Virus record (IMG/VR): IMGVR_UViG_3300025889_000452
Coordinates: 1-34,491 of that record
Direction: 5' to 3' (one strand)
DNA from: a virus
DNA: 34,491 nt
Position 1 is the first letter of the stretch, and every line of letters begins with the position of its first letter. A program made the translations under genes and the position numbers. A model generated the notes under the pieces. That model was not told where the DNA came from. It saw only the letters and a program-made list of their open reading frames with translations, and did no database searches. Below are positions 1 to 34,491 of the stretch, piece after piece.

Positions 1-131
1 TCCACTTTCAATCATTTTAACATAATCAGCACCCAAAGCATGAGAACCAATCTTGCTCTCATAATAAAGGCCATAATTATCTTCTTTTAAGACTTGAATC
101 TTTCCAAGTGGTTTACTTGGATCATGGTTAA
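1..131. repeat. Terminal overlap copy (left) of a circular genome
   Basis: These 131 bases recur at 34361..34491 with one mismatch (G at 127, A at 34487). The repeat lies inside the protease coding sequence, and the reading frame continues perfectly across the junction from position 1 to position 34360. The simplest reading is that a circular or circularly permuted genome was assembled with a short overlap. The mismatch is in the third base of codon 320 of the protease (AAC versus AAT, both Asn). Confidence 0.95.
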
Positions 132-1086
132 GTAGATGCTTAATTCTACCTTTACCTTCTGGCCCCCAATCTTGGATTGAACGCTTAAACGCACCTGGCA
201 TCATAATGTCACCGTCACTATCTACATTACCAAATGCACTAAAATAGCCAGTTACAATACCTTGCTTTGTATCAACATCCTTGACTTCAAGGTTAAATGA
301 TTTGTAATTATATATCATGCTTTTCTTATTGTCTATTTGCTCTAATTTACGAATTGCCCAATTAATGCCAGCATCACCTCCCCAAGCATCCCAAGCCTGG
401 CCGCCACAACCTTCAGAATATGGCACATCTTTGTATTGTTGATGTCTTTTAAAAGATGCCATGCGAGCGATGGTATCACGGCTCAGTTTTTCTTTGTTAG
501 CTAATTGCCTAGCACGAGTCCAGCCAACGTCAGTTAAGCAATCACTTCCATTCTCTTCTTTCCATTTTAAAACACGCTTTGCATTATTGCTAGCGGCTTC
601 TGGGTAATCGTTATACGTTTCTTCTTTAAATATCATTTGTTTTGCTTCACTAACTAAATGACCTTTTGCGTCTGTATTCTCTCTTATCGCTTTTATCTCA
701 TCTTCGTTGTTATCATAATGCTCACCAATGCCTAATCTTTTAATTGTCTCCCATTTAAGTTTACCATTGGTAAACTTTACTCGTGATCTTGATATGCCTA
801 TTTTATCTGCAACTGCATATACTGGCTCACTATCACTCTCTTGTCTGCGAGTTATAATATATACCTTTTTGCCTTCTTCAATTAATTTCATCGCTTTGTT
901 TTGCCAACGCTCTTGAGTAAGAGTATCATCAAAATCAAAGCTAATTTTATTCATGTCAGCCGCTTTGCTAACACTTTCTTGCGCTAAATACGCCACATAT
1001 GCACGCTCTGCACTTGCACGAGAAGTGTAAATACACTCACCATCCCCAATTCTATATTTGCCATTTGAACAAGCGTATATCGGCAT
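1..1086 (-). CDS. HAD-domain / prohead protease fusion, N-terminal 362 codons
   Basis: This ORF starts with ATG at 1086, one base after the stop of the upstream Mu-F-like gene, and runs off the window at base 1. It continues at 34360 and ends at 33983, giving 487 aa. Residues 1-40 are a small N-terminal module (MPIYACSNGKYRIGDG). Residues 46-140 form a HAD-like domain with motif I D51-F-D53-D-T55, a motif II Thr79 (IITR) and an acidic motif IV near D125-E130. Residues 160-250 are a helical module with W-D-A-W-G-G-D. Residues 258 onward are an S78 (HK97 gp4-like) prohead protease with a likely catalytic His321 (LLNHDPSKPLG). The protease should mature the capsid scaffold. The role of the HAD domain (phosphatase-like) is unknown. 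The fold calls are mine by motif; the fusion itself is directly visible as one uninterrupted frame. Confidence 0.9.
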   Translation of the reverse strand, partial: MPIYACSNGKYRIGDGECIYTSRASAERAYVAYLAQESVSKAADMNKISFDFDDTLTQERWQNKAMKLIEEGKKVYIITRRQESDSEPVYAVADKIGISRSRVKFTNGKLKWETIKRLGIGEHYDNNEDEIKAIRENTDAKGHLVSEAKQMIFKEETYNDYPEAASNNAKRVLKWKEENGSDCLTDVGWTRARQLANKEKLSRDTIARMASFKRHQQYKDVPYSEGCGGQAWDAWGGDAGINWAIRKLEQIDNKKSMIYNYKSFNLEVKDVDTKQGIVTGYFSAFGNVDSDGDIMMPGAFKRSIQDWGPEGKGRIKHLLNHDPSKPLGKIQVLKEDNYGLYYESKIGSHALGADYVKMIESG

Positions 1087-1087
1087 A

Positions 1088-1945
1088 TTATGGTATTATT
1101 CTTGCTTCGTGTAATTTTGGTTTTAGTAGTAAGTTGCCATTTTTATCCCTTCTTGGTATAAATGCAACCGTACATCTGCAATTAATAGTGAATCCTGGGG
1201 GCGCACTAATATCTCCTGGTTGCATTGCTGCAACTTGCTCACCATCTTTGCCAGTTTCATTAAATGTCTCGTCATATTTTACTATTACGCCATCAAGTTC
1301 AACATGGTCGAACTGATTGCGAGGAATACGTCTAGTCCTATTATCTCTTGCGCTTATCCATTGCTTATCTACATAAAAATCGTGAGAATCAGCCGCCATC
1401 ATGCTTGCCATATTGCTTGCCCTCATAACTTCCGTTCTCACAATACGTCTTGCTCTAAATGCAGCATAAGCCAATTGCTCATCGCTTTGTATAATTCTTA
1501 CTATCTCATCAACACTTAATCCTTCTTCAATGCCTTTTTTGACTATTGACAAAAGTTTTGTTTTTGTAGTGCTTGTTATATCACTCACCAAAGCAAAACC
1601 TTGAGTCATCAAGAAGTCCATCATTTGTTGTGTCCATTCACGATTGAATCCAAAAGTCATTCCTTTGCGATTTGCTTCGATCTTGATAGCACGATAAACA
1701 CTATTGCCAAATAATACTGCCGCTTCCTTATATAACGATTCAAAGACCTTTATTAATTCCTTACTCCACAAGTCGAGACCAAGTGATGATCTCGCTGCAC
1801 CTATCCCATCTCTTTTTAACCTATTACCAAAGTTATTAAATTGTTTGGTAATGGAATTTTTTATCTGATTATAGTATTTAGAGTCAAGTTGCCTCCGCAA
1901 CCTCTCCACCTTCCGATAGTATTCCCCTCTTTGCTTGGCGTTCAT
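1088..1945 (-). CDS. Mu F-like / SPP1 gp7-like minor head protein
   Basis: The product is 285 aa and starts with ATG 14 bases after the portal gene. The N-terminal half is helical. The C-terminal half carries the family hallmarks: R-A-R-R-I-V-R-T-E, then W-I-S-A-R-D-N-R-T-R-R-I-P with D-H-V-E-L-D-G, and a final P-P-G-F-T-I-N-C-R-C. Proteins of this type (phage Mu gpF, SPP1 gp7) sit inside the head next to the portal, and some are ejected with the DNA. The position between portal and prohead protease is typical. No extra toxin or enzyme domain is visible. Confidence 0.9.
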   Translation of the reverse strand: MNAKQRGEYYRKVERLRRQLDSKYYNQIKNSITKQFNNFGNRLKRDGIGAARSSLGLDLWSKELIKVFESLYKEAAVLFGNSVYRAIKIEANRKGMTFGFNREWTQQMMDFLMTQGFALVSDITSTTKTKLLSIVKKGIEEGLSVDEIVRIIQSDEQLAYAAFRARRIVRTEVMRASNMASMMAADSHDFYVDKQWISARDNRTRRIPRNQFDHVELDGVIVKYDETFNETGKDGEQVAAMQPGDISAPPGFTINCRCTVAFIPRRDKNGNLLLKPKLHEARIIP

Positions 1946-1959
1946 CTAAACACTTTTGT

Positions 1960-3471
1960 TTATATGCTATCCTCAATGATTGCATCATCCTCTGCTCTAC
2001 TACGCAATTGCGCTCGCTCTTCAGCTTGGGATATTTCATCATCACTTGTTGCGTTATCTCCTCGTCTGTTGTTTGCGATGTTATCCATTGCATCTCCCAT
2101 GCCATCTTCAATATTTGAATCTTGTGGTATAGATAAATCCATAATTGCTTGCTCAATAGGAATAAGTCCTTGATTGATATAAGCATAATCAAACGCACCG
2201 TTGCGCTCTTGATAGTTCATAGCTATTCTCTTCTCATCAAATGTCAACCAATTGGCATCACGAAGTGAACGAACCATTCTCTCCATATCTTGTTGCATCT
2301 CTGGGAGTGCCGTAATATCAAAGTCAATGAATACGTTCTCACCATATCTTGGTACAAGGAATTTATTTAGCTCGTCACGCAGTTGGCAACACTTAGGTAT
2401 GATCGTATTTGTTATCAAATCACGCATTGCATTTTGATAGTTGTTGTAAGATGATGTATCAACATCAAAAAGAACGGCCGGAAGTCCAAAAACCCTACAC
2501 CATTGGTGCATACTCATTCTTAAAGTGTTCACCAGCTCCATATCAACACTCGACAAGCCAAAATTCATATAATCCCAAGGAGTTTGCAACACTGCCACCC
2601 TTCCCTTGTTATCTACGCCATTTATGTACTCATTAACGGCTCTTTTGATGCTTTCTGCTTGCTCAACGCTAAAATTTGGCACAATATTACCCAATGGGCG
2701 AGGTGTTATAGCACCTTTTGCGCCTCCATTGCCAGTCATGGTTGCACTTGCATCTGCAGCATTATTTGACATACGAAGTGTCTTATATGCCGCACGAAGA
2801 GGAGATAAACCACGCAAATGAGTTCTTGTTGTTACGTTAAAGTCCGGATTCCACGTTTTCCACATCATCACATTGGCTTTTTCCAAATTAACGCCACCGC
2901 CGACCAATAACTTATATCCTAAAATATTATAAACGTCTTTTGGGTCTGGGTAAATGTCCAAATATTGAGTCGGTAAAATATTTAACTCACTAAACATTCC
3001 TCCCATTGTACCGTCATTGCCGTAAACATTTCCCTCACCACTCAAAAAATGATAACCGAATAAATTTTCAAAGAACTGATCTTGCGCTTGGTAAGAGTTT
3101 GGTCTCTCCAATAATCTAGCAAGTGGTGATCCCATCACAATATTCTCACTATATGCGTTCTTGCGCTCAATAATTGCACGCTCATAAGCACCTGGATTTG
3201 TGATGCCCTTAGATAGTTGCTTGTAACGCATAAGAGAAGTGCGAGCCTTCTCTCCTGGATTCATCTCATACACATACCAAGGAATTGAAGCCGCTTTGCG
3301 AGCAAGGAAACTCACGATAGAATATACATCTGCATTGCCCAAATATCCTTCGTTGATATATGAGATGCCGGTATAATTTTGTACCGCCGCACTATTAGTG
3401 CCAACCATTGCTACACTTGTAGTCGGATATGGATTGATACCTTTTTTCTTGAATATGTCAAATAAACCCAT
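1960..3471 (-). CDS. Portal protein (HK97-like)
   Basis: The product is 503 aa and starts with ATG 5 bases after terL ends. The N-terminus (MGLFDIFKKK) and the central F-G-L-S-S-V-D-M-E-L region followed by a conserved W-C-R-V-F-G-L-P-A-V-L-F-D match the HK97-type portal family. The portal forms the dodecameric ring at one capsid vertex, through which terminase pumps DNA and to which the connector attaches. The last 60 residues are acidic and low in complexity (D, E, N, R, S), and are probably a flexible tail. The order terL, portal, Mu-F-like, protease, capsid supports the call. Confidence 0.93.
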   Translation of the reverse strand: MGLFDIFKKKGINPYPTTSVAMVGTNSAAVQNYTGISYINEGYLGNADVYSIVSFLARKAASIPWYVYEMNPGEKARTSLMRYKQLSKGITNPGAYERAIIERKNAYSENIVMGSPLARLLERPNSYQAQDQFFENLFGYHFLSGEGNVYGNDGTMGGMFSELNILPTQYLDIYPDPKDVYNILGYKLLVGGGVNLEKANVMMWKTWNPDFNVTTRTHLRGLSPLRAAYKTLRMSNNAADASATMTGNGGAKGAITPRPLGNIVPNFSVEQAESIKRAVNEYINGVDNKGRVAVLQTPWDYMNFGLSSVDMELVNTLRMSMHQWCRVFGLPAVLFDVDTSSYNNYQNAMRDLITNTIIPKCCQLRDELNKFLVPRYGENVFIDFDITALPEMQQDMERMVRSLRDANWLTFDEKRIAMNYQERNGAFDYAYINQGLIPIEQAIMDLSIPQDSNIEDGMGDAMDNIANNRRGDNATSDDEISQAEERAQLRSRAEDDAIIEDSI

Positions 3472-3476
3472 TGTTA

Positions 3477-4619
3477 TTATATTGCTCCCCAGGTTACACT
3501 AGGAATTGTTAATTTAGAAAATATTGCATATCTCATCGCATCTAAAGCGTGGTCATTAAATTTTACCGGTTGATCAAGTTTGTTGCCATTGCGATCCGTT
3601 TTCCAACGGTAATTTTTTATCTCTTTAAGTAAGTTGATTGAATCTTGATGTATGAACAAAGGAGTTGCCTTTACGGTACGAATACCTTCGGTCACATCCT
3701 TATTGGCCGGCTTTGCATTTAGTCCTTGGCGTACCAATTCTTCAATTGTTTTTGGCTCTGCGGCATCGCAGTAAATCTCATCATACCTATCTAGTCCCAA
3801 AGCTACAATTTTTTCTACTAAATCATTTGTAGTAAGTCTTGTGTCATAAATAAGCTCCTTAACATACACCCCACCTTCGTGAAATACGCATTTAATAAGT
3901 GAACTTGGTACATTGAATCCAAAGTCACAACCATAGACCGTTTCACCAGTTGGCATTTGATCAGTAGTGCGAAAATGAGTATAAATCAAGTCTTGCGAGA
4001 GTCCTCGTTCACCAAGACCGTAGATTTGCCAATAGTTTGGATCAGCATCCTTTAAGCGTTCCAATTCGTCAACCAATTCCTTTGCTAAAAATGGATTGTC
4101 TCTAAAAGTTGTGATGTAAAAGTCGGAATCATCTCTCGGAATTACATCATCGTAAATCCAAGATGAAAGATCAGATGGGTTGTAGTCAATAACGATCTTG
4201 GATTCAGTTCTCATTATAAGTTGCATCCATGCTTCATAACTTAATTCGTTGGCTTCATTGCAGAAAAGATAAGTTCTTGCACGTCCTCTGATTTTTTGAG
4301 GTTGATCAGCACTTACAAACTCAATAACATTGCCATTGAGTTGATAAATTTGCTCCGTTTTATTATGATTGTCCTCTGAGTATATGTTTAGCTTACTTAA
4401 AATATCTATAAAGTCCCTAAGAACCGAACCTTTGATGGATGGAAGCGATTGTCTTACGATTGTAAGTGTTTTGCCATTCTCTTGCAATAGCTTTATGATA
4501 AACCAAATAAGAATATTATAGGTTTTACCAGAGCGGCTACCACCTTGCATTACGGTAATGCGCTTTTTTGAGTCTTGCAATATTTCAAAGACCTTATTTG
4601 TTTGTAGTTTAGCGTTCAT
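3477..4619 (-). CDS. terL: Terminase large subunit
   Basis: The product is 380 aa with an ATG start. The ATPase has Walker A at residues 26-33 (GGSRSGKT) and a Walker B-like strand Y-L-F-C-N-E-A-N around 117-124 with the acidic Glu122. The nuclease domain shows Asp232 (G-C-D-F-G-F-N), Asp285 (Y-C-D-A-A-E) and D356/D360 (N-D-H-A-L-D-A-M-R-Y). It should cut concatemers and power DNA packaging at the portal. The length is slightly short for the family but all key motifs are present. A 189-base gap separates it from terS, so it may have its own promoter or a packaging site upstream. Confidence 0.96.
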   Translation of the reverse strand: MNAKLQTNKVFEILQDSKKRITVMQGGSRSGKTYNILIWFIIKLLQENGKTLTIVRQSLPSIKGSVLRDFIDILSKLNIYSEDNHNKTEQIYQLNGNVIEFVSADQPQKIRGRARTYLFCNEANELSYEAWMQLIMRTESKIVIDYNPSDLSSWIYDDVIPRDDSDFYITTFRDNPFLAKELVDELERLKDADPNYWQIYGLGERGLSQDLIYTHFRTTDQMPTGETVYGCDFGFNVPSSLIKCVFHEGGVYVKELIYDTRLTTNDLVEKIVALGLDRYDEIYCDAAEPKTIEELVRQGLNAKPANKDVTEGIRTVKATPLFIHQDSINLLKEIKNYRWKTDRNGNKLDQPVKFNDHALDAMRYAIFSKLTIPSVTWGAI

Positions 4620-4808
4620 ATAGTATCAAGTTTGTAGTAACAAAGGTTTTATAGGTATCAGAAATTTGGGGATACCCCACCGGATGCAAAAAGTAATTTC
4701 TTTAAGTACCCCCCATTAATTCTGTGCCATTTAGTCATACAATTTCGTTGCTACAATTATTTGGTCGTATAACTAGTATTATGTTAAATAGAAACTTGCG
4801 CCAACTCG
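4620..4808. other. Gap between terS and terL; possible cis packaging or promoter site
   Basis: No gene is supported here. Two G-rich marks stand out on the minus strand in an otherwise A+T-rich gap. One is a run of six G followed by TACTTAAA (plus-strand C run 4709-4714). The other is a short perfect palindrome TGGGGTATCCCCA near 4667-4679. The same run GGGGGGTA recurs in the gap before the DnaA-like gene (6161-6166). A pac/cos recognition site or a promoter element is possible; nothing in the sequence decides between them. Confidence 0.35.
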
Positions 4809-5138
4809 TCAGTTTGTCGCAGCCTCAAGTATCTCAACGTTTGGCTTCACTACCTCAACTTGTACCTGGTTTAAGTTACCCTCAATCTTGTTCTCAATCT
4901 TTTGGGTTGGCATACCTACAAAGTAGTTGAAGTATATCTGCAACGCCTTCTCATTGCCGTCTCCCAGCTTCTTCTCTAACACTCTGAATGCCAAGTCACT
5001 CATTGGCCATAGCTTCTCCATGAGTTGTTCTTCGGTCATGCGTCTTGGCCGGCCAGCACCTTTGCGTGCGCCACCCTTCTCCTTCTTCGCTGCTCTATTC
5101 TCAATTAGTGCAGTCAGTTGATTTTCAGTAATTGGCAT
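4809..5138 (-). CDS. terS: Terminase small subunit
   Basis: The product is 109 aa with an ATG start. A basic, glycine-rich N-terminal segment (G-G-A-R-K-G-A-G-R-P-R-R) is followed by a helical region with L-W-P-M-S-D-L-A-F-R-V-L. This is the pattern of small terminase subunits from Bacteroidota phages and of helix-turn-helix packaging proteins. It should recognise the packaging site and load TerL. Its position directly before terL supports this. The C-terminus (E-A-A-T-N) is unstructured in appearance. Confidence 0.82.
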   Translation of the reverse strand: MPITENQLTALIENRAAKKEKGGARKGAGRPRRMTEEQLMEKLWPMSDLAFRVLEKKLGDGNEKALQIYFNYFVGMPTQKIENKIEGNLNQVQVEVVKPNVEILEAATN

Positions 5139-5170
5139 AATTGATTATTGAATTTGGCTTATGGTTTTTT

Positions 5171-5386
5171 TTATTCCGCAACCTTTTCTTTGTCAACCAT
5201 TTGTACTGGTTCAAGGTTGTGTGTATGTCCTTTATCATCCTTTATTTGCCTCTCGTATAAACGCAACGTTGCCCATCCATCTTGACCTTGTAAATCAGAT
5301 AAATAGGCAACAAAATCGGCAACAAAGAAATTGAAATAAAGACTTCCGTCTTTTCCTTTTTTGATATAGAATCCTTTCCTTTTCAA
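5171..5386 (-). CDS. Hypothetical 71-aa protein with a TTG start
   Basis: The product is a small soluble protein with no recognised domain. It has alternating aromatic residues (Y-F-N-F-F-V-A-D-F-V-A-Y) and a later G-W-A-T-L-R-L-Y-E-R segment that looks like beta strands. It ends with a charged tail. The start is unusual: no in-frame ATG exists between the upstream stop and residue 59, and the best start is TTG at 5384-5386. An N-terminal extension from another non-ATG codon cannot be excluded. The gene sits just before terS, 32 bases apart, and transcribes away from the plus-strand mini-gene at 5513, so the two share a divergent control region. Confidence 0.6.
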   Translation of the reverse strand: MKRKGFYIKKGKDGSLYFNFFVADFVAYLSDLQGQDGWATLRLYERQIKDDKGHTHNLEPVQMVDKEKVAE

Positions 5387-5461
5387 ACTATTTACAAAAT
5401 AACTATACCTAATTACACTTATTGACGCATATTAACACAATGTCAAAAAAAAATAAATAAA
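5387..5461. promoter_or_regulatory. Divergent control region with inverted repeat
   Basis: This A+T-rich gap lies between the 71-aa gene (leftward) and the plus-strand mini-gene (rightward). It holds an inverted repeat TTGAC (5422-5426) / GTCAA (5442-5446), with arms 15 bases apart, followed by a run of A. On the minus strand a near-match to the -7 box (TTATTTTG at 5402-5395, consensus TAnnTTTG) precedes the 71-aa gene. An operator controlling both directions is an inference. Confidence 0.35.
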
Positions 5462-5491
5462 TTTGTTTATATCAAAATTGTTACTATCTTG
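5462..5491 (+). promoter_or_regulatory. Bacteroidota-type promoter for the plus-strand mini-gene
   Basis: TTTG lies at 5462-5465, then exactly 19 bases, then TATCTTG at 5485-5491, close to the -7 consensus TAnnTTTG. The -33/-7 spacing equals that described for Bacteroidota primary sigma-factor promoters. The ATG of the 34-aa ORF follows 21 bases after the box. The -7 box is imperfect, so activity is inferred. Confidence 0.5.
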
Positions 5492-5512
5492 CACTCAAAT
5501 AAACCAACAATT

Positions 5513-5617
5513 ATGAAAAAGTCAATTCTATCAGACAGAAACTTCATCAATCTTCTCATCGCTCTCACCATTGCATCCATCCTAATCGGATTACTCCAAG
5601 ATGCACAATCGCTTTAA
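5513..5617 (+). CDS. 34-aa predicted membrane peptide, the only plus-strand gene
   Basis: ATG at 5513-5515 opens a 34-codon ORF ending in TAA at 5615-5617. The start reads M-K-K-S-I-L-S-D-R-N, followed by a hydrophobic stretch F-I-N-L-L-I-A-L-T-I-A-S-I-L-I-G-L-L and a short polar end. This is one transmembrane helix with a basic N-terminus. A well-spaced promoter lies upstream and a strong hairpin terminator lies downstream (5653-5678), so it forms a self-contained unit opposite to every other gene of the phage. The size and layout resemble small membrane toxins, superinfection-exclusion peptides or holin regulators; the function is unknown. A non-coding RNA with a fortuitous ORF is the main alternative. 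Confidence 0.55.
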   Translation: MKKSILSDRNFINLLIALTIASILIGLLQDAQSL

Positions 5618-5652
5618 ACCGCATTTAGAAGCTCAAATTTCGCCTCAAATAT

Positions 5653-5685
5653 AAAAGTAGTACTTTGGTACTACTTTTTGTTTTT
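5653..5685 (+). terminator. Rho-independent terminator, possibly bidirectional
   Basis: A perfect 11-bp stem AAAAGTAGTAC / GTACTACTTTT with loop TTTG spans 5653-5678, followed on the plus strand by T-G-TTTTT. It closes the plus-strand mini-gene. The A-rich left arm could also let it act on the minus-strand transcript coming from the DnaA-like gene, which ends at 5707. Confidence 0.75.
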
Positions 5686-5706
5686 ATCGCCTTAAATCGC
5701 CTTATT

Positions 5707-6102
5707 TTAAATATTATCGCTAATTACCCTACAACCATATACGTTTACCAAATCATTACTCAATTTTCCTATCTCAATATCATTTGGTACAAATACGGTC
5801 AATCGCTTATTGCTTTCACAATTTGCCAAAGCCTTTTTAATTGCTTCAACGGATTCAATCGTTTTCTCATCTCCAATATGAAGTAAATCATAAATCACTC
5901 CAACCGAGTATATAATCACAGAATGGTCACATGGATAAAACTTTTGAATATCACGTAACGTTACCCCCAAATATTGCCTACCAAAAAAGTAAAACAATTG
6001 CCTGGTAAAAACCAATTCCCTAAACCGATCTTTTTTCATTACTCTTTCATACTCTTGACCCGTAACCGTACAACAAATTTTCATCAGCTCTTGCAAGTTC
6101 AT
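5707..6102 (-). CDS. DnaA domain IV-like DNA-binding protein
   Basis: The product is 131 aa with an ATG start. Residues 25-75 match the DNA-binding C-terminal domain of DnaA: R-F-R-E-L-V-F-T-R-Q-L-F-Y-F-F, then G-V-T-L-R-D-I, then the signature-like C-D-H-S-V-I-I-Y-S-V (D59-H60-S61). No ATPase domain is present, so this is a stand-alone domain IV protein of the kind seen in Bacteroidota phages. It probably binds specific sites at the phage origin or hijacks host initiator functions. An iteron-like cluster lies immediately upstream (6213-6295) and the primase-helicase gene lies beyond it. The C-terminal 50 residues are unassigned. Confidence 0.78.
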   Translation of the reverse strand: MNLQELMKICCTVTGQEYERVMKKDRFRELVFTRQLFYFFGRQYLGVTLRDIQKFYPCDHSVIIYSVGVIYDLLHIGDEKTIESVEAIKKALANCESNKRLTVFVPNDIEIGKLSNDLVNVYGCRVISDNI

Positions 6103-6352
6103 AGTAAACCATTTTAAGTGTTATAATCCATTTTTCAATATTCTCTCTTTTTATATACTACCCCCCGCGAAAAATTAAAAAAAAAAAGGGATCAATATAA
6201 AAATAAGAGAAAATCGTGCACATCGCGCACATCTTTGATTATCAATGTTTTAATCGTGCAACAATCGCGCAACAATCGTGCAACATCGCGCAACAAATCG
6301 CCATTTTCTCTATTTTTGGTACTACATTTTTTATACACACATACAATTTTAA
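6103..6352. other. Candidate replication origin region
   Basis: This 250-base gap between the primase-helicase and DnaA-like genes holds no supported gene. It contains short tandem repeats (6213-6295, separate entry), a flanking poly-A stretch (about 6171-6187), a run of six C (6161-6166), and further A+T-rich sequence on both sides. Repeats beside an A+T-rich tract next to a DnaA-like gene are the standard look of a replication origin. This is an inference from layout. Confidence 0.5.
6213..6295. repeat. Iteron-like cluster, unit ATCGYGCAACA
   Basis: Six short repeats are visible: ATCGTGCAC at 6213 and ATCGCGCAC at 6222, then ATCGTGCAACA at 6253, ATCGCGCAACA at 6264, ATCGTGCAAC at 6275 and ATCGCGCAACA at 6285. 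The last four start 11, 11 and 10 bases apart, about one helical turn, and alternate strictly between TCGTG and TCGCG. The cluster is not coding. Binding by the adjacent DnaA-like protein is inferred. Confidence 0.8.
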
Positions 6353-8848
6353 CTACACAATTCTGTTACCTAACAAAAATTTATATGCTTTTTTGTAGCC
6401 AGTACTCCGATCTCTTACCATCTCAACACCGATTTTTAGTATCAAAAAACCCTCATCAATAGCCTTTGAAAACCTCCTTATTGAGTACTCTTTTTTGTCA
6501 AATCCCGTAAAGTTTAAGAAGTCATTATATAGTTGTTCAAACTTAATTAATACACCCTCTTGGTCAACCAAAGTCTCAATGAATTCAAGGAACTCTTCAC
6601 CGAATTGTACCCTCACTTGTTTCTTGGCTAATTTGGCACTATTTTCTACCTCTGATATACCATTTTCAAGGTAATCTTGTACGCAGTTAAACATCAAATT
6701 ATAGAAGCGATTCCACTCATCTTTGTCCCAATCATCAAATAATTTATGCCCAAATTCATCCTCCGGTGTATGTTTTGGTGAGAAATATGGCGCAAATTCA
6801 AACACTTTTTGTCTCCTTTTCGCATGATTTCCGCTATTTGGTATGGTGTAATTGGTAGTAAAAATCACTTTTGGACTATCCTTATAAGGTATAAATAGCT
6901 CATCCTTATTTTTCTTTTCTACCGTTACGCCTTCAGTTATAATTGAATAAAAGCCTTCAAAGTCAACATTACGTCTTGTATCTTCAATAGCCAATAACTT
7001 AGTATCAAGATCAACTCTCTGAAATGCAAAATTTTTATCTACCTTAAAATTCTTACCGTCAACCCGAACAAGTTTAATAATATACCCCAAAGCCTTAACA
7101 AATATTCCTTTGCCAGTTCCTCCTCCCATTGCTTCGTTCTCTGTTTCTTCGGCTAATATTATTGCAAATGGTCGAGCTGGGTCTTTATACTTGTGTAATA
7201 AATAGCCAATAATGCCTAAGCAATATATAATACGTTCAACTTCACCATTGCATATTTTATCAATAAACTTATAATATTCCGAATGGTCAACTTTAAAATC
7301 ATTCTCAATTGTTATGTAATGATCAATCACTTGTGACTTCCATATAACTTTACCGAGTTCGCCGTATGACCTTAATTTTATGCCTTCTCTTGATATTTCA
7401 ACTACACCATTTATAAACGGGAAATAGCAAATCTCTTTGGTATCTTCCAAAAAGTCGAGCTTTACTCTATCAAAAAACTCAAAGAAATTATCACTAAAAT
7501 AATGCGATGATCCTTTGTAAACTACCTCCATGAGTGTCTGTGGATCGAGTCCATCATCAAATGACGATGGCAACCTATTTATATAATCCTTGATAAACTT
7601 TTTAATCATCTCGGTAGAACTCTCTTCTACCAATCCATCTTTTATTCGAATCAACCGATAAATAACGCTATTTGCATCATAAAAATAAAGGCTGAAGCCT
7701 CCAACGTCATGCAAAAATCTTTCTAATTTATCGAGTTTAATCTCGGCAGTTATTTTGCCATTCTTGATCTTAGCATCCCAAAACTCGCTGATCACATCAC
7801 CACTTTCATTTTCTAATTTCTCAACTATCTCAAGTGCTTCATTATAATTCTTATTATGCTTTTGAACCAAATAAGTTACTTGATCTTCTTTTGATACACT
7901 TTGTTTGCGTTTTTCAAATAACTCACGCTCTATTTTTTCGCCAAAGTTTTGCTTGCGTTCACCATAGCCTTGATCTAAGAGCGCCAACGCCGCTTTTTTG
8001 AAGTTTCCTCTATGCTCCAGGATGGCAAAGACGGCGCAAGGCTTATAGCCTTTTTGTACTTGAAACGGCGTATTCGTTGAGAATACGGAAAATAATCCCA
8101 TTTCGGTATTATAACTCCCACTATGCTCACTAATACCTCCTGGCCGCAAGAAGTAAATTCTAGTGCTTCCATTTTTAACCTTTTTCCATCCGTTGCGCTC
8201 CATGAGTTCGACAAAGTCGCACCTTTTGTTAAAGTCATCAAATGGCGAGAGTCCGTATTCCTTAGAAGAAGGCCGGTTATGAGCTTCAATGATTTCTTCG
8301 ACAATAACTTCGTTGAATGAACGCATAATTGCGAGTAACTCTTCCCGCTCCTCGATTGTAATAACATTGATGCCATCTTGGATGATTTCGTAGCCGAGTG
8401 AAGGCGGTGCGACCACATAGCCGCCTTGACCTCGGCTTTCAATGATGCAAAGTTCTTTATTGTGTGGATTTTCTTTAATCTCGCTATCATTCGCTTGTCG
8501 CATAGCGAGTTTTTGATTCCCTTCCACCACTTCGCACCGATAATAGAGATGATACCCTCCATTTCTAGTCTTGACGATATGCAGTTTAGTAAATATTCCC
8601 TTTGGTAGTCTCTCCTTAATAGCTTGCCATAAGTCATACGTCTGATATTTAGTGTCAACATCTATTACTTCCAAACCACCACTTATTGCTCCACATATCA
8701 CGGCTATTCCTTTTGCTCTTGCATCTGCCATTTGTTGATCCAATTCCGCTTGAGTTATCATTTCTTTTTGATAACGCTTCCAAGGATATATGGCTTGTTT
8801 ATTATCATTTATAGCAATAGTGTTGATACCTAGTTCTAAGTAATTCAT
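6353..8848 (-). CDS. Primase-polymerase / SF3 (D5-like) helicase
   Basis: The product is 831 aa with an ATG start. The N-terminal archaeo-eukaryotic primase domain shows D63-V-D65 (E-V-I-D-V-D), the basic strand K-T-R-N-G-G-Y-H100 and a third block S-R-G-Q-G-G-Y-V-V-A-P-P. A linker region (200-300) is followed by the superfamily 3 helicase: Walker A 575-582 (M-G-G-G-T-G-K-G), Walker B-like L-L-A-I-E-D-T at 618-624, sensor V-I-F-T-T-N-Y at 661-667 and an arginine-rich R-R-Q. The protein should prime and unwind phage DNA, making replication largely self-sufficient for initiation. It lies 3 bases downstream of the VRR-NUC gene. A long open frame inside its primase half (7975-8661) is treated as a shadow. 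Confidence 0.92.
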   Translation of the reverse strand: MNYLELGINTIAINDNKQAIYPWKRYQKEMITQAELDQQMADARAKGIAVICGAISGGLEVIDVDTKYQTYDLWQAIKERLPKGIFTKLHIVKTRNGGYHLYYRCEVVEGNQKLAMRQANDSEIKENPHNKELCIIESRGQGGYVVAPPSLGYEIIQDGINVITIEEREELLAIMRSFNEVIVEEIIEAHNRPSSKEYGLSPFDDFNKRCDFVELMERNGWKKVKNGSTRIYFLRPGGISEHSGSYNTEMGLFSVFSTNTPFQVQKGYKPCAVFAILEHRGNFKKAALALLDQGYGERKQNFGEKIERELFEKRKQSVSKEDQVTYLVQKHNKNYNEALEIVEKLENESGDVISEFWDAKIKNGKITAEIKLDKLERFLHDVGGFSLYFYDANSVIYRLIRIKDGLVEESSTEMIKKFIKDYINRLPSSFDDGLDPQTLMEVVYKGSSHYFSDNFFEFFDRVKLDFLEDTKEICYFPFINGVVEISREGIKLRSYGELGKVIWKSQVIDHYITIENDFKVDHSEYYKFIDKICNGEVERIIYCLGIIGYLLHKYKDPARPFAIILAEETENEAMGGGTGKGIFVKALGYIIKLVRVDGKNFKVDKNFAFQRVDLDTKLLAIEDTRRNVDFEGFYSIITEGVTVEKKNKDELFIPYKDSPKVIFTTNYTIPNSGNHAKRRQKVFEFAPYFSPKHTPEDEFGHKLFDDWDKDEWNRFYNLMFNCVQDYLENGISEVENSAKLAKKQVRVQFGEEFLEFIETLVDQEGVLIKFEQLYNDFLNFTGFDKKEYSIRRFSKAIDEGFLILKIGVEMVRDRSTGYKKAYKFLLGNRIV

Positions 8849-8851
8849 ACA

Positions 8852-9124
8852 TTAAAGTCCTTTATAACAAAATATATCAATATCTTCCACCGATCTTACA
8901 ACTTTGGCAAACACTTCATGTTTGTTTAGTTCTTCAATACGTTTGAGTTGTAGTGGTGCAACTATTCCTTTTTCTGTCTTTACTTCTAAAAATATTACTC
9001 TGCCTTTACGAATGCACATCAAGTCTGGTATGCCATTCATATTGGTTTGAATGAGCTTAATTACTGACCATCCGCTTTTCATTAATCTGTCTTTAATCTT
9101 CTTTTGCAATTCTGATTCTCTCAT
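8852..9124 (-). CDS. VRR-NUC domain nuclease
   Basis: The product is 90 aa. It is a minimal VRR-NUC (PD-(D/E)XK) fold: G-I-P-D34-L at the first catalytic strand, E47-V-K49 in the second, and the downstream P-L-Q-L-K-R helix. Stand-alone VRR-NUC proteins are common in phage replication modules and are thought to cut branched DNA structures. The start codon lies within the last codons of the methyltransferase gene (32-base overlap), so the two are probably translationally coupled. The primase-helicase follows directly. Confidence 0.9.
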   Translation of the reverse strand: MRESELQKKIKDRLMKSGWSVIKLIQTNMNGIPDLMCIRKGRVIFLEVKTEKGIVAPLQLKRIEELNKHEVFAKVVRSVEDIDIFCYKGL

Positions 9125-10109
9125 ATTCTTCTATTGTTTTAAATATTTGATAAGCTACTTGTGGGACTATTGCATTTCCTCCGGCTTTGATTGACTCGTT
9201 TCTCCATTTAGGAAAGGTAATATTGTCCAATCTGTCGGAAAGCCCATCATCTCCATTACAAATTGGGGAGACAGATGGGAACGATTCCCAGTAGTTTGAT
9301 ATCCCCACTCCGCTATTTCTTCTCCAAGATTGCTCTTTCCCCTGTCCATCAATGCGTGTCTGCTGTCCTGAGTTTTTGGTGTTGGTAACATCCCAGTTAT
9401 TAATAACTGATCCAATGTTGTTCCATATCTCGTGCCCGTTGTTTTGCTCCGATTCACTACTTTTCCATCTTCTATTGTCGGAGTTCTGTTGTTCGCTCTT
9501 GTTGTAGGAGTTGGTAAAAGATTGAATACTTGTGTCGCAAGATTTGGCATCGTTGTCCCATTCGGATATTTCTCCATTCTCGTTTTGAATTTCTGCAAGT
9601 CTTGTACTTCCTCTCTTGTTGTTGGAGTGAGCAACAAACCATATTCTATCTCTTCGGTGGGGAGCGTTGACGGAGCAAGCTGGCAATAGAAACGGGAATA
9701 CTTCGTACCCCTCAGCTTCCAAGTCAGATTGCACTTCGTGGAATACCAACCCTCCTGACCAATTAACAAGGCCGTAAACATTTTCGCCCACGATCCAACT
9801 TGGTTTAACCTCTCTAATTGTTCTAAGCATTTGCGGCCAGAGATGTCTCTCATCTTCTTTGCCAAGTCTGGCTCCTGCAAGGGAAAACGGCTGGCATGGG
9901 AATCCTCCGGTGAGGATGTCGATTTGTCCTCTGTGAACTGTAAAGTCTGTTGTACAAATGTTTTCATAACTGATTGCATTAGGCCAATAATGTTTTAATA
10001 CTTTCTGTCCAAATGAATTCCACTCACAATGGAATATATTTTCCCACCCCATCCATTCTGCGGCTAAATCAAATCCTCCAATACCACTAAATAGTGATCC
10101 ATGTGTCAT
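9093..10109 (-). CDS. DNA (cytosine-5) methyltransferase
   Basis: The product is 338 aa with an ATG start overlapping the upstream stop (ATGA). Conserved motifs are in order: motif I S-L-F-S-G-I-G-G-F-D-L (5-15), motif IV with the catalytic P71-C72-Q73, motif VI E109-N-V, motif VIII R-R-D-R (152-155) and motif X G-N-A-I-V-P-Q (near 311). It should methylate phage DNA, probably to evade host restriction. The target-recognition region (about 162-275) is unusually polar and rich in N, S, E and Q. The +1 frame across residues 44-314 stays open for 270 codons (separate entry), which may explain this composition. Confidence 0.95.
   Translation of the reverse strand: MTHGSLFSGIGGFDLAAEWMGWENIFHCEWNSFGQKVLKHYWPNAISYENICTTDFTVHRGQIDILTGGFPCQPFSLAGARLGKEDERHLWPQMLRTIREVKPSWIVGENVYGLVNWSGGLVFHEVQSDLEAEGYEVFPFLLPACSVNAPHRRDRIWFVAHSNNKRGSTRLAEIQNENGEISEWDNDAKSCDTSIQSFTNSYNKSEQQNSDNRRWKSSESEQNNGHEIWNNIGSVINNWDVTNTKNSGQQTRIDGQGKEQSWRRNSGVGISNYWESFPSVSPICNGDDGLSDRLDNITFPKWRNESIKAGGNAIVPQVAYQIFKTIEEYERIRIAKED
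9167..9979 (-). CDS. Overprinted 270-aa ORF in the +1 frame of the methyltransferase
   Basis: ATG at 9979 opens a frame of 270 codons lying wholly inside the methyltransferase gene, shifted by +1. Its product is not random-looking. It has three spaced repeats L-L-T-P-T (116-120), L-L-P-T-P-T (154-159) and M-L-P-T-P-K (198-202), a W-K-L-R-G-T-K-Y segment, and a C-terminal L-S-P-Q-F-V-M-E-M-M-G-F-P-T-D-W-T. From memory, proteins with L-P-T-P repeats and a G-F-P-x-x-W-T end are annotated elsewhere in phages as hypothetical or methyltransferase-related. It could be a genuine dual-coding gene or a conserved shadow created by the methyltransferase sequence. Frame and length are seen directly; expression is unproven. 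Confidence 0.45.
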   Translation of the reverse strand: MQSVMKTFVQQTLQFTEDKSTSSPEDSHASRFPLQEPDLAKKMRDISGRKCLEQLERLNQVGSWAKMFTALLIGQEGWYSTKCNLTWKLRGTKYSRFYCQLAPSTLPTEEIEYGLLLTPTTREEVQDLQKFKTRMEKYPNGTTMPNLATQVFNLLPTPTTRANNRTPTIEDGKVVNRSKTTGTRYGTTLDQLLITGMLPTPKTQDSRHALMDRGKSNLGEEIAEWGYQTTGNRSHLSPQFVMEMMGFPTDWTILPFLNGETSQSKPEEMQ

Positions 10110-10528
10110 ATTATCTGTATATGTTTATCCATGTAATCAATCAATAGTTGCGTTGGCATCATTACGCCACTTTCTACTTCCACATCAAATACAATATTCC
10201 AATCCTTTTCAACTAATGTATTCAAATGTATAAGTCCTTCGTAAAAATCTCCGGTCTCATACATTTGATATTCCTCGGTAAGTCTTGTTATGTCTTTTGA
10301 ACGCAAATCATCTCCAAATACTCGAAAAGTAATGATGATATGCAAGGCTTTAAAATTACCTCTTATCGCCGAAATTCCCTCATCCGATTTTACAATTTCA
10401 GCCTCCCAAAATATTTTTTTTGAGTTTTTATCTTCCCACCAGTCAATCTCGGTATTGGCCGGTAGTCCTAATTTATACGCAAGGTTCTCTATATCAATAG
10501 TGAATCCCTTCGAGATAAAGTTTTGCAT
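10106..10528 (-). CDS. Hypothetical 140-aa protein
   Basis: No family is recognised. The protein is acidic and soluble, with no signal peptide or membrane segment, and looks like a mixed alpha/beta fold (I-I-I-T-F-R-V-F-G-D-D, W-N-I-V-F-D-V-E-V). Its stop overlaps the methyltransferase start by 4 bases (ATGA), and its own start lies within the small membrane ORF at 10494-10658. It is therefore part of the early operon between the helicase and the methyltransferase; an accessory role in DNA metabolism or modification is only suggested by position. Confidence 0.75.
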   Translation of the reverse strand: MQNFISKGFTIDIENLAYKLGLPANTEIDWWEDKNSKKIFWEAEIVKSDEGISAIRGNFKALHIIITFRVFGDDLRSKDITRLTEEYQMYETGDFYEGLIHLNTLVEKDWNIVFDVEVESGVMMPTQLLIDYMDKHIQII

Positions 10529-10658
10529 TTTTTATAAATTTTGTTATTAAATATTTAATAGTAAGCACAATCATAAAGCATAGTGTAAATGGTACACAAA
10601 AGACCGCCCAATAGACGAGCCATCCGCTAATTTTTAATAATGCAATCATAATTCTCAT
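10494..10658 (-). CDS. 54-aa predicted membrane protein, hidden small ORF
   Basis: ATG at 10658 overlaps the stop of the SNF2-type helicase gene as ATGA, a typical coupled start. The frame runs 54 codons to TGA at 10494, overlapping the next gene by 35 bases. The product starts M-R-I-M-I-A-L-L-K-I-S-G-W-L-V-Y-W and has a hydrophobic stretch to about residue 40 (one long or two short membrane segments), then a basic end K-F-I-K-N-A-K. It fills what would otherwise be a 126-base gap in a tightly packed operon, which supports it. No function is recognised. Confidence 0.6.
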   Translation of the reverse strand: MRIMIALLKISGWLVYWAVFCVPFTLCFMIVLTIKYLITKFIKNAKLYLEGIHY

Positions 10659-11890
10659 TTTAAATAATCTTGCTTGAAATGATTAAGTGTATAATCTTTC
10701 TTATTCATAACGGCTTTGTAAATCTTGTCCTCTATTCCATTTACACTAAATATCCAGTAAATCTGACTTGATTCTACTCTATCCTTAGTCTGCATTCTTG
10801 CCCTACTTTGCCAATATGAGGTTGCCGAGAAGTCAATATTATAAAACACAAGTGCATCGGCCGAGCTTAAATTAATGCCTTCTCTACCGCTCACGATTTG
10901 AGAAACGAAAACCGCATCTTGGCCGGCCTCGTTAAACTTTGCAGCATCAAGCTCAATGCGTTTGCCAAATGTCCAAACAAGTGCGGCATATTCGGCTTGA
11001 AACTTATAAAATATAGCAATCTTTTTGCCTTCAAATTTATCCCGTATGAATTCTGACTTTGTGTAATCAAATGCCTTTGCTACTCGCTCTGGTTCATCAA
11101 TGATCACCGTACCGCTATAAATTTGGTGCAGCTTATTCATGAGCTTTACCGCAGTATCACCCATAACGGTTGCCCCTTCTTGATTGCGTACCAATTTGTC
11201 ACGTTTTAACTTATCGGCGAACTTATAAGTAGATTCATCCATTTTAACGTAGTAAATATTCTCTTCTACAAGTCCTTCAAAACCGGCTTGTTCTTGGGTG
11301 TAAGTAAACATAATTTGCTTTATATCTTCTTTAATAAGCATCTCATCCGCATCGCTATAATCATTGATTTGCCTATTAAACACATATTTGTGAGTAATAT
11401 TAACATAATGCTTTGCCCATTGGTAAAAGTTCTTATGTGCCTTGAATGGCGAGTAACTACTTATCCATAGTTGGTGATAAATTTGAGAATAAGACTCCGG
11501 TGTTGGTGTACCACTTAAATAAATGATGGGTGTATGTTGACAAATGCGTTTTAACTCTATTGCTCTTTTGCTAGGCCTTGGGAATGCTCCGCATCCATGT
11601 GCCTCATCAATGATTACGCAATCCCAACCGTACTCAACTTTATGCAATTGCTCAAAATTGGTGATGTATATTTCCATATCATAGCCCATCTTTTTGGCCT
11701 GCATGATAATGTCATCAATAGCCTTTTTCTTAGTGCAAAACAAAACTTTACTAGCTCCAAACTTATAAGACGTAGCCAAAGCAGTCATGGTTTTGCCAGT
11801 CCTCACTTCCATGGCTAAATATGCTATCTTATGATATTTGAGCGCCTTTGCAGCTTTATCGCTAATCTCTATTTGGTAATCTCTAAGCAT
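10655..11890 (-). CDS. SNF2-type (SF2) DNA helicase / translocase
   Basis: The product is 411 aa with an ATG start. SF2 motifs are in order: Q-like M-L-R-D-Y-Q at the N-terminus, Walker A E-V-R-T-G-K-T (28-34), Walker B D95-E-A-H98, motif III S-G-T-P-T (126-130), and motifs V/VI S-G-R-E-G-I-N-L with W-Q-S-R-A-R-M-Q. This is the short phage SNF2-like helicase found in many replication modules, probably acting in fork restart or recombination. It begins at the stop of the preceding small gene, and its own stop is coupled to the 54-aa membrane ORF. Confidence 0.93.
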   Translation of the reverse strand: MLRDYQIEISDKAAKALKYHKIAYLAMEVRTGKTMTALATSYKFGASKVLFCTKKKAIDDIIMQAKKMGYDMEIYITNFEQLHKVEYGWDCVIIDEAHGCGAFPRPSKRAIELKRICQHTPIIYLSGTPTPESYSQIYHQLWISSYSPFKAHKNFYQWAKHYVNITHKYVFNRQINDYSDADEMLIKEDIKQIMFTYTQEQAGFEGLVEENIYYVKMDESTYKFADKLKRDKLVRNQEGATVMGDTAVKLMNKLHQIYSGTVIIDEPERVAKAFDYTKSEFIRDKFEGKKIAIFYKFQAEYAALVWTFGKRIELDAAKFNEAGQDAVFVSQIVSGREGINLSSADALVFYNIDFSATSYWQSRARMQTKDRVESSQIYWIFSVNGIEDKIYKAVMNKKDYTLNHFKQDYLK

Positions 11891-12099
11891 TATAAGTTTT
11901 TTCGTGGGTCTGGGTTTTCGCCTTTGTCATTGTAAGGCTTGTATTCTATGCGTGGGTAGTATTTATTAAACTCGCTTTTTTCAATCCAATTGCCTCTGTA
12001 TTTAAAATACCATTCACCTTTACTAAGACGCCATAAAACAAGTTTGCGTTCTTGATTGTGTTTGATGTATTCATCAATCTTGTGAGTTATTTGTGTCAT
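11890..12099 (-). CDS. Hypothetical 69-aa protein
   Basis: No family is recognised. The protein is small and charged (M-T-Q-I-T-H-K-I-D-E-Y-I-K, then W-R-L-S-K-G-E-W-Y-F-K-Y-R-G-N-W), with several Trp/Tyr residues and a polar C-terminus ending N-P-D-P-R-K-N-L. I chose the ATG at 12099, which follows an AAGG at a reasonable distance and overlaps the upstream gene by only 26 bases. An in-frame ATG at 12150 would add 17 residues but overlap by 77 bases. It sits between the MazG-like protein and the helicase in the early operon. Confidence 0.65.
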   Translation of the reverse strand: MTQITHKIDEYIKHNQERKLVLWRLSKGEWYFKYRGNWIEKSEFNKYYPRIEYKPYNDKGENPDPRKNL

Positions 12100-12412
12100 A
12101 GTATCCTTGTTCAGATAGTTTAAAATGTATGTCATCCCATGTAACCTCATATTGCTCTTTTAGTTTCTCAACGTAAAGAGTTGCATCCATTAACTCATCT
12201 TGCAAATGGTTGAGCCATTCAAAAGTATTTAAGTCATTGCGTTCAAGATTTGTCTTGTATTTAGCATATCCATATTTTGCACGCTCTTGGTATTTCTTGA
12301 CTACATTATCTACAATCTTATCTCTTGGCGGCTCATAACACTCAATACATACTTCCATGTCATCAGTCTTGAAAAGCACCATAACATCGGCGTTACATTT
12401 GTTACATTTCAT
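12074..12412 (-). CDS. Zinc-ribbon plus MazG-like protein
   Basis: The product is 112 aa with an ATG start. Residues 3-25 hold two cysteine pairs (C-N-K-C and C-I-E-C), a zinc ribbon. Residues 35-90 (Y-Q-E-R-A-K-Y-G-Y-A-K-Y, then E-W-L-N-H-L-Q-D-E-L-M-D-A) resemble the MazG-like family of nucleotide pyrophosphohydrolases, in which acidic residues in E-x-x-D helices bind magnesium. It could clear unwanted nucleotides or act as a regulator. The MazG relationship is by pattern and moderate in certainty. It overlaps the nuclease gene upstream by 11 bases. Confidence 0.62.
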   Translation of the reverse strand: MKCNKCNADVMVLFKTDDMEVCIECYEPPRDKIVDNVVKKYQERAKYGYAKYKTNLERNDLNTFEWLNHLQDELMDATLYVEKLKEQYEVTWDDIHFKLSEQGYYDTNNSQD

Positions 12413-13154
12413 TTCTCTTATGTTTTATTTGATAAGATAAGTTGCGAGGTTTTACATCTTCATTCATAAACTTCCAAAGTTCAAATGTTGACTTAAATAG
12501 CTTTAAATCTTTTTTAACATCATTGAGTGATCGTTGAATAAGCTGCCACCCAATGCCTTGTATCGCTCCAGCTTTGCCAGTTGTCCTGGTCTTTGCATTT
12601 AGCCAAAGAATAGCAACGCCATCAACTTGTATTTTCATTGTCTTTAATAACTCATGGTAAGCCGCAAGTTGTAGCCAATACGATGGGTAAATATTATTGG
12701 ATGTTTTGATGTCAACGAGTAATACTTGTCCGTTTAAATTAATCACACGATCAAGTGTGCCGGCATAACCTAGCTTTTTGCTTACAATATTTACCTCCAT
12801 CATATCAATTGATGGCTTATATGTTTTTGTGAAATCAACGTAACGCTCAAACATCGACCATTCAAGCATCTTAAATGATGGCAAACCGTTTTTGCCTAAA
12901 AATTGCACCTCCTCACCGCCATCATAACGCTCGGTAAGTTCATGTACGGTTGAGCCTCTACGCCCGGCCTCATCTCTAATTTGGTCGGCATCTCCTCCAA
13001 CTTCTTTTATCCATTTAAAATAACTTGCATCTTTTGGAAATGCCTCTAACACCGTTGTAACACTTGGCACATAAGTACCTTGATCGGTAAGGTAAAATCG
13101 TGAGTCAGTAAACTCAATACGATTTTTTGGTAAGTCAATTGTGAAATTTAGCAT
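12402..13154 (-). CDS. PD-(D/E)XK nuclease, RecB/Cas4-like
   Basis: The product is 250 aa with an ATG start. The catalytic core reads R-G-S-T-V-H71, E120, G-T-L-D135-R, D148-I-K150 and Q162-L-A-A-Y166, the usual order His, Glu, Asp, (D/E)xK, QxxxY of the RecB-like nuclease family. The cysteine cluster of Cas4 is absent. In phages this protein usually acts as a recombination exonuclease beside an SSB or annealing protein, and the SSB-like gene lies just upstream. A 107-base gap before it contains a tRNA-like element. Confidence 0.9.
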   Translation of the reverse strand: MLNFTIDLPKNRIEFTDSRFYLTDQGTYVPSVTTVLEAFPKDASYFKWIKEVGGDADQIRDEAGRRGSTVHELTERYDGGEEVQFLGKNGLPSFKMLEWSMFERYVDFTKTYKPSIDMMEVNIVSKKLGYAGTLDRVINLNGQVLLVDIKTSNNIYPSYWLQLAAYHELLKTMKIQVDGVAILWLNAKTRTTGKAGAIQGIGWQLIQRSLNDVKKDLKLFKSTFELWKFMNEDVKPRNLSYQIKHKRNEM

Positions 13155-13190
13155 TGTAGTTGGTTTTTATTAGTAATAGTAAAAAGTATG

Positions 13191-13240
13191 ATCCTTATAT
13201 TGGAGTCGAACCAATCCCTTGCGTACCTCTACGATAAGGA
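13191..13240 (-). ncRNA. tRNA-like minihelix (degenerate tRNA)
   Basis: On the minus strand a 7-bp stem TCCTTAT (13240-13234) pairs perfectly with ATAAGGA (13198-13192). It directly abuts a perfect T-arm: ATTGG, loop TTCGACT, CCAAT (13215-13199). Only 18 bases separate the 5' acceptor strand from the T-arm, so D and anticodon arms are missing or collapsed. Further 5' (13241-13260) a GAGTGG motif resembles a D-loop. No encoded CCA follows (TCAT). It is either a tRNA remnant, a processing/priming element or a tRNA mimic. The pairing is visible; function is unknown. Confidence 0.5.
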
Positions 13241-13261
13241 GAGCCACTCAACCAAACCTTA

Positions 13262-13843
13262 TTAAAAAGGTGTGTCATCCTCGTTTACTTCTTGGAGGGA
13301 TGGCTTAATTTTAGGTAAGATAGTAGATTTTACATATTCCTCCAAAAATTCCATACGGTCTGTGTCATCCCATGTCTCAACACCTTTTACTTTAATCTTT
13401 TTAAGTTGTGGCATTTGCCCTGGATTATCCTTAGTCCAAAAATGCTTAATTGGTTTACCATTTTGGTTGAGAAAAATAACGCTTGACTTTTTCTCGCCAT
13501 CAACATTTAACTTAGGAGTTAGTGTAACATTTACACTTAGATCAACATTTGGCAATGCCTTGAGAAATGAGATTGCGTAGCCACTTGAGTATTTTAACTC
13601 AAGAAAGTGAGTATTTGAGTCATCTTTTACAGATACAACCCAAAATTTGCCATAGTCAGACTCTTTTGTTTTGACGTCAATAATTTTGCCGCATAAAGAG
13701 TCATAAAACTCTTCATGTACCTCTTTTCCGACTTTGTTAATACGTGATACACTTTTGTCAGTAGCTTGTTTAAATTGGCGTACGAGTTTTCCATTTGAAA
13801 TGGATAAGAAAACGCCCGATCCTTGATTAGACTGAAGTCCCAT
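13262..13843 (-). CDS. Putative single-stranded DNA-binding protein
   Basis: The product is 193 aa with an ATG start. The middle (about 45-125) is rich in beta strands (I-I-D-V-K-T-K, F-W-V-V-S-V-K-D, L-S-V-N-V-T-L-T), consistent with an OB fold. The C-terminus ends in E-D-D-T-P-F, very close to the acidic tip (D-D-D-I-P-F) by which bacterial SSBs recruit repair and replication partners. It lies between the early membrane gene and the RecB-like nuclease, the expected place for an SSB in a recombination/replication module. Overall similarity to known SSBs is not obvious by eye, so this rests on tip, fold pattern and context. Confidence 0.65.
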   Translation of the reverse strand: MGLQSNQGSGVFLSISNGKLVRQFKQATDKSVSRINKVGKEVHEEFYDSLCGKIIDVKTKESDYGKFWVVSVKDDSNTHFLELKYSSGYAISFLKALPNVDLSVNVTLTPKLNVDGEKKSSVIFLNQNGKPIKHFWTKDNPGQMPQLKKIKVKGVETWDDTDRMEFLEEYVKSTILPKIKPSLQEVNEDDTPF

Positions 13844-13848
13844 GTTGC

Positions 13849-14178
13849 TTAGTTTTTATTGTTAAGTAAATAGTTAATGCGCTTTTTATAATCGTTTAGT
13901 AAAATGCTTGCTCGGTCATTAAATACTTGCGTGTCCATGTATTGCTCATATTTATAAAAAAATTGATCGATGCGAGTTTGTACGTTATCACATTCATCAA
14001 TATTCATATTATAAATCTTGAGTGATAGCCAATTGTAATCATCCCAAAACGCCACTGGCATTTTATATTTATTGTTACGGTCTATGCGTTTATGTTGCTT
14101 TGGTTTTGGCTTGATGTTACGAAAAATGTAAATAGAGCAAAAAGCACTACAAAGAAGAACGATTAAAATTATTTTCAT
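13849..14178 (-). CDS. Hypothetical protein with N-terminal membrane anchor
   Basis: The product is 109 aa. Residues 1-20 (M-K-I-I-L-I-V-L-L-C-S-A-F-C) form a membrane anchor or signal sequence, followed by a basic patch and a helical, tyrosine-rich body that looks cytoplasmic or periplasmic. I take the ATG at 14178; a GTG one codon earlier (14181) is also possible. It overlaps the HTH regulator by 32 bases and is probably an early protein acting at the host membrane. No family is recognised. Confidence 0.65.
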   Translation of the reverse strand: MKIILIVLLCSAFCSIYIFRNIKPKPKQHKRIDRNNKYKMPVAFWDDYNWLSLKIYNMNIDECDNVQTRIDQFFYKYEQYMDTQVFNDRASILLNDYKKRINYLLNNKN

Positions 14179-14341
14179 CACGCAGAGTTTTAGTAATTTT
14201 TAAATAGTTGTTAAGTGTGATCCTTCCGGTCTTTTCTGCACGATATACGGTCATTGTTGTTGTATTGGCTAGCTTTGCCAATTTCTCACGAGATAAACCT
14301 CGTCTTGTTCGTAGTTCCTTAATTTCTTCTTGTATTGTCAT
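14147..14341 (-). CDS. Small HTH (XRE/Cro-like) regulator
   Basis: The product is 64 aa with an ATG start. A five-helix lambda-repressor-like fold is suggested by I-K-E-L-R-T-R-R-G-L-S-R-E-K-L-A-K-L-A and T-M-T-V-Y-R-A-E-K-T-G-R-I, with the recognition helix around residues 27-36. It is the first gene after the control region, with a -7 promoter box only 16 bases upstream, and the region carries several palindromes. It probably autoregulates and times the early operon. No partner repressor or integrase is seen, so a Cro-like timer is more likely than a lysogeny repressor. Confidence 0.82.
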   Translation of the reverse strand: MTIQEEIKELRTRRGLSREKLAKLANTTTMTVYRAEKTGRITLNNYLKITKTLRDENNFNRSSL

Positions 14342-14357
14342 ATCATTTAATTTGCTA

Positions 14358-14365
14358 CAAAATTA
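14358..14365 (-). promoter_or_regulatory. -7 promoter box of the early operon
   Basis: Minus-strand TAATTTTG matches the Bacteroidota -7 consensus TAnnTTTG exactly and lies 16 bases before the HTH start codon. A clear -33 TTTG at the usual distance is not seen, so the promoter may need an activator. Confidence 0.5.
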
Positions 14366-14396
14366 AAGTAACATAATTGAAACTAATTAATATAAT

Positions 14397-14461
14397 TACG
14401 AAAACGATTTCGTATAATGTACGTACATTTTTACGTACTTAAAAGTGCAATCAATTACACT
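14397..14461. promoter_or_regulatory. Operator-like palindromes
   Basis: Three symmetric elements follow one another. TACGAAA-ACGA-TTTCGTA spans 14397-14414 with perfect 7-bp arms. GTACGTAC spans 14419-14426, with a second TACGTAC at 14432-14438. AGTGCAAT-CA-ATTACACT spans 14444-14461, with 7 of 8 positions paired. They lie upstream of the early promoter box and are suitable binding sites for a dimeric HTH protein; binding is inferred. Confidence 0.55.
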
Positions 14462-14462
14462 T

Positions 14463-14528
14463 TCGACCACTTATGAGCCGAATATCGACCATAATCGGCT
14501 CACATATCGACCATTTTTGAGCCAAATA
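14463..14528. repeat. Three tandem 22-bp repeats
   Basis: The units start at 14463, 14485 and 14507, exactly 22 bases apart. Each opens with TCGACCA and ends in ATA. Units 1 and 3 contain TGAGCC(G/A)AATA. The middle unit carries the reverse complement CGGCTCA at the corresponding place. Units 1 and 3 agree at 19 of 22 positions. Non-coding, iteron-sized and two helical turns long, they may be an origin or a regulatory array. They end inside the T-tract side of the late terminator. Confidence 0.85.
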
Positions 14529-14553
14529 AAAAAGCCTCGGTAAATACCAAGGC
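14524..14553 (-). terminator. Rho-independent terminator of the late operon
   Basis: Minus-strand stem GCCTTGGTA / TACCGAGGC (14553-14534, one G-U pair) with a two-base loop is followed by TTTTTTATTT. It lies 32 bases after the stop of the holin-like gene, so it ends the long late transcript just before the early control region. Confidence 0.85.
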
Positions 14554-14584
14554 CGTAAAACCAACCGCTTATGAACAAAAAATA

Positions 14585-14791
14585 TTATTGCTTCTTTTCC
14601 CAACTCGTGAATCCAAGAGCCGCAGCCGCAAGTCCAGCCACCGCCCATACAAGCGCATCACTTGGTGGATGTTCGCCAGCTTTTACAAGTGCATAGCAAA
14701 GAAAGACTGCACATCCAATACCAACAAGCCTTTTACTAGAGGCCTCTCCATTGTTAGAGATAAATCCTTTTAACCAATTAATAAATTTCAT
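14585..14791 (-). CDS. Holin-like membrane protein
   Basis: The product is 68 aa. An amphipathic N-terminus M-K-F-I-N-W-L-K-G-F-I is followed by S-S-K-R-L and two hydrophobic segments (V-G-I-G-C-A-V-F-L-C-Y-A-L and L-V-W-A-V-A-G-L-A-A-A-A-L-G-F) around a short H-P-P-S-D loop, then a charged end E-K-K-Q. Two membrane passes, small size and position at the end of the lysis block fit a class II-type holin. Its start overlaps the preceding gene by 4 bases (ATGA). The late terminator follows directly. Confidence 0.72.
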   Translation of the reverse strand: MKFINWLKGFISNNGEASSKRLVGIGCAVFLCYALVKAGEHPPSDALVWAVAGLAAAALGFTSWEKKQ

Positions 14792-15057
14792 ATCGTTCCA
14801 TCTTGTAACGGTTGATCCTCATGCGGCTCAACTCGTCTATAATTTTCCTTCCAAAGTATCTTAGTTAAAATTACGCTTTTTTTGATTATTTCTTCCTCAC
14901 TTGCCTCTGGCCATAATAGATGCAAAACCTCATGGACTATGATCTCAAGGTGCTTTTTACCTTTGAGCCGCTCCTCTATCTCAATCACCCCATCGCTATG
15001 AGCTAACCCCCATACCTTTTCCTTACCCAATTTGCGATATTTTATGCGTATTCTCAT
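14788..15057 (-). CDS. Small metallopeptidase-like protein (HExxH)
   Basis: The product is 89 aa. The segment I-V-H-E-V-L-H-L-L-W-P-E-A-S-E-E-E holds an HExxH zinc motif followed at a suitable distance by acidic residues, as in compact SprT/WLM-like or phage metallopeptidases. It lacks the extra helices of a full protease and may be a minimal or regulatory version. It lies between the exonuclease and the holin-like gene, overlapping both by 4 bases. Substrate is unknown. Confidence 0.62.
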   Translation of the reverse strand: MRIRIKYRKLGKEKVWGLAHSDGVIEIEERLKGKKHLEIIVHEVLHLLWPEASEEEIIKKSVILTKILWKENYRRVEPHEDQPLQDGTI

Positions 15058-15782
15058 TTGTCAGTCCTGGTATTATACTTCCCACAAGTCTTACATTGAT
15101 AGACAATTTTCTTTATACCACTCGCATTAATCCTTTGTAAATGCCTTATAAGATCATTTGAGCCACATTCTGGGCAGTTCCCCCTATCTTGACCGAATAT
15201 TACACCATAATGGGTTTTAGGGGCTATATGAGTCGCTAAATGCTTATAAACCTTTTCAAGCAGTATCACATCCATTTTGCAATACTTGACCATCTTGTCC
15301 ATAGCCGCTTTGTCTTTCTCAAGCACTATGGCCTTCCATAAGTCAAACTCTGTATGAATCTTTTGACCAATGCCTAAGAATTTAGCGATATAATTAAGCC
15401 TATTTGAGTTAAATCGAAACTTATTACGAGCTACTTTTAAGGTATCAATAGTAACGTAATTTGGAAACATTTCGATTCCATGAAATAGGCATCGAGTCCT
15501 AATCCAAGCCAGGTCAAATTTGTCTCCATTATGGCCTACAAGCTCATCAGCACTATTAGCAATTTTGATGAACTTCTCAAGCATTTTTTTATCGCATTGC
15601 TTGGCATCCCAAGTTAATGCTTCAGTAGATTTTTCATCTTCCCATTTATAACAAATGCAAATAATTGCTCGCTCCTTAATGATATTGGAATAATCAATAT
15701 TTTTTTTGTAACCAGCCTCCCAAAATAGACCAATGTTTGGAGACGTCTCTATATCGAAATAGAGCCTTCTTCTTTTAGTCAT
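15054..15782 (-). CDS. DEDDy 3'-5' exonuclease-like protein with zinc ribbon
   Basis: The product is 242 aa with an ATG start. Catalytic residues of a DnaQ-type RNase H fold are in place: D10-I-E12-T, H84-N-G-D-K-F-D90, Y167 and D171. A C-terminal zinc ribbon has C203-x-x-C206 and C230-x-x-C233. It should degrade single-stranded ends or trim nucleic acid. It sits inside the lysis block, between the spanin and the small metallopeptidase, rather than with the replication genes, which is unusual. Confidence 0.88.
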   Translation of the reverse strand: MTKRRRLYFDIETSPNIGLFWEAGYKKNIDYSNIIKERAIICICYKWEDEKSTEALTWDAKQCDKKMLEKFIKIANSADELVGHNGDKFDLAWIRTRCLFHGIEMFPNYVTIDTLKVARNKFRFNSNRLNYIAKFLGIGQKIHTEFDLWKAIVLEKDKAAMDKMVKYCKMDVILLEKVYKHLATHIAPKTHYGVIFGQDRGNCPECGSNDLIRHLQRINASGIKKIVYQCKTCGKYNTRTDK

Positions 15783-16234
15783 AGATAGCGTTTATAGGCC
15801 ATATATCCTACGCCTACAAGCCCAATCCATAGCCAAGTCAAAAATAATGCTTTTGATTTTTTTGCGTGCTTTTCTTCGAGTATTATATAGTCCTTTGACT
15901 TCTTTTCATATAGCACTTTATACCTATCATCCCACTTTGTAGTGTTGATGATGATAGTATCATGTGATGCTTTGACTATTTGCTTAATCTTTTCTTTGAA
16001 CACTGGCTGATCAACATATTTTGTCTCGGTCAGCCATTTATATAGCGTATCAATGCTTTTGTCAACTATCAATGAATCCTTGACAACTCGAATGGTGTCA
16101 ATTTTGCTCTCTTGTGGGAACTGCTCAAGGCAGTACTCAGCCGCCTTGTCTGGATGAAGTAGCATAAACCTCTTGACTTTATTTGAGGTTACGCATGATG
16201 AGAACAGAATTAGAATGGGTAAGTATTTTAGCAT
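15779..16234 (-). CDS. Unimolecular spanin (u-spanin)
   Basis: The product is 151 aa. The N-terminus M-L-K-Y-L-P-I-L-I-L-F-S-S-C14 is a lipoprotein signal with lipobox F-S-S-C, anchoring the mature protein in the outer membrane. A long polar periplasmic part follows. The C-terminus (A-L-F-L-T-W-L-W-I-G-L-V-G-V-G-Y) is an inner-membrane segment near residues 129-146, with basic residues after it. This arrangement, outer-membrane lipid plus inner-membrane helix in one chain, defines phage T1 gp11-type u-spanins, which fuse the two membranes at the last step of lysis. It overlaps the endolysin by 7 bases. Confidence 0.85.
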   Translation of the reverse strand: MLKYLPILILFSSCVTSNKVKRFMLLHPDKAAEYCLEQFPQESKIDTIRVVKDSLIVDKSIDTLYKWLTETKYVDQPVFKEKIKQIVKASHDTIIINTTKWDDRYKVLYEKKSKDYIILEEKHAKKSKALFLTWLWIGLVGVGYMAYKRYL

Positions 16235-16824
16235 AATAGTGAATTGAAAGTTTTTGTTTTAGATATGCGATCTTCGAGGCCATTATGTCCGCCGTTTATT
16301 CGTCTGGTTAAGTGCTTTATGGTTTCATCATCAATTCCTCTATCAGCTAAAAGCCACAAATTCTTATATTCAAAAAACCATGCTGCACTTGTAAGTGCAT
16401 ATTTAGTAACTACTAAATCTGGGTCTTTTAATAAATCCACTCCGATAAAGTTCCCAAATTGGGAATAATTGATTTTACCAGTTAATTGGATATAACCACG
16501 GCCTCTATATTTCCATCCATCTCCACTTGCCTTGTCACCATTACCCATGCGATTAGAATAGACAATATTTGCTATCATCTCTGGTTTTCTAGCCGCTATC
16601 TCTGCCGTCTCTTTTGAGAAATATTTTGGGAAGATTTTTAGCAGTCCCTCTGCGCTATAATTTAAATTCTCGGTAACAAACTTAAAGTTACCTGACTCAT
16701 GTGCGCACTGAGCGAGGAAATTTGATAGCTTATTAATAGAGTTGATCTTAAACGTATCAATTACGCTTGGCAATTCATCGAGAACTTTTGATGGTATTTT
16801 TAAGCGTAATTTTTGCGTGATCAT
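16228..16824 (-). CDS. Endolysin, glycoside hydrolase family 19
   Basis: The product is 198 aa with an ATG start. The GH19 pattern is clear: A-H-E43-S-G-N-F, T-E52-N-L-N-Y-S, then I-A-N-I-V-Y-S-N-R-M-G-N and W-K-Y-R-G-R-G-Y-I-Q-L-T-G, with the C-terminal R-R-I-N-G-G. Glu43 is the expected catalytic acid. It should hydrolyse the glycan strands of peptidoglycan. There is no signal peptide, so it needs the holin for export. It is followed at once by the spanin, and overlaps the preceding gene by 4 bases. Confidence 0.93.
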   Translation of the reverse strand: MITQKLRLKIPSKVLDELPSVIDTFKINSINKLSNFLAQCAHESGNFKFVTENLNYSAEGLLKIFPKYFSKETAEIAARKPEMIANIVYSNRMGNGDKASGDGWKYRGRGYIQLTGKINYSQFGNFIGVDLLKDPDLVVTKYALTSAAWFFEYKNLWLLADRGIDDETIKHLTRRINGGHNGLEDRISKTKTFNSLLC

Positions 16825-17192
16825 GTCCAGATTTCATTTCTAAATTCATCTACTACTACCCAGTTCACTCCGTTACTCACTATTCCAACGTAATTATATT
16901 GATCGTTCAATGTAAGTGTTGTTGAGTTGTCTATTGTCTCTGTGCTATATGCATCGAGTGTCACTACATTTGCCGTTGCATCGGTCTTTTTTATAATAAA
17001 ATAAGAGCCATTATTCGCCGCCGTTGGAAGGGTGACGGTAATAGCTCCAGCCGTTGCATTTACGAGATATGTTATTAGGCCATTGGTCTCGGTAATTGTG
17101 AAATTACTCGTCTTGGACTCGTATGCAAATATTAAGTTACTTGCATTTATGTCTTGATCAAAATTTGTTATTAATGACCTATTTATTCTCAT
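16821..17192 (-). CDS. Tail-associated beta-rich protein (fibre-like domain)
   Basis: The product is 123 aa. The segment I-T-Y-L-V-N-A-T-A-G-A-I-T-V-T-L-P-T-A-A plus T-A-N-V-V-T-L-D-A-Y and N-G-V-N-W-V-V-V recalls the small beta domain found at the head of many tail fibres. The single copy stands alone here. It may be a fibre tip, a fibre cap or a virion decoration. It shares its first base with the stop of the upstream gene and is last in the tail block. Confidence 0.55.
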   Translation of the reverse strand: MRINRSLITNFDQDINASNLIFAYESKTSNFTITETNGLITYLVNATAGAITVTLPTAANNGSYFIIKKTDATANVVTLDAYSTETIDNSTTLTLNDQYNYVGIVSNGVNWVVVDEFRNEIWT

Positions 17193-17587
17193 TATAATTC
17201 TTCTTCTTGTTCTTTCTCTGGCTTAACGTATGTAACCCCATTTGTCCATCCTTCCAAGAACCAATACGGCTCAAGACCATCTGGGTTCATCACTTCTATT
17301 TTCTTAAACTCAAACTCACTATCTTCTAATTTCTTCAAATCAGCTTTGAGCTTCTTTAATCCTTCTTTATTAAAGTTGTACTCACCTTTGTCATTGAGGA
17401 TCAAATTCCCTTTATCATCTACCGCAGCGTGATCAAGCCTAATATCTTCAATCTTTGCTTGAAACTCATCGATTGATGGCTTGAGCTTTTCATAGATTTT
17501 AAAGAGCTTCTTTTGTCCTTTTGTCTCTTGTTGACCGATGTTTAGTTTAATGTTCTCAATTAAAATAAGCAGTTCTCTGTAAGTCAT
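17192..17587 (-). CDS. Hypothetical helical 131-aa protein in the tail block
   Basis: No family is certain. The protein is strongly helical and charged (K-L-K-P-S-I-D-E-F-Q-A-K-I-E-D-I, L-K-K-L-K-A-D-L-K-K-L), with a central D-D-K-G-N-L-I-L-N-D-K-G loop. The C-terminus is E-rich. The middle vaguely resembles DUF1617-like phage tail proteins. It could be a fibre assembly chaperone because it follows the fibre genes. The start is ATG, 33 bases after the 160-aa gene. Confidence 0.6.
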   Translation of the reverse strand: MTYRELLILIENIKLNIGQQETKGQKKLFKIYEKLKPSIDEFQAKIEDIRLDHAAVDDKGNLILNDKGEYNFNKEGLKKLKADLKKLEDSEFEFKKIEVMNPDGLEPYWFLEGWTNGVTYVKPEKEQEEEL

Positions 17588-17620
17588 AGTGTTTAATTTT
17601 TGCTAATTTAATATTTTATT

Positions 17621-18103
17621 TTAACAAGCTGAAATATCAGTAATAACTCCAGCCGTACTTACCTTTAAATATCTTGCTGAACCTATATATATCCAACCAG
17701 CAGTTCCATAAGTTTTAGCATTTGTTCTTGCTCTATTTGAATACAATTGACATCCAATGGCAAATAATGTAGTCGTACCAGATGAATACACCATTTCCAA
17801 ACTACCACTTGAAGAACTACATGATACTGCCGTAGTTCCACTATATACATAATACCCAATATCAAGCAAATTCTTCATTACGCATTGGCTATCACTATAT
17901 CCAGTTAGTGTACTATAAACCGTTTTTGTTGATGTATCGTTGTAGTAGGTGATTCCATATGTATTAAGATCGCCTATTGTCGCAATCTCTGTTGTGCTTG
18001 GAGGGAGTGATGAATACTTATAATAACCTAATGTACAAGCATTCCTCAACGCTTGTAGCGTACACAATTGGTTATATGCATTGCCATCCCAAGTAGTTGC
18101 CAT
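17621..18103 (-). CDS. Hypothetical 160-aa Cys-, Tyr- and Ser-rich protein after the tail fibre
   Basis: The start overlaps the fibre stop by one base (TAATG). The protein is rich in Ser, Thr, Tyr and Gly and has six cysteines (C14, C23, C73 and others, ending I-S-A-C), which is unusual for a cytoplasmic phage protein and suggests an exported or virion-surface role. No domain is recognised. Following directly on the S74-ended fibre, it may be a fibre tip or receptor-binding adaptor. That is an inference from position and composition. Confidence 0.6.
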   Translation of the reverse strand: MATTWDGNAYNQLCTLQALRNACTLGYYKYSSLPPSTTEIATIGDLNTYGITYYNDTSTKTVYSTLTGYSDSQCVMKNLLDIGYYVYSGTTAVSCSSSSGSLEMVYSSGTTTLFAIGCQLYSNRARTNAKTYGTAGWIYIGSARYLKVSTAGVITDISAC

Positions 18104-21100
18104 TATTTAAGTTTTGCTTCGAGTTCTAAAATCTTTGCTTCAAGTGCTGCAATTTTAGCAGTGTGTACTTGTCTATATGACAAATCCAAATATCCATTAT
18201 CACGAACAGATATTGCGCTATTTAATACATTCTCTAAGTCTTGTGCTAAATATCCAACTTCAATCTTGCCATCTTTCTCATAAATCTTAGCTGATATGTT
18301 TAATATATCATTTGATTTGTAGTCTTGTATATTTGATTTCAAGCGCATATCTGATGATTCAAAGAATGATGTTGCGGTGACTGAAGATGTACAAGTAATT
18401 GCCCCAGTAGAAGCTATGCGCATGCGTTCGGTGCCAATAGAAGTACCAGGATTTAACCCAGTACAAAAAAGTATATTTCCTGAATCTGTACCAAAATAGA
18501 AATCTGCAGTTGAACCTGGTCTTGCCGCTAAATATCTATTTGATGAAGTACCAGTTCCATTACCAATTACAATTGAAGCATCACTTGCTGCCGTTGGTGA
18601 TGAAACTTGTAAAGTAGTTCCATAACCACTCGGCGAAGTAGTCCCTATTCCGACATTGCCGCCACTCGTGATGCGCATTTTCTCGGAATCACCAGTCACA
18701 AATCTTAAATCAGCACTATTTTGTGTTCCTATATAACCAGTTCCATCTGATATATGCGCCATTACAAGTCCATTACTTGTATTGTTTGCATTTACAACGG
18801 TTATATAAGTTGTTGCAGCAGTCGAACTTGGATTTCTAAAAAATGAATTTGAGCCAGAAGATGCAACTTCTAATTTAATTGCAGGCGAAGTAGTCCCGAT
18901 TCCGACATTGCCACTTCCATTAATAACCATTGCTCTTTTGCCATTAGTAGAACTTGATGCTCTAACTACAAAATTTAAAGATGAAGCAATATTATCGTAT
19001 AGAGAGCCTATTGAACCATTACCTTGATTATCTGACCAAATGCCGATACCTTCTGTTGGTGTTGCAGAATTTAATGCAGAATAAACGCCATTGTTGAAGT
19101 TTGTATATGAAATTCCATTATTGTTTGTTGCGCCAACATTCAACAACATTCCACTCGTATTGGTCACACTCGAACTAAAACTTGCTGCGCCGGTTGTCGC
19201 TATTGATAACCTTTGATTACCTCCTGCATAAATTGAAACAGAATGATTAACATTTCCACTACCAAAATAATTTACATTAGATGAGTAAGAAACAATACTC
19301 TCTCCTATTGAAGACCTCAATGCAGCACCATTACCTAAATATATATCTGAAGTATAAAGATTACCACTAAACGTAGCTGCGCCAGTTGAGGAGATTGTTT
19401 GATGTACAGTACTTCCATCTCCACTAAATTGTAAACCAGTTATTTGTGTTATATGACCAATTGCAGCTTTATCTACACCGCCTTCTTGAAATTTTAATAT
19501 AGGCCCATTGCTATTAGACGAATTTAAGACCAATTGCGGATAATTGGCCATTGATACTGTAACTGTATTACTAAACGTAGCACTCGTTCCGCTTAATGCG
19601 CCAGAGAATCTACCAGTACCATAAACATCTAATGTATAAGAAGCAGTATTAGCACTACCTACAGTTAAACTACCAGTATTCTGTGCGGTAGTGTTTTTGA
19701 ATGTCATTATGTTTCCAGTACTATTTGCTGCTACATAAACTCCACTTCCATAGCTACCCCACCATATACTTCTATTATCACTTATTATTATATTACCATT
19801 AACACCTCCTGAACCAGTTACATTTGTTACATATAAATCTGCATCAGATATTGTTGTTTGACCAGTAAATGTCTTTGCACCAGCAAGTGTCTGCGTTCCA
19901 GTTGTTACAACACCATTTTGACTTGCAGATGCGCTTTTTACTTGTATAGTTGTACCACTACCAATTACCGCACCAGCCCCCCCAGTTATTGTTAAAACTG
20001 AACTTGTCGATTCAGTCAGATTTCCTTTAGTTACTGCTGGCTCTTTTGCATTAAACGTACTCCAATCGGCACTACTTAATTTACCAGTATTTGTTGCTGA
20101 TGCAATTGGTAAATTAAATGTATGTGTTGTACTTGTAGAACTAATTGCGAAGTCTGTGCCACTTGTACCAGTAGCAAATGTTTGAGTTGCTCCAGTCAGT
20201 CCGTTTAATGATGTAATGGCAGTAGTTAAATAAGTATTTGTATCAACAGAAAGAGTACCATTTGCACTACTAAATTTTACAAAACCATTTGTTGTATATC
20301 CAGGAAATCTTGCAGTCAAATCAGCATTTAATATTAATGCAGGACTTCCGCCATTAACCTCTATATGTACAATACCACTTGCATTATAGTTAGCAAGTGT
20401 AAGCCTTGATGCGCCAGTATTATAATATAAAGCTCCACTACCAGCAGTCATATTGGTTAAAAACAACGCTGGAACGGTAGGTGATGAGCTAAATGTCTTT
20501 GCACCAGCTATTGTTTGCGTGCCAGTAGTGATTACACCTCTTGCCGTTGCACTTGCATCTGGTAAATTAAACGTATGCGTTGAAGTACTTGAACTTATTG
20601 CAAAGTCAGTTCCAGTTGTTCCAGTTGCAAATATTTGAGTTGCCCCAGTTAATCCATTTAAACTTGTAATAGCTGCGCTTATATAAGTTGGTGTCCAGTT
20701 CTCCCATTTACTAGATGTGCCATTGAACTGCAAAAGTTGTCCATTTGTCGGACTCGTTAAAGTAACGTTACTAATATCTCCAAGCCCAAGATTGACCGCT
20801 CCAGTAAAGCCATTCACCGAACTTACCGCATCCGTATTATCAACTTTATCCCAAGTTGTACCGTTAAATATTGCCCAGTCACCCACTTTCCAATCTGTAA
20901 TGCCATCAAGGTTAGTTGATCCAGCAACGGTTACGATATAGTACCATCCTTTTGTACCAGATGAACTTGTAAGAGTTGGAGTATTTGTACTTGCATTCCA
21001 AGTTCCTTTATAGTAAACTCCACCGACAAGCGCACTAATCTGATTCTGCACTTTACCAAACGCAGTTAGTATGCTATCAGTCGCAGCAATTGTGCCGCCA

Positions 21101-21582
21101 CCACTTAAATTAAGTCCAGTCAATACCGTTGCAAGAACACGAGGCTCGGTGAAATACACAGAACCACTCTCTGGCACTACACTTGTATTGAGCGTTTGGA
21201 AGGTTTTGTCGCCTCTATAATATTGCAAAGAAGTTCCAGCAGTAATGGCTGGTTCTTTGCTATTAAAAGTTGTCCAATCGGTACTTGTTAAGTATCCATT
21301 CACGCTACCAGTAGCGGCTGGGATACTAATCGTTCCACTTGTGTTTACAAGTGGCGAACTAAAAGTTAATGCAGTTTGGTATGATGTGCTATCAAGAGAT
21401 CCATCACCTTTTAAGAACTGCGAAGATGTACCACTTGTTATATATTTTTGAATACGTTGATTGCCTCCACTTCCTTTACCAATGTAAAGATCGTAAGTGT
21501 CAGTAGTGAATAAAGGCTCTGCAAGTTGTCCTTGTGGGATTGTTGCTGCCGTACCTCTTTTTATCTTTAATGTATTTGCCAT
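18103..21582 (-). CDS. Long tail fibre with S74 chaperone domain
   Basis: The product is 1159 aa with an ATG start. The N-terminus L-K-I-K-R-G-T-A-A-T-I-P-Q-G-Q-L-A-E-P-L-F is the attachment domain shared by many tail fibres (also seen in Bordetella Mtd). A long beta-rich shaft follows, with repeats near residues 306-345 and 458-496 and later G-N-V-G-I-G-T-T-S-P motifs. The C-terminal 84 residues, from S-S-D-M-R-L-K-S-N-I (1076), with G-Y-L-A-Q-D-L and a closing coiled coil, are an S74 intramolecular chaperone. It folds the trimer and usually cleaves itself off. This is the likely host-recognition fibre. Confidence 0.9.
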   Translation of the reverse strand: MANTLKIKRGTAATIPQGQLAEPLFTTDTYDLYIGKGSGGNQRIQKYITSGTSSQFLKGDGSLDSTSYQTALTFSSPLVNTSGTISIPAATGSVNGYLTSTDWTTFNSKEPAITAGTSLQYYRGDKTFQTLNTSVVPESGSVYFTEPRVLATVLTGLNLSGGGTIAATDSILTAFGKVQNQISALVGGVYYKGTWNASTNTPTLTSSSGTKGWYYIVTVAGSTNLDGITDWKVGDWAIFNGTTWDKVDNTDAVSSVNGFTGAVNLGLGDISNVTLTSPTNGQLLQFNGTSSKWENWTPTYISAAITSLNGLTGATQIFATGTTGTDFAISSSTSTHTFNLPDASATARGVITTGTQTIAGAKTFSSSPTVPALFLTNMTAGSGALYYNTGASRLTLANYNASGIVHIEVNGGSPALILNADLTARFPGYTTNGFVKFSSANGTLSVDTNTYLTTAITSLNGLTGATQTFATGTSGTDFAISSTSTTHTFNLPIASATNTGKLSSADWSTFNAKEPAVTKGNLTESTSSVLTITGGAGAVIGSGTTIQVKSASASQNGVVTTGTQTLAGAKTFTGQTTISDADLYVTNVTGSGGVNGNIIISDNRSIWWGSYGSGVYVAANSTGNIMTFKNTTAQNTGSLTVGSANTASYTLDVYGTGRFSGALSGTSATFSNTVTVSMANYPQLVLNSSNSNGPILKFQEGGVDKAAIGHITQITGLQFSGDGSTVHQTISSTGAATFSGNLYTSDIYLGNGAALRSSIGESIVSYSSNVNYFGSGNVNHSVSIYAGGNQRLSIATTGAASFSSSVTNTSGMLLNVGATNNNGISYTNFNNGVYSALNSATPTEGIGIWSDNQGNGSIGSLYDNIASSLNFVVRASSSTNGKRAMVINGSGNVGIGTTSPAIKLEVASSGSNSFFRNPSSTAATTYITVVNANNTSNGLVMAHISDGTGYIGTQNSADLRFVTGDSEKMRITSGGNVGIGTTSPSGYGTTLQVSSPTAASDASIVIGNGTGTSSNRYLAARPGSTADFYFGTDSGNILFCTGLNPGTSIGTERMRIASTGAITCTSSVTATSFFESSDMRLKSNIQDYKSNDILNISAKIYEKDGKIEVGYLAQDLENVLNSAISVRDNGYLDLSYRQVHTAKIAALEAKILELEAKLK

Positions 21583-21592
21583 CTATTTATTT

Positions 21593-23275
21593 TTACCAAG
21601 TTCCGCAATCTATTGTATCGTTTACTCCAATCTTCGCATTGAATACACTCCAATCCGAGCTACTCAAAGCACCTCTTGCACTCGCACTAGCCGTAGGAAG
21701 ATTAAATGTATGAGTATCCGTTACGCTACTTATTGAAAAGTCAGTTCCGCTTGTACCTACCGCAAAATATTGTGTCGCCGCCGTTAAGCCATTTAAAGTA
21801 CCAATACCAGTTGTGAAGGTAGTATGTACTTCCGCTATCTTACCATCTTCGGTATATAAAGTTACACTCTTACCATTTGTGTTTTGAATATAAAATTGTA
21901 TGACTACCCTATCGGTTGCAGTTATTGCAGTTGCAGGAACAGATATATCAAAGCTATAAAGCGTTGGTACATTGCCCTCCGTAATTTGCTTAATTGGAGA
22001 TGTTGAGATAAGTGTAATGGTAGAGCCGTTCCATACCTCTAGCTTTGCATAAAGCTCTGCATGATTTGATCCACCTCCAGTTTCACTTAAATATGTATCT
22101 ATTGTCCAAACACCAGCAGGAATTTGTAGTAGATTAGGTACACCAGCATCGGTAATAAAATTAGCAAGTGTTCCAGTTGCGGAAGCGGTAAAATTTGCTG
22201 CACTTCCAGTGCCAGCAATCTCACCTAGCTCATACATTGGCAACCCTGCTATTGTGCCTTGTGAAGTATTACCATTGAAGTAATAAATTCTACCTCCACC
22301 ACCCCCACCAGGTACACTTGGGAAATCAGCCAAGCTACCATCACCACGAACATATTGTGAAACTGCGCCAGCTCCACTAACCGCTATCGTACCATTGCTA
22401 GTCAAAGGAGAATTGTTCACCGTAAATGCGGATGGCATTGTAAGTCCAACACTTGTAAGTCCAGTGTCTATATCACTCCAGGATGTTGTAATTGTACCAC
22501 CATCTTGCTGAGTTAATGTTAGAGTCTTTGTGCTTGTGCCAGTGACACTTGCACTATTTATTTTATCGTTATATGCTTGATCCCATTCAGCTTGCTTTGC
22601 ATCTGTTGGGATTGAATATCCGCTACCATAAGTTATGGCAATTGTACCATTGCTTGTTAATGGGCTATTTGATACGGTTAAGCCAGTTGGAACGCTTATG
22701 CCAACTGAAGTAAGTCCAGTGTCAGTGTCCGTGCCATTCACCCATGCTGATCCGTTATATTTCAGCACTTGATTGGTAGTAGGCGATGTTATTGTCACAT
22801 CTCCAAGTTGTCCCAAATTATAATCACCTTCCGTAGCCACCACATCGCCAGTCCTTCCAAAAACACTTGTCACTGGTGCAGTATCATAATCCGACCAGCT
22901 TGCTTGTAAGGTAGAGCCGTCTTGCTTGGTAAGGGTAAGTGTCTTGGTTGTCGTACCGCTAACGCTTGCAGCAGTCAAGCTCCGATCATATGCCGTGTCC
23001 CACTGCGCTTGCTCAGCATCCGTAGGAAGGCTATAACCAGATGAATATGTTACGGCTAATGTGCCACTTTGTGTTAGTGGACTATTTGCAACACTAAACC
23101 CAGTAGGCATTGTAAGCCCAACGGAGGTTAAATTTGTTGCAGCACCACTAGCATTATAATCAAGGCTCACATATACCGGACTCTGCTGGCCTCCACTTAT
23201 AGTAATATCAGTTACATCATAAGTAACTTTAATTACTGGTTGTGTATTTTGGTATGTAACTTTTATTACTATCAC
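21593..23275 (-). CDS. Repetitive tail fibre / baseplate protein
   Basis: The product is 560 aa. The start is GTG, coupled to the upstream stop as GTGA. Three related segments repeat at residues 49-130, 187-269 and 272-300 (L-T-S-V-G-L-T-M-P-T-G-F, then S-P-L-T-x-x-G-T-I-A, then W-S-D). A hinge P-G-G-G-G-G-G-R lies at 322-329, followed by a globular beta domain with E-L-Y-A-K-L-E-V-W-N-G. The C-terminal block N-G-L-T-A-A-T-Q-Y-F recurs in the next gene. It probably links the baseplate to the long fibre. Confidence 0.78.
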   Translation of the reverse strand: MIVIKVTYQNTQPVIKVTYDVTDITISGGQQSPVYVSLDYNASGAATNLTSVGLTMPTGFSVANSPLTQSGTLAVTYSSGYSLPTDAEQAQWDTAYDRSLTAASVSGTTTKTLTLTKQDGSTLQASWSDYDTAPVTSVFGRTGDVVATEGDYNLGQLGDVTITSPTTNQVLKYNGSAWVNGTDTDTGLTSVGISVPTGLTVSNSPLTSNGTIAITYGSGYSIPTDAKQAEWDQAYNDKINSASVTGTSTKTLTLTQQDGGTITTSWSDIDTGLTSVGLTMPSAFTVNNSPLTSNGTIAVSGAGAVSQYVRGDGSLADFPSVPGGGGGGRIYYFNGNTSQGTIAGLPMYELGEIAGTGSAANFTASATGTLANFITDAGVPNLLQIPAGVWTIDTYLSETGGGSNHAELYAKLEVWNGSTITLISTSPIKQITEGNVPTLYSFDISVPATAITATDRVVIQFYIQNTNGKSVTLYTEDGKIAEVHTTFTTGIGTLNGLTAATQYFAVGTSGTDFSISSVTDTHTFNLPTASASARGALSSSDWSVFNAKIGVNDTIDCGTW

Positions 23276-23610
23276 GATGTAACTTGGTTTTGAACTTCTA
23301 CATACCCTTGCATCCAGGTATATTTATTTGTTGATATTGTTACTTCAAGTTCGTAAGTATATTCACCGGCCGTATAAGCAGCAGTTTGAGTAGGTGTGAG
23401 CGTTACTTTTCTTGTATGATTGTCTATCTGCACAAAAGTAGCATTAAGCCACTCAATCATCACCGTTCCACTTGTGTTCTTGGCTTGTAATTTAAACGAA
23501 TATGTTGAAACATCTATTGGAGTTTCCTCACATTCATCTTCATAGAATGAATAGGAGACTACATAAGTGTCACCTTTTTTGATTGGTTTCATGTTCAATT
23601 CTCCTATCAT
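23272..23610 (-). CDS. BppU-like immunoglobulin-fold baseplate protein
   Basis: The product is 112 aa. The pattern I-K-K-G-D-T-Y, then Y-S-F-K-L-Q-A-K-N, then V-T-L-T-P-T-Q-T-A-A-Y-T-A-G-E-Y-T-Y-E-L-E-V matches the N-terminal Ig-like domain of upper baseplate proteins (BppU family). The ATG at 23610 overlaps the previous stop (ATGA). A second in-frame ATG six codons on (23592) has AGGAG about 8 bases before it, a rare Shine-Dalgarno-like site here, and may be the real start. It likely joins fibres to the tail tip. Confidence 0.68.
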   Translation of the reverse strand: MIGELNMKPIKKGDTYVVSYSFYEDECEETPIDVSTYSFKLQAKNTSGTVMIEWLNATFVQIDNHTRKVTLTPTQTAAYTAGEYTYELEVTISTNKYTWMQGYVEVQNQVTS

Positions 23611-23828
23611 AATCTATCAGCTTTATCTTTTAATTCTAATTTTATTTCATTGAGCGCTTGCATAATCTCCTTAAATTGCTCTACGGTTTCATCCTCTTTC
23701 TTTTCAAGCGTTTTAAGTCGCAAATCATGCTCTCTTAATTTTATTTTCATATCTGTATAAATACGAATTCCCCCTAAAATAAAGGCGAATGTTTGAATAC
23801 CAAGAATTAACCAGAAATTTGCTTCCAT
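23607..23828 (-). CDS. Small membrane-anchored coiled-coil protein
   Basis: The product is 73 aa. One hydrophobic helix (F-W-L-I-L-G-I-Q-T-F-A-F-I-L-G-G) is followed by a highly charged coiled coil (L-K-T-L-E-K-K-E-D-E-T-V-E-Q-F-K). This resembles XhlA/hemolysin-type holin partners, but the gene lies among baseplate genes rather than in the lysis block. It may be a membrane-linked lysis accessory or a tail-tip anchor. It overlaps the next gene by 4 bases. Confidence 0.55.
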   Translation of the reverse strand: MEANFWLILGIQTFAFILGGIRIYTDMKIKLREHDLRLKTLEKKEDETVEQFKEIMQALNEIKLELKDKADRL

Positions 23829-23852
23829 TTCGCTTAAAATTACATAATTTTT

Positions 23853-24476
23853 TTATATTGATATATATGCCGCTTTTACCGTTTTGCCATTATATGACGT
23901 ACCAATATTGATACTATAAACTCCACCTCCTTCGTTAGTAACGCTATAATTATAATACCATACTCCTTCTATTCCAACTGCCACTAATTTGTAAGATGAC
24001 GTACTTCTTGCCGTAATTTTACCGCTTGAAACGGTATAGCTATCAACACTTGTTATTTCTACAAGTGGCCCAGTACCTTGCAACGTGAATGAATAAGTGC
24101 CATTTTGTGTCGTTGCACTTGTTAAAGTCAAATCTTGTATAATACAACTAAATTGATATACTTTATAATTTCCAGTTGTATCAATCATATCCAAATATGC
24201 CACAAATTCTGTGTCACTTCCTTCAATAAAACTATCAAAAAATGTTATTGGCTGCATTGATGATTGAGCCATTTTGACAAGTCCATCACCACTTATTGTA
24301 AATGATGACCTATTGGGTATATACTCACGAAATATACCATTTGTTCTTGGCGCAAGCTCAAGAAAATCCCTAGTAATACTTAAAGTTGCAGTTTTAGTAC
24401 AAGCAAATGGATAAACATTACCACTTGCATCTGTAACCGCTATTACTAAACCTTCTGCTTTAACTGCTTCTGCCAT
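23853..24476 (-). CDS. Second tail-tube-like protein
   Basis: The product is 207 aa. The N-terminus (I-A-V-T-D-A-S-G-N-V-Y-P-F-A-C-T-K-T-A-T-L-S-I) followed by F-R-E-Y-I-P-N-R-S-S-F-T-I-S-G-D-G-L-V matches the pattern of TP901-1-type tail tube proteins. The C-terminal third, S-S-G-K-I-T-A-R onward, looks like a small extra beta domain. It sits after the hub-like protein, far from the main tube gene (29380-29811). It may form a distal tube ring or a fibre-attachment collar. Confidence 0.62.
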   Translation of the reverse strand: MAEAVKAEGLVIAVTDASGNVYPFACTKTATLSITRDFLELAPRTNGIFREYIPNRSSFTISGDGLVKMAQSSMQPITFFDSFIEGSDTEFVAYLDMIDTTGNYKVYQFSCIIQDLTLTSATTQNGTYSFTLQGTGPLVEITSVDSYTVSSGKITARSTSSYKLVAVGIEGVWYYNYSVTNEGGGVYSINIGTSYNGKTVKAAYISI

Positions 24477-24477
24477 A

Positions 24478-26886
24478 TTAATTCGTTAAATATTTGTCCT
24501 CATAAGTATCAAAAGTCTGAGCCGTATTAGTAGTATAACTAAAAGTCATTGAACCTCCGGTTAAATCAAAAGAATAAATATTGCTATCTATCCATACGCT
24601 TAATATATCATTTGTAGATAATGCCACACTTGATGCGCTTAAATCCACATTAAAATATTCAGGAGTATTATTTATATAAACCGTTCCAGTTGCAAGTAAT
24701 GTTGTGCCGTTTTTATATAGCTTGAAATCAACCGGACTTGTGCCATAAGTATTTATCGCACCACTAACATTACATGATATATTTACGGTTATATTATTTG
24801 ATCCATTATATGTTATATTGCTTGTACCTCCAAGCGTAAAATCAGCCGGACTTACTATTGTCCAAGGCACATAATTTGTTGAGCTATATGACCCAGTTGT
24901 TACATCAGCTTGAAAATTCTTTGTGATATTAGTTCCTGGGTCTTTTTGACTATCATATACTTCAATAAGAGTAGCTGACCATGTTGCGGCTTCAAAATCA
25001 ATTTCACGCATATTCAAAACATAATACACCTTATCTGGATCATCGTCAACAAAAATAAATGTATTAATTAATCCTATTGGATCAGCACCACTATTAAATT
25101 TTAATCCATAACAATTTACATCAATCTTATTACGGTTAAATCTATTATGCTCCCAATAAGGGATCAAATTTTGTTGTAAAAAAGGGAATCTTTCATCTGG
25201 ATACCTATACCTAAACCATTCTGCATTTGTCAATGTTTCGCCATCTTGCTCAAACATTATGCCTTTAAAATTATATGATACATTATCCTCTAAATATGTA
25301 GTATTTTCTGATACATTCCGTAAACTATCAGTTTTTACATATTTAACTTGATGTGATGTTATATTTGATCTTCTTTGATCTGTATTAAATACTGGAATTA
25401 CTTCAAGTGAAAAATTCTTAACATTTACTTGATTATCAACATAAGCCTGCTTGTTTTCTCCATAAAATACAAATCTAAACTTTCCTTGTGCCGGAATTGG
25501 CTCAGATGTTATGGTAAATGAGTTCCATTGATCAGCAAAAATTTCTTTAGTATCATTTATATCAAAAGTTATAGCAGTTGGAGTTCCGCTAAATCCACTA
25601 TTTGCGGTATGCCATTTTCCATCAGCATCCATTGTATAATTTCCAATGCTTGTTTCAAGTAAAATATAAGCAATTTTTATGGTCTTTTTAGATGCTGGAT
25701 AATAATTATATTTATAATTAAATGCAATATTTAATTGATCAAGTGATCTAACATTACAATATTCACTTACTATCCAACTATCATTTGAGTCAGCAAGTCT
25801 AAAAAATGCCAATCTTTCACTTAATATTGTATCAAGATATATTTCATCAATCCCTTTTGGTCTAGTTACTGGAGTTGGACTATTAAATGATCCTTCTTGA
25901 AATGTCCAATTATCTAATTGGTATAATTTTATAGATGAGTTTGCACTAACCAAAGCTCCCCTTGTAAAACTTGAATTTTGTACGCATTCTGGATAAGTTA
26001 CATATTGTTTTGTAAGTTTATCCTCTTTTGTACGGCGCATTATATATCTAAGCATTTCCGCAGATATTGGCTTCATGCTTTCATCTACGCCAATATTTGC
26101 GTCATATCTTCTATTTGAACTATGGCGACCAGTTACGCTATTCCTAAAACCTCTCAAGTTAGTATTAGTAGGTATATATAAATCCTCCAATCTCAAAAAG
26201 TACCATTGACCTTTATATTGAAATAAAGTCTGGTTAAATGATGTATTAATTTTATTTAATGTATCTAGTTTAGAATCATATTGCTTTGGCTCTTGCATGA
26301 ATGTTCTTGTGTCAATATAACATTGATCAAGGCACATATCAGTATTGCCATCACTCATTGAAGTATGATATAAACTATTATAAACTCTTGATTGTAAAAG
26401 AGTTTGTGGTGTTTCTTCTAAACAATAACCTATTGCTTCCCAAGGAGTAACCAATCCAACAACCTCTGCTCCTTCATTGCTAAATTGCTTTTCGCTTAAT
26501 TGGCCAATTCCTTCAGTTGCAGTTAATGTTAAAATATGATCAGTTTGTACCCAAGTTTCTTGAAAATTATCTTGCAAAATATACCCATACCAATATGGCG
26601 AAAATGATCCAAACGAAAATATAACTAATATGTCATCATCGTTATTAGTTATAAAATTGTCCATTGTTACACCACTATCACTTGCAATAATATTTATTGT
26701 TGCTTGTTGCGGTCTATATGGCTTAAATAAATCTTCTGAAGTATTGTATTCTTGTAAAATGAATGGCCTTGAAGAACCAATCAAATTAGTAACACCGCCA
26801 GTCCATCCTTCATAATGAAATTGAATTTGGCAAGTATCACCCTGGCGATTCTTAAACTCTAACCTATATTTTTCTTGTTTAGCCAA
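24478..26886 (-). CDS. Tail hub / tip protein (large)
   Basis: The product is 802 aa. The start is TTG at 26886, overlapping the tape measure stop; no ATG lies near it. The N-terminal 200 residues (F-H-Y-E-G-W-T-G-G-V-T, then Y-W-Y-G-Y-I-L-Q-D-N-F) look like a distal tail or baseplate hub domain. The C-terminal 100 residues are a beta sandwich that could bind carbohydrate. It follows the tape measure gene, the standard place for hub proteins of siphophages. No peptidase or lysozyme motif is seen. Function by position and size. Confidence 0.65.
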   Translation of the reverse strand: MAKQEKYRLEFKNRQGDTCQIQFHYEGWTGGVTNLIGSSRPFILQEYNTSEDLFKPYRPQQATINIIASDSGVTMDNFITNNDDDILVIFSFGSFSPYWYGYILQDNFQETWVQTDHILTLTATEGIGQLSEKQFSNEGAEVVGLVTPWEAIGYCLEETPQTLLQSRVYNSLYHTSMSDGNTDMCLDQCYIDTRTFMQEPKQYDSKLDTLNKINTSFNQTLFQYKGQWYFLRLEDLYIPTNTNLRGFRNSVTGRHSSNRRYDANIGVDESMKPISAEMLRYIMRRTKEDKLTKQYVTYPECVQNSSFTRGALVSANSSIKLYQLDNWTFQEGSFNSPTPVTRPKGIDEIYLDTILSERLAFFRLADSNDSWIVSEYCNVRSLDQLNIAFNYKYNYYPASKKTIKIAYILLETSIGNYTMDADGKWHTANSGFSGTPTAITFDINDTKEIFADQWNSFTITSEPIPAQGKFRFVFYGENKQAYVDNQVNVKNFSLEVIPVFNTDQRRSNITSHQVKYVKTDSLRNVSENTTYLEDNVSYNFKGIMFEQDGETLTNAEWFRYRYPDERFPFLQQNLIPYWEHNRFNRNKIDVNCYGLKFNSGADPIGLINTFIFVDDDPDKVYYVLNMREIDFEAATWSATLIEVYDSQKDPGTNITKNFQADVTTGSYSSTNYVPWTIVSPADFTLGGTSNITYNGSNNITVNISCNVSGAINTYGTSPVDFKLYKNGTTLLATGTVYINNTPEYFNVDLSASSVALSTNDILSVWIDSNIYSFDLTGGSMTFSYTTNTAQTFDTYEDKYLTN

Positions 26887-28747
26887 TTCTATTTATGTTA
26901 GTGTTTGTTCTATTTATAGCACCAATTAAATCTGATCCTCTTAAGCTCAATGCAACTGATCCGCTCATGGCTAATCCTCCTTGAGTTATCCCACCCATAT
27001 TTACTGCTCCTGGAGTTGTCCTACCAAATCCACCGCCACCAGTTGCCTTATCAGCCAATCTTGCCGTTGCACTATATCCACCTCCAGTTATTGCATCAGC
27101 AATGGCAACTGCGGCAGTTGTAGCAATTATTTGTACCAAAATACGTTTCAATTGCTCAATAACTATATTTCCAAATTCTTTCCAACTTATTTTACCACCT
27201 TCTAAAACGGTATCAAATAAATAAGTTAATGGTTGTACAAGTGATGATTCAATAATACTTGCTATATTATTAAAATTTTTAGCTAATTCTTTTGATGTTG
27301 TTTTAGTATTATTATCTATATTTTTGAAAAAACCATTTATTTTTCTTTGAAATTCCTCTAACCCTAATAACATATCATTTTGCATTAATGATTGATTAAG
27401 GGTATTAAATCCATTATTTACTTTTGTATTTAATGTATTTCCTAAACCATCCATTGCAAATTGAGCTGCCATTGTTCTCTCTGCAACTTTTTGAATAATA
27501 TAATTCCAACCTTCTAAATTTTTGGCATTTTTTTGTAAAATATGATTGAAATCATCACCGGCAAAAGTTGCACTTGCACCAAATCCAGTCCATAAACCTA
27601 ATTCTTTAGCAGCTTCTTGTTGCTGCTTTCTAAATCTTTTTAATGCTTCTTCACTATCATATACTTTTGAATTATATTGAGCAATTGAATTGACCAATGG
27701 CTCTAATTTCTTCAAATATTCATCAGTAGTCGATATTGTTTGATTATATGCGGTGATATTTGCTTTTAACGCATTTTCAGCATTTTTTAATGTTATAACT
27801 TCAACTGCTTGAAAACCTTCAGCTTGTGCAGCATCAATTATACCTTGTTTTTTTGCACGATTATAAGCATCTTGAGCTTGAGTCAAATTTGTTATTAAAC
27901 TAGCTCTTTCTATTTCTAGTGTTAATTGTTTATTGGTTACTTCACCAATAACTTTATTTAATGCTTGCTCTTGTGCTTTTAATAATATTAAATTTCTTCT
28001 TTGTTTTGCTTGTTCACCTATTAAATTAATAGATTCTTGTGTAAGTGCATTTTCATCACGAATGCCAGCAATAACATCTGGTGCAATTGTTTTTAACTCT
28101 CTATATGCTGCAATTCTTTCACTATATGGCTTTTTGCTATCTTTTAAACTATTTACTAATATATCAATTTTACCAGATTCAGCAGTTGCACTACTAGCAC
28201 CATCAATTAATTCTTTATTATATGATTTTTGTAATTTTTCTGCTTCAGAAACTAAACCAAATACATTTTTAAATGCTTCACCAAGTGATCCATATTTTTG
28301 TGTAAGTGATGTAACACCAGCGATAATAGCACCAAATGCAAATGATAATCCTGCTGGGCCAATCAAAGATGTGCCAACTGCTTTTAATGCACCGCCAAGA
28401 CCTCCACTTGTTTTACTTAACTGAGAAAATTGATCTAAAACAATTGGTAAGTTATTTTGAATAGCAATAAATCCAAATGGCAAATCTCTTGCAACTTGAC
28501 TTATTGAATTTAATGCAGCAGCACCAGCGTAAGATGATTGAGGTAATTTATCTAAACCAACTTTCCTTAAATTAATTAAACTTTGTTCAAGCTCACCAAT
28601 ATATTTATTGGTTTCTACAATAGCTTGCCCAGTCTGTGTTTTAAGTGTATTTCTAACACTTTTTAATTCAGCTTCTACTTCAGTAATGGATTTGGTAAAT
28701 TGACTTATATCCGCACCTAACCGAAATATAAAATCCTCATTTGCCAT
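26879..28747 (-). CDS. Tape measure protein
   Basis: The product is 622 aa with an ATG start. The N-terminus F-R-L-G-A-D-I-S-Q-F-T-K-S-I is typical of the family. Long alternating helices follow, with a hydrophobic central region (L-I-G-P-A-G-L-S-F-A-F-G-A-I-I-A-G-V) and a second near the C-terminus (V-Q-I-I-A-T-T-A-A-V-A-I-A-D-A-I). Its length sets tail length; at the usual rise per residue of a stretched helix this implies a tail of roughly 90 nm. It overlaps the end of the frameshifted chaperone by 11 bases. No lytic domain is seen. Confidence 0.85.
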   Translation of the reverse strand: MANEDFIFRLGADISQFTKSITEVEAELKSVRNTLKTQTGQAIVETNKYIGELEQSLINLRKVGLDKLPQSSYAGAAALNSISQVARDLPFGFIAIQNNLPIVLDQFSQLSKTSGGLGGALKAVGTSLIGPAGLSFAFGAIIAGVTSLTQKYGSLGEAFKNVFGLVSEAEKLQKSYNKELIDGASSATAESGKIDILVNSLKDSKKPYSERIAAYRELKTIAPDVIAGIRDENALTQESINLIGEQAKQRRNLILLKAQEQALNKVIGEVTNKQLTLEIERASLITNLTQAQDAYNRAKKQGIIDAAQAEGFQAVEVITLKNAENALKANITAYNQTISTTDEYLKKLEPLVNSIAQYNSKVYDSEEALKRFRKQQQEAAKELGLWTGFGASATFAGDDFNHILQKNAKNLEGWNYIIQKVAERTMAAQFAMDGLGNTLNTKVNNGFNTLNQSLMQNDMLLGLEEFQRKINGFFKNIDNNTKTTSKELAKNFNNIASIIESSLVQPLTYLFDTVLEGGKISWKEFGNIVIEQLKRILVQIIATTAAVAIADAITGGGYSATARLADKATGGGGFGRTTPGAVNMGGITQGGLAMSGSVALSLRGSDLIGAINRTNTNINRIG

Positions 28748-29377
28748 TACTTAACCGTTTAAATATTTGTCTATATTCTTCCTCGTCAATTTTGCTCACC
28801 GTTTCATCACCAGGTAACTCCCATAGTTGCTCTGGTGATTTTGGTGCGGTCTTTGGATCGCCCATTAACCGCACCATAGTAAACATTAACATTCTTGTTT
28901 GCTTATAGTCATCAATTCTACGAGCCTCATGTCCTTTTATCATAAGGGACAAATGCTTAGGACTCATCGAATAAAACTCACGAGGCAGCAGTCTTAATTC
29001 ACCAAAAGCAAACGCTTCTATTTCTTCCCACGAGAGTTCTTTTTTTTTGCTTGTTCTTGCTCATCTTTTGGCTTGATAAAATCGCTTTCACTCCAACATT
29101 TAATCGCTTTTGCGATCTCATTATCTTCTTTGTTAGTTAGCAATGTTATCTCAACCCAATCAACAATATCAGCAAATTTATATTTTGGTTCGGCTTCCTT
29201 TACAACGCAATTGTTATAATATCCACTATAAATAATGTGACTTATTGTGATCTCATTTAATATAGATGAATCTAACTCTTTGTTGTTTTGGAATTTCTCT
29301 TGCAAATAGCGAAAAGATGCCATCCCAAATTTTAGTCCAATAGTATCTTCATTAATAGTAATAGTAGTATAATTCAT
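28737..29377 (-). CDS. Tail assembly chaperone, -1 frameshift product (G-T type)
   Basis: The short product (29018-29377) ends in K-K-K-N-S-R-G-K-K. At a run of nine A (29048-29040) a -1 slip moves ribosomes into a frame that reads E-L-S-W-E-E-I-E-A-F-A-F-G-E-L and continues to 28737, total 213 aa. The extension looks like the T domain of lambda G/GT chaperones. Nothing upstream in the extension frame provides a credible start before the slip; an ATG at 28967 would lose its conserved beginning. The extended product should join the tape measure during tail assembly. Confidence 0.85.
29018..29377 (-). CDS. Tail assembly chaperone, short form
   Basis: The product is 119 aa with an ATG start, 2 bases after the tail tube gene. 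The N-terminus Y-T-T-I-T-I-N-E-D-T-I-G-L-K-F-G is followed by a helical domain (Y-L-Q-E-K-F) and a lysine-rich tail in the slippery zone. Its position between tail tube and tape measure is that of lambda gpG analogues. The short form is expected in large excess over the frameshifted one. Confidence 0.85.
   Translation of the reverse strand: MNYTTITINEDTIGLKFGMASFRYLQEKFQNNKELDSSILNEITISHIIYSGYYNNCVVKEAEPKYKFADIVDWVEITLLTNKEDNEIAKAIKCWSESDFIKPKDEQEQAKKKNSRGKK
29040..29048 (-). promoter_or_regulatory. Programmed -1 frameshift site (A9)
   Basis: The minus strand reads GC-AAAAAAAAA-G, which contains the canonical heptamer A-AAA-AAA in the zero frame GCA-AAA-AAA-AAG. The zero frame stops at 29018 and the -1 frame is open for about 100 codons. 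Both tRNAs can re-pair fully after slipping. Confidence 0.8.
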
Positions 29378-29379
29378 AA

Positions 29380-29811
29380 TTATGCAGTTACATCAATTGT
29401 TCCGGTAGATGCGATTGTACCTGAAAAATTGATGAATTCAGTAGTTGATTGATTAAGAGTAAGTGATGTGATATAACCAGCAAATTGATGGTAATATGCA
29501 GCACCAGTTGAAGAACCAGTTACGGTTGGATTTTGTACTCTAACGGTTACAAGAGTCTTATTAGCAAACGCAGTCAAAAGCGAGCTATAAGATACTTGTG
29601 AAGCAGTTGGAGAAACTTCGCAAATTGCGTCGAAATCCAAACTCATTTGAGGAAATCCAACTGCGGTAAGAACACCACAATTTGTTTGATCAGTAGTGGA
29701 ATCAACCGTAGAATTTACGGATGATGTACGCAAACATACGAGGTCTTTATATGACGATCCACCAGCTACGTCAATCTCGATGTTTTGTAATGAACCTTGA
29801 ACTTGTCCCAT
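29380..29811 (-). CDS. Major tail tube protein
   Basis: The product is 143 aa. It is a beta-rich protein (I-E-I-D-V-A-G-G, M-S-L-D-F-D-A-I-C-E-V-S-P, T-L-V-T-V-R-V-Q-N-P-T-V-T-G) of the size and pattern of siphophage tube subunits. It lies between the tail terminator gene and the tail chaperone, the conserved place of the major tail protein. It should form the hexameric rings of the tail tube. The call depends mainly on gene order and length. Confidence 0.8.
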   Translation of the reverse strand: MGQVQGSLQNIEIDVAGGSSYKDLVCLRTSSVNSTVDSTTDQTNCGVLTAVGFPQMSLDFDAICEVSPTASQVSYSSLLTAFANKTLVTVRVQNPTVTGSSTGAAYYHQFAGYITSLTLNQSTTEFINFSGTIASTGTIDVTA

Positions 29812-29817
29812 TTTATT

Positions 29818-30249
29818 TTATTTTTGGTTTACTAAATTACGAATTGTTAATATCTTTCTTGAAACATAATTATCTCCTTCCCACAAAGGTAAGTAAGTTG
29901 ATGATGTTCTAGCCATTGGAAACACTTCAAAATCAGCATCATCAAAACCATCTACACCAGTGTCAGGAATTAAAATATTTAATATTTGGGATGAGATATT
30001 ATCTACTTGTCCCATGTTATTATTTTTGTTTTGTTCACTATATACCTCAATAGTCACCTCAACAATATTTCCAAATGAGTTATTTGTATTGTCAGCGTTT
30101 TCAGTAATATTAGTGATAATTACATATTGCTCAGGAACGGTCACAAATGGAGGTTGTCCATATACCGGCACATTTTTACTATTCCATGTTAAATTGCCAT
30201 TCAAAGCATTAACATAAATAGTACGAACATTATTTGAGCAATCCTTCAT
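29818..30249 (-). CDS. Tail terminator / tail completion protein
   Basis: The product is 143 aa. The pattern (I-Y-V-N-A-L-N-G-N, P-E-Q-Y-V-I-I-T-N-I, V-E-V-T-I-E-V-Y-S) resembles DUF3168-like tail terminators, which cap the tube at the head-proximal end. The gene overlaps the gp10-like gene by one base and precedes the tail tube gene. Identity rests on pattern and order. Confidence 0.72.
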   Translation of the reverse strand: MKDCSNNVRTIYVNALNGNLTWNSKNVPVYGQPPFVTVPEQYVIITNITENADNTNNSFGNIVEVTIEVYSEQNKNNNMGQVDNISSQILNILIPDTGVDGFDDADFEVFPMARTSSTYLPLWEGDNYVSRKILTIRNLVNQK

Positions 30250-30707
30250 TATGCTTTTTTACTTTTTCTTATAAATTCTCTCACTCTTTTCTGATATATA
30301 GGCCAATAAGCTAAAATACTCGGTCTCATATATGGTCTTGGTGGCAAATTAACTTGTTTAATTCCTTTACCTCTGAATAAACCAGCCAATTTTGCCCAAG
30401 CATTGTTTTCAGGAGTTATAAACCTATTCCCAGTTCCAAACTCAATATATGCAGCATAATCAGTTTGAGCTACAAATTGATAGCTTAAGAATTGATCTTT
30501 TTTGAATGATATTGAGTTTAATAATCTTCCAGTATCAACCGCTCCTTGGCTACTAACTAAATTCTTTGCACTTCTTACCATATCTTCACCAGTTGCGGCT
30601 AACTCACGATCCATAGTAGCACTAACCTCATTTACCGTTTGTTTGTATTTGGTAAGTATGCGGTTGAATCTCGCATCATTAACTTCTAGTTTAAATCCAC
30701 TAGCCAT
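30249..30707 (-). CDS. HK97 gp10-like neck protein
   Basis: The product is 152 aa. The family signature is visible: a helical N-terminus with V-R-S-A-K-N-L-V, then D-T-G-R-L-L-N-S-I, Y-A-A-Y-I-E-F-G-T-G and P-P-R-P-Y-M-R-P-S. Proteins of this family (HK97 gp10, DUF646-like) belong to the neck. The start codon shares its first base with the stop of the connector gene, so translation is coupled. Confidence 0.9.
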   Translation of the reverse strand: MASGFKLEVNDARFNRILTKYKQTVNEVSATMDRELAATGEDMVRSAKNLVSSQGAVDTGRLLNSISFKKDQFLSYQFVAQTDYAAYIEFGTGNRFITPENNAWAKLAGLFRGKGIKQVNLPPRPYMRPSILAYWPIYQKRVREFIRKSKKA

Positions 30708-31267
30708 TAAAATACTACTTTTTTATATTGGTGATAGTTCAAGCCATCCCAATTGTTATATTGGCTTAACAATGAATTTTTATCAGCATTCATCTTTTTA
30801 CCCCTATTCTCAAACTGCCATGAAGTCAAAGCAAGCACATCACTAGCCAAATCCTCTGGAATTGAACTATAACCGCATTGATATTGCACGTTATAAGTTC
30901 CTTGAGCATATAGCCATAATTTACCACCGATTACCTCATAATCTTCATTTTTTACAAGCGTTGACCACATATTAATTCCAGTCTTTCTTGTAACACTATC
31001 AACACAAATAAGTGGTGCATAAGGCAAATCTACCATCCAAACACCTGGGTAAAGTCCCGTTGTTTGTAAATTAACCTTAATTAACTTATTAACAAAAGCA
31101 ATTCCACTAATCTTTTCCAAATGTACCCTTGACGCACTTATCAAATCCTTAATCAATCCATCTTCAAAATCATAGTCTATTTTCATCCAGCTTTTTGCAT
31201 CTGGCAACGATACCGGCTCTACAACTCCGTCAGCAAGAACCGTTATCCCGTTTATATATATTGCCAT
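30707..31267 (-). CDS. Head-tail connector, HK97 gp6-like
   Basis: The product is 186 aa with an ATG start. The N-terminal P-V-S-L-P-D-A-K-S-W-M-K-I-D-Y-D and I-S-A-S-R-V-H-L-E-K-I-S-G are hallmarks of the gp6-like connector family. These proteins form the ring beneath the portal. The gene begins 2 bases after the glycosyltransferase gene, so the glycosyltransferase cassette and the neck genes share a transcript. Confidence 0.9.
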   Translation of the reverse strand: MAIYINGITVLADGVVEPVSLPDAKSWMKIDYDFEDGLIKDLISASRVHLEKISGIAFVNKLIKVNLQTTGLYPGVWMVDLPYAPLICVDSVTRKTGINMWSTLVKNEDYEVIGGKLWLYAQGTYNVQYQCGYSSIPEDLASDVLALTSWQFENRGKKMNADKNSLLSQYNNWDGLNYHQYKKVVF

Positions 31268-31269
31268 AT

Positions 31270-32241
31270 TTACTTATATTTATCAACTCTTTCTCTGAGC
31301 CAATTTTCAAATTCATCAAGCGCTTTGCTCGGATCATGTTCTCTTGATCTATCTTTCGCTTTTTTGGATGCCTCATTATACTTTTTGGCATCATCAAGTT
31401 CAGTAATTGCTTTAACCCAGCTTTTAATATCATTGCGGTCTTTTATATATATACCAGCTTTGCCACAATTCTCTTTTAATCCTTCCGCATTTGTGCAAAT
31501 CACTGGAATCCCACTGCACATTGCCTCAGTAGCCGTTCTTCCCCAACTTTCGTATTCACTAGGCATTAACAAAATTCTTGTTTGCCTATAATATTGGCTA
31601 ATATTAGCCGTATTTGGCACGAGTTTTAAATTTGGTAGCGTAACATCCATTTGAGGATCATAGCTGCCTAAAACGCCCAGAAATCGTTTCTGTGGCATTG
31701 CTCGTGCTATCTGTTCAAATATCTTTCCGCCTTTGTTCTCATTTGTGTTTATCAGCGTTATAAACTCATTTTTTGACGTATCAATTTTGAGATCATAAAT
31801 GCGATAATCACAAGGAGGCGTTAGTATAAAGTTAGGCCATTCGTAATTTAATAAGTCTTTTAACCAAAAAGAGTTATAGACAATGTGTTGAATTCTATCT
31901 GCGTGAATGATTTCTGGGTATGGATGACTATTATGGATCAAATGGAATACTGGTTTTTTATAAAGTTTAGCGGCTCCAATTGTCCATCTTGTATAATCTA
32001 AATGAGTAAATATTGCATCTCCACAGCGCATTAAATTATCAACGACATTATCATTTGGTGGAAATACATCAATGCCATCGAAGACGTAATTATTTTTAAT
32101 TCTATATTTATTTGCTTGATGTAATAACACTCTAACATTATGCCCTTTGCTTTGCAAATGCTTGAGCATATAATGTATCATATATTCAGCACCGCAATTA
32201 TGTGCTGGTGGATATAAATGTATTGAAGCAACAATATTCAT
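31270..32241 (-). CDS. Glycosyltransferase, GT-B fold (GT4-like)
   Basis: The product is 323 aa with an ATG start. The Rossmann-like N-terminal half (M-N-I-V-A-S-I-H-L-Y-P-P) and the C-terminal nucleotide-sugar domain with the EX7E motif E231-SWGRTAT-E239 and M-C-S-G-I-P-V-I-C-T identify a retaining GT4-type enzyme. It should transfer a sugar from a nucleotide donor. It is preceded 2 bases away by a methyltransferase and lies between the capsid and connector genes, an unusual place. It may glycosylate virion proteins (capsid or tail) or modify host surface glycans. The acceptor is unknown. Confidence 0.9.
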   Translation of the reverse strand: MNIVASIHLYPPAHNCGAEYMIHYMLKHLQSKGHNVRVLLHQANKYRIKNNYVFDGIDVFPPNDNVVDNLMRCGDAIFTHLDYTRWTIGAAKLYKKPVFHLIHNSHPYPEIIHADRIQHIVYNSFWLKDLLNYEWPNFILTPPCDYRIYDLKIDTSKNEFITLINTNENKGGKIFEQIARAMPQKRFLGVLGSYDPQMDVTLPNLKLVPNTANISQYYRQTRILLMPSEYESWGRTATEAMCSGIPVICTNAEGLKENCGKAGIYIKDRNDIKSWVKAITELDDAKKYNEASKKAKDRSREHDPSKALDEFENWLRERVDKYK

Positions 32242-32243
32242 AG

Positions 32244-32741
32244 TTAATAGTTTATATAATAACCGTATTCATTATTACGGTATAGTTCTTTCATCATTGG
32301 GTATCTAAATAAAAATATCTCATGTGTTAAGTCTGGTTGCAAATGAGTCTCATAAACATTTCCATTTACCTCTCCTTGCTCCATTTTATAAGGTATAGCA
32401 ACTAAACATTTTTTGCCTCCAAAATGTATTTTTATAAGTAAATCATGGGCATCTTTTACTTTTAAATGCTCTAATATATCACCCATGATTATATAATCAT
32501 ATTTATCAATATTAAATTCTAAAATATTTCCAATATGTACGTTTTGATAAATGTCTTTTAAATTAAATTGCTCAATATATGGCTCATAAATCTCAAGAGC
32601 ATCAATATGGAAATTATAACGTAATAAACCTCCATATTTACCACTACCAGCACCAACATCTAAAATCTTTGAATTGTGTGGTATTTTTTTAATGATGTGA
32701 TTTGCTACCTCTATCTTAAAATAATCGTATGAGTATGGCAT
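32244..32741 (-). CDS. Class I SAM-dependent methyltransferase
   Basis: The product is 165 aa from the ATG at 32741, which lies after the capsid stop. A longer reading from 32861 would overlap the capsid gene and contains a poor N-terminus. Motif I I-L-D-V-G-A-G-S-G (26-34), the acidic E50 and the G-D-I-L-E-H motif (87-92) are present. With the glycosyltransferase it may methylate or finish a sugar. A DNA or protein substrate is less likely because no such recognition region is seen. It begins a few bases after the capsid terminator. Confidence 0.8.
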   Translation of the reverse strand: MPYSYDYFKIEVANHIIKKIPHNSKILDVGAGSGKYGGLLRYNFHIDALEIYEPYIEQFNLKDIYQNVHIGNILEFNIDKYDYIIMGDILEHLKVKDAHDLLIKIHFGGKKCLVAIPYKMEQGEVNGNVYETHLQPDLTHEIFLFRYPMMKELYRNNEYGYYINY

Positions 32742-32743
32742 AG

Positions 32744-32774
32744 TAAAAAGAAGGGAGGCTTTTTTGTGCCTCCC
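32744..32774 (-). terminator. Rho-independent terminator after the capsid gene
   Basis: On the minus strand a perfect stem GGGAGGC / GCCTCCC (32774-32753) with loop ACAAAAAA is followed by TTCTTTTT. It begins 23 bases after the capsid stop codon, just before the methyltransferase start. It should lower expression of everything downstream relative to the capsid protein. Confidence 0.85.
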
Positions 32775-32797
32775 TAAAAGTGAACTTGTATGGGCAA

Positions 32798-33973
32798 TTA
32801 GATAGCTCCGTAGATACAAGCTGAAGGCTGGAATTGCATAAGATCGCAACGAGCCTCGCAACGGAAAGTAATCAAGTTTTTAATGAAGTCATCTTGATCA
32901 AATTCTGTGCTTCTAACTGCAAGACCGCTTTGTTGAGCGATTGCAAATTTAGTTGTATCGAGAACGTAAGCCTTAGATGCAGTTACCAAAGAATGTGGTA
33001 CAACTGGGATACCCATGATTCTTGCATTACCTTGAGCATCGATAGTGATACCACCAGGAACAGAGTAAGAACCACCACTTGGCAAAGTCTTCATAACGTT
33101 AGCCCAACCAGCGAATGTGGTAAGGATCAAGTTAGCTTGCCAGTTAGAAGAACCGAGTTGTGCAACATAATCTACAAATTTCTCAGCAGTGTTAGCACCA
33201 CTTGAAGAACCAGCAGTAGCAGAGCTAGCGAGGTCATTCAAATAATAGGTATCTTCTGCTCTTTGAAAATCTTCGATCAAAGATTGTTGCAAGTAAGCAT
33301 TCAAGAAAGGCAAATCATCAACCATTTGGCGAGATACCTTTACATAACCAGCGATGAATTGCAACACTTTGTTTACAACGGTTACATCGTAATCCAATTG
33401 TGCTTTAGCAGAACCTTCAGTTTGCTTGCCAAAAGAACCTTCACCAACTGGAGTGTTACCTCTTGGGAAAGATACTGAACCAGTTGAAACTGGGATGATG
33501 TTGAAGATAGAACGAAGGTGAGGATTAACGAAAGAACGAAGAGCTGGTGAGTTAATGTAAGATACATAAGGGTTACCAGTCAAAGATGAACTTTCAGTCA
33601 TTACACCTACGGTTTTAAGGTCTAATTCGAAATTAAAACCTTTGCCGTTTGTTCTTACTGCTTCTTTGATGCTATCATAACCTTTAACGATAGCTTCACC
33701 GATTGCAGATTTGATTTCATTGATGTGATCAGCATATGATCCAGCAATTTTCTTCTCTTCTTTTGCAGAAAGTTTGCCGAAAGCAGCTTTTGCATCAAGA
33801 ATTTCTTGTCTTGCTTCCATCAAAGTTTTGTTGTTCTTAGCAATTTCGTCATTGATTGACTCAACTTTGCTTTCGAACGCCTTAGCGGCTTTCTCAGTTG
33901 CAGCAGCAACTTCGGCCTTTTGTTCAGCGAGTTTAGCTTCCAAAGCTGACTCGAATTGTTTAAGATCGCTCAT
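32798..33973 (-). CDS. Major capsid protein (HK97 fold)
   Basis: The product is 391 aa with an ATG start after an A-rich leader. Residues 1-100 are a coiled-coil delta (scaffold) region removed by the protease in this family. The mature shell starts near 110-120 (G-V-M-T-E-S-S-S-L). Family features include S-F-P-R-G-N, L-I-E-D-F-Q-R-A-E-D-T-Y and the C-terminal V-R-S-T-E-F-D-Q-D-D-F. The preceding gene is the fused protease. A strong terminator follows. Confidence 0.94.
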   Translation of the reverse strand: MSDLKQFESALEAKLAEQKAEVAAATEKAAKAFESKVESINDEIAKNNKTLMEARQEILDAKAAFGKLSAKEEKKIAGSYADHINEIKSAIGEAIVKGYDSIKEAVRTNGKGFNFELDLKTVGVMTESSSLTGNPYVSYINSPALRSFVNPHLRSIFNIIPVSTGSVSFPRGNTPVGEGSFGKQTEGSAKAQLDYDVTVVNKVLQFIAGYVKVSRQMVDDLPFLNAYLQQSLIEDFQRAEDTYYLNDLASSATAGSSSGANTAEKFVDYVAQLGSSNWQANLILTTFAGWANVMKTLPSGGSYSVPGGITIDAQGNARIMGIPVVPHSLVTASKAYVLDTTKFAIAQQSGLAVRSTEFDQDDFIKNLITFRCEARCDLMQFQPSACIYGAI

Positions 33974-33982
33974 TTTGTTTAA

Positions 33983-34491
33983 TTAAAATTTGTTAATAAT
34001 ATTTATTAATGAATCAACAGAAATAGTTTCTTCTTTTTGCTGCGCCGGTGTCTCATCGACTGCCTTTGTGCTACTCATTCTTTCTACCATTTCCGCTAAT
34101 TGTTTTACTTTAAGCATACACAGATCAATAGTCTCATCAGTTACATCGCTATTGCGTATAAACTTCTCAAATGACTTTATTTGATCTTGCAATTGTTCTA
34201 TTGTACCCATGTTCTTCATACCCAATAATGGAGTTGCTTCGTTTGCTCCCCATGCAGTTAGACTTGATCCTTCAAATAGCATTACCTCATGAATTTGATT
34301 ACCTTCATTTGCTTTTTGTTCACGAAGTGTTTTAAATCCTATTGAATGCTCGGCAATTAGTCCACTTTCAATCATTTTAACATAATCAGCACCCAAAGCA
34401 TGAGAACCAATCTTGCTCTCATAATAAAGGCCATAATTATCTTCTTTTAAGACTTGAATCTTTCCAAGTGGTTTACTTGGATCATGATTAA
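33983..34491 (-). CDS. HAD-domain / prohead protease fusion, C-terminal part
   Basis: This is the continuation of the gene that starts at 1086; bases 34361..34491 duplicate 1..131. Residues 363-487 fall in 34360..33983. They contain the S78 nucleophile motif E-H-S-I-G-F (Ser368) and a conserved segment ending in L-T-A-W-G-A-N-E-A-T-P. A charged helical tail of about 75 residues (415-487) may act as a scaffold or delta-like element. The major capsid gene starts 10 bases downstream, the usual order portal, protease, capsid. Leu351 is encoded by TTG, so a start placed there would be an artefact of linearising the map. Confidence 0.9.
   Translation of the reverse strand, partial: NHDPSKPLGKIQVLKEDNYGLYYESKIGSHALGADYVKMIESGLIAEHSIGFKTLREQKANEGNQIHEVMLFEGSSLTAWGANEATPLLGMKNMGTIEQLQDQIKSFEKFIRNSDVTDETIDLCMLKVKQLAEMVERMSSTKAVDETPAQQKEETISVDSLINIINKF
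34361..34491. repeat. Terminal overlap copy (right) of a circular genome
   Basis: This is the second copy of the 131-bp overlap described for 1..131. Removing one copy gives a circular map of about 34,360 bp. A true physical terminal repeat lying in the middle of a head gene would be unusual, so the assembly-overlap explanation is preferred. Confidence 0.95.

Follow-up and report, generated by a model that had tools for sequence, protein, structure and literature searches.

Does a long reading frame lying one base out of phase inside a viral cytosine methyltransferase gene encode a protein, and if so, what is that protein to the methyltransferase? The question arises from a viral contig (IMG/VR record IMGVR_UViG_3300025889_000452, positions 1 to 34,491; this whole 34,491-nucleotide stretch is called the window below) in which the minus-strand gene at 9093-10109, encoding a 338-aa protein (alpha), contains a second minus-strand ORF at 9167-9979. 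A preliminary description had reported the latter as a +1 frame open for 270 codons and overlapping most of the methyltransferase gene; the ORF was found as described, beginning with the ATG at 9979, offset one base forward and wholly nested within the methyltransferase ORF, and its 270-aa product is called beta here. Upstream lies a 140-aa ORF (10106-10528, minus strand) that matched no family; it overlaps the start of alpha by 4 bases and is probably translationally coupled to it through this overlap. Downstream, a VRR-NUC nuclease gene (8852-9124, minus strand; PF08774, E = 1.3e-7) overlaps the end of alpha by 32 bases. The neighbouring genes are of replication type, i.e., the VRR-NUC nuclease, a Prim-Pol primase, and a helicase, and no restriction enzyme was recognised among the neighbours searched.

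The identity of alpha is clear from database and motif searches. It matches PF00145 (E = 4.6e-45 over residues 2-248) and phrog_363 (E = 1.5e-69), and the motifs typical of C5-cytosine methyltransferases, I, IV (PCQ), VI (ENV), and VIII, are present with invariant columns. Motif IV (GFPCQPFS, 9882-9905, minus strand), with the predicted catalytic cysteine Cys72, is invariant in alignment A2, and motif X (AGGNAIVPQ, 9159-9185, minus strand) is invariant or nearly so. In the same alignment, motifs I-VIII and motif X are separated by a variable polar linker (9264-9629, minus strand) rich in N, S, G, E, R, and K, and motif IX is absent.

The open +1 frame is not a product of chance. Its stop-free run in the window gene is 275 codons, whereas none of 20,000 synonymous-codon shuffles of that gene reached 270 (longest +1 run 237, mean 95). 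Among 100 non-redundant homologous genes the mean +1 run is 275 codons versus 105 in shuffled sequences, with seven genes having at least one of 200 shuffles that matched the observed run; the +2 frame shows no excess (43 codons observed versus 44 shuffled). So that the sample would not be biased toward open +1 frames, 80 viral loci were chosen by the methyltransferase protein alone, and all 80 have a +1 frame open for 213-336 codons, each with an MGFP motif, and a +2 frame open for only 23-74. Nearly all of 86 loci fetched by the +1 protein or from phage records carry an intact methyltransferase frame, and 339 viral-contig relatives of beta were found; aquatic viral contigs weigh heavily in the family sample, and the E-values of the locus finder are relative to the candidates only. 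The combination that would speak for a fortuitous frame, namely stops in relatives with no reduction of synonymous change, did not occur. The L-(P/T)-T-P repeats and the G-F-P-T-D-W-T end that had been remarked upon in the product are present, and the alignments show them to be family-wide.

A further long +1 ORF was seen in the primase gene (6353-8848), where 228 codons are open at 7975-8661 (minus strand), a length reached by none of 1000 synonymous shuffles. A clade of close relatives (L364-L373, L403, L409, and L389-L390) keeps 216-295 codons of this frame open, and in many other relatives it contains 6-14 stops; the shift in substitution pattern is only slight, and the ORF is possibly a lineage-limited overlap or a chance event.

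Codon choice indicates that the start of beta is selectively kept. An ATG in the +1 frame occurs at an alpha offset of 127-148 bases in 74 of the 100 non-redundant genes, through different codon solutions. In the window it lies at 9965-9967 (minus strand) and is silent in alpha (TAT GAA = Tyr-Glu). For Tyr before Glu (GAR), the ratio in favour of TAT is 20:0, but it is only 18:23 where the ATG is provided by the following codon, and NAT:NAC before G is 43:2 at the start site versus 386:395 elsewhere; the start-site tests gave p values of 8e-6 and 9e-11, the latter for NAT:NAC. While the ORF at 9167-9979 stands as first described, its start has to be moved: few family members share the upstream ATG at 9979, and the conserved ATG is the second one, so that the product is probably 266 aa in length (9167-9967). 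No Shine-Dalgarno sequence is evident before this ATG in the window.

The substitution pattern shows which frame is preserved in each part of the overlap. The suppression of synonymous change in the methyltransferase frame that had been named as a check is indeed seen: in codon alignments of relatives the share of substitutions at alpha positions 1/2/3 is.21/.10/.69 ahead of the overlap,.30/.17/.53 in the part with the catalytic motifs,.42/.29/.29 in the stretch of L-(P/T)-T-P repeats (9275-9637, minus strand; the recognition region, as explained below), and.27/.14/.59 beyond the overlap. Over the catalytic motifs the extra constraint from beta is modest (amino acid identity.63 versus.59 for +2); the N-terminal part of beta that lies over alpha motifs IV-VIII (9638-9967, minus strand) conserves W-Y-S-x-x-C-x-L-T-W-K in the columns of alignments A1/A3 and shows dual constraint at codon position 3. 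Since alpha position 1 is position 3 of the +1 frame, it is the +1 frame that is preserved in the recognition region, and amino acid identity there is.36 in the alpha frame,.49 in +1, and.33 in +2. The methyltransferase had been remarked upon as oddly polar at this place, as if constrained by a second frame; an LPTP-rich recognition frame read one base off gives the composition of the polar linker of alpha. The alpha frame across the recognition region has no stops in 97 genes versus approximately 4.8 per gene expected from beta-synonymous shuffles, which fits a stretch whose role is to let the ribosome reach motif X. On these patterns, +1 is the main coding frame in the recognition region, and the polar stretch of the methyltransferase is largely its out-of-frame shadow and the overprinted one. 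The existence of homologues, the conserved openness, the suppressed position-3 change, and the selected start codon together make a strong case that the methyltransferase is constrained by a second coding frame.

What, then, might beta be? It belongs to families A1/A3 and matches phrog_1008 over most of its length (E = 3.6e-18, residues 21-252 to 39-279 of 329), and no family was found for it in Pfam or NCBIfam. Near its C-terminus is the segment LSPQFVMEMMGFPTDWT (9224-9274, minus strand), followed by a short tail. Among the relatives are the single-chain enzymes L196, L290, and L296, which have an LPTP-type region and a LSPSFVELLMGFPLGW-type motif after motif VIII and before motif X, all in a single frame. 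PHROG 1008 matches these enzymes after motif VIII (residues 203-366 of L296, E = 9e-50; also L196 and L290), and the PF00145 alignment extends to residue 319 of L290, beyond LSPSFVELLMGFPLGW. The LSPQFVMEMMGFPTDWT segment aligns with L290 and L196 in hhalign, and profile alignment sets the beta region opposite RKLHPRECARVMGYPDSY of M.HhaI, with which it is co-linear, at a score below threshold as a separate domain. The direct profile match of beta to classical motif IX is weak, so the motif IX assignment rests on the single-chain intermediates and on co-linearity. With the corresponding segment fused in-frame between motifs VIII and X in the single-chain relatives, beta is best read as a recognition region plus motif IX; the pair thus covers both of the last two motifs, X in alpha and IX in beta. 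Beta therefore does not look like an unrelated gene but appears, on these sequence comparisons, to be the recognition/motif IX half of the same enzyme.

The predicted model of a single-chain form can be superposed on M.HhaI over its whole length (Z = 26), with low confidence in the recognition region. AlphaFold2 gave a poor model of beta alone (mean pLDDT 60), for which Foldseek returned nothing meaningful, and the beta profile had no match among PDB sequences even at E = 10. For a composite model, a mixed alpha/beta alignment (A4) was set aside on account of badly aligned recognition repeats and the natural single-chain alignment (A5) was used.

Among 333 loci (duplicates included), a motif-frame classifier assigned 243 to the nested form found here, 12 to a split form, and 32 to the single-chain form. 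In the split form, which includes Mycobacterium phages Goose, RedBird, Alma, and NiebruSaylor, alpha stops after motif VIII and an overlapping beta carries the recognition region together with motifs IX and X. RedBird (split; L297:1189-2266) and the viral contig L315:1501-2586 (single-chain) show no mismatch over their 1074 aligned bases and differ by a 12-base indel and a one-base indel in a run of C (CCCC/CCC) that shifts the second half in or out of frame. Phase variation or a frameshift polymorphism may lie behind the difference, or one of the two sequences may contain an error; both forms are also seen at other loci. On a tree built from motifs I-VIII, the three arrangements must have changed into one another at least eight times; its root is unsettled, so that the order single-chain to split to nested is only a proposal. 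We lean toward the view that this is a family with both halves of an enzyme in one DNA segment and two frames, whose single-chain, split, and nested forms interconvert by frameshifts, and that the overlap arose when an existing domain was shifted into another frame and its former frame became a linker, rather than by classical overprinting of a new protein.

A further arrangement was found in Gordonia phage JKSyngboy (L292:789-1853), where the alpha frame holds motifs IX and X and the LPTP recognition region lies in a +1 frame that is open but ends ahead of motif IX.

The closest parallel among described enzymes is M.EcoHK31I, which has the specificity YGGCCR and requires both of its polypeptides for activity. 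Its beta polypeptide is reportedly encoded within the alpha gene in an alternative frame, as Lee, Kam and Shaw are said to have described in 1995. The larger polypeptide carries motifs I-VIII and X, the smaller one carries motif IX, and the predicted recognition domain has been assigned to the large subunit (PMC3404938). On this last point the window pair differs from the published enzyme: its recognition domain appears to lie in beta, where it is placed by the constraint in the beta frame and by the single-chain relatives, which read that frame. In other respects the window pair resembles M.EcoHK31I (and M.EaeI), likewise two-polypeptide C5-methyltransferases, as far as a comparison by description goes: a large subunit with motifs I-VIII and X but lacking IX, motif IX on the small subunit, and, in accord with the reported gene arrangement, the gene of the small subunit lying inside that of the large one in a different frame. 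On the best explanation of the locus, the window pair would work like M.EcoHK31I. M.AquI also consists of two chains, a catalytic half and a recognition/motif IX half, that make one enzyme (PMC3404938). It resembles the split relatives (Goose and RedBird). Its cut lies inside the variable region, with motif X on the same chain as IX, whereas the window pair keeps motif X on alpha and has nested genes.

Taking the observed dual coding, the selection on the start codon, the partition of motifs, and the single-chain and split relatives together, we consider it very probable, on sequence grounds, that the locus encodes an overlapping two-subunit C5-methyltransferase with the target region and motif IX in beta, read from the same DNA. 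Alpha, in frame 0, would supply the catalytic domain, with motifs I-VIII, a flexible polar linker, and motif X folding back onto the domain. Internal initiation in the +1 frame at the ATG beginning at 9967 would produce beta as the small domain with the target-recognition region and motif IX. The two would then associate into a heterodimer, one active enzyme methylating a specific sequence, and this enzyme would most likely serve against restriction by shielding the phage DNA; the replication-type neighbours and the lack of a recognised restriction enzyme among them suggest such self-protection. The arrangement itself probably arose when an ordinary single-chain enzyme underwent two frame changes that offset each other and flanked its recognition region.

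Other readings of the locus differ from this one in how beta is made and in what it does. Programmed ribosomal frameshifting could join alpha motifs I-VIII to the beta recognition region in one chain, with no independent initiation of beta, and it is true that a one-base change turns a split phage gene into a fused one and that single-chain forms occur naturally; yet the beta ATG approximately 140 bases into alpha is selectively kept, and alpha is kept open to motif X, which the frameshifted product would miss, making this route improbable. It is quite improbable, too, that alpha is a complete monomeric enzyme using the polar region as its recognition domain, with beta as an accessory. The placement of the predicted M.EcoHK31I recognition domain in the large subunit (PMC3404938) would favor it, but over the recognition region alpha changes in the manner of a shadow frame, mostly at its position 1 and with lower identity than beta (.36 versus.49), and alpha lacks motif IX.

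Beta might instead be a real protein with a separate job, e.g., an inhibitor or regulator, unrelated to target recognition, as could be argued from its N-terminal half having no known counterpart, from the poor structure model, and from the lack of a curated family in Pfam or NCBIfam. We think this very unlikely given that the same segment is fused in-frame between motifs VIII and X in single-chain enzymes and that alpha is without motif IX yet keeps X. There remains the idea that the +1 frame is never translated and simply reflects base composition and the repetitive DTN/LPTP pattern of the DNA. Chance open +1 frames do arise in this type of gene, as in the seven genes noted above with a shuffle of the observed length, and the neighbouring primase has its 228-codon, lineage-limited +1 ORF without a clear signature; the universality of the open frame, the start-codon selection, the position-1-biased change, and the homologous in-frame copies contradict the idea and leave it a negligible probability.

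The family occurs in contigs of Bacteroidota, Bacillota, Pseudomonadota, Chloroflexota, and Planctomycetota. Sampling the class to which L227 belongs (L227 being a MAG labelled Burkholderiaceae) gave 13 positive genomes of 369, and sampling the phylum of L211 (Flavobacterium) gave 3 of 395; the nested form is also present on Salmonella and Enterobacter plasmids. The methyltransferases of such plasmids (L358:676-1710 and L360:703-1728) have a nested +1 ORF ending in QLNP..RWLMGLP/FP and may be closely related to the E. coli enzyme M.EcoHK31I; none of the E. coli records matches a gammaproteobacterial relative at the DNA level. On a Bacteroides finegoldii plasmid (L362:700-1791) the alpha frame has in-frame stops and beta is open, and RefSeq annotates only a fragment there, as a hypothetical protein. 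The end of a nested pair was also seen at L284:1-262, on a contig binned as Heimdallarchaeota that may be viral or mis-binned.

Both halves have been catalogued before under one name. PHROG 1008, which the window beta matches, and PHROG 363, which alpha matches, are both annotated as 'DNA methyltransferase', and our literature search found no statement that they are complementary halves from one DNA. Both frames are annotated in Paenibacillus phage Tadhana, and the gene lists of a 2018 survey of Paenibacillus larvae phages include two 'DNA-cytosine methyltransferase' genes without comment at that place. Our literature search found no paper describing a nested two-frame methyltransferase in phages.

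Outside eukaryotic viruses, few long overlaps on one strand are both conserved across phyla and functionally explicable, and the two frames here would be two parts of one machine. The nested arrangement is ancient and widespread, and since single-chain, split, and nested relatives all live today, the route by which such an overlap originates is open to direct study. The arrangement would also account for many phage proteins that are called 'hypothetical' or that bear the name 'DNA methyltransferase' twice over. Where an annotation pipeline does not allow genes to overlap, the putative specificity subunit is lost, and phage methylomes predicted in this way would miss the part that sets the target.
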